From Arbacia lixula (taxonomy: Eukaryota > Echinodermata > Echinoidea > Arbacioida > Arbaciidae): a stretch of DNA of 64,000 nt. Positions 1-64,000 of the stretch are shown here, piece after piece (the first letter of the stretch is position 1; every line of letters starts with the position of its first letter). Under the pieces are notes generated by a model. That model made no database searches. It was not told the origin of the DNA and saw only the letters and a program-made list of their open reading frames with translations. Position numbers and translations under genes: made by a program. The stretch spans positions 1,890,025 to 1,954,024 of the forward strand of contig OZ022583.1 of the NCBI GenBank assembly GCA_963669155.1, read 5' to 3'.

Positions 1-3000
1 TAGTTCCAGGGCAGCTTGGCGCTCCCTCTCCATGGCCTCTTCTAGGGCTCGCTCCTTCTCCCTCGCTGTAGCCTGCTGCTGCTCCCGCTCAGAAACCTGC
101 CCTTCCCAGGCACCAGTCACATGACGCTTGTGCATCTCAGACTCAATCTGTAGAATAGATTGAATGGAATGGAATGGAATAAGTTCTTGTCCATTCATGG
201 AAAGTCACTATGCTCACAAAAAGTAATATATGTACATGTGTACTTCAATAAGCCAGTACTTAGTAACACCATGGTGGGACATTCCACTGACTCAAGGAAA
301 AAAAGCAGTGAAGATAAACAGGACCTGTAATCATGGCAACACCCTTGTGACATCGTCATAGATCAGGATTTCACTTGAATTTAAGGACTTTATTGTTTTG
401 AGAAGATTCAATCCAGTAATCCCTTAATGAAGCCAGAATGGGACCTGTGTTCAGTGCAAAACGACTCTTTCATGTTTAGAGCACCCATAGATTTGCCACT
501 TCTCTTCCTTACCTTCACAGGAGAATTAAAACATTATGACCAAGTTAATTCAAACAAGGCTAAACTGTCAGAGGAGCCGTTTGCAGAATTAGAAATGAGG
601 AATCAGAAATATCGTTGCAGTGGCACCTTTGTACTACATACGCATTTCACAAAAAGAATAATTTTGTCTGCCATGGAATGGATTAAAGAAGAAAGAATCG
701 AGCACATTCCATATGAAGCACTTAAAACTATGACTACGGCTGACATTGATTCTAGTGCAGGTATTGTATATTACCTTTCTTAAATCTGGATTGTTCTGCC
801 GCCAGTGGTTGTACAGACGTTCATCAGCAATCTGAAAAGAGATGGAGGTGAAATCTTCATATTTAAATCAAAAGTGTTCCTATGGTCTTAAAGTAGAAAT
901 AAAAAACTTTTGAATTCTGTTGTCATTGGGTAAGGTTCTTGGCTTTGTCTGACAAATGACGATAAAACCCAATTTTTATCTCCTGTTACAAATGTGTATA
1001 AGTTATACATATATAGCCATACATGTAGCTCTTGAATTAGCTGCACTCTGGGTGCTTGTGACATTCCTCACTGGTGAAATAAACATTTAGCAATGTGTAC
1101 TGCCCAGAAGAGTCTAGAATGTTATTTACATGAAAGAATGTTGCAGCTAGCTGAGACTCATTGGCATAATAAAGGAGCTCAGATGGGCTAGTGATGACTC
1201 ATCAGTGTAATCTAGGTCAGGTCAATATTGTTTGTCATGTGTACAAGCATAGGTATATGTACAATATAGAGCTTACTGGATATATTGAGAAATTTCTGGA
1301 AGTAGAGTTAATGGAACCTTCTAGAATGTATAGATTGTAGTATATATATGAGTTGTTCGAGATAGGAGCTCTGTTTCATATCATCTTGCTCCAGTCACCT
1401 GTGGTAAAAGTAACCTGCATCTAAGATATTGTTGCGACCCTGGCTCAATACTTACCTGTGGATTTATACGAGGATTTTCCCTACGTGGATAACTACCTGC
1501 CTGTTAAATAGCGCTTATGAGATCCTGCCTGTGAAAGCGTGAAAGCTCTGTGGATTAACATTTGACCATCTAGGATCATCTATTTGGACTTGACTATCTG
1601 GAATACCTGCTCTTCAGCGTACAACATTGGGATCAACATTGCGATCATAATTTGGGAATACTGGATCAGATTATCAACTGGACCATCAGCGAGAGCCGTG
1701 GATCCATTGGACTTCAGTATCCTCCAGCACTGTAAGCTAACCTGTATCCATACATTGTAAAGTAATCTATATTGATGTATTGATGTATTGATGTACTGCA
1801 AGTGAACGCTTGTCTTGGTTTTTTAAAAGGGGAAAATACCCCATATGATAAAGAACACATGAACTTAATATTGGTATCATTTTGTGCGATCCTTTCTGGC
1901 GTGAACTGATCGTAACACTCCACAGAAGGAATAGGTAATTAAATGAAAGTTTTCATTACAAGGGTTTAAAATAAATTTTAAATATCTATACACTAATATT
2001 GTGTGTGAAATTTCTGAAATGATATTTTCTTGCGCATACCACGGTATCCACACAAAGTTATACATGTGTTTTAAGCCTACAAAATGAATTTCTACTCTCT
2101 TTATGTGTGAAAAGTAGGGAGCATGTTATGTCCACGATGCTATAAATTTACCATGTATGGCAGTTACAACAAGATTTTGTTACACAAGCTTATTCTGTTG
2201 GCCAAATGGCAAAGAAAACCACATGTAAAATGTTTCCTCTCATAATGAGGAAGGCAAAACAGAACAGGACACAGTGGTAAGTCTGTTTGGTTACAACAAG
2301 GCATAATTATGACAAGGAAAAAGTTTTGGTTGTGAAAACTTAATATAAGGACAACTTCTCTTGTCTCCATAGAGTGATCTTTATATCATTCAAGGTTTCA
2401 TTGTCGCACACGTATACATACTGCTAAATACAACCCGGTGTACAACCCAATAATCCATCGAAGTCCCGACGCCTAAATAATCTTGAACAATAGAAGATTA
2501 CATACTTCAGTGACTTCAATAGTTTTCACCAGTACCGGTAATTTTCTCTTTACAAGCCAGTCTAGCTGAAGAAGCAACCTGGATAGGTTGTGAAATTGTT
2601 CTACTCCCAAAATATAGCAAGTCCAGTTGATCAGAATTAACCTTGTTTTGTATGAACTCTTTCCTGGATGATTCAAAATCTTCACTATCATATATAACTA
2701 AATACTACATATTTTGTTTCCCCTGAATGTTTCTCATTGAAACCTTTATTAAAGTAGCTTGCACACAAAGACCACCTGCTCATAGAGACAATATGTATTG
2801 TCTCCTTTGAGCGGTCTTTCTATCCAGGTCTGGCTGTACCTGTTTCCTCGAGGTCTCCCTACTGGTCTTGAGATCGTTGCTCCGGTCCTTCATGTCCTGG
2901 AGCCGCGCATAGTTGTCTCCTGACATGCCCCGGAGCTCTGCTTCCAACGCATTCCTCTCCTCCTGCAGGAGCTGTTGGAGCCGCTTTCTCCGATCCCTCA

Positions 3001-4017
3001 GCTGCCGTCCCTTCATCTCTGCCTCGTGCTTGGCCTTGAAGGCATCCATGCTGCGGGGGGCAATGGGTGAATGAAAACCAGATTTAATGGGTATTTGTTG
3101 TGGGCTGTTGCTGTTTTGTGTTCTAACCTAAAACCACATTCTGCCAATCACATAGCTCTTTGCTCTACACCTGACTGTCACATGCATCCCCAAAATCATT
3201 CTTTTCACATCTTTCTTTATACATGTATCCTGCCCTCTGATTCCTCACAAAATGTGTTTGCATCTCTGTAATGTAATCAAATATGCCAGGCCAAATAAAA
3301 AACACTGCAAGATAAGAAGAAATCAGGAAGAGACCTGAAATGTCCATGAATGGCATGACACATTCATTTTCAGTGCATCATTAAGCATTTAATTCTTGCT
3401 GTTTTTAGAATATTTCCACAACATCATGAAGGAAACAAAAATGAATGACTTTTCTAAACCTTATTGTTGAGGCAAGTTTGCCCCCACAACTTTAGGGACG
3501 TGCACTGGGCACTGTGCTGTTAAACATTGCTCACTGTGCTGCAAAGACAATTTAGCACGACTGAGATTAATTGAATATAAAAAATAACAAATTCCTGTTC
3601 ACTGAATGTCAAATTAGTCTTTATACTCTCGTACATCCCAGGCCTATTTAAAGGGATCACCAAAAGAAATATTCCTGTACCTCAGGTAATCCCTGAGAGT
3701 ATCTACAAAGTCCAGAAAAGGGTGAGCAAGAGAGAGGGTGAGAAAGAGAGACAGAGAGAAAATGAAAGAGGGTGGCAAAGTGGATAGAGAGTGATATCCT
3801 ACTCCAGTGGATATACTATTCACCTGTCATAGAAGCTTTGGTCAGATGTCCAGGCGTTCTGTTTGGTCATCTGAACCTCACTGGACTTGTAGTAGTCTGC
3901 TCGGTGCGACCACTCCTCCCGAAAGTCCTCCTCATGGTTTCGTCTCTGAACCATGGCCCTCTCGTGGACGTTCTTGTAGCGAGACGTCCAGTACGAAGGC
4001 AGAGTTGGCAGAGCCAT
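1..4017 (-). CDS. TCHP: Trichoplein (TCHP), 5' part, four coding exons, runs off left edge
   Basis: Exons on the minus strand: 4017-3824, 3050-2840, 831-775 and 147-1 (continues beyond the window), joined in phase 2, 0, 0 and giving 203 codons. Each has GT donors and AG acceptors. The first residues MALPTLPSYW are the same as the start of vertebrate trichoplein as I remember it, which fixes the start. Later segments such as ERLYNHWRQNNPDLRK and MHKRHVTGAW also match the family in order. The protein is highly charged (Glu, Arg, Lys, Gln) and predicted to be coiled coil from about residue 65 on. In vertebrates trichoplein is a keratin-binding protein of desmosomes and centrioles that activates Aurora A and restrains cilium assembly; a centriolar/ciliary role is the likely ancestral one, since invertebrates lack desmosomes of that kind (inference). 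A non-coding 5' exon probably exists upstream; an acceptor-like TTTCAG lies near 4100. Confidence 0.9.
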
Positions 4018-4849
4018 GGTGATGGCCTAGCACTACCAGGGATTGAGGACTACTTGTCAAGCTGCGTAGTACCGGAAGTATGAGGACTAAAGGTGTAGCT
4101 GAAAGTCCTGAAAGTTAAAGGAGATTATGTTACACTGGACATTTTGTTTTTAAGTTTTAGTAGCAACAGAAAATGAAATGTTAATGGGAAGCTAATGAGG
4201 GGTCTGATAAAGTCTAGCAAGTGGTTCTTTTCAAATCAATTCATGTTTTCTTTTTTTCTTTCAAACGACACACAAACAAAAGTATAGAATGTAGGGTAGT
4301 GCTGCCTGCAAGTATCAACACCCTTCCAATTCCACAACAAAAAGAGTGCAGTGGAAGCAATTATTGGGATGTGACTGTGCACCCTGTGTATGCACACACA
4401 GTATCTGCAAGAATCTTCAGGATTGAAGGAGGCAGATTAACTCGAAGAAGAAGAAGACTCAGTCTCATCCGAGACTATCTACCATCTGAGTCATTTTCTT
4501 CTTCTTTTTCAAGTATAGTTTACTAAGTACTGCTGACCTTCTGGTGTATCGCGTACTGTTTGTGCTGGCCAGTGCAGTGTGTGCTGTGTGTACCATGCGA
4601 GGACTAAAATGCTAATTACAACATGTGCAAGTGGCGCAAATAAAATCTGTCATCTCCAGTTTATCGGAGCTGGGTTTGCTGCACATCACAGTAAAAATGT
4701 TAACAGAAATGTCCTCCAAGCAAACGTTTTACTTCCTACTATCCTAGTGTCTTAACTTTACTTACTTTACTTTAATCCAACGATGATTGTAGGACTTCGC
4801 CTGTTTATCGATCGTGGACTGAAACAGTTTCCTTGACTTATCACATTAA

Positions 4850-5125
4850 CATGTATGTGGGTCAAGACAGTGTGTAAAATACAGCCTATACAGGCTCATA
4901 AAGAAGATCATGATTATTAATCGAATATTTGTCAAGCCTATTTTTGAAGACTATTCCACAAAGCAACAACTCTGTTACTGAAGAAATACTTCCTCATGTC
5001 AAGACGAGAGTACTGCTTGTCTAGTTCCAATTTGTGACCTCTAGACGTTCTGTGTGCCGGACAGGTGAAAAAGATTGTGTTCAGTGTTGTACACTCCGGT
5101 CAAGTACTTAAAAACTTGACTGCTA
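4850..5125 (-). mobile_element. Decayed LINE 3' coding end (CR1/jockey-like)
   Basis: On the minus strand the translation, with a stop and a frameshift, contains YLTGVYNTEHNLFHLSGTQN, then RGHKLELDKQYSRLDMRKYF, then FFSNRVVALWNSL, and FKNRLDKY in another frame. This order (RGH..L, R.D.R..FFSNRV..WNSLP, FK.RLDK) is the usual C-terminal block of non-LTR retrotransposon polyproteins. It is truncated at both ends and not coding today. Confidence 0.65.
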
Positions 5126-5398
5126 GAAATTAAGAAAAATTGCGTTAGCGACAGGTGACACAGGTCCATCTTGATTTTGGATCATTATGAAATGAGCTGG
5201 CAGAACATCTAGATTCTAGTCAATGGCAATGCCAGCCAGTGCAGTGGGACACCTCAGTGACACTGACGGTGCCTGGACCTGGTCAGTCAGTGGTGCCCAT
5301 TCTTCTCAGACAGTCATGACAGTGGTCTCTTTTACTTTCAATTAAATATTTGATCGCTAGAGTAGTAATCTGTTGTCTCACGAAAAGGCAAACTGGAG

Positions 5399-5441
5399 AT
5401 TGCGACGTTTCGACCGCTACTGCTAGTCTTCGTCAGGCAAT
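5399..5441 (-). ncRNA. Hammerhead ribozyme of the Penelope-like element
   Basis: Read on the minus strand: stem I AUUGC, core CUGACGA, a stem-II hairpin, core GAAA, then ACGU and the cleavage triplet GUC, then GCAAU closing stem I (5 perfect pairs). Stem II can pair GACU with GGUC and an inner GC with GC around an AGUA loop, leaving one extra A beside the core. Stem III is only the self-complementary ACGU, as in the minimal hammerheads known from Penelope-like elements, which are thought to work as dimers. The 5' half lies inside the last codons (LPDED) and stop codon of the reverse-transcriptase frame. Confidence 0.85.
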
Positions 5442-8014
5442 GTGGACAATAGTCGCTGCGCGCGTCTTTTATAGCGTAAGCTGCGTTCCGGAGGTGCCGG
5501 AACCGCCGCGCTGCAATTGGTCGGCGCACTCGACCAATCACTAGCCGCGGACGGTGCGACATCCGGGCGGGTAGCGGACGTCGGGGAAAGCCCCTCGGTT
5601 GGTGGCGGCGTCGCGGGCGGGCGAACACTGGCGGTAGCTGCACAATTGCTACTGTGGTTAGAAGCGGGCGTCGGAAGGCGGTCAAGCGGAGAGTTACGGG
5701 TGGTCGCGGGTGGCGCATGGCGGCGGATGGTCGGAAGCCATTCCTCGGGGATCTCAATGCCGTTATCCCTATTGATGTTATTCGGATGTAAGCGGATTTG
5801 GATAGCCTCTTTAACACGCCGTGTGTACCAGTGCTTATCCCGCGCTATGCAGCTTACCGCGTCCCAATTGGGAGGGTGATCTGCATTCCAAGCATGCTCT
5901 GCGACTGCCGAACTATCTATGCGCCGATGCTTGACATCTCTGCGGTGCTCTACCATTCTTTCGCTGACGGGTCTACCCGTTTCCCCGATGTACACCTTGT
6001 CACAAGTCCCGCATGGAATCTTGTAGACAACGCAATCGAGTCTGCCGGGTATCGCGGGGTCCTTAGGGCGCACTAGCTGCTTACGAATGGTAGTATCGGA
6101 CTTGAAAACGGCGCGTATGCTATGCTTCTCTAAACGTCGGCGAAGCTGGCGGGAAATAGAATCGACAAACGGTAGAACAACGGTAGACTTGTACTGCATA
6201 ATCTCTTTGTCGGTAGAGTTCTTCCTTTTAGTCACGCGGTTGAGGAAAGAGCGCGGGTAACCATTGGAAACTAGAGCGGAAGCAATGCGTTGTTTCTCAA
6301 TGGAAGTGCAGTGCGGCTTAGAAACAATGCGCGATGCCCTGTCATAAAGGCATTTAACGACCCCGCGTTTGACGGATTGGGGATGATGCGAATCGTAAGC
6401 TAGGTATTGGTCGGTGTGCGTGGGCTTTCTGTACACTGTGGTGGTGAGATGGCCCTCACTTTCGCGGTGCACCAGTGTATCGAGAAAGGCGATGCGGCTA
6501 TTGTCTTCCGTCTCCATAGTGAAACGGATAGACGGCTGCTGCGCGTTCACGTAATTCAAAAGGCAATCGGTAGCGGATCTGTCAGTTACAATGAAGGTAT
6601 CATCGACATAGCATTTCCAAATTCTCGGCTTGAATTCGGGCGGACAAGCGTTGAGCGCGTCTTCCTCAAAGGATTCCATGTACAAGTTAGCAATAACGGC
6701 AGAAACGGGGCTTCCCATGGCCGCGCCTTCTTGTTGTTCATAGAAGAGTCCGTCGTACATAAAGTAAGTGGACTTCAACACGAAACCAAGAAGTTCTGTG
6801 ACCTGGGCGGGAGAAAGGTCGGTACGGTCGGGCAAGGTAGCGTCGGCACTCAGGCGCTGAGAGGCGACATCGCATGCTGCTTCAACGGGTACATTGGTAA
6901 ACAGGGACACGACATCGAAAGAGACCATGACTTCGTGATCAAGTATGGTCTCGCTGCGCAAGAAATCGACAAAAGAAGCGGAGTTGCGGACTGCATAACG
7001 ATTATGACCAATAAGCGGCGAGAGTATGTCAGCTAAGAATTTGGAAGCGTTGCAGGCAAAAGAACTCACACACGAAACAATCGGGCGCAGCGGAACATCG
7101 GGCTTGTGGATTTTCGGTAATCCATAAATTCTAGGCGGTTGCTTCTGCGAGGGCCTAAGTACCCTGTAAGTCGCGTCATTGATATCACCATTCTTGTGGA
7201 AGCCGCGGAGAATGGCTGCTAGCTTGCGGGCGAGACAATCGGTAGGGTCCTTTCGTAAGGCGCGGTAAGGGCCTGAAGTAATAAGATCGGACATCTTAGC
7301 ACGGTAAGTGGAGGTATCTAATACCACGCTTGCGTGGCCTTTGTCAGCAGGCAAAATAGTAATGGCGCTATCTTCTTTCAGAGACTTCACAGCTTTGCGC
7401 ATGCCCGGAGTTACGTTAGATTTAGGCGGCTTGGCGGAGGCGAGGATCGCGTTGACCTCTCTGCGGACGGAGCCGACGGTTTCGGCATCGCGGCAACGGA
7501 CGGCGGATTCAATCTTGGCAATAATCTCGGTAGCAGGGATACGCTTCGGAGCAATAGCAAAGTTCAGTCCCTTGTTGAGCAGCGCAGTCTCGTCAGTAGT
7601 CAACACGCGCGACGATAAGTTGACTACTACTCGAGTATCGCAATCGGAAACGGTGCATACGGAGTTATACTTATCCTGCTCAGTGAGCTTGTCATACTTC
7701 CCTTGTTGGCGGGCTTTGCACTTCTCAAATTCGGCGCGGAAGGTATTACCGTTGTGCTGGAGGATCAAATCGCGATGTTCTTCGTTAAGGGTGGTCTTGA
7801 TTTCCGCGGTAGTGGATTCGACTTCGGAGTTGATGGAATTCGGGGTCATACGCGTCAGGTTGATTCTTTCTCGGAGAAAACGGCGGGAAGTATTAACTGC
7901 GATTTGTCGTGCTTTCTTGGTTGGAACTGGAGCGCGAATTTTTAGGTCTTTCGGGATGACGGAATTTGATATACACTCTATACACTCTATGCCATATGTC
8001 ACAAATATACCCAA
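5423..8014 (-). CDS. Penelope-like element polyprotein: reverse transcriptase plus GIY-YIG endonuclease
   Basis: An uninterrupted 863-codon frame. Visible blocks: ILPADKG (220-226), YGLPKIHKP (297-305), SFDVVSLFTNVPV (365-377, RT motif A), AAMGSPVSAVIANLYM (431-446, motif B), YVDD (469-472, catalytic motif C), FLDTLVHRE (510-518), YRKPTHTDQY (528-537), a CxxC zinc-knuckle-like linker (668-671), VYIGETGRP (674-682, GIY-YIG core) and a probable catalytic Glu in RRVKEAI. This domain order is the signature of Penelope-like retroelements, which prime reverse transcription at the nicked target. The tail after about residue 760 is Pro/Ser/Ala-rich without a known domain. The GC content is well above the surrounding DNA. 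With no frameshift or internal stop, the copy may be young. The start at 8014 is simply the first Met; such elements often have ill-defined starts. It lies between TCHP and GLTP in opposite orientation to GLTP. Confidence 0.93.
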   Translation of the reverse strand: MGIFVTYGIECIECISNSVIPKDLKIRAPVPTKKARQIAVNTSRRFLRERINLTRMTPNSINSEVESTTAEIKTTLNEEHRDLILQHNGNTFRAEFEKCKARQQGKYDKLTEQDKYNSVCTVSDCDTRVVVNLSSRVLTTDETALLNKGLNFAIAPKRIPATEIIAKIESAVRCRDAETVGSVRREVNAILASAKPPKSNVTPGMRKAVKSLKEDSAITILPADKGHASVVLDTSTYRAKMSDLITSGPYRALRKDPTDCLARKLAAILRGFHKNGDINDATYRVLRPSQKQPPRIYGLPKIHKPDVPLRPIVSCVSSFACNASKFLADILSPLIGHNRYAVRNSASFVDFLRSETILDHEVMVSFDVVSLFTNVPVEAACDVASQRLSADATLPDRTDLSPAQVTELLGFVLKSTYFMYDGLFYEQQEGAAMGSPVSAVIANLYMESFEEDALNACPPEFKPRIWKCYVDDTFIVTDRSATDCLLNYVNAQQPSIRFTMETEDNSRIAFLDTLVHRESEGHLTTTVYRKPTHTDQYLAYDSHHPQSVKRGVVKCLYDRASRIVSKPHCTSIEKQRIASALVSNGYPRSFLNRVTKRKNSTDKEIMQYKSTVVLPFVDSISRQLRRRLEKHSIRAVFKSDTTIRKQLVRPKDPAIPGRLDCVVYKIPCGTCDKVYIGETGRPVSERMVEHRRDVKHRRIDSSAVAEHAWNADHPPNWDAVSCIARDKHWYTRRVKEAIQIRLHPNNINRDNGIEIPEEWLPTIRRHAPPATTRNSPLDRLPTPASNHSSNCAATASVRPPATPPPTEGLSPTSATRPDVAPSAASDWSSAPTNCSAAVPAPPERSLRYKRRAQRLLSTLPDED

Positions 8015-8490
8015 TAATTTTGAGGTGGTTATTCATTGCTCTCGTACGACTTTCACTTGTACAATTAAGTTACACACTACTCATACTAACTAACTCTAAA
8101 CAGGCGCTGCTAGGTTACGCGACGCAAAACCGGTACCGCTATTGAAGGGCTGCCCTCCCCGGAGCTCGAGGGGAGTTCAGCGACACTGACAGGCCTCCGC
8201 ACTCCACGACCAGCAGAAATCCAAATCATTAACAGTCATTGATAATGTCCAAGTTTCTCCTCAATTTGAAAATAATAAAATGAATCATACAGAATGTGCA
8301 TACTTACCTCTTCACTAATGTTCATAAAAAATAAAATCCCGAATTGAATTGAAGCAAAACATGTCCATTATATAGATCTTTGTCACCAATCCTTCCCGAA
8401 CTCCGGAATTTCAAAAGCGAAAATGCAGTTCAGTAATAAAATAATAAGATTTGCTGCCCTCAGCGTTTGTAACACGCATAGCTCTTGAAG

Positions 8491-8545
8491 GGGATTGACC
8501 ACTGAACTATACCACTACGTAGTGGTATAGTTCAGTGGGATTGAC
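8491..8545. repeat. Perfect 40-bp palindrome flanked by 9-bp direct repeats
   Basis: Bases 8499-8538 are a perfect palindrome centred on TACGTA at 8518/8519; each arm reads CACTGAACTATACCACTAC after the first C. The 9-mer GGGATTGAC occurs at 8491-8499 and 8537-8545. Taking 8 bp (GGATTGAC) as a target-site duplication leaves a 38-bp element that is nothing but two abutting terminal inverted repeats. An 8-bp duplication would fit a hAT-type transposon remnant (inference). Confidence 0.8.
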
Positions 8546-9134
8546 AAGTGTAGTACAATACAAGAAGTGATGCTTATATGTAATCTGTAGGTTTGTACTT
8601 GGAAATCAATGAAAAATCCACCTAACATATCTAGCCTAATCATTAGTTTCCATACACATAAGTAAACGTATTGAAGATGACAAAGAGCCATCAGCATTCA
8701 TTAGGCCAGATAGACCTAGATTTACAAGAACTTTTTGAGGATATTGACATTTAAAAAGGAGTATGATAGAGCATCTCGCAAGTGACATCACAAATTATGT
8801 ATATATTTTTTTTAAACTTCCTTATCCTTTCACGCAAGGGCGGAAATCGTTCCCCGAAGGTGCGTGGGGAGTCATTTTTTTCCCCCAAGAAGTCGCTGAG
8901 CGGGGTGGGGGGGGGGGGGGGGGGGTGGGGAGGTAGTTATGGATTTTGGGGGGCGTTTTTTTTTTTCATAATTCTTTAATTCCATCCAGTAAAGTGCTCT
9001 CAGTGGTGGGGGGGGGGGGGGGGTGGGGGGCATTTGATATTATGCCCCCCCCCCCCCGGAATTTCCGCCCATGCTTTGACGGATTTTCACCGAACCGGCC
9101 CTCATCAATATGTGTCTTTCATGTGTCTGCTTTA
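8546..9134. other. Intergenic stretch with poly-G tracts
   Basis: No gene seen. Contains two long G tracts (about 8908-8927 and 9008-9027) and a C tract near 9046-9058. Open frames across it are homopolymer artefacts. Confidence 0.6.
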
Positions 9135-9505
9135 TTAAAGGGAATATATTGTACTGGGAAGACAAAAAGCCTTCAAAAGGGTGATCGTGAGCAATCTTAT
9201 TGTCACTGGTCTTAAATTCGTGTATTGTCCATTTTAGAAGCTTGCTGAAAGCTATCTGCCCTCAAATGATCATCACATTTGGGGTAATTAGTGATTGAAT
9301 CACAAATCCTCAAAATGTTCGGCCCGAACATTTTCAGGATTTCACAAATTTTGACTAATTACTCCAAATGTGGACCATTAATTTTAAGGGCAAATAACTT
9401 TCATCAAGTTTCTAAAATGGACAATACATGAATTTAAGACCATTGACGATAAGATTGCTCACGTTTACCGTTTTGAAGGTTTTTTGTCTTCCCAGTACCC
9501 TTTAA
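9135..9505. mobile_element. Inverted-repeat MITE, family A, TTAA ends
   Basis: Begins TTAAAGGGAATAT and ends ACCCTTTAA. Inverted homology runs almost to the centre (GAAGACAAAAAGCCTTC / GAAGGTTTTTTGTCTTC; TGTCCATTTTAGAAGCTTG / CAAGTTTCTAAAATGGACA; CCTCAAAATGTTCGGCCC / GAACATTTTCAGGATT). A second copy lies at 18847-19150. No coding potential. Confidence 0.85.
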
Positions 9506-11029
9506 AACCAACTTACCCTCAGGGTGGACTTGCCCTTGTAAGAGAAAAGTGAAGGCAAGAATGGCTCCGCGGCGTTTTACAGACAGTTATAAGTTTTCCG
9601 GTATTATTGTTGCTCTAGGCCTAGGCCTATGGGATGGTGTGACTTACAGATAGACCATGGCAAGTTATAAAATATCTTTCTGGTAGTGATGTTAACCCTT
9701 TGAGTGCCAGATGAGACGCTACTTTTGAGGAACAAAATTGTGTGCATAACAATAAAGTTTTATGTGGCACACAAATGAATGGTATTGATGATGTTATAAT
9801 CATTGCTTTTTGGAGTACGGTATATACACAATTATTATTTTAAGAAATGAGTCACAGATTATGTGGTATATTATGTTTTTTAATGAAATTAAGATTCGTG
9901 TATAAATTTACGGAGTGCACCCTGCAGCAGGTAAGAAAGTATTATATGTCACCAAAATAAGCTGAAAATGTACATTTAGGTTTAAAATATTGAGTATAAA
10001 TTGAACATGTTATATCTTGTCACAGTGAAAATGTATGAATGAATTGATTTGATTTTGAATACCAGCTTCAGGTGGAAGAAAAGAAAACTAAGGACATTTA
10101 ATGCTCGCTTCATACATCCTTGGTAATAGGCCACAGACACAACAAGCTTTTCCTCCGTAATTTGTTTTACCGGTAAGCCTAGACAGTCATTGTCGTTGCC
10201 CCGGAGTCGCTACTAAAAGTGTTAATCATTAAAGGAGCTGGTGAAAGAACAACCACACCCTGATCATTTTGTTTGATTTGCAAGATGATTTGCATTATCT
10301 CTCGAAAAGGCGAGAACAAGTTACGACGGTTCTATTCGGGAAATAGCCTACACAGTGCACCACTAAGAAATTCAACGGCCCTGATATTGACCTTATCGAC
10401 CGTCCCATTGTCCAGTTTTATTAGGTTTATTCATCTTGAGTTTGAACAATGTTCTTATCTTGATACTTAATTGATAGACATACTTGCTTTCATGCGATAT
10501 CCCTAGCTAGCTCAAAGCTAGTTAACTCTTTCAGGACCAAGCCAGGACCCCCCCCCCCCCCCCCCCAACCAACTCCGGCATACATCAACACCCCTCCCTA
10601 GGAGAAAAAGAATGAAAATAACATACAAACATGGGAACGCCCTAAATCAATGGGAGTGGTCATTAATCATTTTGGTTAATAATATTGCCTAGGCTAAATA
10701 CAAGGCATAGTACCCGTGTTTTCCCCCTTCTTTATGTATGAATGGACTTCGAACTTTATAATGGGACGATTCTGCTGGCAGAAAATCATGCGATACATGT
10801 TTTTTTTTTCCTCAAAGAAATGACGTTGACTCTATATTATGCAGTTCTGTAACCATGATTAATGTTGATTATGACTCTCATACCGCACCGGACGAACATT
10901 AATTTTAGTGCTAAGTACGATACCGAGTACTAAGTACTAAACGGATTGGAGCTAATGTTACGTTTAACTCCCAGAGCTGAAGTTAGTGATTAAATGCTAC
11001 CAGGAAACGCGCCGAAAAAGTCGAAGTGA
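9506..11029. other. Intergenic stretch, no gene recognised
   Basis: AT-rich unique sequence with a C tract at about 10548-10566. I see no exon or RNA gene. Confidence 0.5.
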
Positions 11030-11066
11030 ACCCACCGCGCCTCCCTCAAGTAGTCTGCGCGAAAAG
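11030..11066 (+). other. Possible 5' non-coding exon end of GLTP
   Basis: A strong donor, AAAAG|GTAAGC at 11067, follows a locally GC-richer stretch, about 600 bp upstream of the acceptor TTGTAG (ending 11673) that opens the exon with the GLTP start codon. The intron would be 11067-11673. Its 5' end and promoter were not identified. Confidence 0.4.
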
Positions 11067-11681
11067 GTAAGCCAAAATTTCTTGAGTTGGAAATCATGAA
11101 TGTAGAACCTGCAGAACTTATCATGCTCAACAAAGGAATATGAGAGCTTGGAACCAATTGTTACTCAACTCTTGCAGCTGCTCCTTGTAAACGATAAGCT
11201 GCTTTTAGTTTGGATAAATAAATTAGGTTTACATACATGGCTTCTCCTTCGTCTTATAGCGTTCGTCCGTCTTTGTGTACGGGGCAGGGCGGGGGCAAGA
11301 GTATGCAATTTCCGCTCGACGAGCTGCAGACTGCTCCAGCGCTGCAGCTTTGCGATAATCGTTCGTATTGTCTGAGACTGAGCTTGGCCCGGAGCTTGGC
11401 CTGCACGTTTCATTAGGCGTGGGCTACTTCGACGTGCTGGTACTACTACAGACAGTCTACAGACAGTGCCACTCTACTGCTGAACAAAGACGAATCTTTA
11501 GTAGTATTGAGAAAGACTGAATTCTATCATTCTATGAGTGATTAATGCCTTTTATATTAATGGTGAAGACTGAAGAACGATACTTGATTGAAAAATTAGT
11601 TTGGTGTGTGATTATTGTTTTAAATAAAGGCTTGCCTTCACTGCTGATCATTCTCCCTTTTTTTTTATTGTAGCTTCCATA

Positions 11682-14600
11682 ATGTCTTTCTACGCCATGC
11701 TTGAAAGCAAGTACAAGCCAGTACCACAAAATGGGCAGATCGAGACTCTCAACTTTCTGGAAGCAAGCAGGCTGTCTATTCTTCCACTTTTAGGTAAGTT
11801 CAACCAAGGATATGCATGGCATTGAACAAGGTTTGATGCCGCCACTTAATATTCATGATTAACAGCTGCTCTCAACAATATGATGCATATGCGATTGCGC
11901 CACGTTCACCTGGATTTAATAATAGGTCACCGTCATACACATTCCTATACATGCATACATTTCAGCTTTAGCTGCTGAACTTTTAATTTTGTCACTAAGT
12001 GCTTATTATGTAGGTAATAAGGACAAGTGAATACAAAATTTGATACTTTTTGAGATGGAAATACTAGCTTGGGCGCGGCTGGGCACATTTTTCATGTTAC
12101 TTGTGTGAAAGGAAAATATCTGTAAGCAACGTTTCATGCAATTTTTTAAGCAGCTATGATATCATAGGTATACTATTACATGTCACAACTGCGCAAACAT
12201 ATGGGGTGAGGATATTTCCCCAAATTCTTCTGCGCATCTGATTTTGTTTACATGTCAAATCCAGGCAAAAATTATCCAGAGAATCAGCGGCTTTGAACAT
12301 GAGGGATCAAAGAGAACATCTTTGTTTGTCACTAGAAGGAGAATACAATGAATCTGCATTAATTAAACAGCAGCTGGATATCCATTAGTGAAACATCCTT
12401 GATTCAACGTTAAATTTAACTCCTTGAGTGCCACAAAAATGTTAAGCCTTGATTTGCGAACTTTACATTGTTGCTGTTTATATTCTGCAAATTACCTTCA
12501 GTCAATTAGTAGCATAATTTATTTGGGGTATAAGCACTCGCCGACTTTTGTTCCAATTCTAGCAACAAGGTAAAGAAAGTTAGCAAGGAATGCCCGACTT
12601 CTATCAATCCCTGATCTGAACTGCTACTGTGATAGTTTTAGGTCAAGATATGATTACCATGAGTTTCTACAGTAACTTGCTGATTTCCAGAGTGCATATA
12701 AATACCTGAAAAGTTATTCCCCTGGCCATTATGCTAAAGCATAATTGTTGCGTCCACAATGCCAGTCACTCGGTAAAGCGCATAATTACCCTAAAGGGTA
12801 GCCTTTTTGCAGCTCAAAAAAAATAGCATTGTTTCAAAATCAATACAATGGAAAAGGGAAGAAAATACTGTACTTGATTTTCCTTCACAATGTTACAACT
12901 GGAAACTTATTTTAAGCAGAATTACATCATTAGATTGTTAAACTCAGTAGCTCCTGTAGCCTAGAGACTAAGTCTGAAATACTGCACGTCATGGCTCTCC
13001 ACATCGCAGTGATGTGTTGATGCAAGCAAAGTCCCAAAACACTGGCCAGTGCAATACAATAAAAGAATGTAGACTGTGGTCGCTATGAAACGGGTGTAAG
13101 CAAGGATGATATTTTACTTAGTGAAGTTATGAATGTATGGATGTGAGATGTCATACACTTCACTGTCATGTTATGCTGCTGATCCATGTAGCTCCATGAC
13201 TTTTGAAAAATGGCTTTACAGTACAACCTTTAAAGTAGAACACCATTGATTTTAAATAGCCTATATTTTGGTATCATATGAAAAATGATAGTGTAGGGTA
13301 CCTAAATATTGACTTTTCCAACCACTCCGATCGAACAGAACGGAGTAACCCTGCATCAAAAATTACAATTTTACTACGTCATAATTCTTTATTATCGACT
13401 CTCCGGAACGCTGTCAAAATGATGACGTCATTCGTTGAACATGATCTGCAACTGAGCTAGCTAGCTACACTCGCACACATAGCTTTTGAACACAATTCCA
13501 ACCAGTGATTGACTCCAAACTTGCTCCAAAGTAAAGCCAACATGTCGGGAAAGACACTAGACCTTGACATCGACATTGAAGAGGATGATTCAGATGAATC
13601 TTCTTTCAAGAGTGATATTGATGATGGTTTTTATACATTGCTGAATATGAAACGGTATCATCTCTAAACGCTTTACGATGTCATTACCACAGTCATCAGA
13701 ATCTGATGCTTGTAAGTCTTTGTGATACCTGTCCAAACTCAAGGGATCATTGAGAATCATGGCAGCCAATTCCTACCTTGTACCCAATCATACACCTGGG
13801 TTGTGTACACTCCAGCTCAAAGGAATTGGCATAGGGAAAGGGAAAGGGAAGAAAGGGAAGGAGCTGCAGTTTTAAACTGTGGTATATTTTGTCCAGTTCA
13901 GCATGAAACACGATGCTTTAGCCTAAAAAGCATCATGTTTCATGTTGAACTAGACGAAATATACCGTGATTTAAAACTGCGGCTCATTCCCTTTCTTCCC
14001 TTTCCCTTTCCCTATGCCAATTCCTTTGAGCTGTAGTGTAGATTAAGTGTTTTTGCTGAAGTACACAAACACCATGGATTGGCTTGACCCTGGGCTGGAA
14101 CCTCTAGATCTTCAGTCACAGGTTATACTGTTTGACATTCAACAAATTGACACAATATCCCTTCGATGTTTGCTTCCTTTAGATATGCTGGGCAAGAATA
14201 CCTTTGCCATGGTCAGGATAGATGTGAATGGAAACATTACGGTAAGGAAAACCGTTCTTTAGTAGACTTGGGTAACCCTCTCAGTTCCTTTGCCAATAAT
14301 CTGTGTTGTAATTAACGTGGGATTATTATTGGATGGTACTGATTATGTAAGGGATCGAAGTGATTATGGGAACGGGAGCCATAACCGTGGCAGACTACGT
14401 TTCTTCAATGACCACAGGTCCTGTTCTTGTGTGATTTGAGGATCGCAGGAATGAATAATCTTGAAATTATAATAATATTAAAATCAAACAAGATCCAGAC
14501 CATTGATGATGGCAAAACGAGTATGCCAAAATTAAGAGTCCTGTAATCTGTACCATTTTTAGTCATCAAAGGAGATCCAGACTTTTGACGGTGATAAAAT

Positions 14601-17009
14601 CGAGCTACCATTATTACTAGTCCTGTAATCTTCATCACTATCCCTTTCCTCCAACAAAGTTAATTGTTTTGATGTACATGAATGCATAATGCAAACATTT
14701 ATTTACAGCCTATATGTGACAAAATTTATTTGACAAGGCTTGCTCAAAACTGAAGTACTAGTATAATTTGCATGTGCAGTAATGTGTCTCCACAGAACAA
14801 ACTATTTGTGTGCAGCAAATTAACCAAAACAAAAAATCCACCTGTAGGATCTTACTGAGATTACAAATAAGTATAGAAGTGAACTGCTTCATGTTCCCCA
14901 CCGTTAATAGATTGTCACATTGTCATTATGCATTCTGGATTGCCTGTAAAATACCATTTGAAAGGGCATTTCTACTCATGGAGCTTTATAGCTCAATGCT
15001 CTCATGTACTTGCTCTCTCACACAAAGAGATAGCAACAAGGAAACTGCAATCAACAAGAAGTGCCTCTTGAAATGTGCTTCTCTGATCACATAAATTTTA
15101 TGTAAATTACTTGTTTCACTGCAAACTGCAAACACAACCCGTGAAGCTGTTGTCGTTCATCTAACGAAACAAATTGTACCGGCTAGTATCAATGTGTTTT
15201 GAAAGTATGTTTATATCCTGACAAAATATCCTATAAACGCACCTTCATGCTTTCATTCAAAGAGGCAGGAACAAGAAACTGCAAGTGCCTCTTGAAACCA
15301 GCTTCTCTGATTGCACTGCATTTATTAAAACAACTCATTTCACATAACTACATCCACTCGTGAAGTAGTCTTGCATAGATCTAACAAAAGAAGTTATTTG
15401 TGTATTCACATTTTTCTCTATAGAAATTAAGAAAGAAGTATGATGAGAACCCAGAGGACTTTCACACATTAGTCAAGATCATAGAGTATGAGCGCGATAA
15501 TGACTTGACCAACCAGAGCAACTCAGCAACAGACGCACTCCTCTGGTTAACAAGGTATGGAATTTAATTTGATTTCTGTCATGTTTTAACCAACCATTCA
15601 ACACAATCAAAAGTTGTCAGATAGAATTTTTATATTGAGCTATTACGAAAAATTATTTTTCATGAAAAAAATGGAAAGAGCCGCTAAGAATCATGAGTAT
15701 GCTCATTATCTGCCCCTTTAACATCATATAACATACACTATAAACAAAATATAATTTAGGGTAAAACTTATGGGAGTATTGGCGACAACTTGTGATCAGC
15801 ATTTGGAAGGGAGATGAAAAAATGTGTCATAAATTTTGCAGGCTACTTCTATTCATGGGTAATCCAGCATGTGGAAACACAAGGATACAGTCTAGGTGAC
15901 CTGGAGCCATATTCATGAAACCTTGTTAGCCTTGTAAGTTACACAAAAATGCATGCAGCTGAATGCATTCTAGTAACAAAGCAGGCTTACTGTAGTAAGG
16001 TTTCCTGAATATGTCTCCTAGTATCCTAGATACCTTATACGTTGTACGATGTAGATTAATTGTAACTACCATGGAAATGGCCAGTGAGCTTTATTGTATT
16101 ATAGCTGTTACCATAGCAACAAATGTAATTGGACAGCAGTGATTTAAGTGAAAAATCTGAAGGATAGTAATAAATACTGATAATTTCCCTTAAATGTGTA
16201 TTTTTACTCTGAAGGGGACTTCACTTCATCTGCCTCTTCATCACAAATCTATCGAACGATGCGAGTGAGAGTGAGGACATCAAACCATGTATATCCCAGG
16301 CATATGAGAGCTCTCTGAAACAGCATCATGGATGGATCATTCAGAAAGCTGTTCAGGTACATGTAACCTTATGTAACTTTTCTTTAACATTAATGTCTTA
16401 TTCAGAGCAAGTTTTATGAGATGTGATCAATGTGTTGGATTTGCCAGCATCAACACAAGAGTATAATAGATCTATATTTATGCTTTATCCAATTAATTTT
16501 TATTTAAATTAATCTTTTGTGTCATGTTTTTTTTTTCATATGCATTTGTACCCTTGCCATAGAGAAAAATATTGATGTTCATGTTGTGTTGTGAGCTTAA
16601 CAGTACGCATCTTGAGAAGTTGTCTATGCATGGATCGGTCTATACAATTATTTTGAAAAATCATATGCTGACTACTTCATGTAATTGTAGAATTACAATA
16701 TAGCTTCATATTCGTTGCAGAAATATGAGCTGAAAATTAATTCTTGAGACATTGCCAAGAGGATAACAGCCACAGTAGCAGTGCCTGATGAAGCATAATG
16801 CCTGTTTTTTTGTATCATGTCTCGATCAGGTGGCGTTTTTAGCACTACCATACCGCAAGGATCTACTGGCTATGCTCAGAAGAGATGCCAGCGAGGACTC
16901 GTTTCGGAACGAGGTCCAGAAGTACCAGGCAATACTCCAGCAACATGTCAAGGCTATCCAGGATATGTATACCTCCTGGGGTTTGGACCCCAAACCTCTT
17001 ACCACGTAG
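11682..17009 (+). CDS. GLTP: Glycolipid transfer protein (GLTP), complete, five coding exons
   Basis: Exons 11682-11793, 14183-14241, 15424-15554, 16215-16356, 16830-17009; phases 1, 0, 2, 0; 207 aa (human GLTP is 209). The protein moves glycosphingolipids between membranes in the cytosol using an all-helical two-layer fold. Family residues present: Asp51, Asn55 and Lys58 in RIDVNGNITK (headgroup-binding Asp48/Asn52/Lys55 of human), Trp98 in ALLWLTRGLHF (human Trp96, stacks on the sugar) and His139 in QHHGWIIQK (human His140). The first exon (MSFYAMLESKYKPVPQNGQI) has its ATG 8 nt after the acceptor, so the leader must be on an upstream exon. The FFAT-like FFDCL segment of the vertebrate protein is PLLDML here. 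Introns hold several MITEs. It is divergent from TCHP, with a Penelope-like element between. Confidence 0.93.
13806..14040. mobile_element. Inverted-repeat MITE, family B, full copy in GLTP intron 1
   Basis: Left end TACACTCCAGCTCAAAGGA and right end TCCTTTGAGCTGTAGTGTA are inverted copies. Pairing continues through GGGAAAGGGAAGAAAGGGAA, the TATA(TTTTGTCC) block and GTTCAGCATGAAACA up to a 6-nt centre AGCCTA. About 235 bp, non-coding. Confidence 0.85.
15903..16018. mobile_element. Inverted-repeat MITE, family C, in GLTP intron 3
   Basis: GGAGCCATATTCATGAAACC at the left pairs with GGTTTCCTGAATATGTCTCC at the right. Related copies are at 59178-59287 and, one-sided, near 41288-41340. Confidence 0.7.
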
Positions 17010-17183
17010 TCTTTCTTTTGTGTGTGTGGGCTGTCATGGGGAAAGAAAGTATTAAAACCTCTAAACCTCTCTGCATTGCAGGCTGTTGGAAATCAATATC
17101 CTATTCACAAGTTGATATGAGAAATTGAAACATAGCTGATTTTAATGGCAGTTGAAAGCAGATTGGCAGAGGTATGAAGGGGT

Positions 17184-17672
17184 TTAAAGGGGAAGTTCAC
17201 CCTGAAATTATTTTGGTTTCAATAAAAAGAGACAAATGAAAGAAACATATGAGTGAAGGTTTGACGAAAATCAGTCAAAGGAAAAGAAAGTTATTTGATA
17301 TTAAAGTTTTGATTTTGTGACGTCACGTGCGAGGTGCTCTCCCTTAAGTCGATAAATTGCTTTTTTTTCTTTTTTTTTGACAACGGAATGATTTTTTTCG
17401 TACAGGTATGTGTGTAAAAACATATTTCTGATAATGTATCAAATGCACGAGTAAAAGGATGCATATCTTTGTGAGAAAATGCACATTTTCGAAAAAAATT
17501 GTACACAACATATGGGAGTGCACCTCGCATGTGACGTCACAAAATCAAACCTTAAAATCCAATAACTTTCTTTTCCTTTGATTGATTTTCGTCAAACCTT
17601 CACTCATATGTTTCTTTCATTTGTCTCTTTTTATTGAAACCAAAATAATTTCAGGGTGAACTTCCCCTTTAA
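17184..17672. mobile_element. Inverted-repeat MITE, family D, full copy, TTAA ends
   Basis: Starts TTAAAGGGGAAGTTCACCC and ends GGGTGAACTTCCCCTTTAA. The two arms are nearly perfect inverted copies for about 150 bp, including GTGACGTCAC and GCGAGGTGC blocks. It sits just after the GLTP stop codon, so it may form part of the GLTP 3' end. A half copy occurs in CDC45 (48486-48650). Confidence 0.88.
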
Positions 17673-18846
17673 GTGTTCGTGAGCTAGGGTTATTTATACC
17701 GCATTTCGTAGTGCATTGGTTACGATATGAGGCCTTACATTTCTACTTACTGAAAGTATGCAAATTACTGTGATTTGCAAAGATATTCCACCAAATTGTT
17801 ATGTCAATGAAAGTGATATGTGACTTCCGATACATGTATTTGAATTGGTATAGTGTAATTGATGTAATATATGTAACTTAAGTATAGAGAGCATGACATT
17901 CCTCTTTAAGTGTTCCATATAAGGGCAGTCTGTACAAGATAATGTGGTGCTAGACATCAAATAAACTTCAGATAAACTTCAGCTCTATGGGAATTGTATA
18001 CTGTATACGCCATATATTTCGCGAGTGTAATTTTTCGCGAAGCAGGACTTCACAACAATTTTGCGAGTGGTTAAATTTGTGATCGTTGAGTACTAGTACT
18101 AGTAGTACATGTGCTCGAGCATGTCGTATTCATAATTTCGCGTGTTAAATTCGCAAATAGTCCAGATTTGCGAGAATTCACGAAAATAAAAAAATCTGCG
18201 AAATACATGGCATGTACTATGAATTATGAGAAAAAATCACATGTGGCACTTCCAAAGCTAATGTCATCCAATGATATTCATGCTCATGAAAGGTGCAGAA
18301 GGTTAATTGTTATAATTTTTTTTTTTTACATAGGGATTCGAAATTGACTTGCTTTATTAAGTATGAATCATAAAGGGTACATGTTGGTCTCCTCGCCCTT
18401 CATCTCATTTCCTATTTAAGAATATTTTTGGTATAGGGTTTGGGGTTAGGATTAGGATTAACATGCTTCAAGTTAAGGTCAGTGGTTGTACAGTAGGCAA
18501 TGCCTTGGACTAGAATTAGGTGTATAGCCCATGTTACTTAATCCTCCATGTCCTATATGAAATGCTTGTGAATGGGATTAGTGTGCATTATACATGTAGG
18601 TGAATAAATGCACACCTGCTAAACTATATGTTGTACTTATAAGCATAGTGTGGATGTACATGTTTGTTGAAGTTGGGGTGTCATTGATAACCATAGTGCT
18701 TTGATACGTTTTAAGCAAAGTTCATGCTGTATGATGGTGCAATATTTGGATTACTTAATGAAATCACTCATATGTGCGTGTTGGACATTGTGAGTGTATA
18801 TTGATTCAGGTATATGTTATCTGTGGCATCAACAGTCAAGGAGGTG

Positions 18847-19150
18847 TTAAAGGGAATGTACTTGGAAGACAAATAGCCTTAAAAAAGTGATCCAGAGCAA
18901 TCTTCTTGCCATTGGTCTTAACATTCATGTATTGTCCATTTTAGAAACTTGCTGAAAGTTATTTGCCCTCAAATGATCCACATTTTCCACAATTAGTGAT
19001 TAAATCACAATCTAAATCTCAACATGTTCAGGCCAAACATTTTGAAGATTTGTGATTTAATCACCAATTACTCCAAATTTGGATCATTTGCGGCAAAAAA
19101 CTTTTTTCTTTTTCTTTTTTTGTCTTCCCAGTCCTGTATATTCCCTTTAA
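18847..19150. mobile_element. Inverted-repeat MITE, family A, second copy
   Basis: Starts TTAAAGGGAATGTAC and ends TATTCCCTTTAA. The interior matches 9135-9505 (AGCAATCTTCTTGCC, TGTCCATTTTAGAAACTTG, TTGCCCTCAAATGATC). Confidence 0.85.
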
Positions 19151-19995
19151 AAGCATATTTCGAATGGGACTGGAGTACATGTATATGATTATTTGTCTAT
19201 AATATATACACATACAGCAAGTATTAAAAAAGCAGCAGTGATGCGTTGAGCACGAGTAATACCCCGCTGAGTGTTGCAACACCGTAATGTAGACCTTGTC
19301 GCTACGATGCGTGGTATTTTCAACATAAAACAGAAAAATTGTCACTCTGCCTGAAGAAGTTCTTGAAGCTATAATTGTGAGATTTCATACAAGTTAATGT
19401 ATACTGATCTTCCATGGCAAATTTTATAATATTTTGCAAATGGGCTAGCCTGTCTTTTAACAGTGTTGAGCATTTTACCCCATGAGGATTCTTTTTTTCT
19501 TCATGGGGGGGGGGCTCTGTTTTTTTTTAGCATGGAGGTAAATCTGCCTCCGCAATGAACTCTTTCTGTGATATCCTTTTATTCCATGGACAAAGAAGAT
19601 TATTAATGCTCAGAAAATGAACTGGGCATAAAGAAGTGGAATGGAGACCTTTTTATCAGCAGGAAGTGGGGTTTTAGGATTACATAATAAAGGAAGATAT
19701 CAAGGGGTCTATAATCCCTACTGGTACTTGAGAATAAACAACAGACTGGTTTTAATCTGTGTAAATATGCATGCAAGATGCTCTACATAGTTTGCAGCAT
19801 TTAACCTGCTCAGTCCCATTGGTATGAATCTATGTTTTAAATGACATGGAAATGTCACAGTTCGGTACTGAGAGGGTTAAACTGAGTACAAATCGGAATC
19901 AGTGGGTCTGAAATTGTAAAGACTAGCTCCCATACTGTAGTGTACAGTCCTGACATTAATTGGAAAGTCAAGGTGCTAGTCTTATCTTCCACACT

Positions 19996-20099
19996 CATCA
20001 CGTTTCATGCTGAACTGGACAAAATATACCGCTGTTTAAAACTGCGGCACCTTCCCTTTCTTCCCTTTCCCTATGCCAATTCCTTTGAGCTGTAGTGTA
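19996..20099. mobile_element. MITE family B, right half only
   Basis: Matches the right arm of 13806-14040 (GTTTCATGCTGAACTGGAC, TTAAAACTGCGGC, CCTATGCCAATTCCTTTGAG, GTAGTGTA); the left arm is missing. Confidence 0.75.
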
Positions 20100-20459
20100 G
20101 TTGAAGTTAAAAGTGTGGGAACAAACTCCCCTGTGTCATTTGTTATTCAGGTACTGTGACTATCATGCCTCAGAGATTTTAAATTCAGACTTTTACCTCT
20201 AGCTTTTTATCAAACGTGCAATTCCTTCAAATTTGATGTGTGTTTTATTGTACATGTATTTGTGGGTGTATTAATCCTTCAATGTCACCAGTAGCAGTAT
20301 ATCTTTTGTGACTTATGGGTATTTGAGTAGAACTATTCAGTTGAGTTGAAAAAGAAGGTCACACTATTATCAGGAATTGTTGCGTGTCAGTGATACCGTC
20401 ACAGACAAACACTAATCAAACAAGTTGGGATTATAATAATAAGTTGCCTGTATCATAGT

Positions 20460-20680
20460 CTAGGTTCCAGGCTGTTTGGCATTATCAATCAAAACTTCAA
20501 TATTTAATAGATGGGTCTGGCTGCAATAGACTAATTATTCTCAATTCCGTCTCTGGCTCGCCCGGAATAGACTGAGAATAGAAAGAGAATGATACAGTGA
20601 CTAGTCTTAGAGTACTAGACTCTATTTGTCAGTTGGAATCAGAAATGTCTAACAGCCTGGATATCAGGCTACCTGTATGA
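20460..20680. mobile_element. Probable short inverted-repeat element
   Basis: CTAGGTTCCAGGCTGTTTGG on the left is roughly inverted in AATGTCTAACAGCCTGGA on the right, with other internal complementary blocks (ACTGAGAATAG / CTATTCTC-like). The limits are approximate. Confidence 0.4.
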
Positions 20681-22201
20681 TGGATATTGGCAGAGCTTGA
20701 GTTTTCTACCCATTGAACTCTTGCACTATGATGCTTCAGTGAGATTCTGTTCATAAAAGCTTAATCCCACAGGCTATCAAAAAAGAAAAGTATAATAAGT
20801 GTGAAACAATGAAGTATGTATGATGTCCCACCAGTATATTTTCATGTGTGTTTTGTATCTATTTTCTTTGTTTATGATGTGTAAATTGATACAAAATGGT
20901 AAATTTCTGGGTCCAGGTCACCATGGCAATGTGTTGCTCTGGTATTATGTAATTTGACATCATGTCATGAATTCTTTGAGTAAGTCATACCGCGTGCAGT
21001 TGGATATAGAAACAAAATTATTCTTTAGAAGCATTCACCATCCATATTGGTCTTCTGTCATTGCAGAGGTGCATTCATTGTAATGGTTTCCTCCTGTAAT
21101 GTCATTATGTAATGTCGCATAATATTTCATCTCGAACCAGACACAAAGTGAGACTGTACAGTTGTGCCTGAGATCAATGTCACAGCTGATTGCAATCTAT
21201 TGCAGTCAGACTGCAGTCAATGTATGGAGCTGATTGCATTTGATTGCAATTACTGTGCATTTGATCTCAGGATCCACTGTACAGCATGCTATTGGATGTG
21301 TATGTGTCATTTTGTGTAGGAGTAATCAATACCCCGTCCATATTGGTCGTGTGTCATTGCAGAGATTCATGAGTGAGCCCTCCAGTATTATAGATGCACA
21401 ATGTCAAACAAGTCAATGGAGTCTTTTCTGGCTTGGTAACTGAAGGAGTGAACTTTGCTATATATTTGGTTCTTCTCTTTCATTTCTCTATTTATTGACC
21501 TGACCGGGTATGCATGATTTGAGCAGGGGTCGAGGGTCACCAGTGCATGAAATACGCTGTGCTTGCCACACCAGTGAGGTTCAGGAAGTGAGGTGCACTG
21601 AACCTCTCATGGAAATGGCACTTGTTCTAATTACCGTATTGTTATTGACCCATATTCACAACTTTGGTTTAACTTAGACTAACTTTATAGGGCCAAAATA
21701 AATCATCTGATGCTGTCGCAAAATCATTGATTTTCATCACAGAATCACAATACTGGGTGATTGGAATTACCGGTATTTGCTGTAATTATCATCATGTGGA
21801 CAAACTCGATATACCATAGTGATTCCAAGAACAAAATTGATGCTATAAGTCAGAAAGGGGGGACATTTGGCGGTCTTGGTGGGGTAATATGTGCGAGAGG
21901 CGGAATTTTTTTTTGAACATTTAGGTTCATGAAGATGATCACTAAGAATGACTTGCAATGGAAGAGTGTGGCAAGCAACGTTTATGATCAGAGATATCCT
22001 GGACTACTCCAGAAGACTGTATTGATGTCTATGGCGACGAGTGTGATGATGGTAAAAGTAATGATGACAATTACTTGTAATCATTGAAACTTATTACTTT
22101 ATTATATTGTATCCCTACCGTCGTTATTCCTCCAACACCTACTTACATACCAATCCTGCTCTATCGTGTCTATTTCCTATAGAAACGATGAGAGTAGTGG
22201 T

Positions 22202-22264
22202 ATTTCACTGGTGATGCAAGCACCTCCCACCTAGATGGGAGGTGCTTGCATCGCCAGTGAAATT
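22202..22264. repeat. 63-nt hairpin, 28-bp arms, 6-nt loop
   Basis: Arms 22202-22229 and 22236-22263 (end within one base) are inverted copies with one mismatch (GGTGATG versus CATCGCC) around the loop CCTAGA. Each arm contains GCAAGCACCTCCCA or its complement. No similar sequence was noticed elsewhere in the window. Confidence 0.75.
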
Positions 22265-25152
22265 GAATCAATATTGAATCAATAATGATATATCATGGTG
22301 ATTTATTTGGCATCTCATAAAGTTAGTCCAGGTTTAATCCACTGTTAGTGTTAAACCTCTGTTTAGAATACGGGTCATTGTCATTGTCATTGAGGCTGTG
22401 TGCTTGTTCTTGATACATGTCTCTCAGCACTTTTTTGCTAGCCTCGTTTTCATACCTTTGTACGTGTGGACCAACCATTGATACAAAAACAGAATTTTAA
22501 TGCTTGTTATGAGCAATTATTTACTTTCAGTTGATACCTTTAACTGTATTGTAGTGAGTCATGATATGCATACTGTGCGTGTCAGTATTTAAATAGTTTT
22601 TGATGTATGTTCAGTTTTAACAAATATGTTTTCACAAAAATTCTACCACCCTCATGTGATCATAATTCTACAAGTTTTTTTATGGTGTAATTCTCATATT
22701 GTGTGCAATCAAGCCAGATATATTGTGGCAATGAATCAGGGTGCCTTGCTTTAACATGTTTGATTAATTTATGTTGATTTATGATGTGTGTTGGCATTAT
22801 ATAGGCTTGTTCAGTGATGGATGATATTCATTGTTTTATACCGGTAATGTAAAATTGTCTTTTTTATGTGTTGCTCTCGATAATGCTAATACGGCATTTG
22901 ATAATGTTCGCATCGTATTGGTTGTGTAGTTGAGTTGATGTTATGCTAGAATTTATTCCAATTTTATTCCATAAGAATGCTATGTCAATACATTCCAATA
23001 TGTATCAATATATTTGACAAAGTATTATTGTTATATCACCAGCTGATATTAAGATATAAGACAGACATAATTTTTATTGTGGTGGCTATGACAATTAGCT
23101 TAACAATCCCATTTAAGTACAGCTTATGATTACATGTACTTTTAGTCATGTTTTGACAAAATAAAATTTTACCTGTAGAAAGAAATTTATGTTGCTATAA
23201 AGAAAAAAGAGTGACCTCTTAATCATATTAGTGCTATTTTATTGGAATCATAACTCCCAATAACATGATTGTATACATTGAATAAATGAGTATACATGTA
23301 GGAGGAAGTTGGAAATTAATACTTTCTATACTTCAGTAAGAGAAAACTACCTAATAAATGAGTTACAATAATTTGGTAAAAACTCATTCTAATACAGATA
23401 CATCATATGTTGGTAATATTTGAAACCAAATTGATATGTATGTCATTCATTTTGCCTATTGCAGCTTTCTTACCGTTCATTTTATATCTCATTTTACATA
23501 CCGCATCTCATTTGATCATCATGTTGTTTACTATTCATGTTAATATTATGTAACAAATTATTCAATGAACGCCACTATGTATCAACTCTTTATGTTTAAA
23601 TCGACTAACTGATTTGTTTTCAATAAGTAAATTCTGATATATTGAGTGTAGTCCTAGATATGTTAATATCATTTGGTTGATATCACAACCAATTATTGCA
23701 GGTCGATCAAGAATTAAGATGAACAAATCATTATCTGATGTGCATGAACATGTGAGCAATTTGGTGTGGTTTCGTACTCAAATCTTGGGGTCTTGCCATA
23801 AATGATCTTCCATTGATTAGCACAAGACTACTTTTGAAAATTTGACAGTATATATCATTGTTCACTGTGAAATGTAAAAGTTAATGTGCACATGATTTCA
23901 TTATGATTGTTCATTATAAATATTGAATACTGTATTATGCTTGTTATAAAAGTGAATGCGGTACACCTCAATGGAATTTGACTCAAATATGGTAAATGTT
24001 CAATGATCAAGCTCAGATAATGTAAAAGAAATATATGCATGCAGTGTTTTAAGTAGAAAAAAATGAAGTAGAGGGTTGATGTAGTAGACCCGATTGAGAC
24101 ATGTTTCATGCAGAGTCTAATATATTAATATATTTGATAGTGCTTTTCTTAATACTTATAGGCCAATAGAAAATTATTAATAATTATGTAAAATTTCAAT
24201 TCATTGTCTATTTTCAGGGAGATTCCCCAGTATGCGATAATTTCCTTATTAAAAGAGATTGCTAGCCTTAACATGATACATGTACAATTGACCAGTTTAC
24301 TAACATATTCAAATTTTATGCATACCAGTTTAACAAAGGTTGCCCCTGACAACAGAAAAGCTTGCCCGAAGTTTGCCCAACATAGCAACAACTAATGTAT
24401 GCAAAGTAGATTCCAAGTACTGAAATACCATTGTTAGGTACAGGTTAATGGAATAACTCATTACTAGGCACTGAGAAAAGAAACATCCATAAACTTGACT
24501 ACATTAGTACATGTATATAAACCGGTCTAGTGAATAAACTTGGGAAAATTAGTGAGACAGATAGCTCATAGCTCGAAAAAATCATGCATCGTAATGAAGT
24601 TATGATTTTTTAGAATCATGATTACTAGTACTAGCACGGATTCCTGATTGTTAACTGTCATGGGAAATGCTACTAGTCAGCAATGACGAACTACGGAATT
24701 GTAGTTGCATGTCTGTACCTTACATAATGGGACAATACCCTGACTATCACTCGTGCACCTTGCACTTACAGCAAATGGTTGCAGATCTAATGATAACATA
24801 TTCTTTAACCTTGGTTCAATGAGAGTATTTCACTTAATTTTTTTTGTTTAGTAAGAATTCGATTTATCATGAGTGTTTCATTGACCTTTCATGGCATTGA
24901 AACCATTGATGAAGATTATGAATTCCTGACAAGATACTTGTACAATGTATTTGTATTTAACGGAGGGTGTGATGGGTAACTTGATCGTTATAAGTGGTGA
25001 TGCGTGTATGGACAGAATCAATTTTTACAAAATCAATTTATATTGTGAATGATTGTTTTTGCAATAAAACTGAAGTGGACGACACAAGACAAACAAAGGA
25101 CTCACTGTGTGGTTCATTTGAGCTGTCCTGCGCCGGGCCAAGGCCTCAGTGT

Positions 25153-25925
25153 GTAACCCTTGCATTACCGGGTCTTGAAAACCCTATTGGCTTAATTACT
25201 ACACATCTACACGCCAATGGTAATGAGAGAGTTAACCCTTTCATTTCCATGCCTTGAAAACCCTATTGGCTTACTACACATCTTCATGCCAATGGTAATG
25301 AGAGAGTTAACCCTTTCATTTCCAGGCCCTGAAAATGCTATTGGCTTGCTACATACCTTCATACCAATGGTAATGAGAGAGATAATGCTTACTTGATTAC
25401 TGAGCCTTAGAAAACCCCATTGGGTACATATCTTCTTGCTTATGGTAATGAGAGAGGTATGCCTTACATTACCAGACCTTGGAAACCTCATTGGTTTACT
25501 ACAAATCGTCATACCAATGGTGTGTGAGAGAGTTGACCTTTACACTACCAGGCCTTGAGAACCCCATTGGTTTAATACACATCTTCATGCTAATGGTAAT
25601 ATAAGAGTTAACCTTTATATTACCGGGACTTCAGAACCCTATTGGTTTAGTACACATCTACATGCCAATGGTAATGAGAGAGTTAACCTTTATATTACCG
25701 GGCCTTGAGAACCCCATTGGTTTAGTACACATCTTCATACCAATGGTAATGAGAGAGTTAACCTTTATATTACCGGGCCTTGAGAACCCCATTGGTTTAG
25801 TACACATCTTCATACCAATGGTAATGAGAGAGTTAACCTTTATATTACCGGGCCTTGAGAACCCCATTGGTTTAATCACATCTTCATGCCAATGGTAATG
25901 AGAGAGTTAATCCTTTCTGTGTCAG
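25153..25925. repeat. 75-bp tandem satellite, about ten copies
   Basis: The marker GTAATGAGAG recurs at 25671, 25746 and 25821, exactly 75 bp apart. Each unit has AGAGAGTTAACC, a TTACCGGGCCTTGAGAACC block, CCATTGGTTTA and CACATCTTCAT..CAATGGT. The last three units are almost identical; the left ones are more diverged. Because 75 is divisible by 3, repetitive frames stay open on both strands; I do not regard these as genes. Single diverged units lie at 30727-30825 and 60796-60876. Confidence 0.92.
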
Positions 25926-26110
25926 ATAAAATGTTGTAACTCTCTCAGTACCGAGCCAGCAAAAGCCTGTTAACTTATGATATATTTCAAGCGTCTATGT
26001 TTCTGGGAGGGTTAACAAGAGTCATGTCATGTATTCTTATGAGTAGTGCCTATAAGGGACATAATGCATGTAATAATTCGACATTAACCCCGATCCTACC
26101 CCTCTCTTTC

Positions 26111-26111
<1 letters not shown>

Positions 26112-26160
<49 letters not shown>

Positions 26161-26228
26161 TCTCTCTCTCGATCTCCTTCTCTAACTCTGCTTCTCTCTG
26201 TCTCTCTGTCTGCCTGTCTCTCTCTCTG

Positions 26229-26285
<57 letters not shown>
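26112..26285. repeat. (CT)n microsatellite
   Basis: Long CT dinucleotide run with a few interruptions. Confidence 0.95.
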
Positions 26286-26289
<4 letters not shown>

Positions 26290-26702
26290 TCATCTGCACT
26301 CCTTTCTGCCACACAATAATTATTCTGTACGTGTCACTATTTCATGTCTCCGTTTTCTATTTACATGTAATACGTGTATATATTGGGAGAATGGAAAATG
26401 ATAGTCCTCGACAGTATTGTTGACACGGTGAAAATCTCATTTAAACAGGTGGATCGCCCAGTACACGGCATTTATTTTCCGTTTTTTTTTTCGAGTTCGG
26501 TTGTTTCCACCAAACTGTGACAAAAATATAGGTAATACGTAAAATACATTTTATTGTTTTCTTTCATGAATTTGATCTTATCATTTTAATCTTATAATAA
26601 TATTTGTTTTCATTGTGATCATGGGGGAAAATTGATATGAATTATTCGATCTAAAGAGAAGGTGGGCGTTTAGAGCAATAGACAGACAGACAGACAGACG
26701 TC

Positions 26703-26705
<3 letters not shown>

Positions 26706-26741
<36 letters not shown>
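26706..26741. repeat. (GA)n microsatellite
   Basis: Uninterrupted GA run, preceded by four CAGA units at about 26681-26698 and followed by a G-rich tract. Confidence 0.9.
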
Positions 26742-26747
<6 letters not shown>

Positions 26748-27101
26748 AGAGTGGGAAGGGGGGGGGGTGAAAATAGAAAAAGAAAGATATCCGGTGAATA
26801 AGCCGAAAGAGATACTTTGGTCTCACATAGATTAAATACAAGAATCAGCGTTTTTTGGATATTAGGTCATTCAGCTGTGATACGTTTTTCATCGTCGAGT
26901 TGCCTTTTGTTCAGGTGCAACAACCCGTTTCTTCATTTGTACAGTATTCAGGATCTGCAATGCAGAAACCTCATAGTCGCTTATTAGACTGTGCGAAACA
27001 TGCCTGCAGTATACTGTAAAATAATAATGGGACGTATCGGAATCATGGCGTCTCGAACATAAAGTGTTTGGAAGGACGGGCCCTATTCAGAAGTTATAAC
27101 A

Positions 27102-27687
27102 ATGCTGGTCAACTATTACCTTACATTATGTGGGGTGTGGATCGTTTGGAATGCCTTGGTGTTGAGTTTGTCCAGCCCATGCTTAGCAGATACTGGTAAG
27201 AAGCATAACCATAACGTTTTGTATTGTGTATTTATTAATTTTCCGCATAAAACCATTATAAAACACATTTTGTACACAAATGACAAATATAACGGGTGGA
27301 TTGCCATAGATTGCCATGCCTATGGGGCATAGAGTTTCTTTCGAAGGGAAATATTGGTGTGGCTTTCTCTCGTTTTGTTCTTAAATCAAACTTATTAACA
27401 TCATAACATTCTTCACATTAGTCCATGGGGAAAACTTTTTAGGAAAAGTTCAACTGAAATACGTCTATAATGAATGATGACCGGTGCGAGGTTTCGACGT
27501 GATGTCCAACCACATACATGCATACAACAGGTGTAATGTCTCGATCTGTGTATTGAACAAAGAATTATCCTTTTATTTCTATTGATCTATAGATTATGTG
27601 TGGATGAGTTTGTATAGAATCATGTGTGTATGTATTTGAGTTGTGTGGGTATGGGCGTGGGTGTATGTGTATGTGTGTGTGTATATA

Positions 27688-27761
<74 letters not shown>

Positions 27762-27838
27762 TGTGTTTGTATCCCACCTCTCTCCCTTTCCTTATGTCCA
27801 CTCTCTCTATCCACCCCCTTCCCCGTATTCCCCCTCCC

Positions 27839-27920
<82 letters not shown>

Positions 27921-28451
27921 CTTCACTTCTCTCTAACCTCTTCCCCTCTACTTCGCTATCCTCTTTCCCCATCTGTCTCTCTATCTCCCTGTCTCGCCTC
28001 CTCTCTCTCTACAGACCCCTCCCTCTCTATCATATTCTTACCCACCCCTCTATCTATAGTCATCTTTCTGTTTTTTTTCTTTTTATCCCTCCCTCGCTCG
28101 CAAGACTGTCTCCCTCTCGCCCTCGCCCTGTTATCAAACATTTATGTCCCGTGAAAGTGTTGCCTTCCTGCCTATTCCTTACCACTAAATATTAAAATTG
28201 ATTCTGTGTAGCCTAATGTATCTTGTGATGTACATGTATGTCTTTAGCGTTGAATGATCAGTTATCCTTTACCCTGCTAAGATCCGTGCGAGAGCTATCC
28301 CTGTCTGAATGCAGCCACGTGTGTGTCTGGTGGAGGGCGTTACCTGTGTCTCTGTCTCTTCCGAGAGTCCCGAGGCGATGGGACCACGCCCAACACACAG
28401 GGGGACACCTGCGGCACCTCAGTGGGTGAGTTGGTAGTCAGATAGTGGCAA

Positions 28452-28482
<31 letters not shown>

Positions 28483-31400
28483 CTTCTTCTTCTTCTTCTT
28501 CTTCTTCTTCTTCTTCTTCTTCTTCTTCTTCTTCTTCTTCTTCTTCTTCTTCTTCTTCTTCTTCTTCTTCTTCTTCTTCTTCTTCTTCTTCTTCTTCTTC
28601 TTCTTCTTCTTCTTCTTCTTCTTTTTCTTCTTCTTCTTCTTCTTCTTCTTCTTCTTCTTCTTCTTCTTCTTCTTCTTCTTCTTCTTCTTCTTCTTCTCCT
28701 TCTTATTTAGTACACTGTTTGTGTTACACCTCTGTTCAGATTCCTTTGACGTATTTGATTCCATCTGATCACACAAAACGACCAAATCATTTCGTTTAAA
28801 GCGGTAAATGTTTTTAGAAATAATGACTTTCAAACCTAAACAAAGAAATTGTTAAAAAACATTGTTATTTAAAATTTGCATTATGTGATCTTTTGTTAAG
28901 TGTTTAATGGAGTTTCTTCACAATATGATATTATTCATGCACTTGGTACTATTCGCCATTCTCTTTATCATTATTAGATATGTACTGTTCATAGAAAATA
29001 CATACACAGAAATGATAATACAAGCCTATGCGCACACAAAAAGAAAACTAGTAGGAAACCTAGCCAGAAAAAATTCGAGAAGTCATGGTTGATTGTTTGA
29101 GCAGAATGTGATGAAGAAAGTTATTTGTTTTTAAAAACACTTGCATCGCTAGACTGACATGCCTTCGTGGGTAACCTCATAATTAAGCACCTCAGAATGA
29201 AATACGTGTATATAACTTTTTCCGTTTTAACGGATCTTTGTTATTGCACGACCTTGCTGTCGTATATAATCTACGCAACTCATTGAACAATGCCTTGCGC
29301 TCACTCTTCATCCGCGCCATCTCAACAGTGAAATTGGAAATGGCACGTGACGGGTTTGGTTTGTATTTGAGATAGAAATGTACAGAAATGAGCTTGTTTT
29401 AGGTTTTTTTTAAATCTTTAAACTTAAAGATAAAGGGTTGTAGTTGAAATTGTGACACTGTCGTCACCACGGGTCCTGATCGCGCTTTCTTCCGACGATT
29501 TCTTTAATTTTTAGATTTTTTTATGCGATCATCTAATCAAACAAGATATATACAGTAGATGAGTGGTCACATCACGAGTCTCGTGATATTTTCCATTGGA
29601 CTATCCCAATTAGGTCATACTATACACATCATGATACTATTGCAGAACGTACTCCACTATAACTCTAATTCAACGGCTGGGGAAATCGTTGAGGTGGAAA
29701 AACAAAAGGGATAACCAAGGCTTTTACCATAATGAATTCACACATAATCTTTTGAGTTTTGAGTCCGCCTTCCTCCGACAAGTCTGATGCTCGTGACATG
29801 TTTCGATTTGCTGTGGAGGTATGGATTGCTCTAGTTTTGTAGTTACGATGAAGTTTTACTTCAGGGAAGGCTTTCATATCACAGAGCAACACAAAGGCGG
29901 CAAATAGGGGACAAACATAAAAAGAGGTACCGGTGTACAGCATACAAAATAGGTTAAGTGAAGTGCATTCATATTGTAATCACGATTTTACGAGCGTCGT
30001 TTTGCATTGTAATCCTTTCCTGTGTAAGAATAGGATGTTGGCAAAATAACACACACACGCACACACACCCTAAGGATAAATCTAATCAAGCGTGTGTGTG
30101 CATGACTGTGTTTTGAGCCATTTCTGCAAAGTTTGGGTATTTCACCAAGATGTGCATAAGTTCTGCACGATTTTACGCACGATTGGTGACCTATTATCTT
30201 GGATGCCAAATCTGATTCTCAATTCATCTGATTGCAATCAAATTTAGTTGAAATCTGATCTTTGAAGACTAAAGTTCTTGATGTTAACATCCGTCTGAAT
30301 ACAAAGTTCAAAAGTTGTGATTAGGATTATAGGAAATTCACTCCAACTACGTTAAAGCGGGAACAAATTGGGTTTATCTCATTTAGCATGAGAACTGTCA
30401 CCAGTTGTCGTTCGTAATAACGCACATCTTGGTGAAAAGGGGCCCTGACATCGTTACGACAGGCCACCCAGTCATGTTTGATTCCATGTAATAACTGCAT
30501 CATTTTAAGGCGATTCAGTCACGTGAACCTAAAACCAAACCAGAATACGATACGTAATAAAGTCAAGAACAGTTCTCAGCGATATGATTACATTTCCCGT
30601 TATGTTTGCTACTACTATTCAATACCACTGACTGTAGAGTTGAGTTTTTGACAGTGATTTTTTTTTGCACCAACGATGTACACCTCAATCCTATATCGAC
30701 ATAATTATTTTGTATTGTACAGAAAAGGTTAACCATTGTATTGCAACGGGTCTGGAAAACTACATTGACTTACTACACAGTCATCTTCATGCCATTGATA
30801 ATGAGAGAGTTGATCCTCTCATTATATGATGGGTTCTTCACAGTGTACTAAATAAATGGTCTCTTCGTGATTGGGTATTCATAGGGTTAAGCGTCAAGGT
30901 CACACCTAAAGGGGATTGACTACTTTTAATGAATACAGAATTATATTCGTGAAATTTGAGCAAAATGAGAATATTACCAACTATTTGGCACAAAATATGC
31001 GCTAATACATTCCTCCGCTTTTGTTCTGCACCTGTTGGGAACTCCTTAAACCATTACGGGACAGACGAATACTTTAATGTTGGATACTCTATTGGATTGG
31101 CGTGTGTCTATGTGTTTGTGTAAGATAGACATCAATGGTGCAACAAGTGGCTCCATCCCTATTACTCCCATATTTTCTCCACTTTCATGACTTAATTTTT
31201 CAACTATTTCTCCAACTACTCTTCACGAAATCATTACACCATTACTATGCATGTATTGTACAATTTTCTTCACTCTATTTCCCCACGTTTTCTCAATTTT
31301 TTCTTCACTTTCCTGACTAAAATAATTTCCCCGATACATCCACATTTTCTTTACTATCATGACATCTTTACTTAGTTTTTCCACTATTTCTCTACGTTTG

Positions 31401-34306
31401 TGCTCTTTTCACTTCATTTACTCCACTTGATTTTTGCATTATCCCCACGTTATTTCTTCACCCAATTTCTCCATTTCCCCCACTATACTTCACGTTATTT
31501 CTCCATTTCTTCTGCACACTATGTCGTGGTCTCTGCAGCGGCCAACTGCGGAGAGACATTCAGCAAACCATCGGGAGAAATCTTGAGTCCCTCGTATCCA
31601 GGAAACTATCCCAGTCAGCAGGAATGCGCCTACCTCGTCCGGGTCCTCGACGCCGATGTCATTACTTTCTCCGTCCACGACCTCGAAGTCGAATCGGGCA
31701 ATGACTTCGTCTACATCGGCAAGGGCCCAACGATCGACATCGAACTCGAAGGGAGCGTGGCAATCACGTCTGCCGGGATGGAGGTCACGGTCGACACCGA
31801 CCAAGCCTGGGTGTACTTTCACTCCAGTGAGAATACAAACTATAGGGGGTTTAATATCACCTATATCGCGGGTAAGTTTGTCACAGGGGTAACCCCTTAC
31901 CCCACCCCTCCTGTCTACCCCACGTACTCAATGTTTATCACAGAAGAATGTGTAAAATACATAAACTTCCTATAGATATAGATAATTGTATCTTTATCTG
32001 ATCACCGACATCAAATATATGTTACCAACATATATTATTACGTGATATAATTTTTAGGCTTATTAGATTAAACTGAAGTCAATACACGAACCCTCACCTC
32101 ACCTCTGTTTGCGCCCTATCCCTGACATGTCACTACATCTGTGAAATGATACATGTTTATTATGAAGAGACGCGATTATTGTTGATAAAGAAGACAGGAT
32201 GGCATTCTGAAAGAAACTTAGTCAAAACCTGTCATAGCTAATCTTTAGTTGGTATTCTAAAAACTGACCTAGGTCAAAACCTGTGCAATAGGTCACTCAC
32301 TGTCAAGGATCGAATTTGTACTTAGGTCACTAAAATGGTTATTGTGGTCCACTGTCAGCGTCCATTCGATCCTCACAGGACGTTCCATGGTAGAAAAAGA
32401 GTTTCTCCTACGCTGCCACCATGTAACATTCTTGCTTAGCAGTTCTTACAAGAATAATAAACGGGTTCTTTCATTGAGATTAACAATCATGGTGCCATAG
32501 CCAGTGGTTTTATTTCACTCTCTTTGTAGGGCTGCCCCTTATATAAATAAGCACTATAATGTGATTTAACAAATAGTACATAATGCCACAAAGTCCAAAC
32601 TCAAGTTCGTTTTCCGAATACTACCCCTGATGTAGTCATCCATCTCCCCCGAACCCTCTCCGTAGATACCAACCAGTGCCGGGACCAGCCGTGCCAGCAG
32701 GGCGGGACGTGTATCGATCTGGTGTACGCCTACGAGTGTACCTGCAAGGAGGGATGGACGGGAGAAAACTGTACCGTCGGTTTGCTAAGTGAGAGACGAT
32801 TAGCTATCCTTCTCCTCCTCTTCCTTCTGCGTGTTTTCTTTCCCTCCCTCCCTCCCTCCCTCCCTCCCTCCTCCTCCTCCTCCTCCTCCTCCTCCTCCTC
32901 CTCCTCCTCCTCCTCCTCCTCCTCCTTCTCCTCCTCCTCCTCCTCCTCGTCCTCCTCCTCCTTCTCCTCCTCCATCTCCTCCTCCTCCTCCTCGTCCTCG
33001 TCCTCCTCCTCCTCCTCCTCCTCCTCCTCCTCCTCCTCCTCCTCCTCCTCCTCCTCCTCCTCGTCCTCCTCCTCCTCCTCCTCGTCCTCCTCCTCCTCCT
33101 CCCTCTCCTCCTCCTCGTCCTCCTCCTCCTCCTCCTCCTCCTCCTCCTCCTCCTCCTCCTCCTCCTCCTCCTCCTCCTTCTCCTCCTCCTCCTCCTCCCC
33201 CTCCTCCTCCTCATCCTCCCCCTGCACTTCCTCTTCCACCCCCCCCCCCATTTTCCTTCTGTTCCTTATCCCCCTCCCATTCCCTTCTCTTAATTCTGCC
33301 TGTTTTCTCTCCCTCTTCCTCCATCTCCTCTTCCTCTCCTTCTTAATCTCATCATTCAACTTCATCCTCCTCTGTTTTTTGTTCTTGTTTTTCTCATTGC
33401 TATTTATCGTTATTTTCTCGTCTTGTTGTCTCTATCTTTACTCTGCTTCCTCTGTCGTCTCTTCCCCCCTTTTTTTCTCTTTGCCTTTTGACTTGATTTG
33501 ATTTTCTTATTTTTCTTCTCCTGCTCATTCTGCTTATTTCTTGTCTCTTTTAAATAGTTTATTTTTTGCATTTTTAGCTGCTTTTTGCCGTAGGATTATT
33601 TTTATGTGTAATTTAATTTTGTTTTGTTAAAATCAAACTGATATGTTAAAGTTTCCAAACTATCCGTACGACGTGTTACAAAGATTGAAACATAACACAA
33701 TCCGAATTATGGTGTAATTTAGATCTTTTTAATACTAGGATAACGAGAGTTCTCCTGGATTACCAGCACATAAAATGATACCGGTATTAGTGTTATTGGT
33801 GTATTGGTACAATTACCCCTTCCACCACCCCCTTCCTCCTACCCCCCCCCCCCCCCTCCCCTCCTCGTCCTGCGGTCCTTGTAGGGCTCACACAAATATT
33901 TCACCTTCACTCATTGCACCACATTTCTCTGTCTTATTCCCTCTCTATCCCACCATACCGAGACAGCAGAACCCACTAGTACCACGAGTACCCTAGGTGG
34001 TACCACCCCCACCACCACTACCACCACCACCACCACCACCACGCCCGCGGCAACCACCAGTGATGTGCCAGTGACTAATGGTAGTTACACTACAAACTTA
34101 GCTTAACCTAAACTTAACAAGAGACGCTTTCCAATTTATGTCAGATAATATGTTTTCTTGTTGTTTGTGAGATCGATCAGTTGAACTATTAGAATGACCT
34201 TGTTTCGAGGAATACATATGAAACAATTATTTCCTTCTTTGTTCTTTGTCACAAATCTATTATAATCGAGCCTCCCGTAAAGCGATATAGAACGTGAGAA
34301 AGAGAT

Positions 34307-34369
<63 letters not shown>

Positions 34370-35590
34370 AAGGGGAGGGGGTGGCGGGAGAAAAAGAGAG
34401 GAGGAAGGGGAAGACGTCACTTAACATTGTTGACATCGACCTTACATGACGATGACGGCGGCGATGCTAATGGTGATCGTGGTGGTGGTGGAGGAGCTAG
34501 AGGAGGAAGAAGATAACTAGGATATTTATTCAAACAGCAATTTCCATTTAGTCCTTGGGTACTACAATCAAATGAAATAGTTCCTTCCTGATTATTGTCA
34601 TGTAATTTTCTCACATGTTTCTCATCTTTCTCGTAGCGTCCATGAATGCGACGGAAGTCCCATCCAACTCCAGTGTATCAAATGCGACTGAGGCGTCTGT
34701 AGAAGCATCGGAAGCACAAGACGGTAAGTTGGACATACGACCCGAACCTACAAGACACTTAATTTGACACGTACAATTACTTATGAGATGATCGTCCAAA
34801 CTCACTTACAACAGTATCTACCCTCTCATCATCACGGGTATGTAGTTATCATTAACACAAAACGCCAGTTTTGCAATGTTAAAAAAAAAAATCGATCTTA
34901 ACATAATCCCAATCAATTTTAAGGGACTCGAATCAATTTTAGGGGCTTACAATACACTGTATGTCGATTTTAGTTGACGAAATAAATTTAAAAGCTATGC
35001 AAGTACCAACTAGCTGTTTTTTAGTGCTGGACTGCATGATTGTCTTTTCTATTCATTAATTTGTTAATTTGTTTATTTTATTGTAATGTTGATTATCTGT
35101 TCTATGTGACGGAAAGGGAGAGTTAGCAACTACCCACGGTATCATCCAAGGACGTTAATTCAGTTGGACTGTGCTTGAAAGGGGGAAGATTTATCGGCTG
35201 GGCAATCACATGACCCGGGAAATAGTACCACGTCGCGTGGCCGAAGTATTTTATGTTGGTTCTGTTCATGTTCGAAATATGCCAAAGGAATATATCTGTT
35301 TGGTACCGAGAATATGTTTATAGGTCTGTTCTATCACACTAATGGTATTATAACAATATCACATGTTATTGAAATTACAAGTTGCATCAGTGTTAATATA
35401 GCTTAGCTAGCGTATACAGTATTCAAATATATGTAGTTGTGTTGTGTTATATCAATGTATTATATTGTTTTAGTAAAGTTCTTCGTATCAATGATCATAA
35501 CTTTTCTGTGTGCTTTTGTTTGCAGTTGGTGGATACATGGCAATGGCAATTCTGTTTATGATCTTGTTTTTCCTGATCGCCTATGCATAA
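27102..35590 (+). CDS. EGF-CUB-EGF cell-surface protein with Thr/Ser stalk and C-terminal hydrophobic tail (unnamed)
   Basis: Exons 27102-27195, 28282-28425, 31539-31871, 32666-32779, 33967-34080, 34637-34723, 35526-35590. All introns are phase 1, as usual for modular extracellular proteins; 316 aa. Order: signal peptide 1-29 (hydrophobic core [12 protein letters not shown], likely cut after CLA); EGF-like 32-75 with six Cys (34, 39, 45, 54, 56, 75) and an RGD at 62-64 between Cys5 and Cys6; CUB 83-190 ([29 protein letters not shown]) with only the first of the usual two Cys pairs; second EGF 191-228 ([20 protein letters not shown]); Thr-rich stalk 229-266; Ser/Ala-rich segment 267-295 with three N-glycosylation sequons; hydrophobic 299-316 ending in AYA with no cytoplasmic tail, so a GPI signal is likely. 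An alternative donor (GTGAGA, exon end 32788) would add three residues in frame. I do not recognise an orthologue. Introns carry very large pyrimidine microsatellites. Confidence 0.8.
27692..27916. repeat. (GT)n then (CT)n microsatellites in intron 1 of the EGF/CUB gene
   Basis: GT run about 27692-27754 and CT run about 27835-27916. Confidence 0.95.
28453..28704. repeat. (CTT/TTC)n trinucleotide repeat, about 84 units, in intron 2
   Basis: A 252-bp run of TTC on the plus strand (GAA on the minus) with one TTTTT interruption near 28622 and a CTCC at the end. It starts 28 bp after the exon-2 donor of the EGF/CUB gene. Lys/Phe homopolymer frames across it are artefacts. Confidence 0.97.
30140..30437. 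mobile_element. Inverted-repeat MITE, family E, in intron 2 of the EGF/CUB gene
   Basis: Left TTTCACCAAGATGTGCATAA; right end CGCACATCTTGGTGAAA, inverted. The interior (AATCTGATTCTCAATTCAT, GGAACAAATTGGG, TCTCATTTAGCA) matches 61216-61495. Confidence 0.85.
30727..30825. repeat. Single diverged unit of the 75-bp satellite
   Basis: Contains GGTTAACCATTGTATTGCAA, CTTACTACACA, CATCTTCATGCCATTG and TAATGAGAGAGTTGATCC in the same order as the units at 25153-25925. Confidence 0.7.
32841..33215. repeat. (TCCC)n/(CCT)n polypyrimidine block in intron 4
   Basis: About 375 bp of TCCC then CCT repeats with scattered CGT and CTT variants, starting about 60 bp after the second EGF exon. Ser-, Pro-, Glu- or Arg-rich frames through it are artefacts. 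Confidence 0.95.
34312..34369. repeat. (GA)n microsatellite in intron 5 of the EGF/CUB gene
   Basis: GA run with one GATA interruption. Confidence 0.93.
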
Positions 35591-37564
35591 AGGAAAAGGG
35601 ACGTTCATCAACACGATGTACCAATGATTGCATGGAGCAGTCGACTGAAATAATGATATCCACATAATATCATAGTTGAGGTGTGGTGAATGCTGTCCAA
35701 CATCACTTGGATTATTCAAAGAATTGAATGTTCGCCGAAATACAAGAGATTATATAATCGTTGCTGTTAATATGGACAAATCGCAATGTATAGCCGTATT
35801 CGTGTATACACGAATGCATATATTTCGTTAACATACAATCTATTTCCTGTTATAGAATTTCTATTATATATCTAGTGATCTATACGGGTTTCTCAGGTGG
35901 AAAACGTGTGAACGATGGATGTGTTCATTAAAGAATATATATCCATCAAACTTAAACAGTAAATGTTACTATGGGCAATATTGTATCACTCTTTGTATGT
36001 AATCAAAAGTTCATAAAAGTGTATACAACTTTGAAGTACTTGATCTTCAAGAACAATTATTTCAAAATGCGCTATGCACATAGGACAAAGCATTATTTCT
36101 GATTTAACATCACATGGATTTCGGAATAGTCAATGAACGTCTACTTTTTGAATGTCAAGGCTCCATTCAGGGCAGATGGCGCAGATCGAAGACACAACAT
36201 TGATTAGGTCCTGAATCATCATCATTGAGTGTAAGAGTATGAAGTGTCATTCTGTCGGAAAAGTCATGGAATATAGTGTTGACTTTTGAACAGCAAGTTG
36301 AAACAAAGATATTTTCGCTTTATATGAACTTTATATGAGCTTTTATAGGATCATTATATGAACTTCCATAGCACATATGTGTAGTATACATACGATATAA
36401 ACTGCTTAGTAATAGTTTTATAGTGTTTTAGTATTGTGTGTAAAAACATTTTATATATCAAGATATGTTATGATGCAATGTTTGTGTATATATCTCTATA
36501 TTGAATAATTATTTATATACGCTCCCTGTTAGGGTAGAAAAGACAGTTTAGTGCTTTAGATCAATATGAAGATGACTGTAACACATAGAGCAGAGAGTCG
36601 CTATTAGTTAGATTGGATTTTGGGATATACTTTAGTACTAGACACGATATTATTGGACGAATAATAACCATGTACTGTAACAACAAGATACACGAAATAC
36701 TTGCCGATATAATGTTATTATCAGCTTAATGGGATTTGTCTTCAAAATTATGATAACATACATTAATTTTGTAACACGCTTAATGTGACGTTTCTAAGCG
36801 ATATGGCAAAGTAAATATCCTTGCAATATTAGGAGGGCAAGTACAATAACATCAATATATACAAATTGAAAAATGACATTATGATATCATTAGCATGATA
36901 CAAACATGTGACAATGTATGATTGATATAACAGAAATAAAAGAGAAGGTATAAGTGAATGTGTTCTCAGGCTGAAAATATCGTGATTGTATTTGAAAGGT
37001 GAATGAGAGTGTGGAATGCTGAGCGATGGGGGAGGGGGTGGGGGTGGGGGTGGGGGTGTAATATCGATACTATTCATTCAATACTTAATTAATTTGATTG
37101 TTCTTTGTACGTTTATTATTATGTTATGTATTCCAATTCAAAATGAGGACCGTGTGATATATGTTTGTATTAAATGAATACATTAAAGAATACTTTAAAA
37201 CAAATAATACAATTAGAAAGACAGACATATGAGATATTTTTTTTAAAAACTAAACAAGCAAAACAATTGCTTGAAATGATAATCACTTATTCCAAAATAT
37301 GACAAGTAACGTTGTGCTGATTGGACAATGGCGCATGCGAATGACTCGTGTACAGTAAGGTGATTTGTCCAAATATCTGTAATCATTAGGTAAATAAGAT
37401 GTTTGATTCGCGCATCCCACGTATCCGTTATTTTTAGTATTTTTACGACACTGTACATTAATCGTTACACGCTTACTTCTCCTCGGGAAAATAAAGAAAA
37501 AAACCTGAACACTTGCGTGCCATTTTTTTTTTTCAAATTGTATTTAGCCTACTTTGTACACTTA

Positions 37565-37568
<4 letters not shown>
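35591..37568. other. 3' region of the EGF/CUB gene and intergenic DNA
   Basis: AT-rich; probably the 3' UTR at its start. AATAAA at 36935-36940 is one candidate poly(A) signal. No other exon seen. Confidence 0.4.
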
Positions 37569-37629
<61 letters not shown>

Positions 37630-37642
37630 AGAGTGAGAGGGA

Positions 37643-37696
<54 letters not shown>

Positions 37697-37697
37697 G

Positions 37698-37744
<47 letters not shown>

Positions 37745-37745
37745 G
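37569..37745. repeat. (GA)n microsatellite upstream of CDC45
   Basis: About 175 bp of GA-rich repeat, with a complementary (CT)n run at 37915-37992. Confidence 0.95.
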
Positions 37746-37914
37746 GAGGAGGGGGGGGGGGTGGTGGTTGTAAAAAGACAGGAGAGGTAGCAAGGGTGAG
37801 AGTGCCTAGAGCGATTAGGAGTTATATAATTTTTATGTTCACAAAGTTCAATTAATGCAGATTCATTGTACTCTCCTTCTAATCACAAAAGAACGCTTTA
37901 CAAATATTTTTTCT

Positions 37915-37957
37915 TTCTCGCTCTCTCTCTCTCTCTCTCCCTCTCTCTCTCTCTCCC

Positions 37958-37992
<35 letters not shown>
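37915..37992. repeat. (CT)n microsatellite upstream of CDC45
   Basis: CT run with CCCT interruptions, about 265 bp before the CDC45 start codon. Confidence 0.95.
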
Positions 37993-38165
37993 TTGCAAGT
38001 GTGTCTCAGGAATTTGTACAATAATCATGTTCAACACAAATAGGCCTCACGATAAACATGATTGTCATTAACTTTTGCTCTACATTGTATGTTTTTGGCT
38101 CATCGCGGGCATATACAATTTTGAACGCAGAGGGAGACATACCTAAAATTGAAAGAAATAATCTC

Positions 38166-38173
38166 GCGGGAAA
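38166..38173 (+). promoter_or_regulatory. E2F-like site upstream of CDC45
   Basis: CTCGCGGGAAAAG contains GCGGGAAA, the complement of the E2F consensus TTTCCCGC, 84 bp upstream of the CDC45 ATG. CDC45 is a known E2F target in animals. The transcription start is not visible from sequence alone. Confidence 0.5.
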
Positions 38174-38256
38174 AGTTTTATTTATTTTTGACTCGGAGAA
38201 TCACAAACACGGAATAAAGGAATATTTTTCTTGATATTACTCGAGAGTGAAGGAAT

Positions 38257-41200
38257 ATGTTCGTGACCGACTTAAGGACGCAGTTTTATGACGTTATTCT
38301 TCATCATGTAAGTGATCATAGAGGAGAAGATAACAAAATCAAGAAGCGTAATCCGTCTGCAAAGTTGATTTGTTTGATACTCAGTCCCATGTATGTGTTT
38401 TGGAGGAAGTAGATTACAATTTAAATATGAGTGGAATTAAAGTAGATATAGACTAGGAAGTAGGATCTAGGACTACGTCTACATTATTTATATATATACG
38501 ATATATAGTCTAGATTTACGACGGCAGACCTAACTTAGATGCGCAGTGAATCGCCAAGCTTCCTAACTCAAGCCAGTTTAACTACAAGTGAGTGAGCACA
38601 CGCACGCACACAATTGATTCAGACACTAAATCAGCCACACGATTAAAAACGTCATGAACGTTCTGACCTTCAAGTTCAAGTTCAACTTTAGTTCAAGTAC
38701 AAATTTCATTGTACACGATTTCAGATCAGTTGTTCACACCGATTCAGAAGGGATAGGCCTACCGGATGAATGGAGAAAATTCTAAATAACAGTTAAATCT
38801 AGCCAGGTTTGCAGTTGCCTAGTCAGTGTCAGTCTGTAGTTTATCATATGTTTTATTTAATTAAGCCTAGGACATAGGGGTGTGTTTTGACTTTTGTGAA
38901 GGAGAAAAGAGGGTTGACATTCCATGACCTAACATATTCAGTTAAGTTACAGTAGCATAATACCTTTTTCCCCCCTGAACAATGTAATATTTTTATTATT
39001 GACATTGACTGTGTTGTGGATGGTGACAGGGAATGGTCAACACATGATGGTGGAGGAGATGAAAAACTGAAGCATCTCTCTTTATTTCTCTTTCTCGATT
39101 TTTAACCTAAATATTTCTTTGCCGTTATAGTGACATTTTATCGAAAGCATTACAAGAAACATTCATGCGTTCACCATTGATCTAACTGAGTGAATTAGAT
39201 TGCGCTGTTCAAAATAATATTTGAAGTGTACATGTCACCAGGAGTTCAGACCTGTGCTACACTTTAATTGTAGTCACCCCCCCCCAAAAAAAAAAAAAAA
39301 AAATCCATTTCAAATGTAAATGTCAATATGCATTAAAATCTTCGTTCCAGTGTTTAGCCCGTTTACATATAGATGTTGGGCCTTCATGAATCCGGTAAGG
39401 ATCTCAACATTTGCCATGGAACTGCACTAACCAAGGTGGTTCATTGAGCCCTTTAAGGAATTCAACCAGTCCTCTTTGACTATACAGCATACATACATGG
39501 GAGTCACGTTGCTGAGTATCTGAGTGGAAAGAAAGCCGCAGAAAATATGCAGGCTATTATTATTAAAAAGCAGGTTAAAAAATGTTTTCTAACATAGTTT
39601 TGATACACAAATTTTAAGTCTGCAAATGGGAAAAAAAAAACTTTGAATTGAGATTTTGCTTCTTTTAAGCTGACCGATTTTCTTGTATCCATTGATTTTG
39701 ACAGAGAGTCTTGGTCCTGGTGGCCAATGATGTGGATGCCTTGTGTGCCTGTAAGATCCTCCAGACCTTGTTCCAGTGGGACCATGTGCAGTACACCCTC
39801 GTCCCGGTCTTTGGCAAGGATGACGTAGAACGCGCCTTCGTAGAACACTCGGAGCAGGTAAATATTCAAAGCGATATTTCTCTTGAAGCCTGATGTTCTC
39901 AAACAAACACCTGAAGCATATTGTGCATCATATCTGTTCATGAAAAATAACATTTTCTCAGAGGCTTTTTTTTCTTCACATGTATGGGTTACATCGCATT
40001 GAGCAATGTCTATTATTTCATAGTTTCCTTATGAATATGAAGTTCTTTTTACTGTACATAGATATAGATCACAACCCATACCAGCAGTCCATCTAGTATC
40101 AATTGCCCTGTAACAGATGGCCAGGGTTTTTGTCATGTATGCCAACATTTCACAATTTACAACATATCTATCCATTAATTCAGTATCCATGCATAAGATC
40201 ATAAAATGTGTGATCGTATTCATGTACCATCTCATCTTCCTCCTTATTTCTCTCTTCATTAAAAATCATTAATACTTCAGAGACATTTTTGGATTGTATA
40301 TCCTTGATCTAAGGTGACACCTCTATCATGTATCAACTTAGTGGTCACCTGAACGGGATATGATCTCTTTTGGAATGACATTTGTCCCTTTCTTGTCCTC
40401 CTTAATAGCTGAAGTATGTGATCCTGATAAACTGCGGCGGCACGGTCAATCTGCTGGAGTCACTGCAGCCTGAGAAGAATGTTGTCTTCTTCGTCTGCGA
40501 CAGTCACCGACCTCTAGACCTCTGGAACATCTACAACGAGACACAGGTTCAAATCTTCTTGTACATGTTATCCTCACCCAACACACTGCAAAAGATCAAA
40601 CACCAAACATATTTTCTATTCTTATAAACACTATTTAGAAAATAGTAACACTTTTGATTACATCATGTGGTTGTATTCTTTCAGGATATTTTACCCACAT
40701 ATGGGGTAGACAAATTATATGTTTTACCATATTTTATATACAAAGATGGATGCATTGCTAGACAATAAGGACATAATAGCAGTAATGCAATACCTTAGAG
40801 TATGGAGAGCCATTGTGGATTGAAAATACTACTTAGTGAACTATTATTCCAAGTAAGCAATTTTATATACAAAGGATACTGGCAGTATACTGTACAGACC
40901 ATGATTTCTGATTCATTGGAATGTGTTTTTACACAGAATAGGACCAGTCTCTGTGTCTCTCATTCGGCATCACACACAAATTTGGGAAAATCAGTCTGGA
41001 GACTTGATCAATTTACAGCTGAAATCTGTGCACCTTCCAAGGAAAGTTATTACAATGTTCAGATCCATGTACGTCTTTAAAGATTAAACGTCCACAAACT
41101 TTTACCAATCTGCTTCTCTTAATTTTCTCCTCATATGAAGATTGATTGGTTATGAGGGTTGCATTAAGGTGTGTTCAGATGAAAGCACGTTGCGGCTGCC

Positions 41201-44200
41201 GCTCATGAAAAAGACACCTTTTCTGGGCCGTTCACATGGTTTCTAACCTAAGGTTGAAGAGGTGGACCGTCCTGGCATTTGCGGTGGTTATATTCATGAA
41301 ACCTTACTAAGCGTAGTTAAGCAGGAGTAGTTAGTAAGAGTAATAAGCAGGAGAAGTAACCGGCGCCCATACCTCCCAATGCATTTGTGCCTACCTTACA
41401 GATCAAACTCCTAGTGAATCCTGAAGATGACTTTGACATTCCAGCATACGAAGATGTCTTCCGAGATGATGAGGTAAGCTTTGGTTATGATTGGCTGAAG
41501 TCGAGGTTCTCCAGAGCGAGTCAGAAAAAAATGTCCCAACTTTTTGAAGTTGTCTTGTTCAAAGTATGAACATTTAATCTTGGGTTTGTGATATGTCTTG
41601 ATAGAGTTATTCTCCCAGCATATATTCGTACCCTTTTCAGATGGATCTTTGCTTGCATGACTGAAAAACAAATAAATCTTACCTGCGCCAAGTGTCTGGG
41701 TGAAGAATGAAATTACCTGTGAAAGAATTAATAACTTAGTGCACACAGAAGGACATACTTACACCCTGTCTAAATATTCAAACAAAGACAAACACTTCAA
41801 ACAATTAGAACAATTCCATTTAAAAAAAGTTGGGACATACAGTATATTCTGACTCACTCTGTAAGGTTGTGGTGTTTTATCTGTTTCCTTCTCATGCTCT
41901 GCTGCAGTTACAAATACCTCTGGGAAAAAGGACTAAGCATTATTTCTTGTCATCATCTTCTGCACACAGAGAGATGAAGTGCAGACTAGTTAGTCTGTGT
42001 GCCAAGACTCAGTTGTGCAGCCAGTGTGGGATTGATGTCTCAGATGAGAATAAATCACTGTTTTTTTCACCATATATTAAATAAAAAATTTGTTTGATTG
42101 ATAATTTAATTGTAGCAGCCATTGTGCACAATTTTTTTTTTTACAGTACTACTTGAGACTGTGTGTAGTAAATCATGCATGGTTCATTGATCATGTGATC
42201 GTGTCTTGTAAACGAGTAAATAAAAGTCTAAGTAGAGATGTGTAATCCTTTCAAAAGTGATGAATAAATGAGAAATCTACTACCGGTAGAAAGCATTATT
42301 TTTATTTTTTTTAGAGTCACCCTTTACATATATTCTCTTGAAAAAAAAAAGCGATTATAATTGGATTTCATGTCTAGTCTGACAGTGAAGATTCTGGTGC
42401 TGAAAGTGACTCCTCAGAGAAGCCTGGGAAGAGGAGAAGATTTGACGAGGTAAGAGCTTCTGATCTTGATTTGACTTGATTTGTTTGGTGTAGTGACTCA
42501 AAGAATCATCTTGCGGTGTATCCCAAGTTTTTACATATTTTTATGTATAAACAGGTAAAAATTATAATCATGCTGTGTCTCCCCAATCCTTTTCGTTATT
42601 AACCTCAGTTCATTCATCGGCCATGTTAACTTAATTCCATAAGACCATAGGCATTACACTTTGTAGTGATTGAGATGGCACTATAGATGGTTGGTACTGA
42701 CAGGGTTAATGCACCTTGTGATGTAGGACTCCTGTGCCTGTTGGAGACAGTGAAATTATATATTCCTGCTTTCACCCAATTCTTCTCTTATGATGGCAGT
42801 GTGTAAAACCCATTTTCTTCCATCATCAGGTATGACTTCAGGATTGCATGTACTACTCCCTTCTACAGTAGTAGTTTGCTGTTCAGTGGACTGACCAGTG
42901 CCCTGTCTTATAAATACCTCGGATTGATCACAACGTGACTAGTGACTGATATCAATCATATTACGGAAAGGGGATTGGACTTGCGATTGAGTCAGAGCTA
43001 TCACAACTCCTTATAAGATGGGTTGCCCAAGTTGTTGTACCAAACTCGCTTAATTAGACTTGTGATAGATTCAAATCAATCACAACTTTTTGTGAGATAC
43101 GGCCTAGGTTGTTACACCAAACTCGCTTTATTTTGTGTATCAATGATATGATTAACTCTAGTAAATTGTTGAAGTTTTCATTATTTGCTGATGACACTCT
43201 TACTGCTTATTCTTATCCTATCATCCCTGATCTTATTACTATTTTGAATAAGGAGTCATTCAAATTGAATGAGCGGTTTAAATGTAACAGATTACTGCTG
43301 AATTATGATGAAACTCTTTGTGAGATACAGCCTAGGTTGTTACACCAAACTAGGTTTATTAAACTTGCGATCTATTTTGGCCAATCACAATTCTTTGTAA
43401 AAACGGGGCACAGGTTGTAATTCCAAATCTGCTCACTCGGTGTAACAGGAGGCACTTGAGAGGAGGATGAACAGGCGGCAGGATCGGCGTAACTGGGAGG
43501 AGAAACGAGGCAAGATGCTGTTTGACTATGAAGAATTCTCCTACCATGGCTCATCGGTAAGCTTATTAAAGTTACCAGTTTAAGGGAAAAAGGCTATAGT
43601 CTTTCTTATGCCACTTGCATATTTGCACCATTTACAGGTACATTCATTCACAAAAAAGATGAAGTAATGTTTCATTTGGCACAAAAAAAAAACATGTTTA
43701 TTCTTCTACAGGCTTTCATATTCAGTTTATCATAGATACTTTTTAGAATTGTTGCCTCCGGCATTGTTTGAAAATAATTGACATATTATCATATAGTTTG
43801 CAATCAAATGTTTTTTTCAGATAGCAAGAATATTAGATGGAAGCGTTCATGCACTGTTGCCACTGCATTGAATCTCACAGAAAGTGAGGAAAATGTTCTA
43901 GATGCCATCCTAACATGAAAGATAAAGTGCGAAAAACTCACACACTTCCTGCGATGTCTCTTTTTGTTTTCAGGTTGCCATGGTTATGTACAATTTAGCC
44001 TGGAAGAAGTCCAAGGATACCAATGACCTCTTATGGTGAGCACTGTCTCCTTAATGATAGTTACATTCACCAGTGTTAAAGTCAAGTCTGCAAGTTTTGC
44101 TATTTTACATCATGACTCGTTGTTGAGTCCCAGTCACAAGACTACTACTCATATTGGTGTACAGTCCCTACTTGAATACTACACTTTACTAACGCCTTGC

Positions 44201-47200
44201 CGGGTTATGCTGATCCCGTGTAGCTTTGTGGTTGTCTAGCAATGTCACATTTCTTGATGTGTACGAAAAGAATGCACAGATATTTGAGTGTACAACTATT
44301 GTTATAACGTCTGAGCATTATACATCAGTCTCATGTGATGTCAATGGTTTGAGATTTGTCTAAATTGAACAGATTCACACATTTTAGTCTACACAATCAT
44401 GAAGCAATGATCTGAGATCTGTTCAGATTGGTAAGCCTTTGCTAGTTGGAAAGTAATTCAATTACAAGCACCATTTCTGTTTACATCTCATTACTAACCA
44501 TATATACATGAGATATGTAAATGCATATATCATTGCATCATCAGTTTATCATACATTAAATCATAACGTGGTGTTAGTTGAAATATTACAATATGAAGGC
44601 TTTAGATGTTCAAAATATTCATATTTCATTTGATATCAATGTTACTACATATTTCTATGTAATTTATTGTGTATTATTGATATGATTTTACTTAACACAT
44701 TATTCCGCTTCACAGGTGGGCAATCATAGGACTGGTAGACCAACTCATCCACAGAAAGATTGACAGGTTTGTGATAAAATATGGATTATAAGATGTATTT
44801 CTCACAGAAGTATGTTCAAATCTTTGTTGATTCTGCTCATAGGATTGCATAGCAGAAAATTATATCAATTTTTGAATGAAAATGAGTCTGTAAACCAAAG
44901 CGAAAGCAATAAAACCAATGTTCAATAAGATTAATAAATGAGAACTTCACACTAGATTTTAGGATAATTTACAATTTTTGACACAGCATATAGGGGAGAG
45001 TTGTTCGATAAAAGCTCTGGATTTTGTTTGCAGTCAGGTCCACTTCTGGTCTAATGTATTAGTACACATGTATGTGACCAGAGTCAGATGACTGCAAAAG
45101 CAGTTGCTGTACACGGCATTATGGGCTGACTGTCCCCTATATGCCGTGAGTAGGATTGTATGAATAATCCACATTCATTTTTCTGGTCTTGAAGGGAGAA
45201 GTATGTCTCGGACGTGACTGAGCTGAATCGCCACGTGGCTCGACACAACCACCGGGGGGAGGATGAGGAGAACACGGTCTCGGTCAACTCCATGAAGATC
45301 TCCTTTATGCCAGAGTATCCTTTCTTAGATCAACCCTTCATGTGACGCTGCTGTAGTTTTGTAACACAACCAAACAGAAGAGCAATTCCTCATCCCTTAC
45401 AATGTACTGTATTAGCTGTTATTTTCACAATTTTTGTGAATCACTGTAGAGTTGCCAGTATAACAACATGCAAAAATAGTTTTGCATTATATTGCATGCC
45501 TTTGTAATGCAAAAATATTCACATAAGGTTTTTTTTTAGCTCTATCCCGCATCCAGATGGTGTAGTAACACAAATTTCTAGATAAACCCACTACGGAACG
45601 CCTCATACATGCTTTTGTCACTTCCCATTTAGACTACTGCAACAGCCTCCTTGTTAATCTACCACCCTCCCATCTTATTCCTCTTCAGCGCATCCAAAAT
45701 GCTGCAGCTCGTATAGTCACCCGCTCTAAGCCTTATGAACATATCACTCCAATTCTCTCCAATCTCCATTGGCTTCCAATAATCCAACGTATTCAGTTCA
45801 AAATTCTTCTCCTTGCCTTCAAAATTTGTAATGGTGATTGCCCCATGTATCTTTCCAGTCTTGTAAAATCCAAACCCCCCTCCTCCAGGTTGAGAGCTTC
45901 AACTTCCTCTCACTTTCAGTTAATGCCTGGTCCCCGTGTGAAAACAAGATACGGCGATAGAGCCCTTTCTGTCGCTGCTCCCCAATTGTGGAATAGCCTT
46001 CCCGCCTTCATTCAAAACGCCCCATCGCTACATACTTTCAAAACAATGTTAAAGTCCCACTTATTTAAATCTGTATAGGTCGAATTGATTTGCCTCTCGT
46101 AATTTAAATCTAATTGTGGTGCTGCTGTCCCAGCTTTCCATTTGGTATAAGGATAGAACTTCACTTAATGACTGCGGGGACAGCAGCAACACCGCGCCTA
46201 GAAACATAGTATTAGGCGCGTTATAAATGTGCTCTATTATTATAAAGCAGTGAATGTGAGTTTTCTCCCAGTCGCTTTTGTATACTACTGCAGTAAATAG
46301 CAGGTACGATTTAAGCAATGTAAATGGAAGTGACAAGGGTGTCAATCGCAAAAAAAACAACAACTTGCAAAACAGTCTATGATGCTATCATCTGCGAAAA
46401 TATGATAACATAAAAATTACATAATTGCATCACGTTGAAAATATGCCACTGGTCTCTCAATACCCAGCTATAGCATAGCAATGAATATTCATAATTTCCA
46501 GTTGATTAGTACCCCATGTCAGTTGATCTACGTCACAGCTACACAACATCTATGTGCACCATCTCCACTTTCAGGGGAGCGTTCCTTGCATGATGTGACA
46601 AAGTGACAATTGAGTTTATTTTCAAACATGAGAATGATGAAAAGGAGATTTCTTTAACCAGTTTTCTCTCAGTCTTCAGCTTGCCCTGTATCGACATTGG
46701 TCCATCTTTGAGAGCCTCAAACACTCATCCTACACAGCCTGCAAGTAAGTTCTTCCAGCTTCTAGAATTGTCTGCAGACATCAAAGCTTGAATCAATTGC
46801 TAGAATGATTGATAGAAATATGACTTCGATTGGTAGCATTATTTTGTTCTACTTTTTTTTTAGTTTTCTGGAATAAAATTAATGTTTGTGTTCTTTTATG
46901 TATTCAGAGTGATTTAAATGATTGTTTATTCAATATTACTAGAGAGAAGTTAAAAAATCACATTCATCTTTGTTTTACTTTGCCTTTCTCTATTCTATGC
47001 TCTTCCCTTTTTTTATATATTTGCTTACTCTCATCCTCTTTCCCTTGTGCTTTTCCTCTCCCCTCTCCCTCTTACTCTCCCTGTCTCCTGCTCTCTCTCT
47101 CTCTGTCCCTCCCTCCCTTCTCCCTCCCCTCTCTCCCTCCCCTCCTTCTCTCCACCCTCTCTCCTCTCTTCCCCCTCCCTTTCCTTTTCCCTCCACTTCA

Positions 47201-50200
47201 TTCCCCTCTACCTTTTGCTCTCCCCATCTCTTAATCTCTCCCTCTTTCCTCCCCCTCCCTCCCTCCCCCTCCTCCACCCTCTCTTTCCCTCCACTCCTCT
47301 CCCCTCTACCTTTTGCTCTCCCCATATCCTGCTCTCACCATTTCTTGATCTCCTAATCTCCTGCCAGCCTGAAGCTGTGGACCTTGAAGGGGCAGAAGAA
47401 GCTGAATGAGTTCTTAGCTGATATGGGCCTGCCCTTGGCTCAGTGCCAGCAGAAATTCACTGCCATGGACATCAGCTACAAGAACAACATCAGAGATCTT
47501 CTTGAGAGCTCCGCAAAGAAGTTTGGGTGAGTTGTCTGCCCTAAATTAGTGACACTGCGTTCCAGCCAACCAGTTTCATTTTGGAGGAATGATTCCTGTC
47601 TTTAAACCTCATTTTGATTAAAAAAATATACTCATCTGACCTTTAAATTTGTGCACACAATTTGTTTTCTCTTTTAGTCTGGAGAACATTACGCTGCCAT
47701 CATTCCATGCACAGTATGGCTTCAAGAACAAGGTAACATTTGTTTACATTTCTGTACGATTTTCTTCAAGTACATGCACTTTGATTTTCAATGAGGTTTG
47801 GAATAACAACCGCAGCACACTTTCAGATGTATGTCCCTTATGTTGTCACCATCGCAATGAAACGAGCTATTTATAATATATTTTTTGGTTTAATTAGCAA
47901 AGTGGTTTTTCCTCTGTGACATCTTTAACTTGAATTTTCATCTTTTTTTTAATGTTCAAATGCCTCAAAGATATTTAGTCATCTTCTTGGAAATTCATAT
48001 ATTTATGCACTAATGAAATATGAGTTGGCTACATTTAGTGTTGAAAGGTAAGACAAATTTATTGTCATTTACATTGCTTTGTGTTTTGGAATTGGAGATA
48101 CTTTCTGCAGTACACTGAAGTTTCCCATTGTCTTTTCTCCATCATTTTCTTGCAGTTCTGTGCCTTTGACATCGCCTATGCAATAGAAGCCATCCTTGAA
48201 TCTGTGGTAAGTTTGTATGTGTCCGCTCTCTTTCCAAAGCAGATGATACCCTCTGTGTTGCTCTCTCACTGTGAACATTAATTATTTACCTGTGCATAAA
48301 AAGAAATGATCACATTCATTTTTATCTACCTTCTGCATGATTTGGCACTGTTTACCTCATGTGCTTGTGTTTGAAAATGCTGACTGGTTCAAATGATTCA
48401 AATACGTTGTACACACATATTTGTATGAAGAAAAAATATCATTCCATTGTCAAAAACAGAAAAAGAACAACTAATGTAATTATATTGAACACAACATGGG
48501 AGAGCACCTCGCATGTGACGGCACAAAATTTAAATTTCGAAAGATCAGAACTTTCTTATCCTTTGACGGATTTTCGTAAAATCTCACGTTTCTTTCACGT
48601 TTCTGCTTTTATGGAAATCAACTTATCTTCAGGGTGAACTATCCCTTTAAGTATTGGCTGATGCTCAGAGTCATTCTCAACATTCTTGTGTATTGGATAT
48701 CAATGCCCAAGGTTCCCTTGTTGACATCTCTTTTGTGGTTGATATTTACAGGACAAAGTCAAGTCATCTGAGGAGAGGTTTCTGGAAGCTTTAGACTGCT
48801 TATCAAGGTAGCGTCCATTCATACATTCTTCCTGCACCATTAAAGTCTGAAGCACATAAGTTTTACTGCAAAAGTGGTCAATGCCTTTTGCATATATTAA
48901 AACAATGTTTGTAACTTTTTAAACTTTATTGTAAATGGTATTTACAACAACAAAAAACTCACCGGGGTAGCCTTTAAAGAACATCAACAATTCAGGTCAT
49001 TATTTTGATTTGGTACAGAATTAAAGTGGAAGGTATAAAATAAGTAGGGTGACATCTGGTATTTCTTTCATTTTATTAAACCTAATGTATACTTCAAGCA
49101 GGATAACCTTGCTGTAACTAAGCTCAGACTGCAAACATAAGATAGACAAGTTTATTGTACATATACAGTGATAAGGAGAATGATAGAAATAAGCTGGACA
49201 TGTCCGATATGAAATGAAGATGTTTTAACCAGAGCAAATACCAACAGATAGCTCGTGACAAACAAAAACTGATAAATTCATTTTCCTTGGACTCTGTCTC
49301 CGTAAAGAAGGAATTAAAAGAGTTACTTTGACGAGGAAGAAATAGGGGGGGGGGGGGGGGGAGTAAGAGGAAAGCACAGAATGGAGTGGATAATTAACCC
49401 TAGAAGTTGTTAAATACACAAAGTACATCAATGTTTGGCACAGAATGGTTGCCTATGTCATATAAAGAAAGCGGCACTAGAAGAAGAAATTTCCTCACTC
49501 CTCTTTTTAAATGGCCCACTCTGGTTGCCAGGTCGTATATTGAGAAGCTGCAGAAGGGGCTGGAGATGTCAAAGCTGCAGTTGCAGGCAGTGGTCAGCCA
49601 GGTCCAGAGCCTGCTGGACATGGGTCAAGTGGTCAGCGCGGGTCCCTTCCTCTACGCCATCGTGCCTGAGGGCACCCCTGAGACCCGCTTCTTCGCCCAC
49701 CCTAACTGCCTGGCCATGCTGGCACGCTTTGCTCTGGAAGCCTACGTCAAGATGGTGAGTGTGGGGCTAGGGCAGTAACTCTTAACATGCCACCTGTGAA
49801 TCATTTCACCATTAATACACACAAATCCCATAGAGCAGCATTTTGTCTGGTGCTCAAAGGGTTAACACTTAACATGTCACTTGTGATTATTTCACCATCT
49901 ATATACACACATCCTACATAGCAACAGTAAATCTGGCACGCAAAGAGTTAATTAATGTATTTTATTTCCATGTTACTAGGTACTAGGCTGTGAGGTGCAT
50001 GGACACAACCCAGTCTGTTAACAACTATGTCTGGTAACACAGACTATGCCGCAATGCAATCCTCACTAGGTACTAGGCTGTGAGGTGCATGGACACAACC
50101 CAGTCTGTTAACAACTATGTCTGGTAGCACAGACTATGCCCCAATCCAATCCTCGCTTTATTTTTTCAGAGTAGCCATGACGTAATTAGGGCAAAGACTG

Positions 50201-52231
50201 GATTTTGTCCATGCAACTCACAGCCTAGTACCTAGGCTAATTTCCATGTAGAACAATCAACAGACAAGGTACAATGGGACAAACACAGAAACACTGACCA
50301 ATGCCTGAGGTTTGTCAAAAAAAATGAGATATCCTGTAACCTGATTATCCTTAAATTAGTTGGTGCTGATATGAAAAAATGGGAAATCGTGAAAAAAGAA
50401 ATAGAGCAATTATCAAAACTTTAAAGGTAATAAAATGCATAGATGTATTGATTAAATATTAAAAACTAGGTATTTGGTATACCCAATAGCCGCATCACCA
50501 TGTCTTTGTGTGTTTTTTTGTGTTCAGTCCAAGAGCAAGCGTGCCAAGAACCTGCCCCTGGTGATGACCGCACCCCTCAACCTGGAGACCGGTACCTCCC
50601 TGGTCATCGGTGTGCCTCCTCTGCCTGAGCTAGAGCAGTCATCCAGGAAGTAAGTATGACTACAGTTGATCAGTCTGTGTGTGTGTTTGTTTGTTTGTGT
50701 CTGTCTGTCCCTTGTCATTGGTGTGCCTCCGCTGCCTGAGCTAGAGCAGTCATCGAGGAAGTAAGTATGACTACAGTTGATCCGTCTGTGTGTGTTTGTG
50801 TGTTTGTCTGTCCCATGTCATCGGTGTCTCCTCTGCCTGAACATATATTGATCATTAATTCAATAACAGTTCATTATGCGTCAAGAGACCTCCATGCTCT
50901 GCCAAAATAGGAGGCTTTTTGTTCTGAAGGAGACCACTAGTGGCCGTAAGCACAATTTTGCACCAAACTGCACCTCCTGCCAATCTGATGCCACGGATGT
51001 ACGCTTTAATACATCGTCGTATTTGCAGAGCAAAAGTTTGTTGACCCACATTCACCAAAAGACAGGCAGTAAGACAGCCGAGTCTGCCATTTTTCCAATC
51101 CATGTACCATGTTGGTAGCGTATTTTGTTGCTAGGCACTGATCTGTATACATCTCTGTGGTGCTAAGCTGTGATGTGGACCCAGAAGTTGGAAATTTGCT
51201 TGTCCGCTGCCACCGATAAGTGGTGCACGGTATAGTGAATCAACCGAAATAGAAGAATCATAGGAACAGATAAAACAAAGTAAAACAATAAGAAATTTAT
51301 GCCCATTTTAATGATATGAAGATTGTTATTAATGAAGGAAAAGAGACAACTTGGTCATAATGCTGTGATGCTGCCTTTGGATCACTTTTGAATTCAAGGA
51401 GTTGTAAACTAATCAGCATTAAACGTATTCTTTGTATTTACTTTCAGTTTCTTTGGACAGGCCTTTGAGCAGGCTGGAGCCAAGACGGGATCCAGGACTC
51501 TACATAATCACTTTGAATCTTCAAGTAAGAACAATCAACAGGCGTAATACTGATGGCATGTTCAATGCATGTCATTTGTTGTGTATATGTAGCCACAAAG
51601 TGATGGCACGCTACTCCGATGTTATTCAATTGTAATGTGATATTTGTGCGCCAGTGATCTGCTCATATCACAGAGAGCAGTGAAGCTTGTTGAAAATCAA
51701 GAAGTTTTTAAAGGGGGAAAGTTTTTTTTTTACAGGCAAGTATGAGCCTGAATGTGTGAGAGCAAATGGGGGGAAAAATGAGAGGTGGGGATAGGGGGGG
51801 GGGGGGGGGGCGTCAGTTTATACATGGTAGCATACATTTTGAGAAATATTATTGGATTCACCCATAATTTTTTTTTGTTATTCTCTGAAAAAAATTATAC
51901 GCCCATTGCATGCAGCCAGCGCTCTGCTCTGCATCCTAAAATGGCGGCAGTATCACCCCATAGCGTACTACACTTTTTTGTGTGCAAATACGCGAGAGTA
52001 ATCAGTCTTGCGTTTCTTCGCAGCGCTCTAAGGTCTTTGGATATAACTACAATAATAAGAAGATGTAGTTCAGCATGAAATGCACTCACACCTTTGTTTA
52101 AAATTGGGAAAGGCCATGACAAGATGCTATATGTTTGTGACATTTTCTTCTTTGTGTCTTTCATAGTTATGGAGCTGAAGACGGAGGACAGGAGTAAGTT
52201 CTTCGATGCCCTCATCTCTCTCTTGTCATAG
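38257..52231 (+). CDS. CDC45: CDC45, complete, 18 coding exons, 568 aa
   Basis: Exons: 38257-38307, 39705-39857, 40409-40546, 41402-41473, 42378-42449, 43449-43556, 43974-44035, 44716-44766, 45195-45314, 46673-46744, 47368-47526, 47678-47732, 48156-48206, 48752-48807, 49532-49754, 50528-50649, 51448-51524, 52167-52231. Every junction keeps phase and the total is 568 aa (human 566). CDC45 joins MCM2-7 and GINS to form the CMG replicative helicase in the nucleus; it is an inactive member of the DHH phosphoesterase fold. Recognisable blocks: [12 protein letters not shown] start, [16 protein letters not shown] (19-34), an acidic insert [14 protein letters not shown] (139-152) followed by a basic [51 protein letters not shown], and the C-terminus [19 protein letters not shown]. 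Intron 9 is U12-type. The introns hold LINE and MITE pieces. Convergent with HFM1. Confidence 0.97.
43091..43360 (+). mobile_element. LINE reverse-transcriptase fragment between 44-bp direct repeats, CDC45 intron 5
   Basis: The translation around 43130-43320 reads [20 protein letters not shown] followed by ADDT, the non-LTR RT catalytic FADD block, then [17 protein letters not shown]. It is flanked by near-identical 44-bp segments, TTTGTGAGATAC.GCCTAGG and onward, at 43091-43134 and 43317-43360. Only about 60 codons of RT remain. Confidence 0.75.
45315..46672 (+). other. U12-type (minor spliceosome) intron 9 of CDC45
   Basis: The donor is GTATCCTTTC, a perfect match to the U12-type 5' site, whereas all other introns start GTAAG-, GTGAG- or GTTCA-like. 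A branch site TTTCTTTAACC (A near 46657) lies 15 nt before the CAG acceptor at 46672. Splicing here joins GA|T and gives [14 protein letters not shown], aligned with the human SFEYDLRLVLYQHW as I remember it. Confidence 0.88.
45569..46240 (+). mobile_element. LINE 3' end (CR1/L2-like) inside the CDC45 U12 intron
   Basis: The frame 45569-46078 stays open and reads [91 protein letters not shown] then stop. This is the typical polyprotein C-terminus of CR1/L2-type LINEs. A 3' UTR ending near GGCGCGTTATAAATGTG and a TTATTATA tail follow. It is 5'-truncated (stop at 45566) and well preserved, so recent. Confidence 0.88.
46990..47366 (+). repeat. Long C/T-rich tract before CDC45 exon 11
   Basis: About 370 nt of imperfect CT/CCCT on the sense strand ending at the CCAG acceptor at 47367, an unusually long polypyrimidine tract. 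Ser/Pro/Leu frames in it are not genes. Confidence 0.85.
48486..48650. mobile_element. MITE family D, right half, in CDC45 intron 13
   Basis: Matches the right arm of 17184-17672: GAGCACCTCGCATGTGACG, CACAAAAT, CCTTTGACGGATTTTCGT, TTTCTTTCA, CAGGGTGAACTATCCCTTTAA. Confidence 0.8.
49785..49953. repeat. Dimer of an about 80-bp TTAACnCTTTGAGTGCC-like repeat
   Basis: Two adjacent similar segments: TCTTAACATGCCACCTGTGA..ATTTCACCAT and CACTTAACATGTCACTTGTGA..ATTTCACCAT, each ending GTGCTCAAAGGGTTAA or GCACGCAAAGAGTTAA. Fragments of the same motif appear near 9697 and 12419. Confidence 0.6.
49976..50235. mobile_element. Inverted-repeat element with a duplicated left arm, CDC45 intron 15
   Basis: CTAGGTACTAGGCTGTGAGG at 49976 is repeated 90 bp later at 50066 and is inverted at 50207-50235 (ending CAGCCTAGTACCTAG). 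The 90-bp duplicate is almost exact. Confidence 0.8.
50600..50843 (+). repeat. Tandem duplication of a CDC45 exon 3' edge with its donor
   Basis: 50600-50709 (last 50 nt of exon 16, its GTAAGT donor at 50650 and 60 nt of intron) is repeated at 50711-50813 with few changes, including a second GTAAGT at 50761, and a third short piece at 50815-50843. Confidence 0.9.
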
Positions 52232-52834
52232 CCTGGCGTCTACAAAACATCTACACCATGGCATCCACAAGACTGAAGTAGGACTCAAATGCCACAATTT
52301 TAGCTAAATTGATTCATGAATAGAATTTGGGCCCGACCTCACAAAGAGCTATCTACCAACAGATGAATCTTTCCATATCTTTCCATTTTCCATATGTGTC
52401 ATCATCACTGCATGTATTGGAAGTTACAATTTGCCCTCTGCCAATCAATCTTAAATCCACACAAGCCATGATTGATACCTTCAGCGAGGTATGATCGACT
52501 GCCATCACAAAGTCTTTGTGAAAAAAAGATATCAATCTTATAATTGATTGTGTGCTGAATTGTACAATCCATCACAAGCTCTTGCAATGTAGGGCCATGT
52601 ACATCTTTAGACTATGGAGGGCAGGGCCCTTGTATGATCATACTCCATTTACAAGTGTATGCTGCTGACATGTGGTCAAGAAACATGTGTAAATGGACTC
52701 TTCAAAGAAATTGGTTGTCAGTGTCTTGAAGAAACAGCACTGTGTTGCTACAGAGGCAACTCTGCATTCTGATACTAAAGCACATTCCATAGAAAGCAAA
52801 AAACATATTTTCTTGTACAGTCAAAGGCATAGAA

Positions 52835-52963
52835 AATAAAGTGGTCTTCATATTTTGTATGTGTCATATAATATTATATATTGTGTTATCTGTATCTGAA
52901 GCAATGTTTGTGTTTTTTAATACATTTTCATGGCTGTTCATTGTTGATGAGCAATTGAATAAA
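52835..52963 (+). terminator. Candidate CDC45 poly(A) signals
   Basis: AATAAA at 52835-52840 and 52958-52963, about 600 and 730 bp after the stop codon. The second is followed by a GT-rich AAAGTGTATGTAG stretch. Confidence 0.5.
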
Positions 52964-52993
52964 GTCAAAGTGTATGTAGAGAATAAATTTTAG

Positions 52994-53136
52994 GCATACA
53001 CCCAGTAGTAAGGATAACATGCTCCATCCTGTAAATCTATCAATTTACAGAATGGAGCAAAAGGATAACATGCTCCATCCTGTAAATCTATTAATTTACA
53101 GAATGGACCACGCTATCCTTTCTACTGCGTGCATGC
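52994..53136. mobile_element. Short inverted-repeat element with internal tandem duplication
   Basis: Ends GCATACACCCAGTAGTAAGG and CCTTTCTACTGCGTGCATGC are inverted. Inside, AAGGATAACATGCTCCATCC and the next 30 nt occur twice (53010 and 53061), each itself a hairpin (GTAAAT..ATTTAC). Confidence 0.75.
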
Positions 53137-55521
53137 TATAAGATTAATTTTCATAGTGAAATTACCCAAGAAAGCCCTTTCACTAAAATTTAGCAAGGTG
53201 TATTTGCTGTTAAATGTATTTATGTCCATGTTTATGTCCTTATTTATAGAGAAATATATGGAAAGTTTGTCTCAATGTCCCTTTACGTATTTAAGTCATT
53301 TAATAGCAATTGCCTCATTTGATGTTGCCCTTCTAAAACAACCACACAGTTGTGCTATAAACAAGTATTTGAGGGTAAGCTTCACTCCTTTTGCATTCCA
53401 TTAATGCATGTTTGCGCAATGAACACACATTGATCCCATTGAGCAACTGGTCATCTGGCTCGGAAAGGGTTGAGGAATTTAATTTGTTTGTATTTGGGTA
53501 AGTCCAAAAGATTAATTGAAGGATTTGCACTACAGTGTAGCAAGGATTATTGATCTGAATGTTCAGGGCAATTTCATCTTTGTGTGATGAACATTTAAGG
53601 TTGCTAAGAATCTCCACAAGATTGACAGGATAAGCAATCTATGAGACCGTACCCAACAATGTGTATGACTACTTAGAAACCACTGCTCAAATGAATGAAA
53701 TTGAAATATATCAACAGTGATCAAGCTTAAGCTGTCACAAGGCCATATTTGTATCTTAATATGGCTGTCTCAGTACAAGCTAATGTTGATCACACTTTTT
53801 AATGACCAGAAATTGTCTTTAACTGTATAATTGTTAGGGAAGTATAGTCTGTCATCCCTGATTGTACATTCAATTTGATCTCAACAAGCCACCACCTTTG
53901 ATACTGCTCTGTTTCTTGTTTCCCCAACATTTCTGTAAGTAACTTGTACAGCTTGTCTCCATCCATTGTAAATATTTTGTACAGTAATCAATAAATACAT
54001 GAATACTTATTTAAACCACTATTTCCCTAGCTGTCCTTTTGTCGTAGTTGCATGAAATTGGTTCAGATTGTGCTTGAAACAAACACATAAATAAAATTAA
54101 TGCATCACAAGTGGAGGTCAGGTTCAGAACGGGTTTAATTCAACCAATAAATTATACATAAATCTATTCAATTAAAGTAGCTGCAGTAGTGCAGGAACAT
54201 ATAACCTTCTTTCAAAATACGTTCTATAGCTTAGGAATCTGAAAAATTACATAAATTATATAAATATGATATTCAGTTGAAATAGCTTCAATTGTGCAGT
54301 CATATGGAACCATTTTTCAAAAAATATAGATTTTGTTATAGATTAGGAATATGATAAATTACTGTCATAAATATGTTCATATGATTGCACTCCTTCATTA
54401 GTGATTGCATATTACTGGCAAGAGTCTAAATTACAAAGATCCACACATATGGAAGGACTTTATAGATATCAATAAATACATACAACTCATTCAACAAGTT
54501 TCAAGCACTCCAGACATATTGCTATCAGTATATTCTTTTCACAAAGTGAAGTAACATTGACTACACTTGTGTTTCATCTACTTTGATGATACATGTCCTA
54601 GCATTCAATATCGAACATGTATCTCAATATATCTTGTAAACATCATCGGAACATAAGACCATTTAACCAGATTCTTCACTGAATCATTACAAGATGAATA
54701 TGTGAGTTATTTATATATAAATGGAATACATAAGGGATTTTACAATATATATTTTTTTTAGCACAGTACAGAGTTCTGACAAAACATTAAACTCAGATTC
54801 TCAAGGTGAGACAAATACTCTCAACTGCTATTCTGAACAGTGTATGCTGTATCCAATGAGTACATGTCTCCTTACAACTGTTCATTTGATTCTAAAATCT
54901 ACAGAAAATGGATTATGATATAGAACATATTATGTAGGAGGTATGAAATTACAACAAATTGTAAATGTTGCTGCGACATTGAATACAACACTGGTAACAA
55001 AATTACAAGTTATTTACATATATTGAAAGGGGTTTTAGGTACATGCAGTAATTGCTATATCTTGGGCAAGTGAATGAATAACCCATGGGCCATATAAAAC
55101 CTTGATAGTGTCCATTCAACTGCTTACGTGGCACTCAATTTACATTGTGACCTCTGGCTTCTTCCATGCTCTTTTTAATGACAGAAAGAAAATAATTTCT
55201 CATCAGGAAGCTAGGAAGGTCAGATCACAGGGTTGCCTACTTATACCTTTACTAGGATACATAAGCAACGTCAAACTGTCCGACACATACACATCTTTAA
55301 CACTTAACATCCTGCATACCAGAAGTATAAGCAAGGTGAGGCCTAGAAGCTGCTTATTCTAATATATTATAATTTTAACCTTGTTGAAAAAAAACCCAAA
55401 ACAAATGCTACCATGGCTTGCTTGGTAGCTTGTTAACCCTCTCTGTATCAAGCACTGCCAGCTCTGTATCAATAGCAACTTGATGTCTTGCCTATGGGAC
55501 TAAAGCGATTAAGCGGACCAT
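53137..55521. other. Intergenic DNA between convergent CDC45 and HFM1
   Basis: AT-rich; presumably contains the HFM1 3' UTR next to 55522. No gene recognised. An AATAAA with downstream sequence lies near 53988 on the plus strand. Confidence 0.4.
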
Positions 55522-58500
55522 CTAGAAGAGGTCCTGAAATATACTGCTGAATTCTGGGATGTCATCCTCCGCCCTAAGGAGAAAGACAGGAAAAAGGGAC
55601 GATGTGGGCTTTAGTGGATATTTATTGCATATAATAGGTCATCAGTGACATGGAATACTCAATGCACCTGAGTTCTAAAAAGGTGATGAATACACCATTT
55701 TATTTTGCTGTTATTGTGACTGTAATCAATGAGAATCAAGATATTTAATACGATTATGTAATACACTCACCTTGGGGACTTTGTTCCAAAGAAGTTGTTG
55801 GCTGAGATCCTGGGAATACGTCTGGCAATAGGCCCTTGTTTCTATGAAGACAAATGAAGTGAAAATAAGAAGATGAATTCACAAACCTGGACCCTGTTGC
55901 ATAAAACTTTTCATTCATGGTAACTCTCCCATTAATGGTAACACCACTCAACAACCAATCACAAGGTTTCCACAGCAGTTGCCATTGGAAGCAAAGTTTC
56001 CATCGATGGTAAGTGAGAAGTGTTCAAACCACTTTTCAAACAAGCGTGTCAAGTCAGATAAAAATCTTATGAATGGCAGTCATAAACTTGATCAGAGTTT
56101 CAAAACAGTGTTCCTCTAGAATAAGTGTTTCTGAGATATAATTAACGCCACAGCAATCTCAAACACTGCTTAGATAACGTCACAAAATGTTGCACTGAAT
56201 ACACGCACTGTTTGGAATTTTGATGTGACAAACGGCACCAAATGAGCTGCACAAACATGCTCAGAGAAAAATTTTTATAAACGCTTTCCAAAAAAACACT
56301 GACTTTCAGTACGCAAAATCGCAACCTCAGTCATACCTACCCTCTGTAAGTAGTTTCTTTCAACAGAGTCCAGGCAGGTAATGAGGGATAGTTCATCTGG
56401 GCTGGCACTGCTGGTCTTGGGTGCTCCACCAGGATCAGTGGATGGGGTTGGCTGCCTAGGGCCTCGGGTCATTAAGGTGGTTCCATACATCGGCTGACAG
56501 TGCTGGCTTGGTTGGCGGCTGAGTGGGAGAGAGTGGTCAAATTGGCGTTGCTGGCCCAAATTCTCCATGTACTATAAAGTATGATCATCTTTACGAGAAT
56601 CAATCTCTTCAGTGACACTGCATGAAAATGCTGGGTCCTAATGGTGCTTCTGTACATTGGCTTTGAGTGCTGGCTGGGTCGGCAGCTGAGTGGGAGAGTG
56701 GTCAGGATATACGTTTAGTCAATGACATATCTTTGTGCTTCTTTTGGTAGCAGGTGTTCATAAAGACTCTTTTCAATTTGATTTCAATATAATGAATCAT
56801 TTCATTTTTTCCCCATGGTAACACAAGGAGTCTAAGCCAAGGATGCATTTTCCAGGCAGAAGTCTGAATTTAGATTCTAGGGTGTGGAATTTTAACCATA
56901 ATTCAGCTCTAATGTATGTGTGATTGGACTCAGTTTTCATGATTTTCTGGACCACAGATATACACATGCATGTACAAAGGCATACCTGACTCCTGATTGC
57001 ACAGTATCAGGCAGCATTCTCCCCAGGGGTTTGTTCCAGACCCCACTCAGCTGAGGCAGGGGTAGACCACTCTGCCTCCCCATGGACCAGGGAGCTCCTG
57101 GTCCTAGGTTGCTGGTCTTAGGCAGTGCCGCTGTCCCTGGTTGGTGGAATGGGGAGGGGGATGAGGGCTTGGGTGTGCTGCACAGAGCATGGCCTGGTGG
57201 TGGGAGAGGTATGCCCTGCCCTCTGGTGCTCTGCCTCCCCATTGACCAGGGATCTTTTGGTCCTGGGTTGCTGGTCTTAGGCAGTGTGCCTGTCCCTAGT
57301 TGATGGGCGGAGGAGGGTGCTGAAAGCTTAGGCGTGCTGCACTGGGCTGGGTCTGGTGGTGGAGGGAGAGGTAAACGCTGCTCTCTGGTGTGCGATGCGG
57401 TGCTGCTGCGCTCCAAAGCCGGCTGGGAGTGATGTATGCTTGATGACAATGTGATATCTCTTTGAGGCTGGGATGCTGTGGAGAAATCCAGGGAAGGGAC
57501 AGACTGGTCAAGTGGTGGGCGTGGCGCCCTCATGGGAAGACCAGACCACAGATAGCCAGACGATGCTGTAGGAGATGGCGTGGAGTCATGATGACCACTG
57601 CTCATATAAGAAGTAGACAGGTGATCCGAAGGCTGAAACGCTGAAGATGGCCTTGAGTCACGCTGACCACTGCTCCCATAGGATTTAGACAGGCGATCCT
57701 GAGGCTGAGCTCTACCCTGCACATTAAGAGAGGATTTGGCTGATTCGTCCCTGCAATCATCCGTCTCATAAAGCAGGCTTTCCCCCAGGTTGAAGCAGGG
57801 AAGATCATCCGCTTCCTCACCTAATCCCAGCGACACTTTAGGAAGCTCTGTGAGGGTATTAAAGATGTATAGATATCAAAACCAATACAGATATCACTTG
57901 ATGCATCTTAACATAGATATCACTTATTGATGATCTAAATTATTCCAAGCAGAAAAATAATTATGTAGGCCAATTTATAATAGTCTTTTTTATGTGAGTA
58001 TCAGAAACTTAAATAAAGATCCCCTACCAGTCCTATAATCCAACATAATTCTATTGATTTGCATACATGTGTGTTATATGTATCCTATATGTTTTAAACT
58101 AAAAATTGGCACAAGTACTTTCTCCGACTAGACGATTATGTAACGTATTGAAAACAGGTCAGTGATTATACTCCCGAAGCACACTCCAGACAAAAGGATA
58201 TGAAGATCAATCCATTTCTGAAGCGGCACATCAATAAACATATACAAGATGAACATAAATATTTTGTGGCAATCTTAAATGCCAACTAAACATAAATAAA
58301 TTGCATACATTCTAAACTCTAAACTATGAAAGAAATTTGCAGCCACCAAGACTACTAGTAACATACCCTTATCCAGGTCACATCCCTCCTCCTCATACTG
58401 CTGCAGGTCAAAGTCGGATAGCTCCCTCTCCCTCTGCTGTCTGTAGAAGTCTAGATGCTCCCAGCCAGATGACTCCAGAGTGTGGTGTGCTGCTTGCTGA

Positions 58501-60599
58501 TTGGGCAGGGCCGCTGAGCCAATGGGAGGGGGTTTACAGCTGGTGGGAGGGGCTAGAGAGCTTGTGGGCGGGGCTTCATGGGTAGAAGACAGGGGATTGG
58601 CCCATGGTGTAGTTGAGGCTGCTTTCTGCATGGAAGGAAGCAGGCTTCTGCTTGGTGTGTAGGCAAACTTGTCCAGCTTTGGCAAAGTAGCAGGCGCAGA
58701 GTCACTGAACTGTTAAATAAAGATATCAATATCCCTATTTATTAGAACCTCTAAAAAGGGCAAGTAGATTCATTGATAGACAAATAAAGAACCAACAGAA
58801 ACTTATGTTTTCACATGAATTGATACAAACTGCTTGAGAATATCTTTGCCTTGTCCTGATGAGTTATTAATTTACCATCAAACTTATTATTGTTTTGGTC
58901 TCTTTTTGTGCCAGTGGTAGGATCAAAGGACCCGTCTGGTTGACCTATTTAGAACTCTCCAGAGTGACTGCTGGTGATGACCACCTATCAACAGTCAATT
59001 CTTCTTATTATTATCTATTATTTTGTATGACACTCTTAATGCCATTTGTAGGCTAAATAGCATTCTGGGGTGAACCACGCGGTGTTAGCATCTCTTGCCC
59101 ATTTTCTTGTTACCTGAAGTAGCTATTTATCAATATTGCATCGCATTTTGTACAAGAAAAAAAAAAGAAACAAATCTGGGGCCATATTTATGAAAACTTA
59201 CTACCCTAGAAAGTTACTAAAATGCATGGTGCCGAATGCACTCTAGGAACTAACTACGCTTAGCAAGGTTTCATGAATCTGACCCCTGGAGTCCAGCTGA
59301 CCTTTAACCTCTTGATGTTTGGTGTTCCACTGAATGTCTGTGCTCTCTGGTGCAGCTGGTCCAGAAACCCATCTATCCCTCTTGGTGCTCTCTGCTTTCC
59401 TGGCGTCCCTCCCAACTCCACACCACTTCCACTGTTAACCCCTTCAGCCCCCCTGACTTTCTGGCCAGGCGTCAGGAAGCCGGGCCGGCCGGGCTGGCTG
59501 ACCTTGGGTTTGAGGGGAGCTTTGACGGGGATGCCAAACTTGCAGCACTCATGGCCACAGGCATTCTTGTTGCTGCACCGATGGCTGCAGGGCCGATACT
59601 CACCATACCCATCAAACTCTACAATCACGAGAACACAGGCATAAATACACTTATACAACAAATTCTCATTATATATATATTATAAGTCAAACCTGTAGGC
59701 AGAGACCATTGTCTATTGAAACTACCGTTTATGAAGACCACAGTTTCAAATTAACTGAATAAGGTAATTTAGGAGTCAAAATTCTTACTTCCAACACACA
59801 CGCTAGCTGTACAAAATGTGTGCCCATAATACTGATTTTAATAAAGATTGGAAACAGGCACTCTGCATACATGTTTGTAATAAACCAAAACATTAGTCTA
59901 TTTTGTATTTTATGTGATTTTGCATGTGGCTTCTCTTAAAGCCCTAATTGGGTGGTATGTCAAAAGATGTAATTTTGCTTGTGCTAAAAGAATGCCCTAC
60001 ATTAGATGCCTGCCTATAAATGTACATACCCTCTGTGTCAAGGCTCATGCTGCTGTCTCCCAAACTGCTGCCAGGGTTCCTTGCTTTCTTGGAGGTGGTG
60101 CCCGCCACTGCAGGCACCAGCCTTCTCTTGATGGGAGGCTTGTTCTGCCCCTCAGCCAGGCCTACAGGCATGGGGGTGTCACAGGTTGCCCTGAGGTGCT
60201 TGGGCCCAGAGTAGAATGGGGTGTACACACTCTGCACATCCAAACCAACTGCAGTACAGTACAGAGTGTCATTGGGAAATGCTTTTCTCTCTCCTTGTTT
60301 AGTGCTTATCCTTATCGTGATGTGCACGTAATAAGTATTGTACATTATCAATTATCAGTATTAAACATTCATGCTTTATTATTGCGGACTAGTGGAGTTC
60401 AGTGCTCAATATGCCTAGTTTTAACTACACTTTGCATTTTCAATGCTGACTTTTCTTTTCCTTATTTAAGTAACATTAATTGATGTACACATTAAAAGTA
60501 CATGAGCTATTAAAATTAATATCAAAATTAAGGTTCAAATTAATATTGAAATCATTCATTGAACACCCCCCCCCCCCCTACACACACACAAACCAACTG

Positions 60600-60644
<45 letters not shown>

Positions 60645-63600
60645 CCCTCTCCTATGCTTTTGAGAACTGACCATAGTCCTGGCTGATGAGATTGATGCTG
60701 AGGTCTTCCCCCTTCACAGCCCGCTTTACCTCAACCTTCCTCATCCAGATCCCCGACTGGAGCAACTGACTATCCCTGCAGGGAACAATGGAGAAGAGTA
60801 TGGGTTCTACCCTCTCTGTACCAACCCATGAGACTCCCATTTCAATTACAACACACCAATGGTAATGAGAGGATTAAAACCTATTCTGACAAAGGAACAT
60901 AGACCACTTTCTCCTTTTTAAGTGTGAGAATATCAACAGACCACTGTGGACGAGTTCAGAATGCTCTTCCAAAATAAGTGCTGTAGTGCATGAAAGAATA
61001 CAGACATAGTCCTTTGAAGGTTTGAACTTATCGTGAATGCTTGGTTGGGTAGGTATAGAATAGACTGATTATATTTTGGTGCAAATCTGTCAGGAGTCAA
61101 ACAGTCAAGGTTCATTCACACCGAAACGAAGTGATGACCTTGTCCATCAAACTATTTGCAATCCCATGAAACACACATACAGGGGATGGCATGCTCCTTT
61201 AGTTTATGCTTGGAAATGTTTCACCAATATGTGCATTATGATATGCACAATTTAATGCACAACTGATGACCTGTTCTTTGGTCAAATCAGATTCTTAATC
61301 ATTTCAATTCCTATCAGCTGCAGTTGAAATCTGATCATTGTATATTCAAATATAAATACAGAGTTAATCATTTGTAAAATTTGATCATGATTGTATGATA
61401 ATGATTTATATTAAAACAGGAACAAATTGGGATCTCTCATTTAGCACAAAAGGTCTCCAGTCATGCGTAAGGCTGTGCACATCTTGGTGAAACATGGCCT
61501 AGATGTCTTGCTTTTAGCTACTACCGAGTTCTGCTTACAGGATTCTCTGTTTGTAGACCACTCTGTTATCTGCATCTCCAAGCAGCAGGATGCTCATGTG
61601 ATTCGGTCTGGTGGTCTGTTTCTCTGCAATCCTCTCATGGTTAAGCAGACTCACTGTCAGGGTCAGCTCTGCTCTCATTGAGCTGTACCGTGGAACCTGG
61701 GTGGATCAAGGAAAGAGCTCAAGGTAGTGAATTCATTCTTTCTCTGTTTCTCTGCAAGCCTCTCATGGTTTAGCAGACTCACTGTCAGGGTCAGCTCTGC
61801 TCTCATTGAGCTGTACCTTGGAACCTGGGTGGATCAAGGAAAGAGCTCAAGGTAGTGAATTCATTCTTTCTCTATTTCTCTGCAAGCCTCTCATGGCTTA
61901 GCAGACTTACTGTCAGGGTTAGCTCTGCTCTCACTGGGCTGTACCGTGGAACCTGGGTGGATCAAGGAAAGAGCTCAAGGTAGTGAATTCATTCTTTCTC
62001 TATTTCTCTGCAACCCTCTCATGGTTTAGTAGACTCACTGTCAGGGTCAGCTCTGCTCTCACTGGGCTGTACCGTGGAACCTGGGTGGATCAAGGAAAGA
62101 GCTCAAGGTAGTGAATTCATTCTTTCTCTATTTCTCTGCAACCCTCTCATGGTTTAGCAGACTCACTGTCAGGGTCAGCTCTGCTCTCACTGGGCTGTAC
62201 CGTGGAACCTGGGTGGATCAAGGAAAGAGCTCAAGGTAGTGAATTCATTCTTTCTCTGTTTCTCTGCAACCCTCTCATGGTTTAGCAGACTCACTGTCAG
62301 GGTCAGCTCTGCTCTCATTGGGCTGTACCGTGGAACCTGGGTGGATCAAGGGAAGAGCTCAAGGTAGTGAATTCATTCTTTCTCTGTTTCTCTGCAACCC
62401 TCTCATGGTTTAGCAGACTCACTGTAAGGGTCAGCTCTGCTCTTATTGGGCTGTACCGTGGAACCTGGGTGGATCAAGGAAAGAGCTCAAGGTAGTGAAT
62501 TCATTCTTTCTCTGTTTCTCTGCAACCCTCTCATGGTTTAGCAGACTCACTGTCAGGGTCAGCTCTGCTCTTATTGGGCTGTACCGTGGAACCTGGGTGG
62601 ATCAAGGAAAGAGCTCAAGCTAGTGAATTCATTCTTTCTCTGTTTCTCTGCAACCCTCTCATGGTTTAGCAGACTCACTGTAAGGGTCAGCTCTGCTCTT
62701 ATTGGGCTGTACCGTGGAACCTGGGTGGATCAAGGAAAGAGCTCAAGGTAGTGAATTCATTCTTTCTCTGTTTCTCTGCAACCCTCTCATGGTTAAGCAG
62801 ACTCATTGTCAGGGTCAGCTCTGCCCTCATTGGGCTGTACTGTGGAACCTGGGTGGATCAAGGAAAGAGCTCAAGGTAGTGAATTCATTCTTTCTCTGTT
62901 TCTCTGCAACCCTCTTATGGTTTAGCAGACTGATTGTCAGGGTCAGCTCTGCTCTCTGTACAATGGTTTATGGTTATTTCATTTATTTATTTTCCACTCA
63001 TAGAAAACCAATAGACAAACATAAACTATGTATCAATATATTTTAAAACAAATTGGTAGAACGTTGATTCTTCCTCTCATTCTTTCTAACGGCTCTGTAA
63101 AGTTTTATTGACCATGATTGCTGGTTTTAACATTCTACATCCCAAGTGGATGACATGGAGGAGCTCACGGTCATCTCCATACTAAGTCATATCTTCTTGC
63201 CTTTGAAATAATGAACTTTAAAATTATGTGTAACTTTCTTATTCCTTTTTTGTTTCCATGGTCCGTAAAATTTACTGATATGCTTCACACTTTGGTTTTA
63301 TGCAACTGACTTTTTTGTGAATGAATGAATGCACGAATGGTTGTTGTCCACAATAATCACAACTACCACAAATTCATGACCACAATGTTTTGACAGACTT
63401 CTATGGGATCATAATCATTCTCTACCCGGCCTTCATTCTATCTTTCTTTACCTGTTCAATGGAGACATCATATTTGGGGAGATGGGCCACTGCCTCAACG
63501 ATCTGGTTCCCAAAAGGTGGATGTCTGTTGACAATCTGGATAAGATAAATAACATACCATAACATAACAGTATGTGAGCTTATGTGAGAAATGATGCAAA

Positions 63601-64000
63601 GCAATTTGTTAAACAGATAGTTCTGTAAAACACTATTCAAAACAATTAACTGATACAATACACATAAAAACTTACCAATTTTTTGAAATTCAATTGATCT
63701 ACTCACAATTTTATTTTTTTGGGTTCTTCAAGGGCATGAACAAAAGAGGTCATATTCAAAATGTTTTTACATCTACAGCAGATAGCAAACAGTATATAAT
63801 CACAGACTATAACAGCAATGTTTCAATCTATCTGATATTGCAAATTGGTCTTCCCAAGAAGGTGTATAATCTACTTACAAGCTCCAGCTCTCTAGGGTTC
63901 TTCTCCTCTAGTTTGTGGAAGGTGGTCAAGCCGGCATTGAACAAGGCGTTGGACATCGTGGGGCCGATCTTGTCTAGCTGTCTAGCTACATGGCCAGAGT
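55522..64000 (-). CDS. HFM1: HFM1 (MER3-type meiotic DNA helicase), C-terminal eleven coding exons
   Basis: Minus-strand exons: 64000-63879 (continues outside), 63535-63452, 61696-61539, 60775-60672, 60248-60030, 59618-59302, 58709-58367, 57847-56986, 56518-56341, 55841-55771, 55573-55522. Phases agree at every junction; 835 codons. HFM1 is a Ski2-like ATP-dependent helicase that promotes meiotic crossovers. Here we see the Sec63 domain: HVARQLDKIGPTMSNALFNA, IVNRHPPFGNQIVEAVAHLP, a beta-sandwich part with LLLGDADNRVVY, KVEVKRAVKGEDLSINLIS; then a zinc-binding motif C-x3-C-x5-C-x3-CC (fragment residues 239-254); then a long Ser/Pro-rich region, mostly the 862-nt exon, and an acidic C-terminus EDDIPEFSSIFQDLF like the human end. 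The helicase core lies beyond the right edge. The two exons 56518-56341 and 55841-55771 are the least certain. The intron before exon 61696 holds copies of that exon. Confidence 0.93.
56651..56710 (-). repeat. Duplicated 5' edge of an HFM1 exon with decoy acceptor
   Basis: This segment resembles 56483-56545, the start of exon 56518-56341: both read GACCACTCTC(TC)CCCACTCAG then CAGCCAGCACT and CCNATGTA on the minus strand. The copy lies about 168 bp upstream in the transcript and would have its acceptor at 56686. Confidence 0.75.
59178..59287. mobile_element. MITE family C copy in HFM1 intron
   Basis: GGGGCCATATTTATGAAAAC on the left is inverted in GGTTTCATGAATCTGACCCC on the right. Its edge is 14 bp from the donor of exon 59618-59302. 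Confidence 0.75.
60602..60639. repeat. (CA)n microsatellite
   Basis: CA run in an HFM1 intron, preceded by a C tract. Confidence 0.95.
60796..60876. repeat. Single diverged unit of the 75-bp satellite
   Basis: TACCCTCTCTGTACCAACCC, then CCAATGGTAATGAGAGGATT in the order seen in the 25-kb array. It lies within 25 bp of an HFM1 acceptor. Confidence 0.55.
61216..61495. mobile_element. MITE family E, second copy, in HFM1 intron
   Basis: ATGTTTCACCAATATGTGCA at the left is inverted in TGTGCACATCTTGGTGAAACAT at the right end (the last 20 nt are sufficient to see it). The interior matches 30140-30437. Confidence 0.85.
61616..62955 (-). repeat. 128-bp tandem array built from an HFM1 exon 5' part plus its splice acceptor
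   Basis: The marker AACCTGGGTGGATCAAGG recurs at 61694, 61822, 61950, 62078, 62206, 62334, 62462, 62590, 62718 and 62846, always 128 bp apart. On the minus strand each unit is about 47 nt of intron ending CCTTGATCCACCCAG and the first about 81 nt of the exon, coding VPRYS.MRAELTLTVSLLN and HER.AEKQ. The unit at 61696 continues into the real exon (to 61539); nine further full units and one partial unit lie upstream in the transcript. Units differ by only a few bases. They lack a donor, so they cannot be separate internal exons. Confidence 0.95.
62956..63451. other. Rest of the HFM1 intron upstream of the array
   Basis: AT-rich intron sequence between the array and exon 63535-63452. Nothing else seen. 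Confidence 0.6.

Follow-up and report, generated by a model that had tools for sequence, protein, structure and literature searches.

Minisatellite-like duplications of intron/exon borders, called mirages, have been described in amphioxus (PMC3087553, PMC3902484), and the cases named in the second of these reports are Adh, TnC, globin and PGBD5 (PMC3902484). According to the first, amphioxus mirages vary in length, the units of the globin BflGb6 mirage measure 150-160 bp, and RT-PCR suggested regular splicing (PMC3087553). A related event is reported for potato RdRp, where an intron was gained through duplication of an intron end together with the following exon start, the new donor being recruited from the exon (PMC4974935). 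Here, we analyse a 128-bp tandem array at an acceptor-side border of HFM1 in an echinoderm genome and conclude that it is very probably a tolerated minisatellite of the mirage kind, straddling the border between an intron and an exon.

Positions follow the numbering of the window, the 64,000-nt stretch that was analysed (C8:1890025-1954024 of a 607-Mb genome in 590 contigs), unless they carry the prefix C8 or a locus name. Coordinates of the features are collected in Table 1. The genome is assigned to an echinoderm. Two tektin exons match chains of PDB 8snb, a sea-urchin doublet (PMC10973386), with 213.5 and 261.5 bits, compared to 138.3 and 143.6 bits, respectively, for the next best chains. 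For a third tektin exon the best match is vertebrate tektin-3 (139.9 bits, versus 103.8 for 8snb), which is compatible with the assignment if 8snb contains no chain of that paralogue. In the mitochondrial-type COX1 on contig C590, both AAA codons correspond to asparagine in the best-matching COX1 chain and 6/9 ATA codons to isoleucine (two of the others to leucine and one to valine), in agreement with NCBI code 9 of echinoderms and flatworms. A fish host and an amphioxus host were considered and rejected on these grounds; the GFP family gave no match, but its control gave none either, so that this result favours neither side.

Tandem Repeats Finder reports the array with a period of 128, 10.5 copies, 97% matches and a score of 2467; its borders lie within a base of those (61616-62955) in the original prediction. 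As predicted, the array is anchored on the exon edge. Of the 128 nt in each unit, 46 come from the end of the intron and 82 from the beginning of the 158-nt exon. These 82 nt amount to 27 codons plus one base, and in the genuine exon they form part of the last array copy. As had been claimed, nine full copies of CCACCCAG/G (the slash marks the splice border) precede the genuine acceptor: the motif occurs ten times in exact 128-base steps, the first exon base lying at 62848, 62720, 62592, 62464, 62336, 62208, 62080, 61952 and 61824 for the nine decoys and at 61696 for the genuine site. The 5′-most, partial unit is fused to unique intron whose end reads TTGTACAG. Compared pairwise, array units show 0-10 differences; two are identical and most carry distinct variants. 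Blocks of units (2-4, 6-8 and 9-10) have some variants in common, a pattern that homogenisation between neighbouring units would produce. A search of this one assembly gave, among the best candidates listed, matches at the HFM1 locus alone. The observation of the array is confirmed.

Table 1. Features of the HFM1 array, its flanking exons and other duplicated exon edges
Feature	Position	Strand	Basis or detail
128-bp tandem array across an HFM1 intron/exon border	61615..62956	-	Tandem Repeats Finder, unit alignment
Nine full decoy units, AG intact in 9/9	61743..62894	-	unit alignment
Partial unit at 5′ end, exon-derived only, begins mid-exon (AGAGCAGAGC)	62895..62956	-	sequence
Genuine HFM1 exon, 158 nt, within Sec63-domain match, donor CCT/GTAAGC	61539..61696	-	exon reading, profile match
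Upstream HFM1 exon of 84 nt, in phase 0 at both ends, donor CAG/GTAAAG	63452..63535	-	exon reading
Example of putative 42-nt in-frame cassette (VPRYSSMRAELTLT), decoy acceptor to ACA/GTGAGT	61783..61824	-	unit alignment
Second large HFM1 array, donor side, exon C8:1957491-1957400	C8:1956478-1957447 (L006 2579-3548)		period 114, 8.5 copies
HFM1 exon 25, older acceptor duplicate upstream at 56685 (CACTCAG/C in both)	56341..56518	-	self-comparison and reading
Duplicated exon end, donor AGGAA/GTAAGTATG, 111 bp x 1.9	50597..50807	+	Tandem Repeats Finder, exon by eye

Exons of the host gene were read by eye, with the help of the reading frame and of similarity to HFM1, and then checked by script. 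Picked partly by frame in this way, 23 exons have AG and GT borders throughout and join as one open frame; exons further 5′ lie outside the reconstruction, and two more downstream exons (24 and 25) are readable in the same frame. The first 854 residues of the product match DEAD, Helicase_C, an SNRNP200-type winged helix and Sec63 (the last at residues 512-821), and ASCC3 and Brr2 are the closest solved structures. The gene name HFM1 was given from the single helicase cassette and from a general likeness to human HFM1 rather than from a direct comparison. The junction from the upstream exon to 61696 had been drawn correctly, as the upstream exon ends in phase 0. The 23 exons in one frame, together with the DEAD, Helicase_C, winged-helix and Sec63 matches, suggest that the gene has been kept despite the array. 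HFM1 thus looks functional, which requires the junction 63452-61696, and we infer the use of acceptor 61696 solely from the reading frame. Within an HFM1 coding exon, tandem duplications were also observed at 57070-57390 (period 159) and 57573-57708 (period 72), both periods being multiples of three, and a tRNA-like, SINE-looking stretch was noticed by eye on the minus strand of an HFM1 intron (L007 4060-4200).

The decoy acceptors closely resemble the genuine one. From -20 to +3, eight of the nine are identical to it and the decoy at 62336 carries a single change, while the border stretch from -12 to +1 is unchanged in all nine (0/117 positions). The genuine acceptor itself has the top score among the 23 HFM1 acceptors, as judged with a small matrix built from the gene's own sites. 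That sites presumed to be skipped should match the genuine one counts against the reading as a tolerated repeat.

It had been proposed that splicing to any decoy would lead to a premature stop, through a TGA in the next unit. Reading on as far as the genuine donor does bring up a stop in 9/9 cases, 78 or 147 nt past the acceptor. The position and identity of the stop were only partly right: in units 6-8 it is a TAG within the same unit, and in the others a TAA or TGA in the next one. The generality of the claim also has to be restricted. In eight of the nine decoys, the acceptor is followed at a distance of exactly 42 nt by an in-phase, donor-like ACA/GTRAGT (ACA/GTGAGT or ACA/GTAAGT), and the next acceptor lies 86 nt beyond this site; the decoy unit at 62848 has ATGAGT at this place. 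The frame of the 42-nt segment is open in all nine. With a matrix built from the other 22 HFM1 donors, small and from one gene, the two donor-like forms score 6.29 and 7.48, respectively, compared to 7.65 for the genuine donor. An in-frame cassette would therefore be a possible outcome beside the premature stop.

We estimated how often local duplications cross exon edges on 70 exon loci (20 Sec63, 20 tektin and 30 kinesin), from families picked for convenience and restricted, for Sec63 and kinesin, to matches with cut-out loci. A local duplication crosses 8/140 edges, with 1/40 in the Sec63, 1/40 in the tektin and 6/60 in the kinesin family, one of the eight (L042) being a short weak match. 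Arrays of at least three copies were confirmed for four of them (L016, L055, L065 and L066). In L066 (831-1565), the start of a kinesin P-loop exon (FAYGQTGAGKT) and its acceptor are present in 6.9 copies with a period of 105; the other arrays lie at 610-1548 in L016, a Sec63-family gene, and at 1225-1576 in L065 and 1219-1580 in L055, both on kinesin-family exons. In the same 70 loci, under a slightly different overlap rule, duplications cover 85/840 flank positions located 200-1200 bases away, or 9.8% on a dense grid. The difference between edges and flanks is -4.1 points (bootstrap 95% interval -8.0 to -0.05). Exon edges are thus not targeted and carry duplications somewhat more rarely than the flanks. 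Such a rate would be obtained in a minisatellite-rich genome, from which some of the arrays that damage exons may have been lost.

HFM1 carries duplications of this type at four further edges, which, like the donor-like sites in the decoys and the echinoderm host, had gone unnoticed in the original prediction. Four of its 46 scored edges, the present array included, lie inside local duplications, and the acceptor of exon 25 brings the number to five; since exons 24 and 25 entered the count only once the exon 25 duplication was known, 5/50 is biased slightly upwards. In the donor-side array (Table 1), the 114-bp unit comprises the exon end and a donor GTGAGT, with eight decoy donors after the genuine one. 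Older edge duplications are found at the donor C8:1964328 (74%) and the acceptor C8:1955590 (82.5%). A special enrichment of mirages in HFM1 was considered and rejected (Fisher P 0.33-0.49), the gene being no outlier. The idea of a special device of this gene is consequently not sustained: duplications also occur at 8/140 other edges and at five edges of HFM1, at a rate no higher than that of the flanks. Elsewhere in the window, the gene at 50456-50650, whose exon end is duplicated, gave a single weak and irrelevant NCBIfam match, and a reverse transcriptase match was obtained for an open frame of 869 codons at 5423-8032.

To compare splice motifs, six arrays were aligned by unit, namely the acceptor and donor arrays of HFM1, L066, L055, L065 and L016; this set leaves aside smaller or older duplications (L042, L050, L060, L076 and three in HFM1). 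Of the 35 decoys, 34 have an intact AG or GT, for a summed per-array expectation of about 31.5. Decoy splice motifs are off consensus at 8/381 positions, compared to 145/3076 elsewhere in the units, and a permutation with random windows of the same size gave a count as low as this in 4.2% of 20,000 draws (P 0.042). L055 is an exception, the motif being its more diverged part (3/26). In these six arrays the decoys show no visible sign of selection to decay, and their better-kept splice motifs weakly hint at conservation, which counts against the reading as a tolerated repeat. In the HFM1 acceptor array, variable columns are fewer in the intronic part (2/46) than in the exonic part (15/82; two-sided binomial P 0.042). 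A general rule that the intronic part of decoys is better kept was rejected with the six arrays taken together (78/297 intronic, 60/355 exonic), although in L065 and the HFM1 donor array the intronic count is raised by end units that extend into unique DNA; among the other five arrays, L016 alone shares the pattern (14/72 intronic, 20/49 exonic).

We regard a tolerated repeat as likelier than a designed switch, since duplications are present at several percent of edges and the array matches the amphioxus mirages. The unit happens to straddle the border, and its duplication carried the acceptor and the beginning of the exon with it. The array may have started from the copying of an exon segment into the end of the intron, perhaps via a short shared sequence, as suggested by the 5′-most copy, which starts mid-exon. 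Growth and homogenisation by unequal exchange or slippage would then have followed. The spliceosome would mainly join 63452 to 61696, the decoys leaving with the intron; site 61696 may be favoured as the sole acceptor that gives a short exon to the genuine donor (158 nt, versus 286-1310 nt from the decoys).

The near-perfect decoy acceptors and the stops at 78 or 147 nt in 9/9 readings to the genuine donor would also suit a regulatory role, in which transcripts using a decoy hit a stop and are destroyed and the number of units tunes the amount of HFM1. Such duplications are nevertheless widespread and show no enrichment at exon edges, the logic is inapplicable to the donor-side array of the same gene, and amphioxus mirages apparently left regular splicing undisturbed (PMC3087553); we consider this role very unlikely. 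Also unlikely, in our estimate, is that each unit would serve as a 42-nt in-frame exon, from decoy acceptor to ACA/GTGAGT, followed by an 86-nt intron, which would add 14-residue VPRYSPxRAELTLT repeats without frame shift and amount to repeated intron gain by tandem duplication. Besides the frame open in all nine decoys, the donor-like site present in eight and its scores against the genuine donor, this possibility is consistent with ACA/GTAAGC ending another HFM1 exon, with two of the 23 HFM1 exons measuring 47 nt and with the precedent of intron gain in potato RdRp (PMC4974935). It is opposed by the length of the 86-nt intron, unusual in a gene whose shortest intron among 22 is 274 nt, by the rank of the common form ACA/GTGAGT, 19th against the 23 HFM1 donors, and by the insertion of the repeats inside the Sec63 domain.

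An assembly in which copies were collapsed or expanded could mimic part of these observations, as near-identical repeats can have a wrong unit number in assemblies and one amphioxus mirage was apparently misassembled in the draft genome (PMC3087553). Most units of the HFM1 array, however, carry distinct variants, and the array occupies just 1.3 kb of a 28.4-Mb contig and fits within one long read, which makes an artefact most unlikely.

With this finding, the exon-edge mirage minisatellites described in amphioxus are also seen in an echinoderm, at a rough rate of 8/140 sampled edges. If this rate holds, the genome would be a natural experiment in which many near-identical splice sites compete in a fixed order. 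It could be used to test which of several equal acceptors or donors the spliceosome chooses, and to measure the frequency with which a tandem duplication gives rise to a new intron or exon. There is also a slim chance that the array acts as a ladder of ready-made in-frame exons, a reading that fits the weak sign of better-kept decoy splice motifs (P 0.042); a meiotic helicase could then gain or lose 14-residue repeats by changes in repeat number. If that were true, the mirages of echinoderms and amphioxus would provide deuterostomes with a permanent supply of new introns and exons.

In the open-access literature searched for mirages, echinoderms or sea stars, and exon-edge repeats, no earlier report of an echinoderm mirage was found. 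Within this literature, the phylum, the rate in an exon sample and the presence of several mirages in one gene seem to be new. Poison exons, for their part, arise from alternative splicing that introduces premature stops and are linked to nonsense-mediated decay. The HFM1 decoys are like them in that inclusion, read to the genuine donor, would give a premature stop in 9/9 cases, and unlike them in that the feature is a local repeat, known from the sequence of one genome. What the array shares with potato RdRp is the duplication of an intron end together with the following exon start, the exon part holding a donor-like site (8/9 decoys); in HFM1, by contrast, the duplication is repeated nine times and the new intron is only potential. 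The closest counterparts remain the amphioxus mirages (Adh3, the globins BflGb6 and BflGb9, TnC and PGBD5), with tandem units across an acceptor- or donor-side border. The host group, here echinoderm rather than cephalochordate, is taken as the place of discovery of mirages and not as a defining feature. The HFM1 array differs from them further by its ten copies, by the occurrence of several mirages in one gene and by being known from sequence alone. In common with them, its unit spans the border and is of similar length (128 bp, compared to 150-160 bp in BflGb6), the splice signals are copied in many units, with AG present in 9/9 decoys, and the genuine border is kept, here as the last of the series in a gene that looks intact.
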